NCBI GenBank assembly: GCA_027484825.1
Contig: JAIXSE010000015.1
Location: 1-64,000 of the forward strand
DNA from: Rubrivivax sp.
GTDB lineage: Bacteria; Pseudomonadota; Gammaproteobacteria; Burkholderiales; Burkholderiaceae_C
Length of the DNA: 64,000 nucleotides
Direction of reading: 5' to 3'
Below, piece after piece: positions 1 to 64,000 of the stretch. Every line of letters starts with the position of its first letter. Positions within the stretch are counted from its first letter, which is position 1. The notes under the pieces were generated by a model. The model was not told the origin of the DNA, made no database searches, and saw only the letters and a list, made by a program, of their open reading frames with translations. Both the position numbers and the translations under genes were made by a program.

Positions 1-1584
<1,584 letters not shown>

Positions 1585-1588
1585 TGGA

Positions 1589-1740
1589 GCCCCCGGTTTT
1601 GCGCGCCTAGGGCGCGCAAAACCGCCCCCCGAGGGGGCTGCGGGCTGCCTTGGGGCGGCCCGGCGGCAACCCTCGCGCTAACTTTCACCGCCGCTTGGAC
1701 GGCGCTGCGCGCGTCCGGCGCGACTAGGTGCCACCTGGTG
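1589..1740. repeat. Intergenic hairpin-rich repeat, copy 1
   Basis: First of two near-identical 152-bp direct copies, spaced 172 bp start to start. Each opens with a perfect 13-bp inverted repeat with a TAG loop (GGTTTTGCGCGCC / GGCGCGCAAAACC). A second short hairpin (GCCCC-CCGA-GGGGC) follows, then a GC-rich tail. The copy begins five bases after the maeB stop. It resembles REP/BIME-type extragenic elements: no open frame worth calling and two adjacent stem-loops. The first hairpin could also act as the maeB terminator or protect its 3' end, but it lacks a clean T-run. Confidence 0.85.
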
Positions 1741-1760
1741 CCTTCGATAAGGATGTGTTG

Positions 1761-1912
1761 GCCCCCGGTTTTGCGCGCCTAGGGCGCGCAAAACCGCCCC
1801 CCGAGGGGGCTGCGGGCTGCCTTGGGGCGGCCCGGCGGCAACCCTCGCGCTAACTTTCAGCCCCGCTTAGACGACGCTACGCGCGTCCGGCGCGACTAGG
1901 TGCCACCCGGTG
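1761..1912. repeat. Intergenic hairpin-rich repeat, copy 2
   Basis: Second direct copy of the element at 1589-1740. The perfect 13-bp hairpin (1768-1796 region) and the GCCCC/GGGGC hairpin are conserved. A handful of substitutions accumulate near the 3' end (GCTTGGACGGCGCTGCG becomes GCTTAGACGACGCTACG). The hairpins are identical while the tail has drifted, which suggests the stem-loops are under constraint. Nothing recognisable lies between this copy and the promoter at 2185. Confidence 0.85.
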
Positions 1913-2184
1913 GCTCCGATCACGGCTCTATGGCGCCTTGGTGGCGACTGGGGGTGGGTTCGGCAGGTTTCGGCTGGCGACTGCGCGGGAGCGTGGGTTG
2001 CGTTCGGTCAAAAGATCCTGCGTTGCAGGGGTATTGGCGGTGTCACAGACCGCCCGACAGAAAAAGTTTGTAGAGGCTCACCACACCGCGAAACGCGCGT
2101 GACATTGTGAATCCATCAGCTTTCTTCCGAGTGTGAGTGCGTGCCAACAATGCCGCTTTTTAGGGCATTGAGGCAGACCCCGGC

Positions 2185-2213
2185 TTGAGCATTGAGGGCC
2201 CTTTCTGTACCAT
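2185..2213 (+). promoter_or_regulatory. Sigma70-like promoter of the barnase/barstar pair
   Basis: TTGAGC (2185-2190), a 17-base spacer and TACCAT (2208-2213) match a sigma70 promoter. Transcription would begin near 2220, which rules out an ATG start at 2214 and supports the GTG at 2241. Just upstream, 2149-2170 can fold as AATGCC...GGCATT, a possible operator. Confidence 0.5.
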
Positions 2214-2240
2214 TTGCGCTTCAGGATTCAGGGTAAACCC

Positions 2241-2699
2241 GTGTTTTCGCACAATCAAGGGCGCACCGGAGCGGTTCCGCTTCGCCGAGGATGGCACTCT
2301 TTCTGGACAGCACTGGCCACCACCGCCACGCTGACCAGCGCCCTTCTGGGCGCCAGTGCCGCCCTCGCCCGAGAGAGCCGCGACAACAGCACCACCCGCG
2401 AACGGTGGGGTGACACGGTCGCCTTGCAGGCACTTCCCGCCGAAGCCCAAACCACCTACCAGCTCGTGCTGTCAGGCGGCCCCTTCCCCTTCGAGAAGGA
2501 CGGCACCGTGTTCGGGAACCGCGAACGGCAATTGCCCGCCAAGGCCCGTGGCTACTACCGCGAATACACCGTCAAGACCCCCAAGGCCCGCAATCGCGGC
2601 GCCCGGCGTCTGGTGTGCGGCGGAACCCCACCCACGAAACCTGAGGCTTGTTATTACACCGACGACCACTACGTGAGCTTTTCGAAGATCACGCAGTGA
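2241..2699 (+). CDS. Secreted guanyl-preferring ribonuclease, barnase/RNase Sa (N1/T1) family
   Basis: A secreted endoribonuclease, 152 residues from a GTG start. A basic N-terminus and hydrophobic stretch (residues 17-43, ending SAALA) form a Sec signal peptide. The mature part aligns with barnase: FGNRERQLP (91-99, barnase FSNREGKLP); YREYT (106-110) placing the catalytic Glu at 108; ARNRGARRL (117-125) with the Arg at 122 or 123; DDHYVSF (141-147) with the general-acid His at 143. Cys126 and Cys137 could form a disulfide. GTG at 2241 is preferred over ATG at 2214 because the promoter sits on the latter and AGGG lies 7-8 bases before the former. Barstar follows after a 44-base gap. Family membership is near certain; whether it serves as antibacterial toxin or nutrient-scavenging RNase is open. 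Confidence 0.92.
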   Translation: MFSHNQGRTGAVPLRRGWHSFWTALATTATLTSALLGASAALARESRDNSTTRERWGDTVALQALPAEAQTTYQLVLSGGPFPFEKDGTVFGNRERQLPAKARGYYREYTVKTPKARNRGARRLVCGGTPPTKPEACYYTDDHYVSFSKITQ

Positions 2700-2743
2700 A
2701 CCGGCGGAACCGCAATCTGTGACCATCTAGGAGGAACGCGACC

Positions 2744-3139
2744 ATGCAATTGCAGACAGTCCGTCCCAACATCGTGCAGGCGATCAGAGCCTACCGGGTA
2801 GAGGACTTGATGCAGGCCGCTCAGGATGCCGGCCAGCATTTCCTGTACGCCAACCTGGCGGCAGCGGACACCAAGCAGGACGTGCTGGAAATGATCGCCA
2901 GCGCCTTCCTGTTCCCGGCGCATTTCGGCAAAAACCTCGATGCGCTCTACGACTGCATGACCGACCTGGTCCACAAGTCCGGCAGCCAGCCCGGCTTTGT
3001 CGTGGTCCTGGACCAACTGCCCGACCACGCCCGCTTCGACCGCGAAGCCCGCGAACAATTGCTCGACGTCTTCCGCGAAGCGGCCGACTTCTGGGGAGAA
3101 AGAAAAATCCCCTTCAGGTGTTTTTATTCTTTTCAGTAG
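2744..3139 (+). CDS. Barstar-family ribonuclease inhibitor
   Basis: Cytoplasmic inhibitor expected to neutralise the RNase encoded just upstream; 131 residues. The diagnostic stretch at 57-71 (FPAHFGKNLDALYDC) matches barstar LPEYYGENLDALWDC. Asp66 and Asp70 correspond to barstar Asp35 and Asp39, which plug the RNase active site; Trp38 of barstar is Tyr69 here. The protein is about 40 residues longer than barstar, mostly at the N-terminus. A strong Shine-Dalgarno (TAGGAGGA, 2728-2735) precedes the ATG, against a weak site and GTG start for the toxin, so the inhibitor should be made in excess. The two genes probably form one transcript. Confidence 0.93.
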   Translation: MQLQTVRPNIVQAIRAYRVEDLMQAAQDAGQHFLYANLAAADTKQDVLEMIASAFLFPAHFGKNLDALYDCMTDLVHKSGSQPGFVVVLDQLPDHARFDREAREQLLDVFREAADFWGERKIPFRCFYSFQ

Positions 3140-3173
3140 CCCGCTCCCAAGAAATCGGGTCATGGGAGCGGGC
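3139..3173 (+). other. 11-bp perfect inverted repeat after barstar
   Basis: GCCCGCTCCCA (3139-3149) pairs with TGGGAGCGGGC (3163-3173) around a 13-base loop and begins at the last base of the barstar stop codon. No T-run follows, so it is a stem-loop that may stabilise the mRNA end or act as a Rho-type stop, not a proven terminator. Confidence 0.6.
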
Positions 3174-3322
3174 GACTGAGGTGGCCCCCGCAGAGAAGCC
3201 GGTGCTCAAGAGCACCAAGACCAATCCAAACCCCAACTTCGGCATGAACATGCCGATGATGTGCAGCGCCTTTGATACGTCCATGTGGCTCAACGCCGCC
3301 TGACCTTCAACCGTCGCCCCGC

Positions 3323-3354
3323 AAAAAGGCCTTCCCGCAACGGAAGGCCTTTTT
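3323..3354 (-). terminator. Bidirectional intrinsic terminator between barstar and rsmA
   Basis: AAAAAGGCCTTCC (3323-3335) and GGAAGGCCTTTTT (3342-3354) form a perfect 13-bp stem with a 6-base loop, flanked by A-run and T-run. It can end rsmA transcripts on the minus strand and barnase/barstar transcripts on the plus strand. Confidence 0.85.
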
Positions 3355-3384
3355 CTTTGTCCGGCCGCTGGCCGTCGCTGGCCG

Positions 3385-4152
3385 TCAGAGCGATTGGGCC
3401 AAGGCCACGAACTCAGCCACCGGCACCTCTTCCGCCCGGCGGTGCAGGTCAAAGTGACCCCCATAGCCGCGCGCCTCCAACCAGCGCCCCAGGCTGTGCC
3501 GCAGCAGCTTGCGCCGCTGCGAGAAGGCGGACGCAACCATCTCGCTGAACAGCGCTTCATCCAGCACCGCCGGCGTGGCCCACGGTGTCATGCGCACGAT
3601 GGCGGAATCCACCCGCGGCGGCGGATCGAAGGCTTCCGGCGGCACGTCGAACAGAGCTTCCACGTCATACCGCCACTGCAGCATCACGCTCAATCGCCCG
3701 TATTCCTTGCCGCCGGGGCCGGCGGCCATGCGGTCCACGACTTCCTTCTGCAGCATGAAGGTCTGGTCCACCACCTGGTCCACGTACTGCAGCAGATGGA
3801 ACAGGATGGGCGAGGAGATGTTGTAGGGCAGGTTGCCCACCACCCGGATCTTGCGACCGCGCTCCTGCGCCAGCGCACCGAAGTCCACCTTCAGCACGTC
3901 CGATTCGATGACGGTCAGGTCGCCCCGCTTGCGCAGCTTCGCCGCCAGGTCGCGGTCCAGTTCCACCACCGTCAGCGGCTGGCTGCTGGCCGGCAGGCGC
4001 TGCAGCAGCGGCAGCGTCATGGCGCCCAGACCGGGGCCGATCTCCACCATCGACTGCTCGTCGCCCGGCGCGATGGCGTCAATGATGGCGTCGATGACGG
4101 CCTTGTCGGTCAGGAAGTGCTGGCCGAAGCGCTTGCGCGCGATATGTGCCAT
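3385..4152 (-). CDS. rsmA: 16S rRNA (adenine1518/1519-N6)-dimethyltransferase RsmA
   Basis: Dimethylates two adjacent adenines in the 3' terminal hairpin of 16S rRNA using SAM during late small-subunit assembly. It has 255 residues, the normal length. Family marks: RKRFGQHFL at 6-14, SAM-binding [11 protein letters not shown] at 36-46, acidic ELD at 64-66, catalytic NLPYNISSP at 107-115, and the C-terminal [12 protein letters not shown] segment. It is the last gene of lptD-surA-rsmA, starting 14 bases after the surA stop; the intrinsic terminator at 3323-3354 ends the operon. In E. coli pdxA sits between surA and rsmA; it is absent here. Confidence 0.97.
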
Positions 4153-4166
4153 GGGATGTCAGCCGA

Positions 4167-5636
4167 TCAGTCCAGCCACTCACGCGTCTCGATGAAGGCG
4201 CGGGCGCGCAGTTCCTTCATCCAGTCCGAATAGGCCTCTTCATACTTGCGCTCGCGCAGGGCCAGGCGGGCCTGGTCGCGCAGTTGCTTGTTGTCCAGCA
4301 CCACGTCGCGGCGCTCCAGCACCTGGATCAGGTGGATGCCGAAGCGCGAGGCCACCGGATTGGAAATGCCGTTCAGCGGCAGTTGGTCCATCGCTTCTTC
4401 AAACTCGGGCACGAAGCTGCCAGGGCCGACCCAGCCCAGGTCGCCGCCGTCCTGCGCGCTGCCGTCTTCCGAGTTGGCCCGGGCCAGCTGCTCGAACGTG
4501 GCGCGGCCCGATTCAATGGCGCGCTTGAATTCGGCCAGGCGACGGGCCGCCTGATCCGGACTCAGCTGTTCCGACGGGCGCAGCAGGATGTGGCGGGCAT
4601 GCGTCTGCACGATGGTGTTGATCGACGCCTTGCCGGCCTGACGCTCAACGAGCTTGAGCACGTGAAAACCCGCCGGTGAGCGCAGCAAGGTGGGACGCAG
4701 TTCGCCGGACTTCAGGTCCCGCACGGCATCCACGAACACGTCGGGCAGCTTGTCCGCGGAGCGCAGGCCGATCTCGCCGCCCTTGGACTTGTTGGCGTCC
4801 TCGGACACCTCCTGCGCCACCTTGGCAAATGCCTCACCGGCCTTGATGCGCTGCAGCGCCGCTTCGGCCTTGGCCCGGCGCTCTTCCACCACGGCGGCCG
4901 GCGCCCCTTCCGGGACCGGCACCAGCACCTGGGCGATGTTGAGCTGCGCGCGGTCCTGCAGGGCAGCCTGACGTTCGTCCAGGTATTTGTCGATTTCGCC
5001 GTCCGTCACCCGGATGCGGCCCTGCACTTCACGCTCACGCACCCGCTCGCTCAGCATCTGGTCGCGCAGGTTCTCGCGGAAGCGCTTGAAGTCGATGCCC
5101 TCAGCGGCCAGCCGCTTGCGCAGCTCGTCCATCGTCAGCTTGTTCTGGGTGGCCACGTTGGCCACCACGCGATCCAGCTCGGGTTCATCCACACGCGGGC
5201 CGTTCTCACGGGCGTAGGTGGTGATCACGCGCTCGTCGATCAGGCTGTCCAGCGCTTGCTTGTGGACCAGCTCGTTGGTGGGATTTTCATTGCGGCGGCG
5301 CGCTTCGTCCTTCATGCGCTCCTGGCGCTGGACGACTTCCGAGGCCGCCACGATGTCGGAGTTCACGACAGCCGCGATGTAGTCGCCGGGCTTGAGGGTG
5401 CGCTGCTCCACCGGGGGACGCGCAGCGGCCGGACGGTCGGCTTCCGCGCTCTTGGCGTCCGCAGTCGCCGTCGTTGCCGATGCAGCCGCCGCAGGCGCCG
5501 ATGCCCCGCGTGCGGCCGCCTTGGCAGCGGCGGATTCGCCCGACTGCGCCCAGGCGGTTCCGGCGGTGGCCGCCAGGGTGAGGAGAGTGGCAGCGGCCAA
5601 AGGCTGGAGTTTTCGCATCGAACGCAGTTCAGTCAT
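4167..5636 (-). CDS. surA: Periplasmic chaperone / peptidyl-prolyl isomerase SurA
   Basis: Escorts unfolded outer-membrane proteins across the periplasm to the Bam complex. It has 489 residues from ATG at 5636, which overlaps the lptD stop (ATGACTGA) and suggests translational coupling; an internal ATG at 5618 (MRKLQPLAAA) gives a tighter signal peptide and is an alternative. After a cleavable signal (...AGTAWAQ) comes an Ala/Pro-rich linker of about 60 residues, longer than in E. coli SurA. Then follow the SurA N-terminal domain (AVVNSDIVAASEVVQR), parvulin domain 1 (around INIAQVLVPVPEGAP) and parvulin domain 2 (around THARHILLRPSEQLSP, GGDLGWVGPGSFVPEFE), and the C-terminal helix. Operon partners LptD and RsmA are standard. 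Confidence 0.95.
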   Translation of the reverse strand: MTELRSMRKLQPLAAATLLTLAATAGTAWAQSGESAAAKAAARGASAPAAAASATTATADAKSAEADRPAAARPPVEQRTLKPGDYIAAVVNSDIVAASEVVQRQERMKDEARRRNENPTNELVHKQALDSLIDERVITTYARENGPRVDEPELDRVVANVATQNKLTMDELRKRLAAEGIDFKRFRENLRDQMLSERVREREVQGRIRVTDGEIDKYLDERQAALQDRAQLNIAQVLVPVPEGAPAAVVEERRAKAEAALQRIKAGEAFAKVAQEVSEDANKSKGGEIGLRSADKLPDVFVDAVRDLKSGELRPTLLRSPAGFHVLKLVERQAGKASINTIVQTHARHILLRPSEQLSPDQAARRLAEFKRAIESGRATFEQLARANSEDGSAQDGGDLGWVGPGSFVPEFEEAMDQLPLNGISNPVASRFGIHLIQVLERRDVVLDNKQLRDQARLALRERKYEEAYSDWMKELRARAFIETREWLD

Positions 5637-8001
5637 AAGTGCCAAAGGCCGAGCGTTCCGAGCTCAGCGAACGGTAACCGGGGATATTGTCTCTCAACAC
5701 CTTCAGCGCATTGGAGCCCAGCGGGGACAGGCCCACCAGCTCCAGCTGCAGGATCAAGCGGGTATTGGTCTCAGCGCGGCCGGTGGCTTCACGCTCCACC
5801 CCCATGCGCAAGATCCAGCAGCCAGAGTCGTATTCAGCGCCCACCACGGAGTCGGTGAAGCGCTTGTCCCGCATCGAATACTGCAGGCGGCCAGCGCCGT
5901 ACCAGGCGCCCTGGCATCCAGGCCCGCCGCTGACGGCCTTGCGGTCCGGACCAAACAGCGGCCACTGCCAGGCCAGTTCCAGCTGCTCGCTCTGTCCGCG
6001 CGCCAGGCGGTAGGACGCGCTGAGCGTGCGGAAGGGACCCGGCGAATAACGCAGGCGCAGCACGGTCCGCTCCACCTTGCCATCGGACGAGTTGAGCTGC
6101 AGCGTGCTGTCCGTCCACCAGGCCTGGTTCAGGTGAGCCGAGCCCAGCAGCACCACGTCGGAGAGGCGGTGGGTCTGCGGCGTGCCGTCCGGGGTGATCT
6201 TCTGGTCGCGCAGCAGGTAGCGCTGCACCATGCCCAGTCGCAGCTGTTCCTCGCCGCGCTCGTCCTCGATCCAGCGGGTGGTCGCCCCGAAGGCCACCAT
6301 GTGCGCATCGCTGACCCGGTCCACGCCGGAGAACTGGTTTTCGGCGAAGACGGAGTCGAAGTTGTAGTCGCGCGGTGCCGAATCAAAATTCGGCACATCG
6401 GTCTGGTCCCGGTACGGCGTGTTCACGTAGAGCAGGCGCGGCTCCAGCGTCTGGCGGGCATTCTGGCCAAACAGCGTGGTGTCCCGCTCCAGGATCCAGC
6501 CGTGGTCCACGCTGAAGGTCGGGATGGTGCGGCTGATCGAGCGCTGGCCGTTGAGCAGCGGCTGGTCGGTGTGATAGCTGGCGGAGTTGAGCGACACCTT
6601 CGGAATCAGCCACCAGGCGGCACCGCTGAAGGGCAGGCTCACATGGCCCAGCATGTGTACCCGCTCGCCGGTCTGGGTCTGGGTGCTGAGCGAACCGGTG
6701 GGCAGGTCGAAGCGGTTGTACTCCACCTCCACCCCGCCCTCCAGACGCGCACGGCGGCCGGTCGGCAGGTAGCCGGCGAGCACGGAGTCATCCGCACCAG
6801 TTTGCAGCCGCATACCGATCTGGGGCGAGCGCTGGTAGGGGGTGGTGAACTGGTCCGACGCTTCGGGCACCTGCAGGGCCTGCCAGTGCTGCACACGGGC
6901 ATAGGTCTGCACATCCCCCCAGTTGAAGTTGTAGTCCTTCTGGGTGCGGAAGTCCTGTTGCAGCAGACGCGGCGTCTGCGTGCTCATGCGGCGGCGGAAG
7001 TCCTTCCAGTAATCGTCATCAGACACCCGCTCGGCATTGATGTCGTAGCGCCAGCTCTCGGAGAAGTCGCCCTGGTTGAGCAGGCGCAGGTCCCAGCGCG
7101 AGCGTCCAAACACGCGGTCGTTGGGCAGCCAGGCGAAGTTCACGCTGCCGCGGTGCTGCGACTCCAGGTAGCGGAATTCGCTGTCCACACCCGCCCCGCG
7201 CTTGGTCATCACGTACGGGGTGAAGGTGGCGTCGCGGTTGGGGGCGATGCTCCAGTAATAGGGCTGGCCGAATTCGAAGCCGCTGCGGTTGTCGATGTTG
7301 ACATTGGGCGGCAGCAGGCCGGACTTGGGCTGATCCCCCAGCGGGAAGCTCAGCGACGGTGCCGCCAGGATGGGCACGCCCAGGAACTGCACTGTCGCGC
7401 CGGTGGCCACGCCCTCGCCGGCTTCAAAGTCCAGATCCAGGCTCTTGGTGATCAGCACCCAGTCCCGCTTGCGTTCGCCGTCCTCGGAGACCGGGCAGGT
7501 GCTGTAGGTGGCCTCCTCGGCCCGCATGCGCTGTTCGCCAAGGAAACGCAGCACCTTGGCGCTGCCGCTGCCGCCGGTGGTGGAGAAGAAGTAGTTCGGG
7601 CTGTCCAGCTGACCTTCAAAGCGGTCCACGAACAGGCTCAGCGACGGCCCCCGCAGCACGGCGCCGTTCTGGCTCAGCTCGACATTGCCTTCGGCGGTGG
7701 CCAAGTCCTGCTCATGGTCGTAGCGCAGGGTGCGGCTTTTGAGCAGCAGGCCGCCATAGCGCAGTTGCACATCGCCTTCGGCGGTGGAGAGCTGGTCCAG
7801 TTCGGACGTGATCCGGTCGGCCTGCAAGGCCATGGCGGGGCGCACGTCCTTGCGGCGTGTCTGGTTCAGCTGCTTGGACGGCTTGAGCGCCAGCGGTTCG
7901 CCGGCGGATTCCTGCGCGAACGCACTGGGCGCTGCAGGCAGAGCCACAGCCAACAGGGCAGCCAGGGGCAAGGGGCGGAGTCTGAAAACCGATGAGCGCA
8001 T
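5629..8001 (-). CDS. lptD: LPS-assembly outer-membrane protein LptD
   Basis: The 26-strand outer-membrane barrel that, with LptE, inserts lipopolysaccharide into the outer leaflet. It has 790 residues from ATG at 8001, chosen because it starts directly on a good signal peptide (MRSSVFRLRPLPLAALLAVA... ending SAFAQ); an in-frame ATG at 8127 would add 42 unconvincing residues. The N-terminal OstA/LptA-like beta-jellyroll (AMALQADRITSELDQLSTAEGDV, LRYDHEQDLATAEGNVEL) is followed by the barrel domain (PYYWSIAPNRDATFTPYVMTKRG, IPTFSVDHGWILERD, LEPRLLYVNTPYRDQ). Two late Cys (SGGPGCQGAWYG, YDSGCWILRMGVE) fit the disulfides needed for function. It is divergent from amgK. Confidence 0.96.
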   Translation of the reverse strand: MRSSVFRLRPLPLAALLAVALPAAPSAFAQESAGEPLALKPSKQLNQTRRKDVRPAMALQADRITSELDQLSTAEGDVQLRYGGLLLKSRTLRYDHEQDLATAEGNVELSQNGAVLRGPSLSLFVDRFEGQLDSPNYFFSTTGGSGSAKVLRFLGEQRMRAEEATYSTCPVSEDGERKRDWVLITKSLDLDFEAGEGVATGATVQFLGVPILAAPSLSFPLGDQPKSGLLPPNVNIDNRSGFEFGQPYYWSIAPNRDATFTPYVMTKRGAGVDSEFRYLESQHRGSVNFAWLPNDRVFGRSRWDLRLLNQGDFSESWRYDINAERVSDDDYWKDFRRRMSTQTPRLLQQDFRTQKDYNFNWGDVQTYARVQHWQALQVPEASDQFTTPYQRSPQIGMRLQTGADDSVLAGYLPTGRRARLEGGVEVEYNRFDLPTGSLSTQTQTGERVHMLGHVSLPFSGAAWWLIPKVSLNSASYHTDQPLLNGQRSISRTIPTFSVDHGWILERDTTLFGQNARQTLEPRLLYVNTPYRDQTDVPNFDSAPRDYNFDSVFAENQFSGVDRVSDAHMVAFGATTRWIEDERGEEQLRLGMVQRYLLRDQKITPDGTPQTHRLSDVVLLGSAHLNQAWWTDSTLQLNSSDGKVERTVLRLRYSPGPFRTLSASYRLARGQSEQLELAWQWPLFGPDRKAVSGGPGCQGAWYGAGRLQYSMRDKRFTDSVVGAEYDSGCWILRMGVEREATGRAETNTRLILQLELVGLSPLGSNALKVLRDNIPGYRSLSSERSAFGTYD

Positions 8002-8069
8002 CAAGCAGGGCGGCGTCTTGCGGAGGTCGAGGCAGCCGCGCGAGAACGCGAGGCGCTGCCCAGGGTTTG

Positions 8070-8082
8070 TAGAATCATTATC
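8070..8082. promoter_or_regulatory. Possible divergent -10 elements between lptD and amgK
   Basis: In an otherwise GC-rich gap, TAGAAT (8070-8075, plus strand) and GATAAT (complement of 8077-8082, minus strand) face away from each other. Either could serve as a -10 box for amgK or lptD. Neither has a convincing -35, so this is a weak call. Confidence 0.3.
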
Positions 8083-8176
8083 CACGAGGCGGACCACCGC
8101 GACGGGACGGGCCTGCGCGGGGGACAACGCGTTCTTGTTGCGGCCCTGTTGCTGCTCCTCTTCGGCCGCGAGAGTC

Positions 8177-8241
8177 GCCCCTCAGACCCGCCCCTCAGAC
8201 CTGTCCACCAGCCCCGCCCCTCAGACCCGTCCATCCGGCCC
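8177..8241. repeat. Five 13-bp tandem units in the amgK leader
   Basis: Units begin at 8177, 8190, 8203, 8216 and 8229. Units 1, 2 and 4 read GCCCCTCAGACC(C/T); units 3 and 5 read GTCCACCAGCCCC and GTCCATCCGGCCC. The array therefore has order A-A-B-A-B and ends 16 bases before the amgK start codon. A 13-bp period is not codon-compatible, in keeping with an untranslated position. It is likely to vary in copy number by slippage. Confidence 0.75.
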
Positions 8242-8257
8242 CCTGCGCCCCAGCCCC

Positions 8258-9439
8258 ATGACCTTTTCCGCATCGCCGGTGACCTGGCCCGATCCGCAAC
8301 GTGCCCAGCGCTTCCAGGACTGGCTGGCCCCGCTGGTGGCCGACCAAGGCCTTCTGCCCGACACCCTGGCCACCGCCAGCAGCGATGCCAGCAGCCGGCG
8401 CTATCTGCGCATCCAGACCCGGGACGGCCACAGCCGCATCATCATGGACGCGCCGGCCACCCCGAATCAGGTGGCCGCGTTTGTGGCGGTCGGTCGCATG
8501 ATGGCCGACTGCGGGCTGCATGTGCCGACGCTGCATGCCCATGATGAAGGCAGCGGTTTCGCCCTGCTGGAAGACCTGGGCAGCACCAGCTACCTGCAGG
8601 CCCTGCAGACGGCGCAGCAGACCGGCGACCTGGCCACCGCCCAGACGCTGATGCGCGACGCGACCAATGCCCTGCTGCGCTGGCAGGCCTGCGCGCACGG
8701 CGACGCCCTGCCCCGCTTTGACGAGGCCTTCGTGCGCCGCGAGCTGCAGATCTTCGTGGACTGGTGCGTGCAGGCCCATCACGGCAAGCAGTGGACGGCG
8801 CAGCAGCAGGGCTATTGGGACCGCACGGTCACCTCGCTGGCGGCCAACATCGCCGCGCAGCCGGTGGTGCCGATGCACCGGGACTACATGGCGCGCAACC
8901 TGATGGTGTGCAGCGATGCCAGCCCAGGCCAAGGCACAAGCGAAGGCACAGGCCTCCCCACGGTCACGAGCGATGCGCGCGCCCCCACCGCGCCCTCCCC
9001 CAATCCGGGCGTGCTGGACTTCCAGGACGCGGTGCTGGGCCCGATCACCTACGACATCGGCTCCCTGCTGCGCGACGCCTTCCTCTCCTGGGACGAAGCC
9101 GAGGAGATCGACTGGGCCGTGCGTTACTGGGAAGGCGCCCGGCGGGCCGGCCTTTTCGGCCTGGACGCCAGCGGCGAAGACCCGCATGAGATGGCGCAGG
9201 ACTTCGGTCTGTTCTGGCGCGCGCTGGAGTGGACCGTGCTGCAGCGCCATCTGAAGATCCTGGGCATCTTCTGCCGCCTCAAGCATCGGGACGGCAAGCC
9301 GCACTATGCCGAGGACCTGCCGCGCTTCTACGCCTACGTCGTCAAGACGGCGACTCGGTATGTGGAGCTGTCGCCGCTGCTGCGGCTGATGGAAGACTTG
9401 CAGCCGCAGCTGCTGCAGACCGGCTTCAGCCTGCGCTGA
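8258..9439 (+). CDS. amgK: Anomeric N-acetylmuramate/N-acetylglucosamine kinase AmgK-like phosphotransferase
   Basis: Predicted to phosphorylate MurNAc/GlcNAc at C1 for peptidoglycan recycling, bypassing de novo UDP-MurNAc synthesis. It has 393 residues from ATG at 8258. It shows the aminoglycoside-phosphotransferase fold: SSDASSRRYLRI (41-52), ALLEDLGSTSYL (102-113), catalytic loop MHRDYMARNLMV (206-217) and metal-binding LDFQDAVLGPITYDIGSLL (253-271). The position divergent from lptD is the one described for amgK in Pseudomonas. Two oddities: about 30 Gly/Thr/Pro-rich residues (219-250) are inserted between the catalytic loop and the DFQD motif, and the partner uridylyltransferase gene murU is not next door. 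Family assignment is firm; the exact substrate is inferred from synteny. Confidence 0.85.
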   Translation: MTFSASPVTWPDPQRAQRFQDWLAPLVADQGLLPDTLATASSDASSRRYLRIQTRDGHSRIIMDAPATPNQVAAFVAVGRMMADCGLHVPTLHAHDEGSGFALLEDLGSTSYLQALQTAQQTGDLATAQTLMRDATNALLRWQACAHGDALPRFDEAFVRRELQIFVDWCVQAHHGKQWTAQQQGYWDRTVTSLAANIAAQPVVPMHRDYMARNLMVCSDASPGQGTSEGTGLPTVTSDARAPTAPSPNPGVLDFQDAVLGPITYDIGSLLRDAFLSWDEAEEIDWAVRYWEGARRAGLFGLDASGEDPHEMAQDFGLFWRALEWTVLQRHLKILGIFCRLKHRDGKPHYAEDLPRFYAYVVKTATRYVELSPLLRLMEDLQPQLLQTGFSLR

Positions 9440-9496
9440 CGCGGGCCGTCCCGCAAGGGGGCTCTCCGGATCTCCCGATTCCCAGCCGCCCGCCGC

Positions 9497-10510
9497 TCAT
9501 TTAGCCGCGCTTGGCACGACCTCGACCGAGGACTCAGGCGCGGGGCTTGTGGCCACTGGCCGACGGGTCGGGCATCCCGCAGCGGCCAGCCACGGGTCCT
9601 CATCCTTGCCGCCAAACACCTCCAGCAGGAAGTCCAGGAACACCCGCGTACGGGCCGGCATGAACTTGCGGCTGGGCATGGCCGCCCAAAGCGTGAAGCT
9701 GTAGAGCCGCCATTGCGGCAGCACCCGCTCCAGCGCGTGCTCCATCAGCGCATCCCCCGCCACGAACGAGGGCAAGCCGGCGATGCCCAGCCCGTGCAGG
9801 GCGCAGGCATATTTGGTATCGGTGGAAGCGGTGGCCATGACCGGCCGGGAAGGCATGGTGAAGTAGCTCTCCGGCGGCGCTCCGTCCTCGCCGCAGCGCT
9901 CGAAGGTCACGCCGCGGGACATCTCATGCACCGGCGGCAGCATCAGCGCATGCTGCTTGAGCTCCGAAGGATGCTGAGGGCGTCCATGCCGATTCAGATA
10001 TTCCGGCGCTGCGCACAGGATGACCTCGGTGCGGGCCAACCGGCGGGCGATGAAATCCCCCTGCAGTTCCGCCCGGGTGCTGATCACCGTCAGGTCGAAG
10101 CTCTCGTCCAGCGCGCTGACCGGCCCCGGCACCGCCAGCTCCAGCGTCACATGCGGATATCGCGCATGAAACCCCGCCATGTGCCGCGCCAGCTGATGCA
10201 CCGCAATGGCCGGCGGCATCAGCACCCGCAGATTGCCGCGCGGCTCGTTCACCGCGGCCGAGGCCAGGGCCTCGGCTTCCTCGATGTCCATGAGGATGCG
10301 CCGGCAGCGCTCCAGATAGGACTCGCCCACATCGGTGAGCGACAGCCGGCGCGTGGTGCGGTTGAGCAGCCGGGCACCCAGATGCTCTTCCAGGTCGGCA
10401 ATCAGCCGTGTGACCACGGCAGGGGCCAGGTCCAGGGCGCGTGCGGCGCCGGCGAGACTGCCTTCGTCGATGACGCGGGTGAACACCCGCATGGCTCTGA
10501 CCTGGTCCAT
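9497..10510 (-). CDS. LysR-family transcriptional regulator
   Basis: DNA-binding regulator of 337 residues. An N-terminal winged helix-turn-helix (MRVFTRVIDEGSLAGAARALDLAPAVVTRLIADLE..., residues 7-65, with NRTTRRLSLTDVGESYLERC) is followed by a type 2 periplasmic-binding-like effector domain (from about 92). The RMLPTRRL-like C-terminus is extended by some 35 Pro/Ala/Ser-rich residues. It belongs to the CrgA/YafC-like group that often has YLERCRRIL after the HTH. The ligand is unknown. It converges on amgK and lies 78 bases downstream of the M20 peptidase gene on the same strand, so the usual divergent target arrangement is absent. Confidence 0.9.
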   Translation of the reverse strand: MDQVRAMRVFTRVIDEGSLAGAARALDLAPAVVTRLIADLEEHLGARLLNRTTRRLSLTDVGESYLERCRRILMDIEEAEALASAAVNEPRGNLRVLMPPAIAVHQLARHMAGFHARYPHVTLELAVPGPVSALDESFDLTVISTRAELQGDFIARRLARTEVILCAAPEYLNRHGRPQHPSELKQHALMLPPVHEMSRGVTFERCGEDGAPPESYFTMPSRPVMATASTDTKYACALHGLGIAGLPSFVAGDALMEHALERVLPQWRLYSFTLWAAMPSRKFMPARTRVFLDFLLEVFGGKDEDPWLAAAGCPTRRPVATSPAPESSVEVVPSAAK

Positions 10511-10588
10511 GCCGCTCCTCTCACCGTTGCGCCGCGCCCTTCCGCCCCCCCTTGCGCCACCCTAGCGCCGCCACGGCGGCCGCGGGGC

Positions 10589-12064
10589 TTACGGATGGGC
10601 CGCGATGACCTGGGCGACGGCGGCGGTCAGGCGCTTGCCGTAAGGCACATGCAGGAACTCGTTGGGGCCGTGGGCGTTGCTCTTGGGACCCAGCACACCG
10701 CAGACCATCATCTGCGCAGCCGGGAAGCTCTTTTGCAGCATGCCCATCAGCGGAATCGTGCCGCCCTGCCCAATGTAGCCCACCGGCGCGTCGAAATGCG
10801 CCTGGCTGGCCGCTTCCAGCGCCTGGCTGAGCCAGGGCGACAGGTCCGGCGTGTTCCAGCCGTTGGCACCAAAGGCCCCGGCGCGGCCGTCCGGCACGAA
10901 GCTGACCTTGGCGTTGTAGGGTGCGTTGTCCTCCAGCAGGGCCTTCAGGCGCAGCGCCGCCTCGTTGCCGTCCACCAGCGGGGGCAGGCGCAGCGACAGC
11001 TTGAACGCCGTGTAGGGGCGCATCACATTGCCGGCATTCTTCAGCTCGGGGAAGCCTTCGGCGCCCACCACCGACAGCGTTGGCCGCCAGGTGCGGTTCA
11101 GCAGCACTTCCACCGGGTCGGAGGTCACCGGCAGCACCGGGCCGCCGTCCGCGCCGCAGGCCCAGGGCATGCGCTTGTAGACCTCGTCCTTGAGGATGGC
11201 GGCGGTGGCGCGGGCCTGGTCCAGGCGCGCCCCGGGGATCTCGCAGTGGAAGCTCTCCGGCAGCAGGCGGCCGGTGGCGGAGTCTTCCAGGCGGTCCAGC
11301 AGGTGGCGCAGGATGCGGAAGGAGGAGGGCACGGCGCCGGACGAGTCGCCGGAGTGGATGCCTTCGGTCAGCACCTCCACCTTCAGCACGCCGGAGACCA
11401 TGCCGCGCAGCGAGGTGGTCATCCAGAGACGGTCATAGTCGCCAGCGCCGGAGTCCAGGCAGACCACCAGCGAGACATTGCCCAGGCGGTCCTTGAGCGC
11501 GTCCACATAGGCGGGCAGGTCGAACGAGCCGGATTCCTCGCAGGTCTCGATCAGGCCCACGCAGCGCGGACGGGGCACGCCCTGGCGGTCCAGCGCCATC
11601 AGCGCCGTCAGCGAGGCGTAGATGGCGTAGCCGTCGTCCGCTCCGCCGCGGCCGTAGAGCTTGCCGTCTTCATACTTGGGCGTCCAGGGGCCCAGGTCAT
11701 TGCGCCAGCCGTTGAATTCCGGCTGCTTGTCCAGGTGGCCGTAGAGCAGCACGGTGTCGGTGCTGCCCGACTTGGTGGCCGGCAGCTCGAAGAAGATGAC
11801 CGGCGTGCGGCCTTCCAGCCGGATGACTTCCAGCTTCAGGCCCGGCACCTTCTTGCTCTCCACCCAGGTGGCGGCGTCCCGCACGACGCGGTCGATGTAG
11901 CCGTTCTGGGCCCAGTCGGCATCGAACATCGGGCTCTTGGCCGGGATGGCGATGTAGTCCTTCAGGGCGGGGATGATTTCTTCGTCCCAGACCTGTTCGG
12001 CAAAGGCGCCCAGGGCGCTCACTTCATCGGCTTGCAGCGGCAACGACGGATCACGTGCGTTCAT
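10589..12064 (-). CDS. M20-family metallopeptidase (carnosinase/CNDP-like dipeptidase)
   Basis: Cytoplasmic two-zinc dipeptidase of 491 residues; no signal peptide. Active-site marks in order: LLYGHLDKQP with zinc ligand His110 and Asp112, GRGGADDGYA (139-147) carrying the bridging Asp, and LIETCEESGS (171-180) with the catalytic Glu and zinc-ligand Glu pair at 176-177. The dimerisation/lid domain spans roughly 215-370. The YGHLDKQPEFNGW and GRGGADDGYAIY signatures are typical of the CNDP2-type branch rather than ArgE/DapE. ATG at 12064 is preceded by AGGAGCCTCTC-type purines. The neighbouring hydrolases suggest peptide or amino-acid-derivative catabolism, but the substrate cannot be read from sequence. 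Confidence 0.9.
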   Translation of the reverse strand: MNARDPSLPLQADEVSALGAFAEQVWDEEIIPALKDYIAIPAKSPMFDADWAQNGYIDRVVRDAATWVESKKVPGLKLEVIRLEGRTPVIFFELPATKSGSTDTVLLYGHLDKQPEFNGWRNDLGPWTPKYEDGKLYGRGGADDGYAIYASLTALMALDRQGVPRPRCVGLIETCEESGSFDLPAYVDALKDRLGNVSLVVCLDSGAGDYDRLWMTTSLRGMVSGVLKVEVLTEGIHSGDSSGAVPSSFRILRHLLDRLEDSATGRLLPESFHCEIPGARLDQARATAAILKDEVYKRMPWACGADGGPVLPVTSDPVEVLLNRTWRPTLSVVGAEGFPELKNAGNVMRPYTAFKLSLRLPPLVDGNEAALRLKALLEDNAPYNAKVSFVPDGRAGAFGANGWNTPDLSPWLSQALEAASQAHFDAPVGYIGQGGTIPLMGMLQKSFPAAQMMVCGVLGPKSNAHGPNEFLHVPYGKRLTAAVAQVIAAHP

Positions 12065-12113
12065 GAGAGGCTCCTGCGCGGCCGGTGCGGCCGCCTTGGT
12101 CAGATTACGGATT

Positions 12114-12971
12114 CTAGAAGCGGGCGGCCAGCCAGGACTTCAGGCGGTCAAAGACCTGGTCCTGCTCGGGCTCGTTGAAGATTTCATGGAACAGCGGCTC
12201 GAACAGCTCGGCCTCGACGCCGGACCCGTCCCCGCTCTTGCGCGCGGCCGCCGCAAAACTGGCGCTGCCGGCCGGGGCGACGCAGCGGTCCGCACCGGCC
12301 CACATCAGCAGCGTGGGCACCGGCCAGCGGGCGGCATGGGCCATCACGGCCGGGCCGGTGTCGGCCAGCATCTTGGCCAGCATGGGCGTGATGCGGTTGT
12401 GCACCAGCGGGTCTTCCTTGTAATCCGCCACCACTTCCGGGTCGCGGGACAGCCAGGCCGGGTTGAGCCCGTTGCCCACCGCCACATGCGGCACCAGCGG
12501 CAGCGTGGTGGCCAGCAGGCCGCGCTGCACCAGGGACATGCCCACATCCAGCGCTGGCGAGCTGAGCACCAGCCCGTCCACCAGCCGCGACCATTCGGTG
12601 GGCACCAGCGCCCCCGCCACAAAACTGGCGGCCACCGCGCCGCCCATGCTGTGGCCCAGCAGCACCAGCGGGCCCTGGTTCATGCGGGCGTCGCTGCGCA
12701 CCGCATCGATGGCGCAGGAGAGGTCGCGCTGCAGGCTGTCGGATTCGGGGATGTCGCCACGCGGGCCGCCGGAGGCGCCATGACCGCGCTGGTCATAGCC
12801 CACCACATGCCAGCCCCAGGCGTTCAGCCGCCGGGCCACGTGGGTATACCGGCCGATGTGCTCGCCAAGGCCGTGAACGATCAGAAGGGTGCCCTGCGGA
12901 CGCTGGGCGGGGTCAGCGCCCCACTCCCGCCAGTGCAGGGGCAGGCCGTCGTGGCCGGTCAGTGTTCTCAT
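12114..12971 (-). CDS. Alpha/beta hydrolase, monoacylglycerol lipase/lysophospholipase-like
   Basis: Serine hydrolase of 285 residues from ATG at 12971. Marks: LLIVHGLGEHIGRY with the oxyanion HG, GYDQRGHGASGGPRG, nucleophile elbow LLGHSMGGAVA (GHSMG), late Asp in the TLLMWAGADRCVAP segment, and catalytic His in FEPLFHEIFNE. This combination is that of the Hydrolase_4 family (monoglyceride lipases). A longer frame to 13151 is rejected because it would overlap the divergent deacylase and adds no family sequence. The divergent gene starts only 25 bases away. Confidence 0.88.
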   Translation of the reverse strand: MRTLTGHDGLPLHWREWGADPAQRPQGTLLIVHGLGEHIGRYTHVARRLNAWGWHVVGYDQRGHGASGGPRGDIPESDSLQRDLSCAIDAVRSDARMNQGPLVLLGHSMGGAVAASFVAGALVPTEWSRLVDGLVLSSPALDVGMSLVQRGLLATTLPLVPHVAVGNGLNPAWLSRDPEVVADYKEDPLVHNRITPMLAKMLADTGPAVMAHAARWPVPTLLMWAGADRCVAPAGSASFAAAARKSGDGSGVEAELFEPLFHEIFNEPEQDQVFDRLKSWLAARF

Positions 12972-12996
12972 GGGTGGAAGTGTAGGATCCCTGACC

Positions 12997-14052
12997 ATGG
13001 GTCCGTCACCTTCCAAGCACTTCATGACTGCTGTTTCGCCCAGTGATTGTCCCGATGGGCAGGCAGCGGCTCTGCCGTCCGAGGGGGCCGTCGAGGCGCC
13101 GGAGATCCAGCTGTGCCCGCCCGACCTGCGCCCCTGGCGGGACGGCGGCACCGGCGTGGACCATGTTCACCTGCGCGACTCCGGCCGGCCCGGCCCGACG
13201 GTGATGCTGGTGGCCCTGACCCACGGCAATGAGCTGTGCGGCGCGCTGGCGCTGGACTGGCTGCTGCGTCAGGACGTGCGGCCACTGCGCGGGCGCCTGG
13301 TGCTGGCCTTTGCCAATGTGCAGGCGTTTGAGCGTTTCGATCCGGACCAGCCCTTTGCCTCCCGCTATGTGGACGAGGACCTGAACCGGGTCTGGGACGA
13401 CGCCGTGCTGCGCGGCCCGCGAATGTCGGCCGAGCTGCATCGGGCCCGGGCGCTTCGCCCCTTCGTGGACGGCGCCGACCTGTTGCTGGACCTGCATTCG
13501 ATGCAGGAGCCCGGCGCGCCGGCCCTGAGCATCTGCGGCATGACTGACAAAAGCGTCCCGCTGGCGCGCGCCCTGGGGCAGCCGTCCACCCTGCTGGTGG
13601 ACACCGGTCATGCGGCCGGCCTGCGGCTGATCGACCGCGGTGGTTTTGCCGACCCCGCCAGCCCCCGGCAGGCGGTGCTGGTGGAATGCGGGGCGCACTG
13701 GGAGGCGGCCTCGGCCGACATGGCGCTGGATGTGAGCCTGCGCTTCCTGCGTCACACCGGGCTGGTGGACCCCGACTGGGCTCACGCCCACCTGCGCTGC
13801 CCGGCGCCGGACCGGCAGCGCCTGGTACGGGTGGGCCAGGGCGTCACGGCACGCAGCAACGGCTTTCGCTTCACCCAGCCGGTGCATCACCTGATGGAGA
13901 TTCCGAAGGCGGGCACGTTGCTGGCGGAGGATGAGGACCAGCGCTGGACCACGCCGCATGACCACTGCGTGCTGATCATGCCGATGGTCCGCCCCGGTCG
14001 GGCCGGACAGACGATGGTGCGGCTGGGGCGTTACGAAGACGCGCAGGCCTAA
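12997..14052 (+). CDS. Succinylglutamate desuccinylase/aspartoacylase-family zinc deacylase
   Basis: M14-type zinc hydrolase of 351 residues that would release an acyl group from an N-acyl amino acid or a related amide. Zinc-site marks: VALTHGNELCG (72-82) with the HGNE ligand pair at 76-79, VDEDLNRVW (125-133) and LLDLHSMQ (163-170) with the third ligand His167; further on, LVECGAHWE. ATG at 12997 has AGGA nine bases upstream; ATG at 13024 is the alternative. It is not in an astCADBE operon, so the classical AstE role is unlikely. The divergent lipase-like hydrolase and M20 peptidase hint at a small catabolic cluster. Confidence 0.85.
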   Translation: MGPSPSKHFMTAVSPSDCPDGQAAALPSEGAVEAPEIQLCPPDLRPWRDGGTGVDHVHLRDSGRPGPTVMLVALTHGNELCGALALDWLLRQDVRPLRGRLVLAFANVQAFERFDPDQPFASRYVDEDLNRVWDDAVLRGPRMSAELHRARALRPFVDGADLLLDLHSMQEPGAPALSICGMTDKSVPLARALGQPSTLLVDTGHAAGLRLIDRGGFADPASPRQAVLVECGAHWEAASADMALDVSLRFLRHTGLVDPDWAHAHLRCPAPDRQRLVRVGQGVTARSNGFRFTQPVHHLMEIPKAGTLLAEDEDQRWTTPHDHCVLIMPMVRPGRAGQTMVRLGRYEDAQA

Positions 14053-14086
14053 GCGCCCTCGCCCGCACCCGCGCCCGCTCCCACCC

Positions 14087-14667
14087 TCACTGCCGGTCGA
14101 ACTTGAACACCGCCATGCTGGCACGCAGGTTGGGCAGCGTGCGCACCGCCCGTCCCGCCTGCACCCCGAAGCTGTCCAGCACCCGCAGACCGCACTTGCG
14201 GGCCAGCACCTCGAAGTCGGCATAGGTGCCCACGCGGATGTTGGGCGTGTCGTACCACTGGTAGGGCAGCACCCGGGTCACCGGCATACGGCCGGTGAGC
14301 ACCTGCAGGCGGTTGGGCCAGTGGGCGAAGTTGGGGAAGCTGACGATGCCGATGCGGCCCACCCGCGCGGTCTCGCGCAGCATGGCTTCGGTGTTGCGCA
14401 GGTTCTGCAGCGTCTCCAGTTGCAGCACCACATCGAAGCTCTGGTCCTCGAAGATGGCCAGGCCCTCTTCCAGGTTGAGCTGGATGACGTTGACACCGCG
14501 CTGGGCGCAGGCCAGCACATTGCTGTCGTTGAGCTCCACCCCGTAGCCGGTGCAGCCCTTGGTGGCCTGCAGGTGGGCCAGCAGCTCCCCGGTGCCGCAG
14601 CCCAGGTCCAGCACGCGGGACCCGGCGGGCACCAGGTCCGCAATCATCTGCATGACGGCGCGGTCGC

Positions 14668-14671
<4 letters not shown>
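14087..14671 (-). CDS. metW: Methionine biosynthesis protein MetW
   Basis: Class I SAM-dependent methyltransferase-fold protein of 194 residues that partners MetX and is needed for full homoserine acylation in several proteobacteria. Motif [17 protein letters not shown] (19-34) is intact, followed by [22 protein letters not shown] and the MetW-specific [13 protein letters not shown] and [19 protein letters not shown] blocks. The start codon overlaps the metX stop by four bases (ATGA), so the two are translationally coupled and share the SAM-responsive leader upstream of metX. Confidence 0.97.
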
Positions 14672-15810
<1,139 letters not shown>

Positions 15811-15827
15811 AAATCACCTCATCCAAC

Positions 15828-15865
15828 AAAAAACCCGGCGCCGCTGCTTGAAGCGGAACACCGGG
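15828..15865 (-). terminator. Intrinsic terminator in the metX leader
   Basis: Read on the minus strand: a 12-pair stem (CCCGGTG + CCGCT against AGCGG + CGCCGGG) with a two-base bulge and TCAAGC loop, followed by six T (15833-15828). It lies between the SAM-binding element and the metX start codon (18 bases after the T-run), as expected for premature transcription termination. Confidence 0.8.
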
Positions 15866-15891
15866 CTGAGGGCGCTGGGAGCGCTTGTCGG

Positions 15892-15946
15892 TTGTCCCCC
15901 TTTAGCTGAACTTTTTAGGCGCCCGCAAGCCGGACAAATCGGCGCC
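15892..15946 (-). promoter_or_regulatory. SAM-II (SAM-alpha) riboswitch upstream of metXW
   Basis: Minus-strand sequence matches the compact SAM-II pseudoknot element by element. P1 is GGCGCC (15946-15941) pairing with GGCGCC (15923-15918). The 17-base loop GATTTGTCCGGCTTGCG matches GAUUUAACCGUAUUGCA of the crystallised SAM-II at 12 of 17 positions. An A-rich linker (TAAAAAGTTC) follows, then the invariant AGCTAAA and a GGGGG tail able to pair with the loop CC. Gene context (metXW) fits SAM feedback. The downstream terminator suggests OFF control at high SAM. The family is best known from alphaproteobacteria. Confidence 0.85.
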
Positions 15947-15953
15947 GTGAAAA

Positions 15954-15959
15954 AGTATA
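15954..15959 (-). promoter_or_regulatory. -10 box of the metXW promoter
   Basis: TATACT on the minus strand, seven to eight bases before the first base of the riboswitch P1 stem, so the transcript would start almost exactly at the aptamer. No clear -35 is seen. Confidence 0.55.
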
Positions 15960-15989
15960 CCCGGGCGATCCGACCCTGCGGGAGGGGTG

Positions 15990-16751
15990 TCAGCGGTGGG
16001 TGGCCGAATAGTGCATCACCTGACCCACGGAATGCGCACCGGGCGCATAGGCGGACATGGCCGCCCCCACGGCCATCAGGAACACGGCGGTGCCGATGAA
16101 GGGCCAGACGGTGCGGCGGAAGGCGCTGGCGATCCAGTGGCGGCGGTCCTGCTTGCGCAGGCGACGCAGCAGTACATACGACAGCGCGCCGTCCAGCAGC
16201 ACTTCAGAAAACAGCACCGGCGCGATGTACACCACATACAGCGACGCCACCGCAATGCCGACGGCCAGGGCGATGACCACCAGCGGAATGGTGAACTCGT
16301 CGGCATCGGTCACCGCGTCGGCGGCATCCTTGACGACATCCAGCGAGGAACTGCCAGGCGTGTCCGAGGCTGCAGACGCGGCGTCGAAACTGCCCGAGGC
16401 CCCGCCCCCGCCGAAGTCCCCGCCGCCACCGCTGAGGTCGGCGAAGCCGGAGGTGCGACCGGGCAGCAGGTCGGTGAGGTCGGGGGCGTCCAGATAGTCC
16501 TGGGCATTGCTCCTCAGCCACAGCCAGATGAGAAACAGGAAGAAGACATACGCACAGGCCAGGGCCAGCGGATAACGCAGGGCCATCGCGTCCACACCCA
16601 GGTGCAGCAGGGTGAAGGACGACAGCAGGCCGAAACCGCCGGTGAGCGAGACCAGCAGGATCATCTGCAGGCGGGGGAAGGAATCCCGGACGAGGCGCTC
16701 TTTCAGAAGCTCGACGGCACGGGCACGGCGGGAGGCTGGAGTGGGTCGCAA
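15990..16751 (-). CDS. Four-helix membrane protein of unknown function
   Basis: Inner-membrane protein of about 253 residues. Segments in order: a basic N-terminus (RRARAVELLKERLVRDSFPR); helix 1 (LLVSLTGGFGLLSSFTLLHLG); helix 2 (LALACAYVFFLFLIWLWL); an extramembrane loop with Gly/Ser-rich low complexity (SGGGGDFGGGGASGSFDAAS); helix 3 (PLVVIALAVGIAVASLYVVY); a basic stretch (RRLRKQDRRHW); and helix 4 (FIGTAVFLMAVGAAMSAYA). No ATG fits the N-terminus: the first in-frame ATG upstream adds about 75 implausible residues, so a TTG at 16751 is proposed with low certainty. The protein type is widespread in related genomes as far as I recall, but I know no function. It ends 180 bases upstream of metX on the same strand. 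Confidence 0.7.
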   Translation of the reverse strand: MRPTPASRRARAVELLKERLVRDSFPRLQMILLVSLTGGFGLLSSFTLLHLGVDAMALRYPLALACAYVFFLFLIWLWLRSNAQDYLDAPDLTDLLPGRTSGFADLSGGGGDFGGGGASGSFDAASAASDTPGSSSLDVVKDAADAVTDADEFTIPLVVIALAVGIAVASLYVVYIAPVLFSEVLLDGALSYVLLRRLRKQDRRHWIASAFRRTVWPFIGTAVFLMAVGAAMSAYAPGAHSVGQVMHYSATHR

Positions 16752-16994
16752 GATGATGAGCGATTGGAAGGGGGAACACAGATGGAAGGTGGACGGGACT
16801 CTACGCCAAGCCGTGGCGAACGGGGGCGTTCGGCCTTGTGGCGGTGACAAGGGTGCATCCCTCGGCAGGTGACTTTGGTGATGGGACGTCCTCCCCGTCT
16901 TTCTGACACCATGGCAGACACTGCCCGGCCTCCTGATGAAGAGCGTGGAAGCCAACGAAGGCTTGATGGCCGGCATAGAAGTGAAGAGGCTTCC

Positions 16995-17657
16995 GTGAAG
17001 AAGTGGTGTCTACTTGCCCTGTTCCCCATCGCGCTCGCCGCCCAGGCCGCACAGCACGCCGAGTTGGGATGCCAGCGCCTGCGCATTGACCTCGACCCAG
17101 CGCTGACCGAGGACGTGGTGGAGCGTGAGTGGCAAAGCGGCGAGCCTCGGCAGGAGCGCCCCGCCTCGTTGCAGTTGGTGGGGTGCGACGGCCAGGTCCT
17201 GTCCCAAATGCCGCTGGCAGCGCCGCTGGCCCAGCTGGACCCTCATCCGCTGCGGGGCGCGCCCCATCCAACCTTCCTGGTGTCGGCCGATCTCACCCAG
17301 GAGGCGGGCAGCTACAACGGGCCCCTGACCACCGCGGTGGAGGTGGTGTCGAACCGCCTGCGAGTGGCCATGGCCCAGCCTGCCAGCGCCAAGGGGCGGC
17401 CGGACCCCATCCAGCTGACCCAAACCCTGAAATCTTCCTGGAGGCGCGTGGATGAAGGCCCAGGGGAAGGCTTGCTGGCCGTGCGCAGCCAGCCATCCGG
17501 GGGACGATTCACAACGACGTTCTCCCGCTATAGCGTCCGCCCCGGCGGCTGGAGCGTGACGTCACGGACCCAGGCAGGCCTGTGGGAGTCGGACACGGAC
17601 TTCCCGGCGGACTCCGCCTTTCCAGCGTCCCCCAGATCCAGCGCCGCACACCGGTGA
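16995..17657 (+). CDS. Secreted protein of unknown function
   Basis: 220 residues from a GTG start supported by AAGAGG six bases upstream and by an immediate signal peptide (VKKWCLLALFPIALAAQAAQ). The mature part has two Cys (LGCQRLRI, QLVGCDGQV), which could pair in the periplasm. It carries a repeated beta-type pattern and a conserved-looking C-terminal block (FTTTFSRYSVRPGGWSVTSR followed by GLWESDTDFP) reminiscent of small periplasmic hypothetical proteins. No enzyme motif is visible. It is followed by a 36-bp minisatellite and then the patatin gene, so co-transcription is possible but not evident. Confidence 0.75.
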   Translation: MKKWCLLALFPIALAAQAAQHAELGCQRLRIDLDPALTEDVVEREWQSGEPRQERPASLQLVGCDGQVLSQMPLAAPLAQLDPHPLRGAPHPTFLVSADLTQEAGSYNGPLTTAVEVVSNRLRVAMAQPASAKGRPDPIQLTQTLKSSWRRVDEGPGEGLLAVRSQPSGGRFTTTFSRYSVRPGGWSVTSRTQAGLWESDTDFPADSAFPASPRSSAAHR

Positions 17658-17693
17658 GCACCGGCACCTGCACCGGCACTTGCACCGGCACCT
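17658..17693. repeat. Three 12-bp tandem units before the patatin gene
   Basis: GCACCGGCACCT, GCACCGGCACTT, GCACCGGCACCT in direct tandem, starting at the base after the TGA stop of the secreted-protein gene. The period is 12 bp, as in the arrays at 26885 and 37886. Confidence 0.75.
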
Positions 17694-17798
17694 GCGTGGC
17701 ATGACAGCGCGGCAGGCCCCGACATCATCAAGGTGATCGATGGCCACCAGGACTTCGCCGGCGTACGCTTGAACGCTTCTCTGCACAGGAGACCTGTC

Positions 17799-18926
17799 AT
17801 GCCACTGGACCTTTCCGCGCGCGAAAAAGGCATCGGACTGGCACTCTCCGGCGGCGGCTTTCGCGCCGTGCTGTTCCATGTGGGGGTGCTGTGGCGGCTC
17901 AATGAGCTCGGCATTCTGGGGCGCGTGGATCGCGTCTCCAGCATCTCCGGCGGCTCCATCGCCCTGGGCGTGCTGGCCACTCGCTGGGCCCAACTGGGCT
18001 TTGACGCCGAGGGCCGCACCGGGCAGTTCGATGTCCAGGTGGTGGCCCCGCTGCGGGACTTCTGCGGACGCAACATCGACGTGAGCTCCGTCCTCAGCGG
18101 TGCGCTCAATCCGTTCCGCTCCGCGGGCGAGGTGGTGGCCGAGGAATATCGGCGTCATCTCGGACTGGGCGTTTCGCTGCAGACCCTGCCGGACACCCCG
18201 CGCTTTGTTTTCAACGCCACCAACTACGCCACCGGCGTGAGCTTTCGTTTCTCCAAACCCTTTGCCGGCGACTACCGGATCGGCCTGATTCCCAACCCGG
18301 GCTTTGATGTGGCCACGGCCGTGATCTGCTCCAGCGCCTTCCCGCCGGTGCTCGGGCCGATTGAGCTGGAAGTGAAGCCGGAGGATTTCACCCGCGTGGA
18401 AGGCGCCGACCTGTACGACCAGGTGGACTTCCGACGCCGCCTTCCGCTGGGCGACGGCGGGGTCTACGACAACCTTGGGCTGGAGACGGTGTGGGGCCGG
18501 TACGAGAACATCCTGGTCAGCGATGCCGGCAAGCCCTTCGACATCGATGCCGGCATCGGCACCATGGCGCCCCGCCAATTGCTGCGCACCATGGACATCG
18601 GCCTGAACCAGGCGCTGGCGCTGCGCAAGCGGATGCTGATGGCCGCCTATGAGCGCGGCGATGCCCGCGGCGCCTTCTGGGCCATCAACACCCAGCCGGA
18701 CGACTATCCCGCTCTCGAGGTGCCCGGCCTGCCGGTGACGCTGGCCCGCATCCAGGACCTGGCGGCCATCCGCACCCGGCTCGACCGGTTCAAGGAGCAG
18801 GAGCAGTGCGAGCTGATCAACTGGGGTTATGCCATCAGTGACATCGCCATCCGCTCGCGCGCGCCGCACCTGGCTTTCCGGCCCCAGTTGCCGGCCTGGC
18901 CGTATCCGCGTTACCCGCTGGGGTGA
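17799..18926 (+). CDS. Patatin-like phospholipase
   Basis: Predicted lipid acyl hydrolase using a Ser-Asp dyad; 375 residues from ATG at 17799, which has AGGAG at 17787-17791. Oxyanion loop SGGGFRA (17-23), nucleophile in VSSISGGSIALG with Ser50 (the usual GxSxG begins with Ser instead of Gly), and catalytic Asp in LGDGGVYDNLG at Asp219 (DGG). FCGRNIDVSSVL and FVFNATNYATG match the RssA/ExoU-like bacterial patatins. No signal peptide, so it would act in the cytosol on membrane lipids. The MBL gene starts within nine bases of its stop, so the two are an operon. Patatins are frequent effectors in antiphage systems; here that role is only a hypothesis. Confidence 0.9.
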   Translation: MPLDLSAREKGIGLALSGGGFRAVLFHVGVLWRLNELGILGRVDRVSSISGGSIALGVLATRWAQLGFDAEGRTGQFDVQVVAPLRDFCGRNIDVSSVLSGALNPFRSAGEVVAEEYRRHLGLGVSLQTLPDTPRFVFNATNYATGVSFRFSKPFAGDYRIGLIPNPGFDVATAVICSSAFPPVLGPIELEVKPEDFTRVEGADLYDQVDFRRRLPLGDGGVYDNLGLETVWGRYENILVSDAGKPFDIDAGIGTMAPRQLLRTMDIGLNQALALRKRMLMAAYERGDARGAFWAINTQPDDYPALEVPGLPVTLARIQDLAAIRTRLDRFKEQEQCELINWGYAISDIAIRSRAPHLAFRPQLPAWPYPRYPLG

Positions 18927-18934
18927 CGGGTGCC

Positions 18935-20146
18935 ATGGCCGATATCTTCCGCCTGGAACTGCTGCCAGCCCTGCATGGCGACTGTCTGCTGCTGAGCTAT
19001 GGCGACGCGGACCATCCGCACCGCGTGCTGATCGACGGCGGCCCCATCGGCGCGTATCCGGCGCTCTCGCGTCGCCTGCAGGCGCTGCCCGCTGACGAGC
19101 GGGCCTTCGAGCTGCTGGTCATCACCCACGTGGATGCCGACCATATCGAAGGCTGCCTCAAGCTGCTGAACCATCCGGAACTGGCCACCTTCAAGGACAT
19201 CTGGTTCAACGGCTGGCCGCATGTGGGGCAGCCCCTGACCGAGCCGGTGGGCACCGACTACGCCCTCGGGGCCTCACCGCCGCCGGGCCAGCGCAGTGCC
19301 ATGCAGGGCATGGAGATCAGCGTCCGCATCGACGACCGGTCCTGGAATGCGGCCTTTCGCGGTGCCCCGGTGTTTGTGCCCGCTGCCGGGCCCCTGCCGG
19401 TGCGAGAGCTGCCGGGGGGCTTGCGGCTGACGCTGCTGTCGCCGCGGAAGGTAGACCTGGAAAAGCTGCGCTCCGCCTATCTCAAGGCGCTGGAAGCCGC
19501 GCAGATCGCGCCGGAGGATGAGGTGGCGCTCTCCAAGCGCCTGGACATGAAGGCCGCCTTTCGGGGCGTCACCGCGCGCCTGCGTCCCGGGCTGGAACAG
19601 ATCCTGGACAGCGCGGCTCTGGCGACCGGCCCGATGGACAAGGCCGTCGCGAATGGGTCGAGCATTGCCCTGGTGGCGGAATATCAGGGCCGCCGGGTGG
19701 CGCTGCTGGGGGATGCCCATGCGCCGACCCTGACCGCCTCGCTGGCGCGCTTCGCTTCCGGCTCGCGGAAGGAGCCACGGGTGCGCTTTGACGCGATCAA
19801 GCTGGCCCACCACGGCTCAGCCGGCAATCTGGACGAGCCCCTGCTGGACCGGGTGGACTGCGACACCTGGCTGATCTCGACCAACGGCCAGCTGTTCAGC
19901 CACCCCGATGCAGCGGCCCTGCATGCCATCGTGCGGCGCAAGCCGGGCGCGCGACTGGTCTTCAACTACCGCTCCGAGTTCACCGCCCCCTGGGACGACC
20001 CGCAGCTCCGGGAGGCCCATGGCCACACGGCCCTCTATCCGGACGACGCGGACAGCGACGGTGACGGCATCAGCGACGGGGCCAGTGACGGGGTGGTGAT
20101 GGACCTGCTGACCGGCGTCCCCGTCAGGCGCGAAACTCGGGTGTGA
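18935..20146 (+). CDS. Metallo-beta-lactamase-fold hydrolase, ComEC/Rec2-like
   Basis: 403 residues from ATG at 18935; an in-frame GTG at 18923 overlaps the patatin stop and is an alternative. Fold marks: MADIFRLELLPALHGDCLLLSY, VLIDGG (31-36), metal-binding THVDADHIEG (64-73; HxDxDH in place of HxHxDH), LLGDAHAPTL, LAHHGSAGN and WLISTNGQLFSHPDAAAL. These are the blocks of the ComEC-type MBL domain, here as a free-standing soluble protein with a large middle insertion. The C-terminus carries DADSDGDGISDGASDG, a thrombospondin-3-like calcium-binding signature. It is coupled to the patatin gene. Its last 23 bases overlap the 3' end of the CHAT gene on the other strand. Confidence 0.88.
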   Translation: MADIFRLELLPALHGDCLLLSYGDADHPHRVLIDGGPIGAYPALSRRLQALPADERAFELLVITHVDADHIEGCLKLLNHPELATFKDIWFNGWPHVGQPLTEPVGTDYALGASPPPGQRSAMQGMEISVRIDDRSWNAAFRGAPVFVPAAGPLPVRELPGGLRLTLLSPRKVDLEKLRSAYLKALEAAQIAPEDEVALSKRLDMKAAFRGVTARLRPGLEQILDSAALATGPMDKAVANGSSIALVAEYQGRRVALLGDAHAPTLTASLARFASGSRKEPRVRFDAIKLAHHGSAGNLDEPLLDRVDCDTWLISTNGQLFSHPDAAALHAIVRRKPGARLVFNYRSEFTAPWDDPQLREAHGHTALYPDDADSDGDGISDGASDGVVMDLLTGVPVRRETRV

Positions 20147-21683
20147 CCAGCATCGCGGAGGCCCAGGCGTTGTCGCGCTCGCCGAAGCGCCGATAGATGC
20201 GCCGCCGCGCGTGACCGAACGCTGCCCCTAGCGACTGGCTGCGCAGCAGCATCTGATAGAACTGCCGCGCCTGGATGGCCGCCGTGCGGTCGTTGACGCG
20301 GCAGCGGTAGCCCAGCACCGCATGGATGCCGGACCCGGCCGCCAGCGACGCAAAGCCGGAGTTGCCACTCTCGCAACTGCTCAGGTAGACAAAGCGCGCC
20401 GAGCGCATGTAGCTCACCACATCGCCAAAATCGATGCACTCCGGCGCGTCCGGCGGACCGACGAACAGGAAGCCGGTGCCGCCATTCTGCTGGGCCCCCA
20501 GCGGCTGATAGTAGGTGTGGCCGGCAAAGTGGATCAGGTCCCAGCCGCCGGAGCGCAGCGCGTCCTCCAGCATGCCGCGGCTCACCGGCTCGGTTCTCTG
20601 GAAGTCGAATCCTCCCGGTGTCTTGGGGTCGGTCATGCCCAGCACCTTGACATTGCCCGGCAGAAACAGCGGTTGCCCGGTCCGCGGCGAGACCGTGGTG
20701 AGCAGACGCAGCACCCGATTGCATTCGATGCCGACCAGCGTGAGTGGGTCCAGCTTGGTCATGCCGCCGACCAGCTTGTCGCTGAAGACGGTGCCGTTCG
20801 TGTCGGCGCAGATCAGCAGGGCGCGCCGGGCCGCCGGCGGGCCGGAAAACAGGTCGGCTGCGCTGTCGGCATCGGGCCCCTGCAGGCGGCGGGCCACCGA
20901 CGACGCCCGCGCCAGCCAGGGTTCGGGCAGCGGCGACGGATCAAAGACCGATTCGAGCATCAAGGGATAGCAGTCCGCCGCCACATCGAAGATGAGATGT
21001 TCCGGCAGGTTTTTGCCCGCCGTGCCCAATTGCTCCACCGCCATCGCGTGTGCCATTCGTCGCTGCAGTTCAAACGGCGGGTTGTCCTCGCACAGTGCGG
21101 TGCGGATGCTCTTGCCGATGTCGGAGAACGCCGAATACCAATCCGGCCGCATCAGGTTGGTGACCCAGAGACTGGAGGCGGCGGAGCTGATGGCCAGCGG
21201 CCCGTCGCCCCGGAAGTTGAAGCCCACGCCCCGCATGACGAAGCTCCAGTCACGAGGCCGGGCGGTGATGCGGATCTGCAAGGCCGGGTCCACGACGTGA
21301 TCGGGACTCAGCAGATCCAAGGCGAAGGCGCCCGCCGATCCGGGATCGGCGTAGGGGGACAGGTCCTTCACACGCGCGCATTCGCGGATCAGGTCCGAGG
21401 TCAGCGCCGGGGCCAGCAGCATCATCGGCACCGCGGTCAGCAGCCGGGCATCGCGACACAGCTGCAGTCCACCCGCGTCGGTGACCACCGCGCCGGCATC
21501 GGCCGCCAGCCGGCTGCCCACGATGATGAAATCCACCCGCTGCTTCTGCAGCAACTGCAGCGCGCGTTCCGCATTGCTTTCATGTTGAACGGTGTGGACG
21601 CCGCGCTGCTGGATCTGCGTCTTGATCGCCTCGCCATGCGTTTCGACCTGCTGCCAGTTCAAGACCATCAAAAAATTAGCCAT
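20124..21683 (-). CDS. CHAT (caspase-like) protease with N-terminal receiver-like domain
   Basis: 519 residues. The C-terminal half is a CHAT peptidase: WDLIHFAGHTYY with catalytic His389 and RFVYLSSCESGNSGF with catalytic Cys437, then GIHAVLGYRCRVND and AFGHARRRIYRRFGERDNAWASAM, the typical tail. The first 125 residues have the length and strand pattern of a response-regulator receiver, but the acidic pocket, phospho-acceptor Asp and switch Lys are not preserved (MVLNW, DFIIVGSRLA, SPYADP), so it would be a pseudoreceiver. Residues 130-280 match nothing I know. ATG at 21683 overlaps the end of the sensor gene by eight bases, so the two are coupled. Likely a regulated protease; the substrate is unknown. 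Confidence 0.85.
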   Translation of the reverse strand: MANFLMVLNWQQVETHGEAIKTQIQQRGVHTVQHESNAERALQLLQKQRVDFIIVGSRLAADAGAVVTDAGGLQLCRDARLLTAVPMMLLAPALTSDLIRECARVKDLSPYADPGSAGAFALDLLSPDHVVDPALQIRITARPRDWSFVMRGVGFNFRGDGPLAISSAASSLWVTNLMRPDWYSAFSDIGKSIRTALCEDNPPFELQRRMAHAMAVEQLGTAGKNLPEHLIFDVAADCYPLMLESVFDPSPLPEPWLARASSVARRLQGPDADSAADLFSGPPAARRALLICADTNGTVFSDKLVGGMTKLDPLTLVGIECNRVLRLLTTVSPRTGQPLFLPGNVKVLGMTDPKTPGGFDFQRTEPVSRGMLEDALRSGGWDLIHFAGHTYYQPLGAQQNGGTGFLFVGPPDAPECIDFGDVVSYMRSARFVYLSSCESGNSGFASLAAGSGIHAVLGYRCRVNDRTAAIQARQFYQMLLRSQSLGAAFGHARRRIYRRFGERDNAWASAMLVTPEFRA

Positions 21684-24177
21684 GGGCCCCCCGCCGCGGA
21701 AATCCGAGCACGAACTCGGTGACATCGTCTGGCAGCGCATGCACCTTGAAGCTGCCGTTCTGGCTTTTCATCAGCCGTGTGATCAGGGGATGGGCCAGTC
21801 GGATGTCGGCTTGGGCGGCCTCCAGACTTCCGAACCGGGTGCCGCGCCGCCGCCCGGGCGGCATCTTGCCGCGCAGGCGCAGGAAGACGGTGTCGTCATC
21901 GGTCACCAGGGTCAGCACGACCCGCCCGGTCTCCGGCGCGGCTCGCAATAGCCCCGACAGCAGGCTCTCCACCGCGATATGCAGCTGGGTGTAGTCCGCC
22001 TCGATCTCCACCACCTGGTCGGCGCTCTGATGCTCCACCTTGGCCCGTTCCGCTGCGGTCAGGCCGGCGAGCAGCGCATGCAGTTCGCTGTCCAGGCGGA
22101 TGGTGCAGAGCTGGCGCGACCGGGTCCTGGCCTCGCGGTTGTACATCGCCAGCCGCGTGAAGGCATGCTTGACGCGGCCCAGCTGCCGCAGGACGGCAAC
22201 GAAGTCGCCCATCACCGACGGTTCGGCGGATTCGGTGCGGCCGCCAGAGGCCTTTGCTGCGGCTTCGATCTTTCTCTCGAACCATCCCATGGCCAGGCTC
22301 AAAGGGGCCTGTGTTTCCACCGCCAGCTCATAGGCGGTTTCTTCCAGGAACTCCAGTTGCACCGACCGCCGGATCGGTGCCAGGTCGCGGGCGACGAAGA
22401 CATGGCCGCCCAGTCGCTCCGGGAAGTCCCGTCGCGTGACGAAGACCGATTTGGCCGGCGTCTCCATGGACGCGGCGTCGCTGCCCTGTGAATCCGCCCC
22501 TTGCGGCCGATAGGACGCGGCATCCGCTGCTTGCGCCGCACCTGAGCGCACCACCAGCTCGCCGATGCGTTCGCCGGCTTCGGTGCCATTGAGCAAGGCC
22601 TCCAGCGGCCGGGGATCCTCGAATTGATCGAGCAGGTTCTTGCCGATGAGATCCGCCCGGGTGCAGTCGAACAGCATCTCCGCGGCACGGTTGACGCGGC
22701 GGATGCGCAGCCGGGCGTCAGTCGCAATGATCGGGTCCGATGCGTTGTCCACGCATTCGGAGAGCAGCGTAAGGTCGCTGATGCGCTCCATGGCGCCGGC
22801 CACCTCGTGGGCAATGTCGGTGAGTTGCCGCACATGCTCGCGGGAGAAGGCGCTGATGCGGGGATCGTCGACGTTGATGATGAAGCGTACCCGCTCCCCG
22901 TCCGAGAAGACGATGGGCACGGCCAGTTCGGAGCGCACAGGTTCGTCGCTGGCCGCCAGGTAATCCGGATCCTGGGTGACGTCCGGCACCTTCTGGGACT
23001 GCATCGTGCGCACCACCCGGCCCAGCACGCCCTCGTCAAAGCGCTGGTGGTAGTCGCCCCAGGACACACCCGTGTCCTGCCCCAGACCGTCCTCGCCGCG
23101 GCGCACCGAGGCCACCTGCACGATGGTCTCGCGGGCACTGTCGATGCGGAACAGGGACACCCGGCTCCAGTCAAAGATCTCCACCAGCGCATCGGCCAGG
23201 CAACTGCAGGCGCCCTGGATATCGGTGCAGCGGTTGAGGTCCCGGAACATGCGAAGTTGCCGCTGGGTGCGCGCGCGCTCCGAAAAGTCCAGGCTGCACA
23301 AAACGGCCTCGACCAGCGGCAGCTGATTGAACTGCGCCAGATGGGACTCGTCGTAGGCCTGGGGCGTGCGGCTGAGCAGGGTCATGATGGCGACCGTCCG
23401 CTTGCGCGTGCCCTCGCCCCGCGTGATGCGGCGCCACATGCTGGTCTTGAGCTTCATCGCCGACATCTGCCGGCAGATCGGCTCATCCGCCATGCTGGAC
23501 CACGGCGGATTGTTCATGACGGTCTCGAAGTCATGCACGCCGCCATCGGTACCTTCCATGAAGGCGCGCTGGTCGGCATCCAGCTCATACCAGGCCCTGG
23601 GCACCTGCTGCTCGAAGGGCGGGTGGTTGAAGACGATCTCGGACTCCCAGGCGGTGCTGTCCTCGACGACGCGGGAGACGAACATCAAGTCGAAGGGCAG
23701 TTCGCGGCGCAGCGCTTCGGCCACCAGCGGCAGCAGGGCGGCATCGCCGGCATGCCGCAGGGTGATCGCACGCAGGTCGTCGCTGAGGGCCTGGTGCTGC
23801 AGGCTGCGGAAAAAGCCGAGCGAGCCGACCACCCCATCATGTTCATCGATCAGGGGCAGGCCCGTCACTTCGACGGCCACCTGCCGGGCCGGATCGTCCT
23901 GGCGCGTGAGGGTGACCCGGTAGGCCCCGAGTTCCCCTTGCCGACGGCTGCGGGTCTCTTCCTCCAGCACGCGGCCAGCCTCGCCGGCGAACACCTGGTC
24001 CAGACGCAGATCCTGGACGCGGCTCACCCCGCACATCGCCAGGGCGGCGCTGTTGGCATAAACGATGTGGTTGGCCATGTCCCGCTCGATGACGGCAATG
24101 CGGGAGCGGTCGAAGACGTCGCGTCTCATCGGCCCCCATGCCTTGGAGCGGGCCGTTTCGCGGGCAGGGTTGTCCAT
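21676..24177 (-). CDS. PAS/GAF multi-sensor protein with degenerate histidine-kinase C-terminus
   Basis: 833 residues, soluble. Order: PAS (about 25-125), GAF-like (about 145-300), second GAF (about 325-465), PAS (about 475-590, with a Ser/Ala-rich insertion), then a kinase-like region (605-830). That region keeps the outline of DHp and HATPase domains but not the chemistry. VETQAPL (620-626) stands where HELRTPL would be, so the phospho-acceptor His is Val. The N-box Asn is replaced (ESLLSGLLRAA, Ser near 741). RLRGKMPPG stands in place of the DxGxG box. It reads as a pseudokinase that senses and signals by contact. SD GGGAGGA precedes the ATG. Gene order and overlap make the CHAT protein its partner. 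Confidence 0.82.
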   Translation of the reverse strand: MDNPARETARSKAWGPMRRDVFDRSRIAVIERDMANHIVYANSAALAMCGVSRVQDLRLDQVFAGEAGRVLEEETRSRRQGELGAYRVTLTRQDDPARQVAVEVTGLPLIDEHDGVVGSLGFFRSLQHQALSDDLRAITLRHAGDAALLPLVAEALRRELPFDLMFVSRVVEDSTAWESEIVFNHPPFEQQVPRAWYELDADQRAFMEGTDGGVHDFETVMNNPPWSSMADEPICRQMSAMKLKTSMWRRITRGEGTRKRTVAIMTLLSRTPQAYDESHLAQFNQLPLVEAVLCSLDFSERARTQRQLRMFRDLNRCTDIQGACSCLADALVEIFDWSRVSLFRIDSARETIVQVASVRRGEDGLGQDTGVSWGDYHQRFDEGVLGRVVRTMQSQKVPDVTQDPDYLAASDEPVRSELAVPIVFSDGERVRFIINVDDPRISAFSREHVRQLTDIAHEVAGAMERISDLTLLSECVDNASDPIIATDARLRIRRVNRAAEMLFDCTRADLIGKNLLDQFEDPRPLEALLNGTEAGERIGELVVRSGAAQAADAASYRPQGADSQGSDAASMETPAKSVFVTRRDFPERLGGHVFVARDLAPIRRSVQLEFLEETAYELAVETQAPLSLAMGWFERKIEAAAKASGGRTESAEPSVMGDFVAVLRQLGRVKHAFTRLAMYNREARTRSRQLCTIRLDSELHALLAGLTAAERAKVEHQSADQVVEIEADYTQLHIAVESLLSGLLRAAPETGRVVLTLVTDDDTVFLRLRGKMPPGRRRGTRFGSLEAAQADIRLAHPLITRLMKSQNGSFKVHALPDDVTEFVLGFPRRGAHG

Positions 24178-24328
24178 GGAGTCCTCCCAGGCGACGGGCG
24201 CCAGCGTTCGATGTACGGTCTGCGCGCAGGCTACGCCTTTTGGCGGCGTCGCGCTTCCGACAAGCTAGGGAGGTGCCAGGGGACTCATCCACGTGCCAAG
24301 CAGGGTCTTGGCGGCCTTCTGCCGGATC

Positions 24329-24820
24329 TCAGACGATCTTCATCTCGCCGGTCCGCCAGTCCGACAACCAGTGAAGTCCGTTCAGCTCACCATAAGCCAG
24401 CGGCCTTCCGTCCGGCTCACTCAGGGCGGACACATACCGCAGGGGAAACGGCTCGGGCGCAATGGCCTTCAACGCCTGATGGAAGCGGGCGGCTTCGGCA
24501 CGCGAGGGCTTCAGGGCCCCGTTGAAGAATCCCACCGATCCACCGTCCGACCACAGCCGCGGCTGATGACCGGCCAGCGTGTCCCCGGCTTGCAGCGTCA
24601 CCGCCCCGAAACGGACCCTTCCATTGGGGAAGAAGAACACCGCCTGCACATGGACCGGCTCGTCATTGGCGACGGACTCGTTCGGCCCCAAGGGTCGCAC
24701 CGTGCATTCATCCTGATCGTCGTCGGACTCCTCGCCACTCGCATAGATCCAGCGCGGGTATTGGTCGAAATCGCTGGCGGTGAGTTGCCCCACCTGTTTT
24801 CGGATGCTTGGTGTGTTCAT
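24329..24820 (-). CDS. Small acidic protein of unknown function
   Basis: 163 residues from ATG at 24820, soluble, no signal peptide. An acidic cluster (SGEESDDDQDECTV) occurs near residue 40. The rest alternates short hydrophobic strands (PVHVQAVFFFPNGRVRFGAV, SVGFFNGALKP, LAYGELNGLHWLSDWRTGEM), suggesting a compact beta-rich fold. I do not recognise the family. It lies 151 bases upstream of the multi-sensor gene on the same strand, and both sit between sppA's terminator and the CHAT gene, so it may be the first gene of that operon. Confidence 0.65.
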   Translation of the reverse strand: MNTPSIRKQVGQLTASDFDQYPRWIYASGEESDDDQDECTVRPLGPNESVANDEPVHVQAVFFFPNGRVRFGAVTLQAGDTLAGHQPRLWSDGGSVGFFNGALKPSRAEAARFHQALKAIAPEPFPLRYVSALSEPDGRPLAYGELNGLHWLSDWRTGEMKIV

Positions 24821-24835
24821 GTTGGAATGGGCAGC

Positions 24836-24872
24836 AAAAAGCCCGCGAGATGATGGGGCATCGTCGCGGGCT
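24836..24872 (-). terminator. Intrinsic terminator downstream of sppA
   Basis: AGCCCGCGA (24840-24848) pairs with TCGCGGGCT (24864-24872). On the minus strand the stem is followed by five T (24840-24836). It separates sppA from the orphan/sensor/CHAT genes. Confidence 0.8.
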
Positions 24873-24926
24873 TCGGGATGGGAAGGGCCGGGCAGGCGCT
24901 CGGCCCGTTTGATCAACTGGGTCCGC

Positions 24927-26804
24927 TCAGGGCGCCAGGCACAGGCAATGCACGATCGACTTCACCGGCGCGCGGGTGCCCCCGGCCTTGGTGTCCGGCT
25001 GCGCCTGCTCGGCCAGCCAGGTGATGTCGGTCTGTGCTTCCTTCAGCGGTGCCGGCAGTTGCGGCACGCCGCCCAGTGCACGCAGCATTTCCGCGCGCAC
25101 CGTCGGCGCCGCCGATTCGGTCAGGCCCGACACCAGGCGCTCGAAGGTGCTGCGTTCCGCCTCCACATACTTCACCGAGGGCGCATCCCCCAGGTTGGCC
25201 CGCTTGGCCGCGCTGGCCACGGCGTCCTTGAGCAGGCCCATCTTGTCCACCAGACCACGCTCCAGCGCCTGGGACCCGGTCCACACACGGCCCTGGCCCA
25301 CAGCGTCGATCTGCGCGGCGCTCTTCTTGCGTGCCGTCGCTGCGCGCCCGGTGAACTCGGCATAGGTGTGCTCGATGGACGACTGCACCACCGCCGCCAT
25401 GCGCGGGTCCAGCGGACGACGCGGATCGTACGCCCCGGCCAGCCAGGTGGTGGTGTAGCCACCGGTATGGATGGACAGCTTGTCCATCAGCTTCTCGCCG
25501 GTGGGCAGCATGCCCACGACACCGATGGAGCCGGTGATGGTGGACGGGTCCGCAATCACTTCGTCCGAGGACAGCGAGATCCAGTAGCCACCCGACGCCG
25601 CCACACCGCCCATGGACACCACCACCGGCTTGCCGACCGCGCGGGTCAGTTCCAGTTCGCGGCGCACGAGCTCAGACGCGAAGGCGCTGCCGCCCGGCGA
25701 ATTCACCCGCAGCACCACCGCCTTGATCCGGTCGTCCTGACGGGCCTGGCGGATCAGCGCGGAGGTGGAATCGCCCCCGATGCGACCCGGTGCGGCCTGG
25801 CCGTCCACGATCTCCCCTTCGGCCACGATGATGCCCACCTGGCCTTCCGGCTTGGGCAGCTTGGGCGGAAGCTGAGCGGCATAGGCGCCCAAGGAAATGG
25901 CGCGCAGTTGCTTGTCGTCCTTGGTGCCGCGCTGCTCCAGCAGCTGGTCCACCTGGTCACGGGTCTTGAGGCCGTCCACCAGCTTTTCCTGCAGCACCAG
26001 CTTGGCGGTGTCGCCGTTCACAGCGGCCAGGCGCTGCGGCAGCTCTTCGATGGCCTTGGCAATCGCGCCCTTCTCCAGCTTGCGCGCCTGCTCGACATCC
26101 ATCTGATAGCGCGCCCAGAGCTCGTCATACAGATAGCTCTCGGCTTCCATCGACGCCTGCGACGGCGCATTGGCGAAGTAAGGCTCGGCGAAGTTCTTGT
26201 AGGTGCCCACCCGCATCACGTTGGCAGAGATGCCCACACGGTCCAGCGCATCCTTGTAGTAGTTGCGATAGCGACCGTAGCCTTCAATCATCACCGTGCC
26301 CATCGGGTGCACATACACCTCGTTGGCCTGCGCGGCGAGGTAGTAGCTGCGCTGGTCATAGCTGTTGGCAAAGGCCACCACCGGCTTCTTGCTTTCCTTG
26401 AAGCGGGTGAGCGCGGCCTGCAGCTCATGCAGCGTGGCGGGCGAGGCGCTGCCCATGCGGTTCAGGTCCATGAAGACCTGTACGATCTTGTCGTCCTTGG
26501 CGGCGGCGTCCAGCACGGCCAGCAGGTCGCGCAGACGGGTCTGGGCACGGCTCTCTCCCTGCAGCTGCGCCATGGCCTGGTCGCGCGCGGAACCGGAGAA
26601 CTGCTCCACCACATCGCCCTGGATGTCCAGCACCAGCGTGGTCTGGGGCTGCAGCGTCTTGCCCTTGGAGAAGATCGCCCACAGCAAGGCGATCAGCACG
26701 ATCAGGAACAGCAGATTCAGCACCGCACGGCGCGTGCCATCCAGCAGCCACCAGGCGCCCCGGAAGACCCGACCGATCGGCGAAAACACGGCTTTCAACC
26801 CCAT
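24927..26804 (-). CDS. sppA: Signal peptide peptidase SppA, 67K type
   Basis: Inner-membrane serine-lysine protease (family S49) that degrades released signal peptides. 625 residues, the duplicated long form. One N-terminal membrane anchor (about 28-46, LLFLIVLIALLWAIF) is followed by two S49 repeats. The general-base Lys203 is in MRVGTYKNFAEPY of the first repeat and the nucleophile Ser404 in GGVAASGGYWIS of the second, as in E. coli SppA. VLRVNSPGGSAFASE and STITGSIGVVGM are further family marks. It is followed by a strong intrinsic terminator, so it is probably monocistronic. Confidence 0.95.
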   Translation of the reverse strand: MGLKAVFSPIGRVFRGAWWLLDGTRRAVLNLLFLIVLIALLWAIFSKGKTLQPQTTLVLDIQGDVVEQFSGSARDQAMAQLQGESRAQTRLRDLLAVLDAAAKDDKIVQVFMDLNRMGSASPATLHELQAALTRFKESKKPVVAFANSYDQRSYYLAAQANEVYVHPMGTVMIEGYGRYRNYYKDALDRVGISANVMRVGTYKNFAEPYFANAPSQASMEAESYLYDELWARYQMDVEQARKLEKGAIAKAIEELPQRLAAVNGDTAKLVLQEKLVDGLKTRDQVDQLLEQRGTKDDKQLRAISLGAYAAQLPPKLPKPEGQVGIIVAEGEIVDGQAAPGRIGGDSTSALIRQARQDDRIKAVVLRVNSPGGSAFASELVRRELELTRAVGKPVVVSMGGVAASGGYWISLSSDEVIADPSTITGSIGVVGMLPTGEKLMDKLSIHTGGYTTTWLAGAYDPRRPLDPRMAAVVQSSIEHTYAEFTGRAATARKKSAAQIDAVGQGRVWTGSQALERGLVDKMGLLKDAVASAAKRANLGDAPSVKYVEAERSTFERLVSGLTESAAPTVRAEMLRALGGVPQLPAPLKEAQTDITWLAEQAQPDTKAGGTRAPVKSIVHCLCLAP

Positions 26805-26884
26805 TCAATCCTCCCTCAAGATGACGCGCCTGCACGAAGGCGCACCCGGTCGATTGTGGACCCAGAATGCCTCGGGGGAATAGC

Positions 26885-26932
26885 CATGCCACAGGTCATG
26901 CCACAGGTCCTGCAACGGGTCCTGCCACAGCG
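26885..26932. repeat. Four 12-bp tandem units upstream of sppA
   Basis: CATGCCACAGGT, CATGCCACAGGT, CCTGCAACGGGT, CCTGCCACAGCG: two perfect units followed by two diverged ones, in the 197-bp gap between gst and sppA. A further pair of GCGCGGATCAG units lies shortly after (about 26966-26992). No coding role is evident. Confidence 0.6.
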
Positions 26933-27001
26933 CATGACAGGGCCGGGCCACGCACCGAACCTGGGCGCGGATCAGTGCGCGGATCAGCGGCTGGATCAGC
27001 C

Positions 27002-27634
27002 TCAGGTCGCCGACGGAGGGACCGTGTCCTGGAAGCTGCTGCGGGTCATCAGCTTGTCGAAGTGGCGAGCCAGATTGGGATGGTTCGCGCGCCAGTCGAT
27101 GCTGGCGAAGCGGAAGTCCAGATAGCCCAGCGCGCAGCCCAGCGAAATGTCCGCCAGGGTGAAGTGGTTGCCGGAGCACCAGGTCTTGTCGCCCAGGCCG
27201 TGGCCCATGGCCTGCAGCGAGGCATGCACCTTGGACATCTGGCGCTGCACCCAGGCGGCACTGCGTTCAGCCTCGGTACGGCCGCTCCAGGTCTCTTCCA
27301 GACGGGCCGCCACGCAGGCGTCCAGCAGACCGTCCGCCAGGGCTTCCCAGGTGCGGACTTCGCAGCGCTCGCGGCCACGCTCCGGGATCAGCTTGCCGAC
27401 CGGGGACAGGGTGTCCACATATTCCACGATCACCCGCGAATCGAACACCGCGCCGGTGATCGAGTCCTGGCCTTCCATGACCAGGCAGGGCACCTTGCCC
27501 AGCGGATTGATCTTGAGGATGTTGTCGCTGCCCCAGACGTCCTCCAGCTCGAATTGATAGTCGAGCTTCTTTTCCGCCATGACGATGCGGACCTTGCGGA
27601 CATAGGGACTGGTGAGTGAACCGATGAGTTTCAT
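27002..27634 (-). CDS. Glutathione S-transferase family protein
   Basis: Soluble protein of 210 residues from ATG at 27634. The thioredoxin-fold N-terminal half (MKLIGSLTSPYVRKVRIVMAEK) contains the cis-Pro block GKVPCLVMEGQDSITGAVFDSRVIVEYVD that binds glutathione. The helical C-terminal half has the N-capping box FTLADISLGCALGYLDFR. The N-terminal SLTSPYVRKVR resembles the YibF/YfcF-like group (Ser near residue 9 as possible catalytic residue). Substrate unknown. It has its own ATG with the short AT-rich leader at 27635-27680. Confidence 0.9.
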   Translation of the reverse strand: MKLIGSLTSPYVRKVRIVMAEKKLDYQFELEDVWGSDNILKINPLGKVPCLVMEGQDSITGAVFDSRVIVEYVDTLSPVGKLIPERGRERCEVRTWEALADGLLDACVAARLEETWSGRTEAERSAAWVQRQMSKVHASLQAMGHGLGDKTWCSGNHFTLADISLGCALGYLDFRFASIDWRANHPNLARHFDKLMTRSSFQDTVPPSAT

Positions 27635-27816
27635 TCGTATCCGGACCAACAACCTCGGGATGCTGCGGATGATTCTAGCGATTCGCTTCCCCGGACTGAG
27701 GCCCCGAAACAACGCCGGGCATGCACCCATTTAGGTGGCTTGTCCCTATCTCCAGCGGGATGGACACTCCCGCGCCGTTCCGCCCCGTCCCTTGCTGGCG
27801 GGCATTCAGAACCGGC

Positions 27817-28338
27817 TCAGGCCCACTGCGCGGTGGGCTGCATCTGCGGCAGCAACCGCACATGGGTGTAGAGCGAGGGGCGGCTTATGGACGCGGTGTC
27901 CGCGCCCACGGCGGTGAAACCGCAGCGCAACCAGAAGTCGGCGGACTGGCTGCTTTCGCAATTCACATGCAGCCGGGTGAAATGCCCCTGCGCACTGGCC
28001 AGCACCGCAGCGACCAAGCGGCGCGCCAGGCCATGACCCCGCCAGCCGGGATGCACATAGAAGCGGCGCATCCGTCCGGTGCCGGGCCGACCCGGTGCAG
28101 GCTCCACATTGAGGCCCCCCACGGCGATCACAAAACCTCGCGCATCCAGCCAGGCCCAGAGCGATTCGCCGGGCTGGTCGTAGCGGTTGGCACCGCTGCG
28201 CCATTCATCCATCAAGCGGCTCAACATGCGCCAGCCTTCCGCCTCGGCGGCGGCGAGCAAGGGCGCCCAGGCAAGGGGCTCGATCTGATGCACGCGTGTC
28301 AGGCGCGGTGCGACGCCATCGGAAGCCAGGGAGGCCAT
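27817..28338 (-). CDS. GNAT-family N-acetyltransferase
   Basis: 173 residues. The acetyl-CoA loop is clear in RRFYVHPGWRGHGLARRLVAAVL (R/Q-x-x-G-x-G/A signature GWRGHGLA). After it come strand 5 (FTRLHVNCESSQSADFWLRCGFTAVG) and the conserved late-motif ADFWLRCGF typical of GNATs acting on amino acids or small amines. The first third (WAPLLAAAEAEGWRMLSRLMDEWRSG) is the substrate half and gives no clear substrate. A weak candidate for toxin or drug resistance among many; function is not assignable. Confidence 0.85.
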   Translation of the reverse strand: MASLASDGVAPRLTRVHQIEPLAWAPLLAAAEAEGWRMLSRLMDEWRSGANRYDQPGESLWAWLDARGFVIAVGGLNVEPAPGRPGTGRMRRFYVHPGWRGHGLARRLVAAVLASAQGHFTRLHVNCESSQSADFWLRCGFTAVGADTASISRPSLYTHVRLLPQMQPTAQWA

Positions 28339-28481
28339 GGAACGGACGCAGTAACCAGCGGTTCAATCAGGAAAGAGCGGATTAAGCAGCAAGCCCGCGT
28401 CCCTCACATCCGGGACAACCCTGGCGATGCGCCCGCTGCCGTGTGTTCTCCACACCGCAGCGGGGCAGGTGCGCCACGGCC

Positions 28482-31430
28482 TCAGCGCGGCGGTTGCGGA
28501 CGGTGGGCCGCATCCGGCTGCGCCAGCCAGGCCTTGAGCTCCGCGACGCGCGGATGGTTGGGCGAGAGCTCGATGAAGCTGGCATAGGCCGCCTGGGCGT
28601 CCTTGTCCTCGCCCGCCAGCAGCAGGGCATCACCCAGGTTCAGGTGGGCCAGGGACCGGCTGCCGTCCATCTCGATGGCCCGGCGGTACCAGCGTGCCGC
28701 CTCCGCAGGCTTGTTGCGCTTGTAGTAGATGAAGCCCAGGTTGTTGGCGGCCAGCGCGAACTTGGGTTGCAGCTTCAGGGCCTCGGTGAAGGCCGCTTCG
28801 GCTTCGTCATAACGACGCTCCTTGTAGAGCTGCAGCCCCCGGTCATTGGCACGCTGCGCGGCCACGCGGGCGCTCACCGGCGCGGCGGTGGCACTGGTGG
28901 CGATGGCCGTGTCCTTGCCGTCCAGGCCCTTGACCGTCACCTGCACGGCCGCAGCACTGGCGCCTGCGATGGGCGGTGTGGCGCTGCCAGGTGCTGCACT
29001 GGCGGCGGCCATCGGCTGCAGCTGGGCATTGCGCGCCTCATCGGCGCGCTTGGCCAGCGCGCTGGCCTGCACGTCCAGCTGCGCACTGGTGGTGCTCAGG
29101 GCCTGCTCCGGCGCGGAGGCCAGCTCGAAGATGAACTCGCCGCCCTCGGAGCCCGGCAGGCTGCCAAAGGCCGGCGTCTGGTGCGCAATCGCGGACACCG
29201 CCGGTGCCACATACGCCGCCAGCTCGGTCGCGGTGATGAGGCCATCCCCGTTCAGGTCAGCCTTGCCGGACAGCGCCTGCAGCAGCGTCCAGGTGAACAC
29301 CGAATGGCCGCCGGGGCCGTCGTCGGCCACCTGCTGGTCGGCGCCGCCGGCCGTCATCATCTGACGGCCCAGACGGCGCGCGTTGTCGCGGATGAAGTTG
29401 TTGCTCCCCGGTGCGGCGCCGCGGGTCAGGCCCAGGCCGGAATAGCAGGCATCAATGACGAAGAACGCATGCTTGGCGGGCAAGGCCTCGCCCAGCTCCT
29501 GCAGCTGCGGCATGGCGATGGCATCGGTCTGCAGATCGTCGGTGCTGGAGTCCACCGGAATGATGTAGCCGACATCGCGCCCGCTGGGCAGGCGGCGGGT
29601 GCTGCCGTGTCCAGCGAAGAACACGAAGACGCGGTCGTCCCGCTTCAGGCGCGGCTGGCCGGCCTTGTCGCGGGCCAGGCCGTTGAGCGCGCGCAGGATG
29701 TTGGCCCGCGTGGCGTCGGCATCGGTCAGGGTGGTGATGTTCTCGGCGCGGAAGCCGAATTGCGATTGCAGCGTGTCGCGGATGGCCTGGGCGTCCCGCA
29801 CCGCATGCTGCAGACGCGGCCAGCGCTGGTACTGATCGATGCCGATCACCAGCGCATAGCTGTCGCGGTAGAGGTTGGCGCCGGCCAGGTCGGGGGCCGG
29901 GGCGTCCGCCGCCGCCGTCGCGGCGACCGGCTCGATGCGGCCGTCCTTCCAGGTGGCGAATCGGTAGCCCTCGGCCTTGAGCTGGTCCAGCACCAGCGGC
30001 AGGGCTTCCACCGTGCGGGCATGGATGTCGTGGAACAGCACGATGCCGCGTTGCTGCTTGGACAGCTCGTTCATCACCCGGGCCGCAATCGATTTGGGGA
30101 TCGGGTCGGACCAGTCCAGCGAGTCCACATTCCACATCATCGACCGCAGCTTCAGGCCTTCGATCACGCCCAGCGCATTGTCGGTACGGGCGCCGTAGGG
30201 AAATCGGAACAGCGGCTGTCCGGCCCTGCCGGCGGCGTCCAGCAGCGCCTCGGTCTGGCTGGCTTCCTGCTTGACCTGCTCCAGCTGGAACTTGGACATC
30301 ACGCCGTGGGTGAAGCTGTGATTGGCGATCGGATGACCGGCCGCCAGCACCCGCTTGGCCACCTGCACGCCGGGGCCGGGCTTGATCTGTCCCTTGGCAT
30401 CAACGCTGCCGAGGTTGCGCCCGAGTTCGAAGAAAACGGCCGGCGCCTGGTAGCGCTTGAGGATCTCCAGGATCTCGTCGGTGTAGCGCGGGTGCGGGCC
30501 GTCGTCGAAGGTGAGCAGCACCGTCTTGGGCGGCAGGGCGCGGCCAAAGAGTTCGCGCTCTTCCTTGCTGGGGCCGCGGGTGGTGGTGGTGGTGGTGGTC
30601 GCGGCCGAGGCGGCGGAGGCCGCTGCACCGCTGTCCGCGCCCGCCTCCGCAGCGGCCACCGACGTCGCTGGGGACGTGGCGGCATTGCTGTTGTCCGACG
30701 GCCGCGCGGCCAGGTCCGGCAGGATGGTCGCGTAGTCCTTCAGGATGCCTTCGCGGGTGTAGATCGTCTTGAGCTTGGCCACATAGTCGGTCCACTTCTC
30801 CCGCTTGAGCGTGATGCCCCGCTGGGCGAAGCGCCCGAAGGTGTCGCGCAGTTCCTGCGCATAGGCCTGCTCCACTTCCGCCAGCACCGCCAGGTCCTCA
30901 TGGGCCCGTTTGGCCAGCTTCAGCCCGGAGATGCTCTGGGAGGTGGAGAAGGTCTGCTCCAGCTGGGTCAGGAATTCCTTGAAGGCCAGGCGGTCGGCGT
31001 CGAACCAGCTGGGTTCGGTCTCGATGCGGTCCAGCAACTGGCTCAGGGCGGCCAGCCCGGCCGGGTCCTGGCCTTGCGCGGTGGCGGTGGCCACCAGCGT
31101 CTGCAGGCTGTCCTGCATGTCGTGGAACAGCAGCAGGCCGACACTGCGGACCGCGTCGCGCTCGCTCGCCTTGAGCGCCGCCTCTCCGTCCATCAGCACG
31201 ATCATCTGGCGGTAACGGGCCAGGAGCTGGTCGGACTGGCTCACCAGCGTGGCGCTGGCGGTCGGGCTGGCGGATGCAGCCACTGCCGGCGTTGGGGTGG
31301 ACGCGCTGCTCTCCGGCGCTTTCTGGCAGGCCGTCATCAGCGCGGCGGCCGCCAGGCCCAGCAGGGCCGGCGCCAGCGTGCGGGACCGCCGGACGACGGG
31401 CGGCTTGGCTGCTTCATGCTCGGACTTCAT
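28482..31430 (-). CDS. Lipoprotein fusion: NodB polysaccharide deacetylase + caspase-like peptidase + TPR
   Basis: 982 residues from ATG at 31430, placed so that a lipoprotein signal (LLGLAAAALMTAC, Cys35) is near the N-terminus; starts at 31499 or 31511 are possible. A helical domain (65-240) and Thr/Ala linker come first. The NodB deacetylase has TFDDGPHP (307-314), metal-ligand HSFTH (371-375), RFPYG (409-413) and LFHD (465-468). The caspase-like (C14) domain has ALVIGIDQYQ, FFAGHGS with His608 and FVIDACYSG with Cys662. An EF-hand-like loop DLNGDGLITATE (725-736) follows, then TPRs from about 840 (LYKERRYDEAEAAFTEAL). It should be anchored at the periplasmic side of a membrane. A deacetylase and caspase in one chain is unusual. 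Confidence 0.88.
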   Translation of the reverse strand: MKSEHEAAKPPVVRRSRTLAPALLGLAAAALMTACQKAPESSASTPTPAVAASASPTASATLVSQSDQLLARYRQMIVLMDGEAALKASERDAVRSVGLLLFHDMQDSLQTLVATATAQGQDPAGLAALSQLLDRIETEPSWFDADRLAFKEFLTQLEQTFSTSQSISGLKLAKRAHEDLAVLAEVEQAYAQELRDTFGRFAQRGITLKREKWTDYVAKLKTIYTREGILKDYATILPDLAARPSDNSNAATSPATSVAAAEAGADSGAAASAASAATTTTTTTRGPSKEERELFGRALPPKTVLLTFDDGPHPRYTDEILEILKRYQAPAVFFELGRNLGSVDAKGQIKPGPGVQVAKRVLAAGHPIANHSFTHGVMSKFQLEQVKQEASQTEALLDAAGRAGQPLFRFPYGARTDNALGVIEGLKLRSMMWNVDSLDWSDPIPKSIAARVMNELSKQQRGIVLFHDIHARTVEALPLVLDQLKAEGYRFATWKDGRIEPVAATAAADAPAPDLAGANLYRDSYALVIGIDQYQRWPRLQHAVRDAQAIRDTLQSQFGFRAENITTLTDADATRANILRALNGLARDKAGQPRLKRDDRVFVFFAGHGSTRRLPSGRDVGYIIPVDSSTDDLQTDAIAMPQLQELGEALPAKHAFFVIDACYSGLGLTRGAAPGSNNFIRDNARRLGRQMMTAGGADQQVADDGPGGHSVFTWTLLQALSGKADLNGDGLITATELAAYVAPAVSAIAHQTPAFGSLPGSEGGEFIFELASAPEQALSTTSAQLDVQASALAKRADEARNAQLQPMAAASAAPGSATPPIAGASAAAVQVTVKGLDGKDTAIATSATAAPVSARVAAQRANDRGLQLYKERRYDEAEAAFTEALKLQPKFALAANNLGFIYYKRNKPAEAARWYRRAIEMDGSRSLAHLNLGDALLLAGEDKDAQAAYASFIELSPNHPRVAELKAWLAQPDAAHRPQPPR

Positions 31431-31488
31431 CACGCCAACCGGCTCGCCACCCATCACGCCAATGGCCCACAGGGCCCCAGGCCTTTGA

Positions 31489-33024
<1,536 letters not shown>

Positions 33025-33089
33025 GATGGCCAGGGCTGCTGCGGCAGCCCACCCCCGTTCCTCACGCCTTCTGCGCCGCAAAACCCAAT

Positions 33090-33123
33090 AAAAAAGGGCG
33101 GTATCTCGGGAGAGATACCGCCC
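33090..33123 (-). terminator. Intrinsic terminator between purB and the outer-membrane protein gene
   Basis: GGGCGGTATCTC (33096-33107) pairs with GAGATACCGCCC (33112-33123); six A on the plus strand (33090-33095) give the T-run for minus-strand transcripts. It serves the barrel-protein gene and may also stop purB readthrough. Confidence 0.85.
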
Positions 33124-33245
33124 ATCACCGTCCGGCATTGGGGGAGGGAGAGGAACGTCGCTCAGGAGCGTGGCCGGACGGGCTGATGCCGGGTCAGGGC
33201 ATCAGAACTCGGTCAACGGATCGTCAGATCCTCAGTTCAGATCGA

Positions 33246-33815
33246 TCAGAACTGATAGGCCAGACCCACACCCAGGCGGTCCACCTTCTTGTTGAAGCCA
33301 TTGCCGTCCGGCATGTTGTTGTAGCGGGTGGCTTCGGCGCGCAGCGACACGTTCTTGGTCAGCGCGTAGTCCACCCCCACACCCAGCTTCAGGCCGGTCT
33401 TGTCTTCGTCGCCCAGGCCAGCGGAGTAATCACGCTGGGCATACGCCACACCGACCTTGCCGTAGATGCCGAAGTTGTTGCCCAGCGGTGCGCGGGCGAT
33501 ACCGTCCAGCGAGTAGACCTTGTTCTTCGCCGTCACGCCGCCGAACTCGACCTTGCCCAGGTCGGTGTAGGCCGCTTCGACCGCGAAGGTGTCATTGAGC
33601 TTGTAGCCGCCGAAGATGCTGTAGCTGTCGCTGGAACGCTTCTGGGCGTTGCCGTCGACACGCTGGCTGGCCTTGCCGACGTCACCACCGATGTAGTAGG
33701 GGGTGTCAGCAGCCATGGCCAGGCCCGAACCCAGAGTCAGCGCCACAGCAGCAGCGGCCAGCAGACCGGCCTTCTTGCCTTGGGACACGACGGTGTTGTT
33801 GTTGTTGCGGTTCAT
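33246..33815 (-). CDS. Small outer-membrane beta-barrel protein (OmpA/OmpX-like)
   Basis: 189 residues with SD AAGGAGAG before the ATG. A Sec signal (ending SGLAMA, residue 35) begins oddly with MNRNNNN encoded by an AAC run. The mature chain has about eight amphipathic strands (YYIGGDVGKAS, SYSIFGGYKLNDTFAVEAAYTDLG, YSLDGIARAPLG, FGIYGKVGVAYAQ, TGLKLGVGVDYALT, VSLRAEATRYNN, DRLGVGLAYQF) and ends in Phe, the Bam recognition residue. It matches the OmpA transmembrane domain family (porin_OmpA/OMP_b-brl) without the peptidoglycan-binding part. Adjacent to an RstAB-like system that could control it; this is not shown. Confidence 0.9.
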   Translation of the reverse strand: MNRNNNNTVVSQGKKAGLLAAAAVALTLGSGLAMAADTPYYIGGDVGKASQRVDGNAQKRSSDSYSIFGGYKLNDTFAVEAAYTDLGKVEFGGVTAKNKVYSLDGIARAPLGNNFGIYGKVGVAYAQRDYSAGLGDEDKTGLKLGVGVDYALTKNVSLRAEATRYNNMPDGNGFNKKVDRLGVGLAYQF

Positions 33816-34073
33816 GAGGACTCTCCTTCAGAGCTGGGCGCTTGGACGCTGGATGCGTCGCGGCGCCGGGGTTTCCTGTCGTCTTGCGCCTCCGGGAGAT
33901 CCGGTGGGGTTCGCGTTCGACATGGGCCTCATTCTGGGAATCCGGGACTGTCCTGTCTGTGGCGGCTGTTGAGGGGGTTTGTGACGGTTGTTGACAGTGT
34001 GCGTGAGGGCGCTTTGCGAAGCTTCACGCAAGTCCTGGCCCTGCGCGGCAGGGGGCGTCGGGGCACCGAGCCG

Positions 34074-35393
34074 TCAGGGCCCGTCCACCGGCCAGTGCAG
34101 CAGCAAACGCGCGCCGCCCAGCCGCGGGGCTTCCCCCAGCCGCGCCTGGCCGCCGTGGGCCTGCGCCACATGCCGCACGATGGACAGGCCCAGTCCGAAG
34201 CCGCGCGTGCCGGTGCGCGGATTCTTGTCCAGCCGCTTGAAGGGCTCGAACGCCGCCTCCCGCAGCGCCGGGGGCACGCCTTCACCGTCGTCATCAATGG
34301 CCATCCAGAGCTGCCCCGCCTCCACCCAGGCCGACAGATGCACCCGCGAACGCGCATGCCGCGCCGCATTGCGCAGCCCGTTGCGCAGCGCGTAGGGCAC
34401 CAGCTTCGGATCGAAGGACACCCGCTCGGGCAGCCGCAGCTCCATGTCCAGGGCCTTGCCGTCCATCAGCGGCTCCAGCGACCGGGCCTCCTGGGTCAGC
34501 AGATCACCCAGGTCGCCGCGGATGAAGGTGGGCTGCATCGCGCCCATGTCCATGCGGGCGGCGGTGAGGCTGGCGTCGATCAGGGCGTCGAGTTCATCGA
34601 TATCGCGCTCACAGGCTTGCACCGCCTGCTCGCGGGCCTGGCGGTCCTCTTCGTCCACCAGCGCATCGATGGCAAATCGCAGCCGGGCCAGCGGCGTGCG
34701 AAGCTCATGCGAGATGGCGCCGGTCACCTCCCGCTGAGTGGCCATGGCCGCCGCCAGACGCTCCAGCATGGCCCGGCTGGCCACCACCACCGGCGCAAAG
34801 AGACGGCTCTGCAGCACTGGCAATTCAGTGTCGAGCCGGCCCGCACTCAGTCGCTCTGCCGCGCGCTGCAGGCCGCGCAGGTCCCGCCACAGGGGGCGCA
34901 GTTGCCACCACGCCAGCACCGCCACGGCCAGCGCCAGCACCACCGCCACCGCCAGTTGCGAGGCGAGCTCCTTGGGCAGCTCCCCGCCGCGACGCGAATC
35001 CAGCGGACCGAGCAGCAGCAGCTGGTCGGGCTCGCCCGGCATGGCCGCATAGATGCGGCGGTTGAAGCCAGTCACGATCACCTCGCCCCGACCCAGCTTG
35101 CGGCGCTGCTCGGCGGACAGCCGGCTCTCCGCCACCGGGATCAGTCGCACCGGATAGTCGAACTGCGCATCCAGCTCCTTCACCCGTTCACGACGGGCGG
35201 GCGGGTCCAGCGGGGCCAGGTCCCGCACCAGCAGATCGACGGTGCCGCGCATGAAGCTGCGCACATAGTTGTCGGTCACCTCGGACGCCCCGACCAGCAC
35301 CAGCCCTTCCACCAGCAGCGCCAGCGCCAGCACCGCCAGCCCCAGGCCCAGCGCGATCCGCAGCAGCGAAGCGCGCAGCGTCAGCGCCGCCAT
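34074..35393 (-). CDS. Two-component sensor histidine kinase, RstB/PhoQ-like
   Basis: Inner-membrane kinase of 439 residues. Two membrane helices (about 12-35 and 145-165) bracket a periplasmic sensor of about 110 residues. A HAMP-like linker (RPLWRDLRGLQRAAERLSAGRLDTELP), DHp with ISHELRTPLARLRF, and HATPase boxes ALRNGLRNAARHA, DDDGEGVPP and GTRGFGLGLSIV are all intact. The ATG at 35393 overlaps the TGA of the response regulator (TGATG), so the two are co-translated; a TTG three bases earlier is an alternative. The architecture and partner resemble RstB. The signal is unknown. Confidence 0.92.
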   Translation of the reverse strand: MAALTLRASLLRIALGLGLAVLALALLVEGLVLVGASEVTDNYVRSFMRGTVDLLVRDLAPLDPPARRERVKELDAQFDYPVRLIPVAESRLSAEQRRKLGRGEVIVTGFNRRIYAAMPGEPDQLLLLGPLDSRRGGELPKELASQLAVAVVLALAVAVLAWWQLRPLWRDLRGLQRAAERLSAGRLDTELPVLQSRLFAPVVVASRAMLERLAAAMATQREVTGAISHELRTPLARLRFAIDALVDEEDRQAREQAVQACERDIDELDALIDASLTAARMDMGAMQPTFIRGDLGDLLTQEARSLEPLMDGKALDMELRLPERVSFDPKLVPYALRNGLRNAARHARSRVHLSAWVEAGQLWMAIDDDGEGVPPALREAAFEPFKRLDKNPRTGTRGFGLGLSIVRHVAQAHGGQARLGEAPRLGGARLLLHWPVDGP

Positions 35394-36088
35394 CAATCGA
35401 TGGCGAACAGATAACCCTGCCCGCGGACCGTCTTGATGCGTGTGGGGGAATGGGCGTCGTCACCGATCTTCTTGCGCAGCCGGGAGATGCGGGCATCGAT
35501 GGCGCGATCCAGGCCGTCGAATTCGAGGCCGCGCAGGCTCTGCATGATGTCGTCGCGGCTGACCACCTGGCCGGCGCGCTGCGCCAGGAAGGTCAGTAGC
35601 TCGTATTCGGCGGTGGTCAGGGGCACGGGCTCGCCATTCAGGCGCAGCTCGCGGGATTGCGGCAGCAGGGTCAGCGGCCCGAAATGCAGGGCCTCGCCGC
35701 CCGCAGGAACCACCGGCGCCACATCCCGCCGCAGCAGGGCCTTGATGCGGGCCAGCAGCACCCGCGGGGCGACCGGTTTGGTGATGTAGTCGTCCGCACC
35801 GCCTTCCAGGCCCAGCACCTGGTCGATGTCGTCATCGCGCGCGGTCAGCATGACGATGCGGCCGGTGAAGTCCCGGCGCAGGTCCCGCAGGACATCAAAA
35901 CCGTCCTTGCCCGGCAGATGGCCGTCCAGCAGGATCAGGTCGAACACCTCCTGTCGTGCCAGGGCCTCGCCGGCCAGTCCGTCGCCACTGATGGTGACGG
36001 CGTAGGCGGATTTTCTGAGGGCATCGGCCACCAGTTGGGCCAGTCGTTCATCATCTTCAATCAGCAATATACGGGCTACGGCATCCAT
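35393..36088 (-). CDS. Two-component response regulator, OmpR family, RstA-like
   Basis: 231 residues. The receiver domain has the acidic pair LLIEDDERLAQ, phospho-acceptor Asp in LILLDGHLPGKDGF, TARDD and ADDYITKPVAPR with the switch Lys. The winged-helix output domain carries LTTAEYELLTFLAQRAGQVVSRDD and the RstA-typical RGLEFDGLDRAIDARISRLRKKIGDD, ending GQGYLF. ATG at 36088 is chosen over the longer frame because it begins on the receiver strand (VARILLIEDD). It is the first gene of the pair with the kinase at 34074-35393. Confidence 0.94.
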   Translation of the reverse strand: MDAVARILLIEDDERLAQLVADALRKSAYAVTISGDGLAGEALARQEVFDLILLDGHLPGKDGFDVLRDLRRDFTGRIVMLTARDDDIDQVLGLEGGADDYITKPVAPRVLLARIKALLRRDVAPVVPAGGEALHFGPLTLLPQSRELRLNGEPVPLTTAEYELLTFLAQRAGQVVSRDDIMQSLRGLEFDGLDRAIDARISRLRKKIGDDAHSPTRIKTVRGQGYLFAID

Positions 36089-36174
36089 GGCCGCAAGCAT
36101 AGGCGAGCTGACGAAACCGTGCGTGCGGGGGGCGATGCGACCGGGCGCGCCGTGGGTCGTGGGTCGTGGGACGG

Positions 36175-36936
36175 TCAGGGCAGCGCCAGCCGCCAGCCCA
36201 GCGCGGTGGGCACCGCCAGCAGACCGGCATCGTCCGCCAGGGCCGCATGCTGGCGCACCAGCGCGCGGTAGGCGGCTGCGGAGAAGTCCTCGCGGCCGGT
36301 CACCCAGCGGGCGGACACCTCGGGCGTGACACAGGCGCTGAAGGTGCACAGCCGGTCGGGTCGGGTCAGCGCCTCCCGCCAGCGCAGGCGCAGGGCGGCG
36401 ATCTCGGCGGCGGCGTCCGCCGGGCGCTCGTCGATCCATTCGAAGACACGCGACGGTCCTTCATGGGCCTGGGTCTGATGCACGCCCCGGTCGTCCATCC
36501 CGATGGCCAGCAGCACCCGGCCCGAGGCCAGATTCTCCGGACCGGTCGTGCCCATCACATGGCGCATGCCCAGCACCTGACGGCAGTAGGCGAAGGTGGC
36601 CGCTGCGGCTTCCCGCGCATAACCGTGGCCCCAGTGGCGGGTGAGAAAGCCGTAGCCGATGTCGGGATGGTCCAGCCCGTCCCGCTTGATGACGCCGCAC
36701 AGGCCCAGGAACGCACCGTCTTCCAGCCGCTCCACCGCCCAGAACCCATAGCCCAGATGCCAGTAGCGGGCCATCAGGCGCTGCGTCATCCATTCCACTG
36801 CCTGCGTCTCGGTGCGGACCTCCGAGTCGTAGATGTTGGCGATCCAGCCCGGATCATTCAACAGCGCCAGCACCTGCGGCGCATCCGCCGGCTCAAACCA
36901 GCGCAGTCGCAGCCGCGCCGTCCTCAAGACCTCCAT
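36175..36936 (-). CDS. GNAT acetyltransferase, RimJ/RimL type, with C-terminal extension
   Basis: 253 residues from ATG at 36936 with SD GGGAGAGG. The first 170 are an Acetyltransf_3 domain: [77 protein letters not shown] (acetyl-CoA loop) and [16 protein letters not shown]. The order FLGLCGV...IGYGF...GHGYA is that of RimJ/L enzymes, which acetylate protein N-termini or small molecules. The final 75 residues ([18 protein letters not shown] onward) are an extension I cannot assign. Divergent from pyrF. Confidence 0.87.
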
Positions 36937-37033
36937 GCCCTCTCCCCAGGTCGATGAGCGTCCATCATCTCCGAATTCATCGCCCGGCGTCCCTGGTGGC
37001 GTCCCCGACGGCGGCGCGGGCACAATAGCGCCC

Positions 37034-37933
37034 ATGAACTTCCTGGAACAACTGCGGGCGGCTGAACGCCTGAACGATTCGCTGCTCTGCGTCGGCCTGG
37101 ACCCCGATCCGGCCAAGTTTCCGACCCACTGGAAGGGCGACGCGGGCCGCATCTACGACTTCTGCGCCGCCATCGTGGACGCCACCAAAGACCTGGTGAG
37201 CGCCTTCAAGCCGCAGATCGCCTACTTCGCCGCCCACCGCGCCGAAGACCAGCTGGAACAGCTGATGGCCCACATGAAGCGCACCGCGCCGCATGTGCCG
37301 GTCATCCTGGATGCCAAGCGCGGCGACATCGGCGCCACCGCCGAGCAATACGCCCGCGAAGCCTTCGAGCGCTATCAGGCCGATGCGGTCACCCTGTCGC
37401 CCTTCATGGGCCGCGACAGCATCGAACCCTATCTGCGCTACCCGGACAAGGGCGCCTTCCTGCTGTGCCGCACCTCCAACCCGGGCGGCGACGACTGGCA
37501 GATGCAGCGTCTGGCCGACCAGCCCGGCCAGCCGCGCCTGTTCGAGCATCTGGCCCGTCTGGCCCAGGGCGACTGGAACCTCAACGGCCAGCTCGGCCTG
37601 GTGGTTGGCGCCACCTATCCGCAGGAGATCGAGCGGGTGCGCGAGCTGGCGCCCAGCCTGCCGCTGCTGGTGCCGGGCGTCGGCGCCCAGGGCGGGGATG
37701 CGCAGGCCACCGTGGCCGCCGGCTGGCGGGGCGCCCAGGGCGGCGGCACCGTCATCGTGAATTCCTCACGGGCGGTGCTGTATGCCTCCTCCGGCGAGGA
37801 CTTCGCCGCCGCCGCCCGCCGCGTCGCGCAGGCGACGCGGGCGTCGCTGCGCCCGACCCCCGGGACAGGGGGCCCTGGCAAGGCGGGCGCCAACTCGGGC
37901 GTCAACTCCGGTGCCAACTCCGGCGCCAACTAA
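37034..37933 (+). CDS. pyrF: Orotidine 5'-phosphate decarboxylase (PyrF subfamily 2)
   Basis: Last step of de novo UMP synthesis in the cytoplasm. 299 residues. Marks: [29 protein letters not shown], and the catalytic Lys-Asp array [47 protein letters not shown] and [17 protein letters not shown]. These are the blocks of the long mycobacterial/betaproteobacterial type. The enzyme core ends near residue 275. The C-terminal tail [15 protein letters not shown] is encoded by a 12-bp minisatellite whose last unit supplies the stop codon, so the tail is probably dispensable and variable between strains. Confidence 0.96.
37886..37933 (+). repeat. Four 12-bp tandem units encoding the PyrF tail and stop
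   Basis: GGCGCCAACTCG, GGCGTCAACTCC, GGTGCCAACTCC, GGCGCCAACTAA. In frame with pyrF each unit is Gly-(Ala/Val)-Asn-Ser. In the last unit TCC has become TAA and closes the gene at its final base. Confidence 0.85.
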
Positions 37934-38065
37934 TACGCAGAAACACGCAGCGCGCACACGAGAGCGTGGTTTTCGGGGTTCGGCCCCGATCCACTTTCAC
38001 CGCGCGTCGTCGAGACTTCGTAACCGGACGTCACACGGCCGGATCAACAAAGTTGGGCGACAAGG

Positions 38066-41000
38066 GTGAGCAAGGATTCCCAGGATGATCTGAGCAGTCT
38101 GGTCGGACAGGAGCTGTCGCATGGCGACCGCCTGCCGACCGCACTGCAATGGCGCGCGGCGCGGCTGTTCATTGCCGCATGCGTGGTGCTGTCAGCCCTG
38201 GCGGGACTGCTGCTGGCCTTCAGCATCCAGCCGGTGGAGCCCTGGTCCGGCCTGATGCCGCCGCTGGTGGCCCTGACCACCACCGTCGTGGGCCTGATGC
38301 TGCTGTGGCGCCTGCCGACCTTGCGGGTGCCGGCGGCCATGCTGACGATGCTTTCGCTGGCCCTGGCCTTGGCCCTGTCGGTGGCGGTGTCGCGCCACCA
38401 GGGACTGGGGTCCCAGGCGCTGGGCGTGATGGGGCTGATGGTGGCCCTGGCCACCGCCACCATCGGCCTGGAAGCGGGCCTGACGATATTCGGATTCGGG
38501 GTGGCCATCCTGGGCGGATTGGCATCGGCGGAGCTCGGCGGCTGGCTGCTGGCCGCACCACCGGCTGCCAGCCTCGAGAGCCGACTGCTGACCCAGGGCA
38601 TCCTGCTGCTCACCGGCCTGGTGGTGGGGCTGGGCACCTCCCGGCTCATCCGCCGCACGCTGCAGGAAGTGAACGATCGCCATGCGCGCTTTCGCCATCT
38701 GCTGACGATGGCGGCCGACTGGTACTGGGAGATGGACCGCCAGTACCACTTCACCCATCTGGCCGAGCGGCATCCGGGCGCCTCGGGCCTGTCACTGGGA
38801 AGCCGCCTCGGACGCGCCCCCTGGGACATCGACGACCTGGGCCTGTCTGACGAAGACCTGGACGCCCACCGCGCCGATCTGGAATCGCACCGTCCGTTCC
38901 GATCCCTGATGGCCCGGCGCACCGGCGAGGACGGCAGTCCGCGCTATGTCTCGGTCAGCGGTGAACCCCGCTTCGACACCAAGGGCAACTTCCGCGGCTA
39001 CTGGGGTGTAGGCCGCGATGTGACCGAGGAAGTGCAGACCGAGCAGGCGATGCTCGCCACCGAGACCCGCTACCGCGAGCTTTTCCGCCGCTCGCCCTCG
39101 CCGCTGGTGCTGCACCGCTGGGGCCGGGTGCTGGATGCCAACCCCGCCGCCATGGCGATGTTCGGCTACACCCAGCGCTCCAGCATGATCGGCCAGGACC
39201 TGTTCTCCCACTACGAGCCGGGCGACGAGGAACTGGGCCGTCAGCGGGCGACCAAGATCGAATCCATGCCGGTGGGCGCCATGCTGCCGATGATGGAATT
39301 CAGGCTGCGCACGCTGTCGCGAAGGCGCCGTCTGGTGCAGGCCACCAGCGTGCGGGTGGATGCCGCCAGCGGCCCGGCCACCCTCTCCTTCTTCATCGAC
39401 CAGACCGAAGCCTCGCGGGCGCAGGAGGCACTGCGGCGCTCCGAGGCCCTGCTCTCTCACCTCTTCGCCACCAGCCCGGACGTGGTCACGCTGACCGAGG
39501 CTGCCACCGGCCGCTATGTGATGGTCAACAAGACCTTCGAGCGGCTGACCGGCTACACCAGCGACGAAGTGCTGGGCCGCAGCACCGAAGAGATCGGCAT
39601 CTGGCAGGACCCGCAGGACCGCACCCGGCTGGTGGAGATGCTGCAGTTGCACGGCCGGCTCAACGACGTGCCGGCCAACTTCGTGACCCGCCACGGCCAT
39701 GTGGTGCCGATGCTGATGTCGGCCGCGCCCTTCGTGATGGACGGCGTGACCTACTACGTGGTGAGCTCGCGCGACGTGACCGAGTCGGAGCGCACCCGGC
39801 TGGTCCATGCGGCGATCCTGGAGAACGCCTCCATCGGCATCGCCCTGACGCGCGACCAGCGCTTCGTGCAGGCCAACCGCCTGGCCGACGAGATGTTCGG
39901 CTGGACCTCCCTCACCCTGGTCGGCCAGCCCGACAGCGTGGTGTGGCCCAGCGCGGAGGACGGCAGCAGCTTTGTGCGGGAATTCGGCCCACGCCTGGCG
40001 GCCGGCGAGCAGGTGGAGGTGGAGCGGCTGATGCGCCGCCGCGACGGCAGCCGTTTCCTGTGCCGCATCCTGGCCCGCGCGGTCGATCCCACCCATCCCA
40101 GCCGCGGCGGCACCATCTGGATCATGGAGGACGTGACCGAGCGGCGCCGTGTCGAGGCAGCGCTGGCCCAGGCCAAGGACGAAGCCCAGGCCGCCAGCCG
40201 GGCCAAGAGCGCCTTCCTGGCCAACATCAGCCATGAGATCCGCACGCCGCTCAACGGCCTGGTCGGACTGGCCCGATTGCTGCAGCAGTCGGACCTGGAT
40301 CCGGACACCCGCAGCCACTACCTCAACCAGATGCTGGACAGCGCGGAAAGCCTGTCCGGCCTGATGTCGGACATCCTGGACCTGTCCAAGATCGAAGCGG
40401 GCCGGCTGACGCTGGAGACGGTGCCCTTCGCCCTGCGCGACATGCTGTCCACACTGCGCATGGGCTACCTCACGCTGGCCCAGGCGCGGGGCCTGACCTT
40501 CAGCGTGCTGGTGGACGATGCGGTGCCGGCCTGGGTCTTCGGCGATCCGGTCCGCACCCGCCAGATCCTGGGCAACTACCTGAGCAATGCCCTGAAATTC
40601 ACCGACCAGGGCAGCGTCAGCGTGCAGGTCAGAAGCCTGGATGCGGGACGCCTGCGCATCGAGGTCAGCGACACCGGGCCGGGCATCGACGAGGCCATGC
40701 AGCAGCGCCTGTTCCAGCCTTTCACCCAGGCCGATGAATCCACCACGCGCCGCTACGGCGGCACCGGCCTGGGCCTGTCCATCTGCCGCGAGCTGGCCGA
40801 GCTGATGGGCGGCAGCGTGGGCGTGATCAGCCGACCCGGCCTGGGCGCCACCTTCTGGGCCGAACTGCCGCTGCCGGCCGCGCCGGCGCCGATGAGCCAG
40901 AAGCCGCGGGAGGCCAGCGAAACGCCGGCCCTGAAGGGCTGCCGGGTGCTGATGGTCGAGGACAACCCGGTGAACATGCTGATCGCCGTGGCGATGCTCG

Positions 41001-41317
41001 AGCAATGGGGGGCCGAGGTGTCGCAGGCCAGTGACGGCCGCCAGGCGGTGGAGGCGGTGCATGCCGCCGCCAGCATGGGCCGGCCCTTCGATGCGGTGCT
41101 GATGGATGTGCAGATGCCGGTGATGGGCGGCCATGAAGCGACGCGGGAGCTGCGTCAACGCTTTGACGCCCGCGAGCTGCCCATCATCGCGCTGACGGCC
41201 GCCGCGCTGACCCAGGAGCGGGACGAGGCGCTGGCGGCCGGCATGAACGAGTTCCTCACCAAGCCGATCGATGCGCAGCGGTTGCGGGAGGTGCTGGTCG
41301 GACTGACTTGCCCCTGA
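38066..41317 (+). CDS. Membrane-bound PAS-domain hybrid sensor histidine kinase
   Basis: 1083 residues from GTG. About six hydrophobic helices (30-210) form an N-terminal membrane sensor region. Four PAS domains follow (roughly 210-325, 335-450, 460-575, 580-705; DVTEE, DVTESER and DVTERRR mark their PAC ends). The kinase core has FLANISHEIRTPLNG (His723), NYLSNALKFTDQG, DTGPGIDEAM and RRYGGTGLGLSICRELA. A C-terminal receiver has MVEDNPVNM and LMDVQMPVMGGHEATR (Asp1014), ending MNEFLTKPID. All phosphotransfer residues are intact, so a phosphotransfer protein and response regulator elsewhere are expected; neither is adjacent. Probably monocistronic. The signal is unknown. Confidence 0.93.
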   Translation: MSKDSQDDLSSLVGQELSHGDRLPTALQWRAARLFIAACVVLSALAGLLLAFSIQPVEPWSGLMPPLVALTTTVVGLMLLWRLPTLRVPAAMLTMLSLALALALSVAVSRHQGLGSQALGVMGLMVALATATIGLEAGLTIFGFGVAILGGLASAELGGWLLAAPPAASLESRLLTQGILLLTGLVVGLGTSRLIRRTLQEVNDRHARFRHLLTMAADWYWEMDRQYHFTHLAERHPGASGLSLGSRLGRAPWDIDDLGLSDEDLDAHRADLESHRPFRSLMARRTGEDGSPRYVSVSGEPRFDTKGNFRGYWGVGRDVTEEVQTEQAMLATETRYRELFRRSPSPLVLHRWGRVLDANPAAMAMFGYTQRSSMIGQDLFSHYEPGDEELGRQRATKIESMPVGAMLPMMEFRLRTLSRRRRLVQATSVRVDAASGPATLSFFIDQTEASRAQEALRRSEALLSHLFATSPDVVTLTEAATGRYVMVNKTFERLTGYTSDEVLGRSTEEIGIWQDPQDRTRLVEMLQLHGRLNDVPANFVTRHGHVVPMLMSAAPFVMDGVTYYVVSSRDVTESERTRLVHAAILENASIGIALTRDQRFVQANRLADEMFGWTSLTLVGQPDSVVWPSAEDGSSFVREFGPRLAAGEQVEVERLMRRRDGSRFLCRILARAVDPTHPSRGGTIWIMEDVTERRRVEAALAQAKDEAQAASRAKSAFLANISHEIRTPLNGLVGLARLLQQSDLDPDTRSHYLNQMLDSAESLSGLMSDILDLSKIEAGRLTLETVPFALRDMLSTLRMGYLTLAQARGLTFSVLVDDAVPAWVFGDPVRTRQILGNYLSNALKFTDQGSVSVQVRSLDAGRLRIEVSDTGPGIDEAMQQRLFQPFTQADESTTRRYGGTGLGLSICRELAELMGGSVGVISRPGLGATFWAELPLPAAPAPMSQKPREASETPALKGCRVLMVEDNPVNMLIAVAMLEQWGAEVSQASDGRQAVEAVHAAASMGRPFDAVLMDVQMPVMGGHEATRELRQRFDARELPIIALTAAALTQERDEALAAGMNEFLTKPIDAQRLREVLVGLTCP

Positions 41318-41374
41318 GCCCTCGGGCCGCTCGGCAGCTCGGGCCGCTACAGCCGTCATGACCGTTCGGGCTGC

Positions 41375-42910
41375 TCAGCGCAGGCTGAGGCTGGCCGCCT
41401 TCCAGTCCGGCGCCTGCCAGCGCTGGAAGGCTCCGAGCAGCGACGGGTCCCCCGCCTGACGACGCGTCTCCAGCGAATCCAGGTCCACCACCTCATAGCT
41501 GCGGCGATAGCGGCCTTCGGCGCGGGCTTCCCGGGCCACCAGCATCTCCTTGCCGCCCGGCGCGAAACCGGCCAGTTCCGCATAACCGATGCCCGGTTGG
41601 GCGGCAGCGGGCGGCAACACCGTCAGACGCCAGCCCTGCGCGGTCTTGCGCAGCAGCCAGAGTTCCCGCCAACCGTCGGTGGGCACGGAAGCCAGCGCCA
41701 CCGCACTGCCTTCGCGGTTCACCCGTGCCGATGCCGCCGCCACCAGGCCCCAGCCGCAATGGCGCAGCAAGGGGTCGCGTCCGCCGACCGCGCTGAGGGT
41801 CAGGCAGGTCTCCCCCGGTTGGCCGGGCTGCACCGTCAGGCGCAATCCGGCCAGCGTCTGTTCGGCAGCGGCCGCCGGCTGGGCCAGCCAGCGCGCCGCG
41901 TTGCCGCGCATCACGGCTTCGTTGTAGGCGGCCTGGTCGTCATCGGCGAGATCAGTCGGCTGGATGAGGGCAAAGGCGGACAGGGCCCTGGCGGCGGCTT
42001 CCTGGGGCTGCGCAGGGGTCTGCACCTCCACCGGCACCGCCAGCTGCATCCGACGCGCACGCGCATCCGCCAGGCTGCTCCACACCGCCACCTGGCGCAT
42101 CAGCACCCGGTTCTTCCAGTGCCCGGCCAGCCCGTTCAGCTCGACCTTCTCCAGCACCTCGGCACGCCACTGTTCCATCGGCTCGCGCTGGGCCGGCGTT
42201 GTGGCGGGCGCCATGCAGTCGGGCCGCGTCAGGGCCAGCGCGGCCCGGGCCTGCTGCTCGCCGCTGGCAGCCGACATGGCCAGCACCCGGCGGTAGGCCT
42301 CGCCGTCATAGCAGAGCTGCACCACGCCGGATTCCCGCTCCAGCGTGCGGAACCGGATGCCGTAGCGGGCGGCCACATCCAGTTGCGCGGCCACCTGCAT
42401 ATCGGCCAGCGACGGCGACCCGTCCGGCCGCGGCGTGTTGCGGGACGCGCGGTCGGCCAGGCGCTCGGACAGCGTGGCCATCGCATCCAGCACTTCGACG
42501 CCGGTGGCGCCGTTCATCTGCTGCGCGGTGGCCGCCTGCACATAGGCCGCCGCCAGGCCCAGGCCCAGCGATTCGGCGCCGGGCTGCTGACGCACCAGAC
42601 GCAGGGCCGCCAGCAGCGAGGCCGGCTCCCCGGCAGGCCCGTCCAGCGGCAGCAGCTGGCTCTTGCGCACAAAGCCGCCGCGCTCGCGGCGGTAGTCGTA
42701 GACCTGGAAGTGGTCCAGCCGCTCACCGCGGATTTCCAGCGCTTCACCGCGCGCCAGCTGGGCCTGCACCGGGGCCGAGTCCTTGGCCGCCGCACGCAGG
42801 GCCACGCTGTCCTGCACCACCAGGGCGGTCGCCGCCTGGGCCTGGGTCGACAGCGTCAGCACCAGGGCTCCCACCACGGCCACTCCGGCCGTCCACAGCA
42901 TCGGACGCAT
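41375..42910 (-). CDS. Secreted protein with N-terminal SH3-like domain, function unknown
   Basis: 511 residues with a signal peptide (VVGALVLTLSTQAQA, cleavage near 27). Residues 28-90 look like a bacterial SH3-like domain (LVVQDSVALRAAAKDSAPVQAQLARGEALEIRGER..., GGFVRKSQLLPL), often a cell-wall-binding or protein-binding module. The remainder (about 95-511) is largely helical and then a beta-rich C-terminal part (LTVQPGQPGETCLTLSAVGG, REGSAVALASVPTDGWRELWLL); six or so Cys could form disulfides. It starts three bases after the SPFH gene ends, so the two are an operon. No catalytic motif is seen. Confidence 0.8.
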   Translation of the reverse strand: MRPMLWTAGVAVVGALVLTLSTQAQAATALVVQDSVALRAAAKDSAPVQAQLARGEALEIRGERLDHFQVYDYRRERGGFVRKSQLLPLDGPAGEPASLLAALRLVRQQPGAESLGLGLAAAYVQAATAQQMNGATGVEVLDAMATLSERLADRASRNTPRPDGSPSLADMQVAAQLDVAARYGIRFRTLERESGVVQLCYDGEAYRRVLAMSAASGEQQARAALALTRPDCMAPATTPAQREPMEQWRAEVLEKVELNGLAGHWKNRVLMRQVAVWSSLADARARRMQLAVPVEVQTPAQPQEAAARALSAFALIQPTDLADDDQAAYNEAVMRGNAARWLAQPAAAAEQTLAGLRLTVQPGQPGETCLTLSAVGGRDPLLRHCGWGLVAAASARVNREGSAVALASVPTDGWRELWLLRKTAQGWRLTVLPPAAAQPGIGYAELAGFAPGGKEMLVAREARAEGRYRRSYEVVDLDSLETRRQAGDPSLLGAFQRWQAPDWKAASLSLR

Positions 42911-42913
42911 GGC

Positions 42914-44395
42914 TTACTCCTGCTCCTGTTGGGTGCGGGCGGGGTCGGCTTCGCCCGACGCGCGGCCCGCGTCACCACGGTCCCGGCCGCCCAGCAGCGT
43001 CTTGCCGATGAAGCCCCCGTCCGACGGCGGCGGCGCAATGATCACCTGCACCTTGTCGGACAGCTTGTCCGCCATCGCCTTCTGGATCAGCAGCGGATGA
43101 CGGCTCAGCAGCGCGCCTTCGGCCGCCATCTGGTCCACCGCCACCTTGCCGATGCGGGTCTGCCGGTAGGCTTCGGCATCGGCCAGTTTTTCGCGGGCCT
43201 TGGCTTCGCCGTCCGCTTCGATGCTGCGCGCCTGGGCCGCGCCTTCGGCCATGCGGATGCGGGCCACCCGGTCGGCTTCGGCTTCCAGCTGACGCTGCTC
43301 CACCTGGCGCTGCTTGAAAGGCAGCACATGCTTCATCGCCTCTTCCTGGCCGCGGGCCGCAATGATCTGTTCACGGGCGGCGGCTTCGGCGGCGGTCTCG
43401 CGGCGCACCTTGTCGGCAGCGGCTTCCAGCTCGGTCTGGCGCACCTTCTTTTCCTGCAGCTCCAGCGTGTAGCGCATCTTCTCGCTGGCCAGGCCTTCGG
43501 ACAGCAGCGTCTCCAGGCCCGCCCGGTATTCCTGCGGCAGGTCCACATTGCCGATCTGCACGCTGCGCAGCACGATGCCGTCCGCCGCCAGCTTGGTGCG
43601 CAGTTCCGCCTCCAGCGCCTGCTGGATGGGGCCGCGCTGGGTGGAGAAGATCTCCCGCACGGTGTGGGTGGCGACCTGACGGTAGACGATGCCCTGCAAG
43701 GCCGGGGCGATGACCTCGCCTTCAATGTCGTCCGGCAGGCTGCTGGCCAGTGCGGCCAGGCGGGAGCTGTCCAGGGCCCAGCGCACGGTCAGGTCCAGGC
43801 CCAGGGAGAGGCCTTCCAGCGACTGCAGCGGGGCTTCCCCATCGGCACGGGCAAAACGGGTGGGTTGGTAGCTGCGGTCGCGCAGCGGCAGGTCCCGCAC
43901 CTCATGCAGGCCGGGGATCACCAGCAGCGTGCCGCTGCGGGCCTCCACCACACTGCCGGTGAGCAGGTTCTGGCGCACGCTCACCTCGCCGCGCGGCACC
44001 TCATGGGCCGGCGGATGCGCCACCAGCAGGCCGATGGCCGCCGCCACGGCGGTGATGCCCAGCATCCAGGGGGCGCAGCGCAGCAGGCCACGGCCGGCAC
44101 GGCGCAAGCCTTCGCCGGTCGGCAGCGCAGCGGCCGCCTGGTGGCCGGCCTGTGCAAACATCCCGCCGGAGACCTTGCTGAACACCTTGGGCAGCGAGAA
44201 GCCCAGCCGCTTTGCGGCCTTGGGGGGGGCTGCACGGCCGGCCGCGCTGTCACTGGTGCCGGGGCTGCTGCCGGGGCTGCTGGCCTCGTTGCCCTGGGTC
44301 GATGCCGGTGAACGGGATGCCGCCGGATCCGCGGAATCGCCCCCGGTCGTGGTGGGGGTCGTCTTCGCCGAGTCAGGCAGGTCAGGCTGGGTCAT
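42914..44395 (-). CDS. SPFH/Band 7 (prohibitin-like) membrane protein
   Basis: 493 residues from ATG at 44395 (SD GGAGGACC). The N-terminal 100 residues are Ser/Pro/Thr-rich, probably disordered and cytoplasmic. One membrane helix follows (about 106-126, CAPWMLGITAVAAAIGLLVA). The SPFH domain spans about 135-330 (GEVSVRQNLLTGSV, LLVIPGLHEVRDLPLRDRSY, LSLGLDLTVRWALD, REIFSTQRGPIQQALEAEL, DGIVLRSVQIGNVDLPQEY). A long coiled coil (330-440, rich in EAEA/AERVAR) and C-terminal tail come last. HflK/prohibitin-like proteins assemble into membrane cages that organise proteases or lipid domains. Divergent from a response regulator 161 bases away, which may control it. Confidence 0.88.
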   Translation of the reverse strand: MTQPDLPDSAKTTPTTTGGDSADPAASRSPASTQGNEASSPGSSPGTSDSAAGRAAPPKAAKRLGFSLPKVFSKVSGGMFAQAGHQAAAALPTGEGLRRAGRGLLRCAPWMLGITAVAAAIGLLVAHPPAHEVPRGEVSVRQNLLTGSVVEARSGTLLVIPGLHEVRDLPLRDRSYQPTRFARADGEAPLQSLEGLSLGLDLTVRWALDSSRLAALASSLPDDIEGEVIAPALQGIVYRQVATHTVREIFSTQRGPIQQALEAELRTKLAADGIVLRSVQIGNVDLPQEYRAGLETLLSEGLASEKMRYTLELQEKKVRQTELEAAADKVRRETAAEAAAREQIIAARGQEEAMKHVLPFKQRQVEQRQLEAEADRVARIRMAEGAAQARSIEADGEAKAREKLADAEAYRQTRIGKVAVDQMAAEGALLSRHPLLIQKAMADKLSDKVQVIIAPPPSDGGFIGKTLLGGRDRGDAGRASGEADPARTQQEQE

Positions 44396-44556
44396 GAGGT
44401 CCTCCGGGATCGCCCCGGTCATTCGGGGCTGTGGTTGATGTCTGCCATGGTCCGCAGACGCCCCGGAAGGCTCAATGCAGGCGGCGGCACATGTGTTCAC
44501 ACCCCGGAAGAAACCTTCACGCCGACCCCTGCCGGGCCTGCTGATAATCCGTCCCC

Positions 44557-45267
44557 ATGGCACACCCCAAGAACCGGGTGGCGGTGATCGAGGACGACCG
44601 CCCCACCAGCGAGCAACTGACCGGCTGGATCCGGGCCGCCCGTCCCGAACTGCAGGTCGATCAGTGGTTCGACCGGGACTCGGCCGAAGCCGCCCTCGCC
44701 CGCGAGGCCTACGACATGGTGGTGCTGGACATCGAGCTGGGCCGCGAGCGCCATGCCGGCGTGGCCTTGATCAATGCGCTCAACAAGCTCAATGCCGGCA
44801 CGCCGGTGCTGGTGGTGTCGGCCATGCCGGCGGCCATCTACCGCGGCATCATGAAGGCGCTGGACGCCTGGGACTACCTGCAAAAGACCAGCTTCGACGA
44901 AGCGGAATTCACCGACACCTTCCTGGACATCCTGCGCGCCGCCCGTGCCCGCACAGGTGCCGCTCCGGTGGGCAGCGCCCCGGAAGCGCTGCAGCTCGAC
45001 CCGCTGTGGCAACGCAGCCCGCTGTGGCGCGGCCAGCGCATCAATCTGCCGCTGACGGCGCAGCGCATCCTGGCCACGCTGCACCAGCGCGCGCCGCAGG
45101 TGGTGTCCTACGAAGAGCTGTATGACGTGGTCAAGAGCGGCCGCACCCGCGACAACGTGCGCAAGCATGTCTCGACCCTGAGGGAAGCGCTGCGCGAGGT
45201 GGACCCCGGCTTCGACGCCATCGAGAACGTGCCGATGCGCGGCTTCCGCTGGGCGGGCCCCCGATGA
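44557..45267 (+). CDS. Response regulator, OmpR-like winged-helix type
   Basis: 236 residues. The receiver has VAVIEDDRPTSEQL and phospho-acceptor Asp in MVVLDIELGRERHAG. A conserved Ser (VVSAMP) and Lys (DYLQKTSF) take the switch positions. The output domain is winged-helix (LDPLWQRSPLWRGQRINLPLTAQRILATLHQRA, VSYEELYDVVKSGRTRDNVRKHVSTLREALREVD, MRGFRWAG). A -10-like GATAAT at 44543-44548 lies so close to the ATG that the transcript could be leaderless. The cognate kinase gene begins 17 bases after its stop. Confidence 0.88.
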   Translation: MAHPKNRVAVIEDDRPTSEQLTGWIRAARPELQVDQWFDRDSAEAALAREAYDMVVLDIELGRERHAGVALINALNKLNAGTPVLVVSAMPAAIYRGIMKALDAWDYLQKTSFDEAEFTDTFLDILRAARARTGAAPVGSAPEALQLDPLWQRSPLWRGQRINLPLTAQRILATLHQRAPQVVSYEELYDVVKSGRTRDNVRKHVSTLREALREVDPGFDAIENVPMRGFRWAGPR

Positions 45268-45283
45268 CGCGCGGGAGGGCCGC

Positions 45284-47515
45284 ATGAAGCTGGGCCCGGT
45301 CGAACTGCCCGCGCTGGCGGTGCCGCGCCTGGGACTGGCGGCCTTCCGCCGGCGCCTGGTGGTGCATCTGGCCTTCCTGCTGCTGGCGGTGGCCACGGTG
45401 CTGCTGGTGCTCACCGTGCTGCAGGACCAGAAGCAGCGCAGCTACCAGCGTTATGCGCAGGGGTTTCGGCAGTCGCTGTCGGAGATCGTGCTGCAGCTGC
45501 GGCATCCCAGCGGTCAGCTGGCGCTGCTGAATCCGGAGATGGGCCCGGGCGATGCGGCCGGCCAGACGCCGGTGATGCTGCCCTATTCCGCCATCGACTT
45601 CGACGACCAGAACAAGGCGCAGCGGGCGGTGGAGATGGCCGGCTGCGGCCTGCGCTGGCCGGACGGCGCGAGCCTGTGCGTGGCCATCGGCTCCAACGCC
45701 TTTGCAGGCAGTTTTGTCTATGTGGTGGGCGGACTGGACCTGCCCTTGTTGACGGGCCGGGAGCGAGGTTCGCTGGACATCCGGCAGGTGCACCGCGCCC
45801 GGGTGACGTTAACGGTGCCGGGCGGCGGTGAAACCTGGATCGCGCCCTTCGAGGCCATGGCCACCGGCAGCAATGGCAGCCAGCGCGGGCGGCTGGCCGG
45901 TTTTGTGGAGACCGGGCCGGTGCTGGAGCGGCAGTCACGGCCGGTGCGGGAATTCCGCGGCTGGTTGTGGCGGGAAGGGCCCTGCGTGGAGGGGGAGCCG
46001 GTGGTCGGCGGGAACGGCGGCGGGAACGGCAACGGCAACGGCAACGCAAACGCAAACGGCGGCGGCATTGCCAGCAGCAACGGCAGTGACTGCGCGCGGC
46101 GCGCGTTTTACGCCATTCGCCTGCCGGTGGAGGCGTGGCGGGAATCGCTGTTCGAGCGAAGCCCTCCGGTGTGGCCGCCGGCGGACCTGGCGCGCACGCG
46201 GGTGCGCGTCGAGCTGCTGGGCCCCTCCGGCGACGACGACACCCGCCCGGCCCCGGTGCTGTTCGACAGCGCCCGCGCGGGGGCCTCGCTGGCCTTGTCG
46301 CTGGACCGTCTGGGCGCGGGCTTGCAGTCGGGCGAGACCCTGCGCATCGACCGCCTGCCCACCCACCGTCTCAAGGCGCCACTGACGATTGCGGAGCGCC
46401 GCGGCCCGGATCTGCCCGAGCAGGCCGTGCCCTGGCTCATCCACCTGATCCGGCAACTGCCGGTGGACGGCATGCAGACCGAAGCCGGCCGCTGGCTGCA
46501 GGCCCGCGACGTGGTCACCACCCCCAGCGGCCGTTATCAGCTGACGCTGCGCGGCGATCTGCGCAGCCTGGACCGGCAGCTGGCCCTGGAGGCCCGACCG
46601 CTGGCCTGGCTGGCAGCGGCCATGCTGGCGGCCATCGCCATGGCCTGGCTGCTGGTGGAGCTGGGGCTGATCCGCCGCATTGCCGTGCTCACCCGCCGGG
46701 CGGCAGCGGTCAGCTACAACATGCAGGACGCGCGGGCCGACGCCCGCATCGGCGAGCTGGACGTGACCGACCTGCGGGGCAGCGACGAGCTGGGCATCCT
46801 GGCCGGCAGCCTGTCCGACCTGCTGCAGCGGGTGAAGGACGGCCTGCGCCGCGAGCAGTTGCGCGCCGAGCGCGAGCGCGACATGTGGCATGCGGTGGGC
46901 CACGAGATCATGTCCCCCCTGCAGTCGCTGATGCTGCTGCATGCCGCCAGCGACGACCCCAGCCACCGCTATGTGCAGCGGATGCAGCAGGCGGTGAAGG
47001 TGCTGTACGGCACCGCCTCCCCCAGCGAGGCGCTGGCCGATGCGGACCTGCATCCCGAAGCGCTGGACCTGGTGGCCTTCTGCGAAGAGGTGGCGGCCAA
47101 TGCCCACTATGCCGGCATCGAGGACGTGCGGTTCGAATCGCACCTGCCAGGTCCGCAATGGGTACGGGCGGAGGCCTATGCCCTGGAGGACGCCGTCACC
47201 CACATCCTGCGCAATGCCCAGCGGTATCGCGTGGACGGCAGCGCCATTGCCCTCACGCTTGAGGCTGGTGAGGGCGCCACGGTGGTGCTGGCCATCCGCA
47301 ATCAGGGCCCGCAGATCGATGCGGCGCTGCTGGACAAGGTGTTTGAATACGGCGTGTCGGATGCCGAGCCGCAGCCCGGTGGCGAGCGCCGCGGCCAGGG
47401 CCTGTTCGTGGCCAAGACCTATCTGTCCAAGATGGACGGGACCTTGCAGGCGCGAAACCTGCCGGACGGTGTGGTCTTCGAGCTGGGGCTGCGCACGGTG
47501 AGCGCGCCCGGCTGA
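45284..47515 (+). CDS. Sensor histidine kinase, partner of the adjacent regulator
   Basis: 743 residues. Helix 1 at about 25-48 (LVVHLAFLLLAVATVLLVLTVL) and helix 2 at about 440-462 (WLAAAMLAAIAMAWLLVELGL) enclose an unusually large periplasmic domain of nearly 390 residues. This domain holds an Asn/Gly run (GNGGGNGNGNGNANANGGG) encoded by hexamer repeats. HAMP-like region, then DHp with MWHAVGHEIMSPLQSLMLLH (phospho-acceptor His), N-box THILRNAQRYR, a G1 box reduced to RNQGPQ, and GERRGQGLFVAKTYL. ATP-binding boxes are shorter than usual but present. Probably co-transcribed with the response regulator before it and the thioredoxin gene after it. Confidence 0.85.
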   Translation: MKLGPVELPALAVPRLGLAAFRRRLVVHLAFLLLAVATVLLVLTVLQDQKQRSYQRYAQGFRQSLSEIVLQLRHPSGQLALLNPEMGPGDAAGQTPVMLPYSAIDFDDQNKAQRAVEMAGCGLRWPDGASLCVAIGSNAFAGSFVYVVGGLDLPLLTGRERGSLDIRQVHRARVTLTVPGGGETWIAPFEAMATGSNGSQRGRLAGFVETGPVLERQSRPVREFRGWLWREGPCVEGEPVVGGNGGGNGNGNGNANANGGGIASSNGSDCARRAFYAIRLPVEAWRESLFERSPPVWPPADLARTRVRVELLGPSGDDDTRPAPVLFDSARAGASLALSLDRLGAGLQSGETLRIDRLPTHRLKAPLTIAERRGPDLPEQAVPWLIHLIRQLPVDGMQTEAGRWLQARDVVTTPSGRYQLTLRGDLRSLDRQLALEARPLAWLAAAMLAAIAMAWLLVELGLIRRIAVLTRRAAAVSYNMQDARADARIGELDVTDLRGSDELGILAGSLSDLLQRVKDGLRREQLRAERERDMWHAVGHEIMSPLQSLMLLHAASDDPSHRYVQRMQQAVKVLYGTASPSEALADADLHPEALDLVAFCEEVAANAHYAGIEDVRFESHLPGPQWVRAEAYALEDAVTHILRNAQRYRVDGSAIALTLEAGEGATVVLAIRNQGPQIDAALLDKVFEYGVSDAEPQPGGERRGQGLFVAKTYLSKMDGTLQARNLPDGVVFELGLRTVSAPG
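46012..46070 (+). repeat. Hexamer (GGCAAC-type) repeats inside the sensor kinase gene
   Basis: Successive GGCAAC, GCAAAC and GGCGGC units encode the Gly-Asn/Ala-Asn run of the periplasmic domain. The unit is codon-compatible, so slippage would lengthen or shorten a flexible loop without breaking the frame. Confidence 0.7.
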
Positions 47516-47580
47516 AGCTGTGATGCAGCGGCCCTGCGGGGGTGATGCAGCAGACACCAACACACATCGAAGGAGCAGCC

Positions 47581-47955
47581 ATGCCGATGAATCCTCATTA
47601 CGCCCTGACCGAGCCGCTGCGGGACGCGGTGGACGTCCTGTCGCAGGAAGGCCCCGTGCTGGTGGAATTCGGTGCGCCCTGGTGCCCGCACTGCCTCAGC
47701 GCCCAGGCGCTGCTGGAAGCCGCCTTCGAGGGCGGCCATCCGGACGTGCGCCACATCAAGGTGGAGGACGGCAAGGGCCAGGCGCTGGGCCGATCGTTCA
47801 AGGTCAAGCTGTGGCCGACGCTGATCTTCATGAAGGGCGGCCAGGAAGTGCAGCGTCTGGTGCGCCCCACCAGCGCCGACGAGATCCGGCGCGCGCTGCT
47901 GGCGATTGACGGGCCCGAGCAAGGGCCTAGCGATCGCGCGACAATCCGGCCATGA
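47581..47955 (+). CDS. Thioredoxin-family protein
   Basis: Small cytoplasmic thiol-disulfide protein, 124 residues from ATG at 47581 with SD AAGGAG. Thioredoxin fold with VLVEFGAPWCPHCLSAQALLEAAF, active site CPHC at 35-38 (in place of CGPC), and the cis-Pro segment VKLWPTLIFMKGGQEVQRLVRP. The CPHC active site and short length suggest a more oxidising protein than housekeeping Trx. The downstream esterase gene starts inside its stop codon (ATGA overlap), so the two are coupled. Confidence 0.9.
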   Translation: MPMNPHYALTEPLRDAVDVLSQEGPVLVEFGAPWCPHCLSAQALLEAAFEGGHPDVRHIKVEDGKGQALGRSFKVKLWPTLIFMKGGQEVQRLVRPTSADEIRRALLAIDGPEQGPSDRATIRP

Positions 47956-48656
47956 CTCAGACTGCCCATGTCCTGGTTCCCCAGGACGGCCCCCCGGAAC
48001 TGCTGTTTGTGCTGCTGCATGGCGCCGGCGCAGACGGTGAACAGATGCGCCCGCTGGCCGAGGCGCTGCACCGCCAGTACCCGCGTGCGGCGCTGGTGAT
48101 GCCCAACGGCTTCCAGCCCTTCGACGGTATTCCGGGCGGCGGAGCCGGTTTCCAGTGGTTCTCCGAACGCGGGGATGAGACGCTGCGGGCGCTGCAACTC
48201 TCTGCCGCCGTGCCGTCGCTGGTGGCCCTGGTGCGCCAGTGGGCGGACAAGCTGTCGCTGTCCTGGGACCGGGTGGCCCTGGGCGGGTTCTCGCAAGGGG
48301 CGATGCTGGCCCTGGAGGCCCTTCAGCAGGAAGAGGCGCTGGCCGGGCGGGTGCTGGCCTTTGCCGGTGGCTATGCCTACTGGCCGCAACACGCGCCGCA
48401 GGATGTCTGCATCCACCTGCTGCATGGCAAGGACGACTCTGAACTGCCCTACGCGCCGCTGCTGAGCGCCGCACAGGAACTGGTGTCGCTGGGCGCGGAC
48501 CTCACCGCGGATGTGCTGCCCCACGTGGGCCATGAACTGCATCCGCAACTGATCGACCGGGCGATGGAGCAATTGCGGACCTTCATCCCGGCGCGTCTGT
48601 GGCGCGAGGCGGTGCTGACGGCCGCGGAGCAGGACAAGACCGAGCCGCGGCACTGA
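47952..48656 (+). CDS. ypfH: Alpha/beta hydrolase, YpfH-like carboxylesterase
   Basis: Serine esterase of 234 residues, cytoplasmic. LLFVLLHGAGADGEQM carries the oxyanion HG; nucleophile elbow VALGGFSQGAMLAL (GFSQG); Asp in LLHGKDDSELPY; His in LPHVGHELHPQLIDRA. This is the phospholipase/carboxylesterase (Abhydrolase_2) family, and its length and blocks fit E. coli YpfH. It overlaps the thioredoxin gene by four bases and converges on the M14 peptidase gene with an 18-base gap and no visible terminator. Confidence 0.88.
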   Translation: MTQTAHVLVPQDGPPELLFVLLHGAGADGEQMRPLAEALHRQYPRAALVMPNGFQPFDGIPGGGAGFQWFSERGDETLRALQLSAAVPSLVALVRQWADKLSLSWDRVALGGFSQGAMLALEALQQEEALAGRVLAFAGGYAYWPQHAPQDVCIHLLHGKDDSELPYAPLLSAAQELVSLGADLTADVLPHVGHELHPQLIDRAMEQLRTFIPARLWREAVLTAAEQDKTEPRH

Positions 48657-48674
48657 GCCTGCACCGCAGCCGCC

Positions 48675-50381
48675 TCAGTCCAGCGTCACTTCCGTCCGCA
48701 CCGTGCCTGCGCGGTCGGCGCTGGCCACCAGTTGCAGCCGCGTGCCTTGCGGCGCCCGCACCACCCATTCGGCCACGGCCCGGTCGCCGGTGACGTCCTG
48801 CTCCGGCAGAAAGGACAGCTGGGACTGCTTGGGCGCGTGGCCCTCCAGATGCGGGCCTTCGATGCGCGGCTTGCCGCTGACCAGGCTCGCCCCAGGATCA
48901 GCGGGCAGCAGGATCTCGAAGATCACGCCCCGCACCTGCTTGCGGGTCAGCGCCTGCTTGGTCACATAGGCCGGCAGCCAGCCGCTGTTGGCCACCGCCA
49001 GACGCACCCGCCAGGTGTCCGGCCCCAGGGCCCGCACTTCCGTGCGCAGCAGCTCCAGCTTGGGCAGGCTGAGCGCAATCTGCGTCATCCAGGCCGGAAA
49101 ACGCGCCGCTTCCCGCTCTCGCAGATGAGGCGGCGGATTGCGCCAATAGTTCATCTTGTCCCAGCCGCCGATCTCCACCTCTCCCAGCTGCGGATGGAGG
49201 AACGGTGTCCAGTCCACATGGGCCTGCCCGTTGCAGGCTTCGTCGCTCCACTTCAGCAGCTTGAGGTCGTCCTCCACCGGATGGTCCCGGAACCAGTCGA
49301 TCCACTTGTAGCCGGACACGCCGGCTTCCTTGTTGGGCGACCACAGCTCCACCACCCAGAACAGCGCCCCCAGGTGCTCATAGACCCAGTCCTGCGTGCC
49401 GGTGACGACTTCCTTGGGGTGGTACTTGAATTCGTGCCAGATGCTCACCACCGGATAGCCGGTGTGTTTTTCCCCCAGGGCCGAGAAGCGCTGGAAGGCC
49501 CACAGGTCCTCGGGCGGCATGTCGTCGTCCGAGCGGGTGCCGCAGGGGCGCAGGATCACGCCGCTGTAGGTGTGGAAGCTGATGGCCGCGCCGATGTTGG
49601 GATGGCTGACCAGAAAGTCCACCATCGCCCGGACTTCCGGCTCACTGGCCGGGTAAGGACCGGCGCCCGACTGCTCGAATTCCTGGCGCCATCCGGCCGG
49701 GAAATTCCGGTTCAGGTCCAGGCCCTCGACGTCCTTGTTGACCTTGATCGTCAGGCCGTCATGGTTGAGGAGGACGCCCTCGGGCATCAGCCGGTAGTAC
49801 TCCCCGCCGAATTCTCCGGGCTCGCGCGGCACCATCAGCCGCGGCTCCTGCGGATGCTTCTTGTAGCCGCCATGCGGGTCCCGCACCCGCATGGTGAGGA
49901 TGCGGCCATCCCCATCGATGTCCTCGACGGTGAGCCCCTCCACCGGTGGCTCGTCGTAGGGATAGGGCCGGGTGGAGGAACGGATGTGGCGCGGGCGGTC
50001 CGCCAGGGCCAGCTCCGCCCCGTCCGGGTTGAGGCGCGGCACCATGTAGACGGTGCGGGTGTCCAGCAGATGGGTGACCTGCGCATCCTGGCCGTAGTGG
50101 TTGACCAGGTGGTGCAGGTAGTAGAGGCAACTGGTGCAGGCCGTCAGCTCGGACGCATGGATGTTGCCGTCCAGCCAGAAGGCCGGCTTGTCGACATCGG
50201 CGCCGGTGGCCGTGTTGGTGATGATGACGGCCCAGATGTCCCGCCCCTCATGGCTGCGGCCGATGGAGCGGACCGACACCAGATTGGGACAGGCCTGCAC
50301 ATAGGCCATCAGCAGCTCCGTCAGCGCCTCGTACCGTGGGAATTCGTCGAAGCGGGGCGTGGGCAGTGCGGTCATGGACAT
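48675..50381 (-). CDS. M14-family zinc carboxypeptidase
   Basis: 568 residues, without a signal peptide. Zinc-binding WLDGNIHASELTACTSCLYYLHHLV (HxxE ligands in NIHASE) and MVPRLNPDGAE, then the third ligand in AISFHTYSGVILRP and the catalytic Glu in LFWVVELWSPNKEAG. The C-terminal 150 residues form a beta domain (TWRVRLAVANSGWLPAYVTKQAL, ISGKPRIEG-like) seen in large cytosolic M14 members. An ATG six bases later is an alternative start. Substrate unknown; the family includes peptidases that trim cell-wall or intracellular peptides. Confidence 0.92.
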   Translation of the reverse strand: MSMTALPTPRFDEFPRYEALTELLMAYVQACPNLVSVRSIGRSHEGRDIWAVIITNTATGADVDKPAFWLDGNIHASELTACTSCLYYLHHLVNHYGQDAQVTHLLDTRTVYMVPRLNPDGAELALADRPRHIRSSTRPYPYDEPPVEGLTVEDIDGDGRILTMRVRDPHGGYKKHPQEPRLMVPREPGEFGGEYYRLMPEGVLLNHDGLTIKVNKDVEGLDLNRNFPAGWRQEFEQSGAGPYPASEPEVRAMVDFLVSHPNIGAAISFHTYSGVILRPCGTRSDDDMPPEDLWAFQRFSALGEKHTGYPVVSIWHEFKYHPKEVVTGTQDWVYEHLGALFWVVELWSPNKEAGVSGYKWIDWFRDHPVEDDLKLLKWSDEACNGQAHVDWTPFLHPQLGEVEIGGWDKMNYWRNPPPHLREREAARFPAWMTQIALSLPKLELLRTEVRALGPDTWRVRLAVANSGWLPAYVTKQALTRKQVRGVIFEILLPADPGASLVSGKPRIEGPHLEGHAPKQSQLSFLPEQDVTGDRAVAEWVVRAPQGTRLQLVASADRAGTVRTEVTLD

Positions 50382-50563
50382 CCCTGGTCAGTCAAAACGA
50401 CCCGGTGATTGTGCCGACGCGGTCTTGCGGGCTGCCTCCGTCTAAACGCTAGGCCGCAGCGGCCGGGACGATGCGGCGTGCGGCTGCCGCCCGGGAAGGC
50501 ACGGCACGGCACCGCACAACGTGGCACCGCACATGCCTGGGCCGAGGCAGGCACCGGCACGGT

Positions 50564-51442
50564 TCACTGGCCTTTGAACTGCCCCTGGAACTGCCGCGAG
50601 ACCGGCAGCTTCTCGGAACTGCCCTTGAGGCTGAGCTGCATGGTGTTCTCGTCCAGCCGCGTGGCACTGGCCACGAAGCGGCTGTTGACCACCACCGAGC
50701 GATGCACCTGCCAGAAGAGGTGGGGATCGAGGTCGGCCAGCAGCTCCTTCAGCGCCGTGCGGATCCAGGCTTCGCCGTCGCGATGCACCACGCGGGTGTA
50801 GCGGCTGTCACTCTGGAAGAACAGGACGTCCTCCGGGGCAATCAGCTGCACCTCCCGGCCTTGGCTGGCCTGGATGGGGCGCATGGGCGGACGCTGGGCG
50901 GGCAGCAGTTGGCGCAGCAGTTCGAGGGTGGCGGCGTTCAGGCTGGAAGGCGGGTTGGACGGTGTGCTGGACAGCGAGGCTTCCAGCGCGTCGGAGCGCG
51001 CGTCGGAGGGCGAGGCATGGAGCGCAGCGGGGGACGTGGCATGGGGCGAGGAGGAGGACGTCCCCGACGAAGCCGCCAGCCGCGCGCGCAGACGCTGCAG
51101 GCATTGCTCCAGCCGAAGGTCCTCCACCGGCTTGAGCAGGTAGTCCACCGCCCCTGCTTCGAAGGCGGAGAGGGCGTGGTCGCCATAGGCGGTGACGAAG
51201 ACCACCTGCGGCGGCTCCGCCAACTGCGCCAGTCGATGGGCCACCTCCAGCCCGGACAGGCCCGGCATGCGGATGTCCAGAAAGCACAGCTGCGGCTCCA
51301 GCGCGAGACAGTCGTCCCAGGCGTCAACGCCATTGGTGCTCTGGGCCACGAGGGTGAGATCCGGTGCCAGGCGACCTAGCACGGCGCGCAACTGCTCGCG
51401 CGGGCCTTCCTCGTCATCGGCGATCAGGGTGGTGATGCTCAT
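50564..51442 (-). CDS. LytTR-family response regulator (AlgR/LytR type)
   Basis: 292 residues. Receiver: TLIADDEEGPREQL, phospho-acceptor Asp in LCFLDIRMPGLSGLEVA, FVTAYGDHA and VDYLLKPVED. A Ser/Ala/Pro-rich linker of about 60 residues joins it to a LytTR DNA-binding domain (EVQLIAPEDVLFFQSDSRYTRVVHRDGEAWIRTALKELL, FWQVHRSVVVNSRFV). The ATG at 51442 overlaps the sensor-gene stop by four bases, so the pair is translationally coupled. The same reading phase stays open for another 1.2 kb upstream but runs through the kinase gene in the wrong frame. Confidence 0.93.
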   Translation of the reverse strand: MSITTLIADDEEGPREQLRAVLGRLAPDLTLVAQSTNGVDAWDDCLALEPQLCFLDIRMPGLSGLEVAHRLAQLAEPPQVVFVTAYGDHALSAFEAGAVDYLLKPVEDLRLEQCLQRLRARLAASSGTSSSSPHATSPAALHASPSDARSDALEASLSSTPSNPPSSLNAATLELLRQLLPAQRPPMRPIQASQGREVQLIAPEDVLFFQSDSRYTRVVHRDGEAWIRTALKELLADLDPHLFWQVHRSVVVNSRFVASATRLDENTMQLSLKGSSEKLPVSRQFQGQFKGQ

Positions 51443-52677
51443 GAACGCTGGCCCTCCTGAGAATGGGAATCCGCGGGGATGGCGACGGTCGCTGGAGGCA
51501 GTGGGGACGTCGAGGACATCGGGGTTATCGGAGGCCTCGGCGACAGCGGTGACGGCGCTTCCACCGGGCTCAACGACGGCACCGGCAACGTGGGCGCCGC
51601 CAGCGGCCACTCGATCCAGGCCAGACAGCCCGGCGCTGCCGCTTCCAGCCCCATTTGCGCCGCCCCGCCGGATTGAGCCGCCAGTCGCTCCCGGGTGTTG
51701 TGCAGCCCCACCCCGTCGCAGGCGCCGGCCGCCAGTCCGGCGCCGGTGTCCTGCACTTCCAGCCGCAGCCAGCGGCTGTCCTGCGTGAGGCTCAAGGTGA
51801 CGGCGATGTGGCCGCCGCGCAGACTCGGCTCCACGCCGTGGGTGATGGCGTTTTCCGCCAGCGTCAGCAAGGTGCCGGGCGGCAGCGTGGCCTGGCTGAG
51901 CACCGACGCCGGCACCCGGGTGGTGTCGACGGCCCAGGTCAGGCGGGCCCCCAGGCGGGCCTGCATGATGTCCAGGTAGCTGCGCACAATCTGCAGTTCC
52001 TCGGCCACCGGCAGCCGGTCCTGCTCGAACATCGGCAGCGTGGCCCGCAGGTAGCGGGTGAGCGACCGCAGCAGCGGCCCTCCGCGCGCATCCTGCGTGT
52101 CCACCCAATGCTGCAGCGAAGCGAGGGTGTTGAAGAGAAAGTGCGGCTGGATCTGCGCGGCTGCCAGGCGCTGGGCCATGGCCACGCGCTGCTGCTGCTC
52201 GTCCAGCTCGCGGAGCCGATTCTCCAGTTGCTGCGAACGGTAGATCGTCAGGAACCACCAGGACGACAGCATCACCGCCAGGCCCCCGGCCAGCAGCGGC
52301 ATGGTGTCCCGCATCAGGCTCTTCTGGCCGGCATGCACCATCAGGATGGGCACCAGCCCCGCCAGCAGGCCGGCGCCCAGCGAGGCCAGGTTGAAGCGCG
52401 CGCGGGTCGGCCGCCGCCACAGCCAGCGGGCCACGGCCAGGCCCGCCGCCGCAGCCCCCAGCGCCACCACCAGCAGGCCTGTGGCCACGACCGGCGGCAG
52501 GAACTTGTAGAACAGCACCACCAGCATCACGACGTTGCTGTAGACATAACAGTCGATGCCCAGCAACCAGCGCTGGGGGCCGGCACGCGCCAGCTCCCCC
52601 TCGGTGAAGGTGCGGCGCGGGCCGGGGAACAGCCATTGGGTCCAGTCGATGCGGCGGGCGTCAGGCATGGCGGGCAT
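51439..52677 (-). CDS. LytS/AlgZ-type sensor histidine kinase
   Basis: 412 residues. Four hydrophobic segments (about 45-65, 65-87, 97-115, 125-145) form a compact membrane domain, followed by a coiled coil (QQLENRLRELDEQQQRVAMAQ) and the His_kinase domain with IQPHFLFNTLASLQHW (phospho-acceptor His179). HATPase boxes are TLAENAITHGVEPS and DTGAGLAAG...GVGLHNTRERL. The tail after 360 is about 50 Pro/Ser/Thr residues with no known role. It is the first gene of the pair with the LytTR regulator. Confidence 0.92.
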   Translation of the reverse strand: MPAMPDARRIDWTQWLFPGPRRTFTEGELARAGPQRWLLGIDCYVYSNVVMLVVLFYKFLPPVVATGLLVVALGAAAAGLAVARWLWRRPTRARFNLASLGAGLLAGLVPILMVHAGQKSLMRDTMPLLAGGLAVMLSSWWFLTIYRSQQLENRLRELDEQQQRVAMAQRLAAAQIQPHFLFNTLASLQHWVDTQDARGGPLLRSLTRYLRATLPMFEQDRLPVAEELQIVRSYLDIMQARLGARLTWAVDTTRVPASVLSQATLPPGTLLTLAENAITHGVEPSLRGGHIAVTLSLTQDSRWLRLEVQDTGAGLAAGACDGVGLHNTRERLAAQSGGAAQMGLEAAAPGCLAWIEWPLAAPTLPVPSLSPVEAPSPLSPRPPITPMSSTSPLPPATVAIPADSHSQEGQRS

Positions 52678-52824
52678 GGGATGCAGGGTCGGGACGGTTG
52701 CAAGCCAGTCTGCAGTCTAGGCAGGCCCCGACCACAGGGCGCCCGGCCTGCGGCGAACGGCGGCCTGGCAGGACGAGCTGCCGGACCTGCCGCCTGGGCA
52801 GCGTGCGCCTCAGCAGAGCCCGCC

Positions 52825-53580
52825 TCAGCAGAGTGCTTCGCCGCCCTGGAAGACCTTGAGCTGTCCCGGCTCGATGGCGCACCAGGGCTCATCGCGGGTC
52901 AGGGGTTCGGTGGCGACGATCGCAATGCGGTCTGCGTCGGTGGTCTTGGCGGCCAGGTCGATGCTCAGGTCTTCATCCTGCAGGGTGACCGGTCCGAAGG
53001 GCGGGCGACGCAGCAGGTAATGCAGCCGGGTGGAGCCATGCGCCCACAGGGCCTGGCCGTTGGACAGCAGCATGTTGAAGGTGCCGTGGCGGTTGAGCTG
53101 GGGCAGCAGCTCCCGCAGGGTGTGGTTGAGCTCCTCGATGGCCGGCATGTCGGCATGGGCCTTGGCCAGCTCCTGCATCAGCCAGCAGAAAGCCCGTTCA
53201 CTGTCGGTCTGGCCGACCGGCCGGAAGGCCGCATGCAGCCGCGGCTGGAAGGCCTTGAGGTCGCCGTTGTGGGCAAACACCCAGTAGCGGCCCCACAGCT
53301 CCCGCACGAAGGGATGGGTGTTCTCCAGCGACACCACGCCCTGGGTCGCCTTGCGGATGTGGGCAATGACCACATCACTCTGGATGGGATAGTGCTTGAC
53401 CAGCTCGGCCAGCGGCGACACCCGGGCGCTGTGGTGGTCCACGAAGTGCCGCAGGCCGCGACCCTCGAAGAAGGCGATGCCGAAGCCGTCCTTGTGTTCG
53501 TCGGCGCGGGTGGCAAGACCGGCGAAGCTGAACATCACATCGGTGGGGCGGCGGGCATTCATGCCCATCAGCTGGCACAT
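52825..53580 (-). CDS. Class II glutamine amidotransferase, YafJ-like
   Basis: 251 residues from ATG at 53580, which makes Cys2 the catalytic N-terminal nucleophile of an Ntn-hydrolase (MCQLMGMNA, Met removed). Further marks: DGFGIAFFEG, VIAHIRKATQGVVSLENTHPFVRELWGRYWVFAHNGDL and IAIVATEPLTRDEPW. Cytoplasmic. Members of the YafJ/EgtC group hydrolyse amide or gamma-glutamyl bonds of small molecules, and some repair deaminated glutathione; the exact substrate here is not determined. ATGs in longer frames are rejected because they would bury Cys2. Confidence 0.92.
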   Translation of the reverse strand: MCQLMGMNARRPTDVMFSFAGLATRADEHKDGFGIAFFEGRGLRHFVDHHSARVSPLAELVKHYPIQSDVVIAHIRKATQGVVSLENTHPFVRELWGRYWVFAHNGDLKAFQPRLHAAFRPVGQTDSERAFCWLMQELAKAHADMPAIEELNHTLRELLPQLNRHGTFNMLLSNGQALWAHGSTRLHYLLRRPPFGPVTLQDEDLSIDLAAKTTDADRIAIVATEPLTRDEPWCAIEPGQLKVFQGGEALC

Positions 53581-53635
53581 CACAACACTCCGGAAGTCAG
53601 GCGCCCGGTCGCATCCAGGCGTCCTTGATGATCGC

Positions 53636-54862
53636 TCATTCCAGGAACAGGCGGGCCAGTCCCTTGACGCTGACCAGATTGCCGGGATTGCTGGTTTCGT
53701 TGAGCACACCGCTCATGCGCTCGAGCAGACGCGGGCTCTTGCGGGCGCGCCAGATCAGCAGGTCGGCCAACCAGGGGAAGGCGTTGACCCGGTTGCCACG
53801 CTCATAGAGGTCGTACTTGGGTTGCAGCGAGCGCAGGCCCTCTTCATAGCTGGCCCGCACGGCGGCATCTTCCTGGCGATGCGTCAGGATGGCCTCGGCG
53901 GCCAGCAGGCCGGTTTCCATCGCCTTGCCGATGCCTTCGCCGGTGAAGGAATAGGTGGAGCCGGCGGCCTCGCCCACCACCAGCAGGCCGGGACGGGTCC
54001 AGCGGGCGCCCTTGAGCGTGCAGCGCAGCGGCGCGCCTTTGAGGTCGCCCACCAGTTGCCCTTCGGCCATCAGCCGCTTGGCCATCGGGTGGTAGCCGAT
54101 GAAGGCGTCGAAGATGGCGCGCAGGTTGACGTCCTTCTTCTGGCCCTTGCCGGCGAGGTCGCGGTGGCTGTTGGTCACGCCGACCCCGATATTGAAGTGG
54201 CCGTCCGGCGCCGGGAAGATCCATCCATAACCCGGCTGCACCGGCTTGCACCACACCACCTCCAGGGCCTTGATCTCATCGACCAGCGACGGCGCATGCA
54301 CATAACCGCGCAGGGCCACGCCGCTGGGGGTGTGGCGCTCGCACATGCCAGCGGCGGTCAGGGCCTTGGGCACGGCACCGGTGGCCAGCAGCACCCAGTC
54401 GGCCTCGATCTCATGGGGCTGGCCGTCGATCAGGAAGCGGGCGCCGCGCACCCGGCCCTGCGCGTCTTCCAGCGGAGCCTCGAAGCGGGCGGGCGACAGG
54501 AACCGGGCGCCGGCTTCCTGGGCGCCCAGGTTGAGGATTTCATCGAGCTGCTTGCGCGGCAGCACGGCCAGATGGCCGGGCACGTCGATGCTGCCGCCAC
54601 GCGGGCCGACACAGCGCACATGGCTGGAACGCTCGGCCTTGGCCATGACGCGCTCCAGCAGGCCCAGGCGTTCCAGGGCCTGGTGGGCGTCGGGGATCAG
54701 GCCGTCGCCGCAGATCTTGTCGCGGCCCAGCGGATGCTGGTCGGCCATGACGACGTCCAGGCCGGCCCGGGCCAGCCAGCGGGCAGCGGCGGAGCCGGCC
54801 GGGCCGGCGCCGATGATGAGAACCTGGGTGCGGGTGGGGAGAGCGGGTCGGGCGTCGATCAT
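53636..54862 (-). CDS. FAD-dependent oxidoreductase, geranylgeranyl reductase-like
   Basis: 408 residues from ATG at 54862. N-terminal Rossmann motif VLIIGAGPAGSAAARWLARAGLDVVMAD. GRDKICGDGLIPDA resembles the CGG/CGD block of the geranylgeranyl reductase family. ALLATGAVPKALTAAG-like and GLLVVGEAAGSTYSFTGEGIGKAMETGLLAAEAIL (FAD-binding GD/GE box) follow. Homologues reduce isoprenoid or unsaturated lipid chains, or hydroxylate aromatics. In a non-phototroph the substrate cannot be named. It lies downstream of the terminator of the first TonB receptor, so it is transcribed independently. Confidence 0.88.
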   Translation of the reverse strand: MIDARPALPTRTQVLIIGAGPAGSAAARWLARAGLDVVMADQHPLGRDKICGDGLIPDAHQALERLGLLERVMAKAERSSHVRCVGPRGGSIDVPGHLAVLPRKQLDEILNLGAQEAGARFLSPARFEAPLEDAQGRVRGARFLIDGQPHEIEADWVLLATGAVPKALTAAGMCERHTPSGVALRGYVHAPSLVDEIKALEVVWCKPVQPGYGWIFPAPDGHFNIGVGVTNSHRDLAGKGQKKDVNLRAIFDAFIGYHPMAKRLMAEGQLVGDLKGAPLRCTLKGARWTRPGLLVVGEAAGSTYSFTGEGIGKAMETGLLAAEAILTHRQEDAAVRASYEEGLRSLQPKYDLYERGNRVNAFPWLADLLIWRARKSPRLLERMSGVLNETSNPGNLVSVKGLARLFLE

Positions 54863-54887
54863 GGGAGGATTCTCGCCGAGCCGGACA

Positions 54888-54920
54888 CAAAAAAAGGCCC
54901 CCAACTTGCGTTGGAGGCCT
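54888..54920 (-). terminator. Intrinsic terminator of TonB receptor 1
   Basis: Stem 54895-54905 / 54910-54920 (AGGCCTCCAAC-GCAA-GTTGGGGGCCT on the minus strand, 10 of 11 pairs) followed by a T-run (54895-54888). Confidence 0.85.
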
Positions 54921-55011
54921 CTTTGTATGGGGGCGGGCGGCCGGACTTGCCGGCACGCCCCAGCCAGGCGCCCACCGGTTCACACCGGCGGGGCCAGGTC
55001 AGACGACTCGA

Positions 55012-57777
55012 TCAGAAGTCGTAGCTGGCCTTGACCTGGAAGGTACGGCCCAGCGGGCTGTAGTAGCGGTAGTCGAAGCCCAGCATGTGGCCGCCATTGC
55101 CGCGCAGCGACAGGGGAGGTTCCTTGTCGAACACGTTGCGGATGCCCAGGGCCACCGTCAGCTGCTTGTTCCAGGTGTAGGCGGTCTGCCAGTCCAGCGT
55201 GGCGAAGGTCTTGACCTTCAGGCGCACGGTTTCTTCGTTGCCGTCCTGGTCCACCACGTCGGCCGGGAAGTCCTTGTAGCCGGACTGGAAGTTGATGTTG
55301 GCGGTGTGCACCCAGTTGCCGTATTGCAGCGTGTTGGTCCACTGGCCCTTCCAGCGGAAGGTCACTTCACCGATGGACGGGTTGTTGTCGCCAATCGTCG
55401 TGTAGTAGGCGCCGCCGGCAATCAGCTGACGCTTGGAGCGCAGCATGTAGGTGGCCCGCACGTTGGACGTCAGCTTGCCGATCGGCGTGTTGGTGCGACC
55501 CGTCACGTCGAAGTCGATGCCGCTGTTGAACGACTTGCCCAGGTTGGTGGTGCTGGCGTTGTAGGCCAGGAACTTCTCCGCGGTGACCGGGTCGGTGTAG
55601 GTCATCCACAGGTTCTGGTACTTGGTGGCATTGAAGAAGGCCTCGTTCTCGTCCACCGAGCCGAAGGTCTTGTCGATGCCCACCCACCAGTAGTCCGCGC
55701 CGAAGGAGAACTCGCTGATCGGCTCCACGCGGAAGCCCAGCGTGGCCTGCTTGGATTCTTCCGGCTGCACCTGGGTGTTGCCACCGGTGAAGACGTTGTA
55801 CTGCTTGTCACCCGGCTGGCACTTGGCGCCAAGCTGCGTGGCCACTTCCTGCAGAGCCGGATACTGGTTGCAGTCGTACTTGTCGGCGGTCACGCCGAAT
55901 TCCTGCAGCGGACGGTACAGCTGGCGCAGCGTGGGCGCGCGGAAGCCGGTGCCCACCGAGCCGCGGATCAGCAGCGAGCTCATCGGCGTGTACTTGAACG
56001 AGACCTTGCCATTGGTGGACGAGGCCACGCCGCGGTAGTCGTCGTAACGAGCGCCGGCGGTCACTTCCAGGTTCTTCACCACCGGCACCACCAGCTCGGC
56101 GAAGGCGCCCAGGGTGTCGCGCTTGGCGCTGTAGGGGATGACGACGCTGCTGTCACCAAAGCGCTGGTCGTCGCGGTTCACACCGCCCAGGCCCTTGGCG
56201 ACATCGCTCGGCTCGTCCTGCACCTTTTCCTTGTTGAAGCTGGCGCCCAGGGCCAGGTAGGCACCGCCGGCGGCCGTCTTGAAGACTTCACGCGAGGCAC
56301 GGGCTTCGGCCGTGTACATGGTGCTGGTCTCGGTGTCGTAGACGCCGCTGATCATGATCTTGCTGACCTGATCCAGCGCAGCCTGAGACTGCTGGCCGGG
56401 CAGCACGAACGGGTTCCACACGCCGCTGCGCAGCAGGCTGCCGAAGGCCTTGGCCAGCGGATAGCCGCTGTTGCTTTCTTCCACCTTGGCGCGCTGGTAG
56501 CCGACGGTGGTGCTGTAGTCCCAGCCCGCCAGCTGGCCTTCCAGGGACAGCCACAGGGCGCGGTTGTCACGCTTGAAGGTGCTGGTGCGGTTGCCCAGGT
56601 CGAACACGCGGTAGGCGACCGATGCGGCATCGGTGGCCTTGACGTCGTAACCCTGGTCGGCCAGCGACTGCAGGTAGGCCGGGGTGTAGCCGACGGCAGC
56701 CAGTTGCGCAGCGAACGGGCCGGTCGCGTCCACCGCCACGGTGCCGGGCACGGCGGCGATCTTGCCGCTGGACTTGGTGTTGCCCAGCAGCACGTCGGCG
56801 CGCAGCACATGCTCACCCAGCTTCAGGCTGCCGGAGCCGAAGAAGTTGGTGCGCTCGCGGTCCGGGTTGGCCTGCACGGTGCTGGCGTAGTCGAAGGCGC
56901 AGGCGTCGCCATCCTTCACATGCAGCGGCGCGCATTCGCCGTTCTGCGCCAGGTAGACGTTGCGATATTCGTACTTGGTGATCAGCTTGCCGTCCTTGTC
57001 GGCACCACCGGCCACCGGCACGGCCACGTTGCCGGGAATGCCGGACAGCGAGCCGTTGAAGAAGGTGTACTGCTTGCCGTTGCGGCTGAAGTTGATGACA
57101 CCCGTCTTCGAGAAGTCACGCTGGTTGGCGTAGAGCGCGTCGCGCTTGTCCACCGACAGGCCAGCCATGAAGTTGAAGCCGTCGGTGTCCAGGTCGCCGA
57201 AGCCGCCGGAGATCGAGGCGCTGCGTTCCTTGCCGCCGGATTCCTGCGGCACCGAGACGTTGACGCTGACGTTCTTGCGGGTCGAGTTGGTACGGGTGAT
57301 GAAGTTCACCACGCCGCCCACGGCGTCGGAACCGTACAGGGCCGAAGCGCCGTCGGTCAGCACTTCCACGCGGTCGATGATCGACAGCGGGATCATGTTC
57401 AGGTCCACCGCGCCGCCGGCTTCGCCGATCAGACGGCGGCCATTGAGCAGCACCAGAGTACGGTCGCCGCCCAGGTTGTGCAGGGACACGGTCGCCTGAC
57501 CGCCACCGCCGCCACCCACCGTGGCGCCTTCAGTGATGCCGCCTTGCACGGCCGACAGGTTCTGCATCAGCTCCACGACCGAGGTCACGCCGCTGCGCTC
57601 GATCTCGGCACGGGTGACGGTCTGCACGGGCAGCGCGCCTTCCACGGCGATCCGCTTGATGGCGGAGCCGGTCACGACCACGCGCTCCAGCTGCTGGCTT
57701 TCTTCCTGGGCGAACGCCGGGGTGGCCGCCACTGCGAAAGCAGCCACTGCCAGACTCACCGCACTCAGCTTGTACAT
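55012..57777 (-). CDS. TonB-dependent outer-membrane receptor 1
   Basis: 921 residues. Signal peptide (MYKLSAVSLAVAAFAVAATPAFAQ), then a short TonB-box-like ERVVVTGSAIKR. Plug domain: TVTRAEIERSGVTSVVELMQNL, DRTLVLLNGRRL, IDRVEVLTDGASALYGSDAVGGVVNFITR. The 22-strand barrel has TGFRAPTLRQLYRP and ends with FQVKASYDF. Loops at about 270-300 and 620-670 hold several Cys, likely disulfide pairs. It belongs to the TBDR group that takes up large substrates (peptides, glycans or plant compounds) rather than a classic siderophore receptor; the ligand is unknown. SD TTTGGAG. Preceded by the attenuator-like leader at 57838-57884. Confidence 0.93.
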   Translation of the reverse strand: MYKLSAVSLAVAAFAVAATPAFAQEESQQLERVVVTGSAIKRIAVEGALPVQTVTRAEIERSGVTSVVELMQNLSAVQGGITEGATVGGGGGGQATVSLHNLGGDRTLVLLNGRRLIGEAGGAVDLNMIPLSIIDRVEVLTDGASALYGSDAVGGVVNFITRTNSTRKNVSVNVSVPQESGGKERSASISGGFGDLDTDGFNFMAGLSVDKRDALYANQRDFSKTGVINFSRNGKQYTFFNGSLSGIPGNVAVPVAGGADKDGKLITKYEYRNVYLAQNGECAPLHVKDGDACAFDYASTVQANPDRERTNFFGSGSLKLGEHVLRADVLLGNTKSSGKIAAVPGTVAVDATGPFAAQLAAVGYTPAYLQSLADQGYDVKATDAASVAYRVFDLGNRTSTFKRDNRALWLSLEGQLAGWDYSTTVGYQRAKVEESNSGYPLAKAFGSLLRSGVWNPFVLPGQQSQAALDQVSKIMISGVYDTETSTMYTAEARASREVFKTAAGGAYLALGASFNKEKVQDEPSDVAKGLGGVNRDDQRFGDSSVVIPYSAKRDTLGAFAELVVPVVKNLEVTAGARYDDYRGVASSTNGKVSFKYTPMSSLLIRGSVGTGFRAPTLRQLYRPLQEFGVTADKYDCNQYPALQEVATQLGAKCQPGDKQYNVFTGGNTQVQPEESKQATLGFRVEPISEFSFGADYWWVGIDKTFGSVDENEAFFNATKYQNLWMTYTDPVTAEKFLAYNASTTNLGKSFNSGIDFDVTGRTNTPIGKLTSNVRATYMLRSKRQLIAGGAYYTTIGDNNPSIGEVTFRWKGQWTNTLQYGNWVHTANINFQSGYKDFPADVVDQDGNEETVRLKVKTFATLDWQTAYTWNKQLTVALGIRNVFDKEPPLSLRGNGGHMLGFDYRYYSPLGRTFQVKASYDF

Positions 57778-57837
57778 CTACACACTCCAAAAAATGATCA
57801 AGTTCCTGCCGCAGCGCCGGTGAACGAGGGCTGCGCT

Positions 57838-57884
57838 CCAAAAAACAAAACCCCGGGGGCGCCGGGGTATGTCTGAAGTTTGCA
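57838..57884 (-). promoter_or_regulatory. Attenuator-like leader of TonB receptor 1
   Basis: Minus strand, 5' to 3': TGCAAACTTC (57884-57875), six bases, a 7-bp stem ACCCCGG/CCGGGGT (57868-57850, 5-base loop), then TTTTGTTTTTT. The T-run ends about 60 bases before the start codon. The same order and spacing occurs before receptor 2 (60952-60997). Upstream, 57885-58104 holds nothing I recognise except the receptor 2 terminator beyond it. Confidence 0.6.
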
Positions 57885-58104
57885 AGGTTTTGAGGAAGGT
57901 TTCGGGAGTGCGTGCGCATGCCGCGCGGCCGGACACGATCCGACGTCAAATCGACATCAAAGTCCGGGTAAACACTGATCGATCCGTGAATACCCGGTCG
58001 CAGCAACGCCACAGACACGCTGCTTTACATCGGCTTTACCGTGGAAACCTTGTCGGGCATTCAAATGCATTGCGCCCATAACTTCGTAAAAGACGAACTC
58101 AGAT

Positions 58105-58136
58105 AAAAAAAAAGCGGGAAGGTTTCCCTTCCCGCT
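58105..58136 (-). terminator. Intrinsic terminator of TonB receptor 2
   Basis: AGCGGGAAGG (58136-58127 on the minus strand) with GAAA loop and CCTTCCCGCT (58122-58113), followed by nine T. A perfect 10-bp stem. Confidence 0.9.
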
Positions 58137-58217
58137 GAGGCTTGGCACCGCATCGCGGCGGGCCGGGGCGACGACTGTCAGGCCACCCCGGCTGCGCCGA
58201 CGATTGCCGGCCTGCGT

Positions 58218-60893
58218 TTAGAACGAATAGGTGGCGCGTGCGTAGAACGCGCGACCGGTCGGGTCGGTGTAGCGCGAATCCCAGCCGCCGCCCTGGAAGA
58301 GGTCTTCCTGGTTGGAGTAGGGAGGATCGCGGTCGAACAGGTTGCGCACACCCAGGGTGAGCGACAGGTCCTTGCGGGCTTGCCACGAACCGAACACGTC
58401 CACCGTGGTGTAGTTGGCGACCTTGGCGTTGGTGGTCGGATCGAAGTCCTTGTAGTGCGACTTGAAGTGCACCACGCCGCCGGCACCGAAGTCACCCGAA
58501 CGCCAGTTGGCGCTCAGGTTGTGCTGCCAGCGGAACACCGGGCCGGATTCACCGTAGGTGCCCACCGCCTGGACCCAGTAGCCGTCGCGGAAGTCCTGGA
58601 ACTCATACTTGGCCACATAGGTGCTGTTCAGCGCCAGGTCCACCGTCGAGCCGGCGGCCTGGATGCGGTACTGGGCGCTCAGGTCCACGCCATTGGTGCG
58701 CACCTTGCCCAGGTTCTGCAGGGTCTGGTCCACATAGCCGCAGTTCGCGCCCGGGCAGTTGCTGGACAGGGACAGCACATTGCCGGGGGCAAAGTGGAAG
58801 TACTGCTGCAGCTGCGGATAGGTGCTGTAGTTGTTGAACAGCGCGAACTGGGGAATGGAGCCGATGGAGTCCTTCAGGTGCACCCACCAGAAGTCCAGGC
58901 CAACGCTGGCGTTGGTGATCGGCTGGTAGACCACGCCCAGGGTGGCGGTCTTCGACTTCTCAGGGCTCAGGTCCTTGTTGCCGGAGTTCAGCACCTGGAA
59001 CTGCGCCTTGCACTGGCTGCCGGTCTTGCCGTCCGGGCACAGCAGCGGGTTGGCGTAGTTGCCAGCCGTGTTGGTGTAGGCCGGGTTGCCATACAGCTCA
59101 TACAGCGTCGGGGCGCGGAAGCCGGTGGACGCCGAGCCGCGGAACAGCAGTTCCTTCATCGGCTGGAAGCGGAACGACACCTTGGGGTTGGTGCTGCTGC
59201 CGAAGTCGCTGTACTTGTCGTAGCGGACCGAGCCGGTGATGTCCAGGCTCTTGAACACCGGAACGTTCAGCTCGCCGTACAGCGCGCTCACGTTGCGCGA
59301 GCCTTCCGACAGCGAGTTGGGATCCACACCGGTGCTGGCCGAGACCTTGGCGGCGAAGTCGGTGTTGGCGGCCGAGTGGAACTTCTCGTGGCGGAATTCA
59401 ACGCCCAGGGCCAGCGCGCTGGCGCGACCGGTGCTGAACCAGTCGCCCAGTTCACGGCTGGCGTGGGCATTGATGTTGTGCACCGTGCCGGTGGCCGATT
59501 CCAGCAGGCCGTTCAGGGCGGCCGCCTTCAGCAGCGCGGTGCCGGCATCGTCCTGAGCGCCGAACGGGTTGATCACACCTTCCAGCAGGCCTTCGCCGAT
59601 CATGTCGCCGTCGGCATAACCGCTGACCAGGGACTGATCCACCTTGTTGTGGTTGTACGAGTAGGCGACCGAGTAGTCCCAGCCCAGGCCGTTGCCGTCT
59701 GCGGTCAGCAGCAGGCGGTTCTGGGTGTTCTTGTTTTCCTGGCCGCGCGAGCCGTTCTCGAAGTCACGCCAGTACACGTAGGTGTAGCCCGGCAGCACAT
59801 TCACCGGATTGGCGAATTGCGAGGTGGGATTGAACGCGGGGGCGCCGGCGGTCTTGTCGTCGAACGTCGGGCTCAGCGCCGGATTGTTCGGGTAGTACTT
59901 GGTGCCGGGGTTGATCAGGTAGCCGCCGTAAGGCACGGGGGCCACAAAGGTCGTCACCTTGTTCTGGGTGACGAACAGCTCGGCGCCCAGCGTCAGGCTG
60001 TCGTTGACCAGCAGGCTGCCCTTGAGCATGCCCGAGGCCGTCTCCGACTTCGGCGAGAAGTCGACGAAGGAGCTGGTGTTGAGCTTGCAGGCGTCGCCGG
60101 ACAGCAGCATCTGCGTGCCGCTGCAGGCGGTGCCGGTCGGGTTGTAGAAGGTCTTGTTGTCCTGCGTGTAGTTGGCCGGCGCGGTGCTGTAGGACAGGCC
60201 GCCCGGAATACGCTGGTTGAAGGGGCGCTGGGTGCCGGTGATGGCGTCCTGCTTGCGATAGCTGGCAAAGCCGAAGACGTTCCAGCCCTGCTTTTGCAGG
60301 TCCCCATAACCGAAGCCGGCGTTCACCGAACGCTGCTTGCCGCCGGGGTGCTGGGGGTCGTCGTAACCCAGCGTGATCGAACCGCCCTGGTAGCTGTTCT
60401 TGGTGATGAAGTTGATCACGCCGCCGATGGCGTCGGTGCCATACAGGGCGGAGGCGCCGTCGCGCAGCACTTCGATGCGCTCGATGGCCGCGAACGGGAT
60501 CATGTTCAGGTCAGGGGCCGAGCCGTCCACCGCATTGTTGGCAATGCGCTGGCCGTTCAGCAGCACCAGCGTCTTGTCAGCGCCGATGCCGCGCATGTCG
60601 GCGAACGAAGCGCCGCCGCTGCTGCTGCCCACCGACTGGGTGGTGTTGGTCGCCGACTGGACCGCCGTCAGGTTGGCCATCACCTGCTCGACCGAGGTGA
60701 TGCCCGACTTCTTCAGGTCGTCCATCTTCACGACCGTCACGGGGACGGCGGTTTCAGCGTCGATCCGCTTGATGGCCGAGCCGGTCACGACGACCCGCTC
60801 CAGGGTCTGGTCCGCTTCCTGTGCATAAGCCGGCAGGGTGGCGGCGGCAACGATGGTGGCCACTGCCAGGCTCACCGCGTTCAATTTGTGCAT
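58218..60893 (-). CDS. TonB-dependent outer-membrane receptor 2
   Basis: 891 residues, paralogous to its two neighbours and closest to receptor 3. Signal peptide MHKLNAVSLAVATIVAAATLPAYAQ; ERVVVTGSAIKRIDAETAVPVTV; plug blocks VGSSSGGASFADMRGIGADKTLVLLNGQRIANNA and IERIEVLRDGASALYGTDAIGGVINFITK. The barrel has TGFRAPTLYELYGNP and C-terminal YTDPTGRAFYARATYSF. SD TAGGAG. Paired Cys in external loops (about 255-270, 610-640, 715-725) match positions in receptor 3. Its own terminator lies at 58105-58136 and an attenuator-like leader at 60952-60997, so each receptor appears to be a separate transcription unit. Confidence 0.93.
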   Translation of the reverse strand: MHKLNAVSLAVATIVAAATLPAYAQEADQTLERVVVTGSAIKRIDAETAVPVTVVKMDDLKKSGITSVEQVMANLTAVQSATNTTQSVGSSSGGASFADMRGIGADKTLVLLNGQRIANNAVDGSAPDLNMIPFAAIERIEVLRDGASALYGTDAIGGVINFITKNSYQGGSITLGYDDPQHPGGKQRSVNAGFGYGDLQKQGWNVFGFASYRKQDAITGTQRPFNQRIPGGLSYSTAPANYTQDNKTFYNPTGTACSGTQMLLSGDACKLNTSSFVDFSPKSETASGMLKGSLLVNDSLTLGAELFVTQNKVTTFVAPVPYGGYLINPGTKYYPNNPALSPTFDDKTAGAPAFNPTSQFANPVNVLPGYTYVYWRDFENGSRGQENKNTQNRLLLTADGNGLGWDYSVAYSYNHNKVDQSLVSGYADGDMIGEGLLEGVINPFGAQDDAGTALLKAAALNGLLESATGTVHNINAHASRELGDWFSTGRASALALGVEFRHEKFHSAANTDFAAKVSASTGVDPNSLSEGSRNVSALYGELNVPVFKSLDITGSVRYDKYSDFGSSTNPKVSFRFQPMKELLFRGSASTGFRAPTLYELYGNPAYTNTAGNYANPLLCPDGKTGSQCKAQFQVLNSGNKDLSPEKSKTATLGVVYQPITNASVGLDFWWVHLKDSIGSIPQFALFNNYSTYPQLQQYFHFAPGNVLSLSSNCPGANCGYVDQTLQNLGKVRTNGVDLSAQYRIQAAGSTVDLALNSTYVAKYEFQDFRDGYWVQAVGTYGESGPVFRWQHNLSANWRSGDFGAGGVVHFKSHYKDFDPTTNAKVANYTTVDVFGSWQARKDLSLTLGVRNLFDRDPPYSNQEDLFQGGGWDSRYTDPTGRAFYARATYSF

Positions 60894-60951
60894 GTCAACA
60901 CGCTCCTACAGAAATCAGTCGTCGGTCGCGTTCTTGGCGCTTCCAGACCGG

Positions 60952-60997
60952 AAATAAAAAGGCCCCGCGGGCAGGCGGGGCGTGTAGGAAGTTTGCA
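60952..60997 (-). promoter_or_regulatory. Attenuator-like leader of TonB receptor 2
   Basis: Minus strand: TGCAAACTTC (60997-60988), six bases, a 7-bp stem GCCCCGC/GCGGGGC (60981-60962, 6-base loop), then CTTTTTATTT. The distance from T-run to start codon is about 60 bases, as for receptor 1. Just 5' of the box, GAGATT...AATCTC forms an additional small hairpin not seen before receptor 1. Confidence 0.6.
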
Positions 60998-61099
60998 GAG
61001 ATTTCCGAATCTCGGGGGGGTGTCGTGCGGAAGTCGCCCGAATCAATTCAGTTTTGACGCAATTGCTTCAGGAAAAAGGGTTTTCCCTGATCGGAATTC

Positions 61100-61330
61100 G
61101 ATCAGACGGTCGTGCTAGCACCACATTTGGTTGCCTTTACGCAGGAATTACAAGATTCAGTTGTAGGGATTATCTGATTCTCGACACATGCGGCTTGTTG
61201 TGGAATTGACCCGGAAATGTTCGCTCACTGGATGAATACGTTTCTTCTGTGTTTCTATTTCCAACTTTGCAATTCAGCAATTAATAGGAATTCGAGTAGA
61301 AACAATATATTGAATTGGTTTTGAATCACG
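61100..61330. other. AT-rich intergenic segment upstream of receptor 2
   Basis: About 230 bases with visibly lower GC than anything else in the window (stretches such as CAATTAATAGGAATTC and AACAATATATTGAATTGG). It lies between the receptor 3 terminator and the receptor 2 leader. No convincing gene is present; a 74-codon minus-strand frame here shows no protein-like features. It probably holds the receptor 2 promoter and regulator sites. Confidence 0.55.
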
Positions 61331-61347
61331 CTCTGCGCCGCGGCGAT

Positions 61348-61374
61348 AAAAAAAGGGCCTCCGAAGAGGCCCTT
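61348..61374 (-). terminator. Intrinsic terminator of TonB receptor 3
   Basis: AAGGGCCTC-TTCG-GAGGCCCTT (61374-61353 on the minus strand), a perfect 9-bp stem with a stable TTCG tetraloop, followed by a T-run (61354-61348). A TTTTTT on the plus-strand side makes it potentially bidirectional. Confidence 0.9.
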
Positions 61375-61414
61375 GGTTTTTTGCTCCCCTGATGTCAGGG
61401 AGATCTCTGCGACA

Positions 61415-64000
61415 TCAGAAGTCGTAGCTGCCCCGCACATAGAAGGTGCGGCCGGTCGGGTCGGTGTAGCGCGGGTCATAGCCGGCCTGGAAGACGGTCT
61501 GCTGATACGACAGCGGCGGGTCGCGGTCGAACAGGTTGCGCACGCCGGCGGTCAGCGACAGCTGCTTGGTGGCCTTGTAGTTCCCGAACAGGTCGAAGGT
61601 CGTGTAGGACGCAACGGTATTGGCCGCGCCTTCATCGGTCGACGGGTCATCCTTGTAGGACGACTTGTAGTGGCCGGTCAGGCCCACCGAATAGGTGGTG
61701 TTGTAGCTCCACACCGTGGTCAGCGTGTGCTGCCAGCGGAAGGTCGGACCGCTGCCGGCAAACACCCCCACCCCATTCACCCACGGACCGTTCTGGTACT
61801 CCTGGAACTTGTACTTGCTGACGTAGGTGCTGTTCAGCCCGAAGGTGAAGTTGCCCACGGCAGTGCGCAGACGATAGTTGCCGTTCAGGTCGAAACCGGC
61901 GGTGTTGGTGCCACCCAGGTTTTGCTGACGCACATCGACATAACCGCAGTCGGACCCCGGGCAGTCGGTGCCGCTGGTGGACAGCTGTCCGGACGAATTG
62001 CGGTGGAAGTACTGGCTGAACAGCGCATAGTTGTCCGGGTCGTACAGCGAGGCATCGCCCACCGTGCCGATCTGGTTCTTGATGCCGATCCACCAGAGGT
62101 CAATGCCAAAGGCCAGGTCCATGGTCGGCGAGAACTGCAGGCCGAAGGTCAGGCTCTTGCTCTTTTCCGGCTTGAGTTCGGTGTTGCCCCCGTTGCGCAC
62201 CATGAACTGCGTCTTGCAGTTGAGCGTGCCGGCCGTCCCACCCGGGCACAGCAGCGGGTCGCTCACCGTGCTGGAGTTGGTGTAGGTGTTGGCGGCATGC
62301 AGCTCATACAGCGAAGGGGCACGGAAGCCGGTGGAGACCGAGCCGCGCACCAGGATCTCCTTGACGGGCTGGAAGCGGAAACTCAGCTTCGGATTGGTGG
62401 TGCTGCCGAAGTCGCTGTATTTGTCGTAGCGAACGGCGCCGGTGATGTCCAGCAGCTTGGTGATCGGCAGGTTCAATTCGCTGTAGACGGCGTAGACGCT
62501 GCGGCTGCCCACGCTGTTGGTGTTCGGATCCACGCCGGTGGAGTCCTGCACCAGGGTGGCGAAGTCGGTGTTGGCCAGCTGCGAGAACTTCTCGTGACGC
62601 AGTTCCGTGCCCACGGCCAAGGCGGCCTGGCGACCGGCTCCCAGCCAGTCCCCCACCTCGCGGCTGGCGTGGGCGTCGAAGTTGTAGGTCTCGCCCTTGC
62701 CGTACATCAGCGTGCCGGCCACACCGGCATTGCGGATGTAGGTGATGGCGTCCGCGCTCTGGTCGCCGAAGGGGTTGATGATGCCGTCCGCCACGCCGGC
62801 GGCGATCTTGCTGCCGTCGGCATAACCGTGGGTGAGCTTCTCGGTCACGCGGTTCTGGTTGTAGCTCAGCCCGGCGGAATAGTCCCAACCGGCCAGCGCG
62901 CCATCCAGCGAGGCGAGGAACCGCTGCTGCTGGTTGATGTTCTTGTCCTGGCGCGGGCCGCTGACCGTGTCACGCCACTTCACCGTGATGGGCTGGCTCT
63001 TGTCCAGCGCAGCGTTGTCCGGCCAGTACGGGCTGTCCGAGGTCATGCTCAGGCTGGCGTAGGGCACGGGGGCGATCTGGGTCTGCACCACGCTGCGGGT
63101 GACGAAGTACTCCAGGCCCAGCTGGTGATCGTTGTTCAGCTTGATCGTGCCCTTGAGCATGCCGGAGGCGCGCTCGCTTTTGGGCACATAGTCCACATAC
63201 GACGAGGTCGTCATGCGGCAGTAGGTGCCGGCCTTGATCAGGTTGGTGCCGTTGGTGCAGTCCGGGGCCGCCGGGTTGTAGACGGTAATGCCCGTCCCTT
63301 GGTAGTAGTTGGCCGGGTCGGTGTTGGTGGACAGGCCGCCGGCATAGCGGGTGTTGTAGTTGCGCTGGCTGCCGCTGATGTGGTCCTGCTTCTGGTAGTC
63401 CACGAAGCCAAAGACATTGAAGCCGTCCTTGTCCAGGTCGCCATAGCCGTAGCCGACATTCAGGTTGGCCGCCTTGCCGCCCGACTTTTGCGGGCTGTCA
63501 TAGCCCAGGTTCAGCGTGCCGCCGGTGAAGTCCTTCTTGGTGATGAAGTTGATGACGCCGCCGATGGCGTCGGTCCCGTACAGCGACGAGGCCCCGTCAC
63601 GCAGGACTTCAATCCGCTCGATGGCGGCCAGCGGGATCATGTTCAGGTCAGGCGCCGACCCGTCGAAGGCATTGTTGGCAATCCGACGGCCATTGAGCAA
63701 CACCAGGGTCTTGTTGGCGCCGATGCCGCGCAGATCGGCGAAGGAGGCCCCGCCGGTGGACGAACCCACCGATTGGCTGGTGCCCATGCTGGACTGGCTC
63801 GCGGTCAGCGTGCCCAGAATCTGCTCAACGGTGGTCAGACCCTGCTGGCGCAGTTCGGTCATCTTGAAGGTGGTCACCGGCACCGAGGTTTCCGCATCCA
63901 GCCGCTTGATGGCCGAACCGGTCACGACCACACGTTCCAGCGTCTGCTCCGCCTCCTGGGCCACGGCCGCCGATGCGGACACCGCCAGGATGGTGGCCAC
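61415..64000 (-). CDS. TonB-dependent outer-membrane receptor 3, 5' end missing
   Basis: 861 residues visible. The gene runs off the right edge inside the signal peptide (VATILAVSASAAVAQEAEQ), so only about ten residues are missing. ERVVVTGSAIKRLDAETSVPVTTF, VGSSTGGASFADLRGIGANKTLVLLNGRRIANNAFDG, IERIEVLRDGASSLYGTDAIGGVINFITKKDF, TGFRAPSLYELHAAN and C-terminal YTDPTGRTFYVRGSYDF track receptor 2 almost block for block, indicating a recent duplication. External-loop Cys pairs (PDCTNGT...GTYCR, LLCPGG...LNCKTQ, TDCPGSDCGY) are shared. Ligand unknown. Confidence 0.92.
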   Translation of the reverse strand: MATILAVSASAAVAQEAEQTLERVVVTGSAIKRLDAETSVPVTTFKMTELRQQGLTTVEQILGTLTASQSSMGTSQSVGSSTGGASFADLRGIGANKTLVLLNGRRIANNAFDGSAPDLNMIPLAAIERIEVLRDGASSLYGTDAIGGVINFITKKDFTGGTLNLGYDSPQKSGGKAANLNVGYGYGDLDKDGFNVFGFVDYQKQDHISGSQRNYNTRYAGGLSTNTDPANYYQGTGITVYNPAAPDCTNGTNLIKAGTYCRMTTSSYVDYVPKSERASGMLKGTIKLNNDHQLGLEYFVTRSVVQTQIAPVPYASLSMTSDSPYWPDNAALDKSQPITVKWRDTVSGPRQDKNINQQQRFLASLDGALAGWDYSAGLSYNQNRVTEKLTHGYADGSKIAAGVADGIINPFGDQSADAITYIRNAGVAGTLMYGKGETYNFDAHASREVGDWLGAGRQAALAVGTELRHEKFSQLANTDFATLVQDSTGVDPNTNSVGSRSVYAVYSELNLPITKLLDITGAVRYDKYSDFGSTTNPKLSFRFQPVKEILVRGSVSTGFRAPSLYELHAANTYTNSSTVSDPLLCPGGTAGTLNCKTQFMVRNGGNTELKPEKSKSLTFGLQFSPTMDLAFGIDLWWIGIKNQIGTVGDASLYDPDNYALFSQYFHRNSSGQLSTSGTDCPGSDCGYVDVRQQNLGGTNTAGFDLNGNYRLRTAVGNFTFGLNSTYVSKYKFQEYQNGPWVNGVGVFAGSGPTFRWQHTLTTVWSYNTTYSVGLTGHYKSSYKDDPSTDEGAANTVASYTTFDLFGNYKATKQLSLTAGVRNLFDRDPPLSYQQTVFQAGYDPRYTDPTGRTFYVRGSYDF

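Follow-up and report, generated by a model that had tools for sequence, protein, structure and literature searches.

Gene and reading frame

The window (the whole stretch of 64,000 nucleotides that was analysed) carries at positions 28482-31430 of its minus strand a gene for what is, judged from the sequence, a real, conserved two-enzyme protein that is probably exported. The frame was translated into 982 residues without an internal stop (precursor mass 105.0 kDa). An in-frame ATG further upstream would give 1009 residues, and the choice of start codon is therefore ambiguous; a database entry identical to the window gene (P0003) is 1005 residues long. A long antisense frame (28443-31613, plus strand) overlaps the gene; the homology found belongs to the minus-strand frame. 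The assembly contains one copy of the gene and one C14 match, and named proteins with 92% identity come from Roseateles depolymerans and R. terrae. The following features were assigned:

28482..31430, minus strand: gene for the NodB-C14-TPR protein, with 982 codons and a stop (open frame, Pfam, 49 other single-frame loci)
31326..31370, minus strand: hydrophobic stretch and lipobox, residues 21-35, ending in ALMTA and C35 (sequence; lipobox in 26 of 50 members)
30735..31265, minus strand: N-terminal helical domain, residues 56-232 (helices of the AF2 model; conserved DADRLAF in the alignment)
29931..30545, minus strand: CE4/NodB deacetylase domain, residues about 296-500 (Pfam PF01522, CE4 fold matches, five motifs)
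29121..29879, minus strand: C14 caspase-fold domain, residues about 518-770, with His608/Cys662
29223..29258, minus strand: EF-hand-type loop DLNGDGLITATE at residues 725-736 (pattern shared by 49 of 50 members; none of 30 other C14 proteins has it)
28521..28871, minus strand: C-terminal TPR array, residues about 854-970 (Pfam TPR families, model helices, TPR fold matches)

The frame was intact across the NodB-C14 linker in 50 of 54 loci (the window copy and 49 others), and these 50, in all of which the two active sites are intact, come from Pseudomonadota, Acidobacteriota and Myxococcota. The set is composed of 32 of the loci L037-L070 and of 18 loci from other genomes, some of them duplicates; L037-L070 are the 34 that matched along most of the chain among the 80 loci listed in the genome scan. 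The other four loci were two without an intact full-length frame by the criteria used (L061 and L065) and two with NodB but without caspase (L071 and L072). L065 is the locus of Xanthomonas axonopodis DSM 3585, which matches most of the chain, yet has no intact frame by the search criteria. A scan of 150 genomes belonging to the same family as the window's, with five candidates scored in each, showed both enzyme domains in one frame in 16, the window's own counted. PF01522 and PF00656 were both read by eye in all of the 120 best protein matches listed, the first of which is the window's own; one entry marked as partial (P0040) was without TPR. The family is large: the search from which these 120 are listed gave 1,912 matches at E≤0.001 among 7,990 scored candidates, although single-domain relatives may be counted in them. 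At 19 chosen positions the 50 members agreed throughout, save for Ala661 (Ser in L063 and L067-L069) and for the loop positions 727 and 729, where Asn and Asp are swapped in three members (L067-L069).

The single chain of 982 residues claimed in the original prediction was thus confirmed by the open frame and by the single-frame NodB-C14 fusions of the 49 other loci. A frameshift or chimera at the linker, by which an assembly or sequencing artefact would have fused two genes, had nothing in its favour, was rejected and is given a negligible probability: the single frame recurs with conserved active sites in 49 other loci, and both domains are present in the 120 protein matches listed.

Domain assignment and the deacetylase part

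Pfam domains were assigned with hmmscan. Polysacc_deac_1 was matched at residues 299-428 (E 7.9e-26) and Peptidase_C14 at 525-745 (E 7.6e-23), both above the curated cut-off, and several TPR models were matched at about 863-969, the best ones above their curated cut-offs, in agreement with the C-terminal TPRs that had been predicted. The N-terminal helical domain (56-232) gave no Pfam match in hmmscan; a low-complexity stretch (about 239-286) precedes NodB. The full-length AF2 model was weak in the caspase half (pLDDT <50 at 661-714 and 743-765, pTM 0.40), and the caspase domain was for this reason refolded alone.

The CE4/NodB motifs are defined as TFDD, H(S/T)xxH, RxPY, DxxD(W/Y) and I(V/I)LxHD (excerpt of PMC5855634). 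All five are present, as TFDDG (307-311), HSFTH (371-375), RFPYG (409-413), DSLDW (436-440) and LFHD (465-468), so that the metal and catalytic motifs are intact as had been read from the sequence. By sequence, the best CE4 matches were peptidoglycan GlcNAc deacetylases; by fold, chitin deacetylases, an acetylxylan esterase and a CE4 pseudoenzyme matched about as well as SpPgdA. Since several types of CE4 enzyme fit the fold about equally well, the substrate is not fixed by the sequence. PgdA of Streptococcus pneumoniae (PDB 2c1g) is alike in the CE4 domain (39-40% identity where this domain was aligned) and differs in that the match has neither a C14 domain nor TPR; its N-terminal part presumably differs as well.

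The N-terminal helical domain and NodB together paired with Bd3279, a peptidoglycan deacetylase of Bdellovibrio bacteriovorus (PDB 5jp6), in a structure alignment with an rmsd of 4.8 over the span. In Bd3279 an all-alpha cap covers the active site, and its authors describe this helical cap as seemingly predator-specific (excerpt of PMC4876506). Unlike the window protein, Bd3279 has no caspase or TPR. The sequence profile matched only from the CE4 part on, which leaves homology of the caps no more than a possibility. With two other NodB proteins (from a Bdellovibrionaceae MAG and a Myxococcales MAG), only the CE4 part was aligned with the window protein.

Four caspase-less relatives group with the NodB-C14-TPR family in the tree. 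L019 is a frame of 523 residues in which both NodB and the N-terminal domain are present, at 35% identity over residues 60-497; L071, a beta-proteobacterial MAG locus, has the same two parts. L072 has NodB in a frame that ends at the contig edge, and L020 matches the window protein in the NodB part only. Outside the family the tree has long branches and several open forks, and loss of the caspase fits these relatives as well as its original absence.

The caspase part and the EF-hand-type loop

The C14 domain was assigned as a p20 fold with a His-Cys dyad from Pfam, the model and the fold alignment. The dyad His608/Cys662 (DAC at 660-662) is retained in 50 of 50 members, including that of Xanthomonas floridensis (L053), and the intact caspase site of the original prediction therefore stands. 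Asp546 and Asp660, the predicted S1 aspartates, are invariant in the 50 members, from which cleavage after Arg or Lys rather than after Asp is predicted. The caspase-domain model was aligned to Arabidopsis metacaspase 4 (AtMC4, PDB 6w8r/6w8s) across most of its length, with 24% identity over the fold alignment. AtMC4 belongs to the type II metacaspases of eukaryotes and is not known to carry a NodB or TPR domain. Metacaspases are separated from orthocaspases by the p10 subdomain (excerpt of PMC6426788); the alignment to AtMC4 is a fold alignment and not the p10 HMM of that paper.

Residues 725-736, DLNGDGLITATE, fit the consensus of an EF-hand loop (PROSITE PS00018 pattern). The pattern was found in 49 of the 50 loci (L010 misses it) and in 234 of 239 proteins; elsewhere in the 50 chains (48,009 residues) it had no match. 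It was likewise absent from 30 other C14 proteins, a non-random control set of high-scoring PF00656 matches that are nearly all of the DACR type and include one doubtful active-site match (L144). Four further C14 proteins (L022, L025, L027 and L032) had no such loop even with a looser pattern. The EF-hand-like loop noted earlier is thus upheld as a conserved sequence pattern. Should it bind calcium, the protein would depart from the calcium independence ascribed to orthocaspases, whose calcium-independent activation has been tied to the lack of p10 (excerpt of PMC5756287).

Sites for self-processing were sought in the alignment. No column of the NodB-C14 linker is Lys or Arg in at least 30 of the 50 members, and three linkers (L011, L018 and L066) have neither residue at 497-520; self-release of the deacetylase at this place is weakened by the lack of a conserved basic site. 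Past the catalytic Cys, R670, R686 and R689 occur in 50 of 50 members, and the loop with R670 just after Cys662 has low model confidence. If the caspase processes itself, this loop is on sequence grounds more likely to be cut than the deacetylase linker, and after a cut at R670 the deacetylase would still be attached to the catalytic part. Columns rich in Lys/Arg also lie between C14 and the TPRs (795 in 42, 834 in 32 and 855 in 47 of 50 members), so a cut that sheds the TPRs is conceivable.

N-terminus and predicted location

Cys35 follows LMTA behind a hydrophobic stretch, and the lipobox that had been proposed is hence present in the window protein. The residue after this Cys is Gln and not Asp; in lipoproteins, whether that residue is Asp bears on sorting to the inner or the outer membrane. 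A lipobox was found in 26 of the 50 members (25 by script and L038 by eye), and in the remaining 24 the N-terminal segment is hydrophobic and has no lipobox, so that an outer-membrane placement is not family-wide. The hydrophobic segment was present in 50 of 50 members by a simple hydropathy score, which is crude because the start codons of the frames were assumed. In the best 120 matches listed for the Stenotrophomonas protein, the script found the lipobox in all 120. Among the best 119 listed for the window protein, it was found in 97; 18 had a hydrophobic start that failed the script, which disallowed LPGC, the reading of several of these 18, and four had neither. At least two of the entries that failed the script (P0042 and P0067) begin inside the domain.

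When the N-terminus was roughly tested for hydrophobicity, with a threshold different from that of the 50-member test and with guessed starts, 14 of 30 other C14 proteins passed. The excerpt of PMC3501461 describes N-terminal helices of metacaspases as likely signal peptides, and names a lipoprotein once, in another context. With these two observations, the claimed oddity of a non-cytoplasmic caspase fold becomes doubtful. The hydrophobic N-terminus of all 50 members suggests that the C14 domain should be non-cytoplasmic, which fits an intracellular death protease badly, and the presence of this export or anchor segment makes a periplasmic role likelier.

Relation to Xanthomonas-type metacaspases

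The arrangement had been taken for an unfamiliar one, a view that does not hold: a paper of 2012 already describes this order of domains, and a described family with this architecture is what the original prediction had named as its refutation. "Xanthomonas-type metacaspases" carry PF01522, then the metacaspase, then one to three TPR (Asplund-Samuelsson et al. 2012, excerpt of PMC3501461). According to the same excerpt, this order occurs in Xanthomonas, Xylella and Stenotrophomonas and in two Acidobacteria, where some are without TPR; the 17 sequences all have the Cys-His dyad; and mnmE (trmE) lies in operon with the gene in the three gammaproteobacterial genera, an accessory trait outside the definition of the architecture. 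A search of open-licence papers yielded no further paper that was recognised as treating the NodB-C14-TPR architecture.

The window protein has PF01522, caspase and TPR in this order and the Cys-His dyad, and is alike in being a single chain of about 100 kDa; its precursor of 105.0 kDa compares with 97-100 kDa for Xanthomonas (excerpt of PMC3501461). The low-complexity stretch before NodB is much shorter in xanthomonad members. Overall identity is 49-50% to Stenotrophomonas members and 49% to the Xanthomonas floridensis member, to which it is 40% in the N-terminal part, 54% in NodB, 66% in C14 and 53% in the TPR part. These part-wise identities and the tree support the view that the chain shares its ancestry along its full length with the xanthomonad proteins. 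In the tree, which was built from NodB and a portion of the N-terminal domain only and was midpoint-rooted, ten xanthomonad rows nest among those of Burkholderiales (13 rows at the fork, support 95/97), as does one row from a deltaproteobacterial MAG (L060). The nesting suggests transfer from Burkholderiales to xanthomonads. By its sequence the window protein is a member of the published family, a Burkholderiales (Roseateles-like) relative of the Xanthomonas-type metacaspases. What is added to that family here, likewise at the level of sequence, is the N-terminal segment in all 50 members, the conservation of the EF-type loop and a linker without a conserved basic site; the interest lies in the likely location and the putative calcium loop and not in the architecture.

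The purB gene lies divergently upstream, on the opposite strand, and GNAT, GST and SppA on the other side, in place of the mnmE of the Xanthomonas type; mnmE in operon was not found in the window. It adjoins the gene in all nine named xanthomonad loci and in none of 27 others (L037-L072). In a search at E≤1e-60 with two candidates scored per genome, three of 369 genomes were matched, namely the window's own and two others. One of these two matches is 100% identical to the Stenotrophomonas sp. SY1 entry, and MnmE adjoins both by Pfam. Among 24 related regions of unequal length, a purB frame was found in seven and a GST frame in two. No neighbour was common to the lineages compared, and gene context hence adds nothing on function. 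An operon-based function was rejected, since purB is on the opposite strand, neighbours are rarely kept and mnmE stands only beside xanthomonad members.

Two proteins that are 88-89% identical to the Stenotrophomonas protein (P0142 and P0228) carry the source labels Bacillus subtilis and Knufia peltigerae, probably through assembly contamination.

Proposed role and alternatives

The explanation that we favour, at slightly better than even chances, is an envelope-anchored PgdA-like deacetylase combined with an Arg/Lys-specific and possibly calcium-dependent protease, that is, an enzyme of envelope remodelling or quality and not a cytoplasmic death protease. Export and lipidation would leave the protein attached to a membrane and facing the periplasm; Gln instead of Asp after the Cys makes the outer membrane the probable one. 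The CE4 domain, which is close to PgdA-type peptidoglycan GlcNAc deacetylases, would remove acetyl groups from peptidoglycan, and the C14 domain with its predicted S1 aspartates would cleave after Arg or Lys. The EF-type loop may tune this protease by calcium, the TPRs would recruit a partner or substrate, and processing of the protein itself, if any, would be likelier in the loop around R670 than in the deacetylase linker. The calcium independence that is tied to orthocaspases without p10 (excerpt of PMC5756287) counts against the calcium part of this proposal. A bolder version is improbable: that Xanthomonas-type metacaspases as a whole are a calcium-sensing envelope system, in which an anchored periplasmic protease with a true EF-hand in p10 controls the peptidoglycan deacetylase of the same chain, and that this system, not a death protease, spread from Burkholderiales to xanthomonads.

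Programmed cell death in Xanthomonas is the only functional claim on the family that was found (excerpt of PMC3501461). The link concerns a homologous gene product of X. campestris pv. glycines that cross-reacted with caspase and PARP antibodies; caspase activity correlates there with cell death, and processing of the protein of about 100 kDa could account for a 55 kDa form (same excerpt). This link counts against the envelope proposal, which gives it little weight. An executioner that kills inside the cell, with the deacetylase carried along or cleaved off, is nevertheless considered very improbable, since the hydrophobic N-terminal segment of 50 of 50 members should keep C14 out of the cytoplasm and since the invariant S1 aspartates predict cleavage after Arg or Lys, Asp in P1 being unsuitable for orthocaspases (excerpt of PMC5756287). 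Equally doubtful is the mechanism of the original prediction, in which calcium binding would cause the caspase to cut the chain and thereby free or activate the deacetylase. The EF-type loop shared by 49 of 50 members, the low-confidence loop with R670 and the known self-processing of the orthocaspase MaOC1 (excerpt of PMC5756287) would suit it; the linker without a conserved Lys/Arg column speaks against it, and a cut at R670 would not detach the deacetylase from the catalytic part. An unlikely reading, too, is that of two independent envelope enzymes that share an anchor and a TPR scaffold without cross-regulation, the deacetylase perhaps acting on capsule or biofilm polysaccharide. It draws on L019 and L071, by which the deacetylase half can occur alone, and on the chitin and xylan esterases among the CE4 fold matches. 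Against it, 50 loci of three phyla retain the fusion and both intact active sites, which suggests that the halves are useful together, and peptidoglycan GlcNAc deacetylases lead the CE4 matches when sequences are compared.

Elsewhere in the window, one minus-strand row of genes (33246-36439) encodes an OmpA-like barrel (33246-33815), a histidine kinase (34074-35396) and an RstA-like response regulator (35393-36439), possibly an outer-membrane-protein-linked two-component system.
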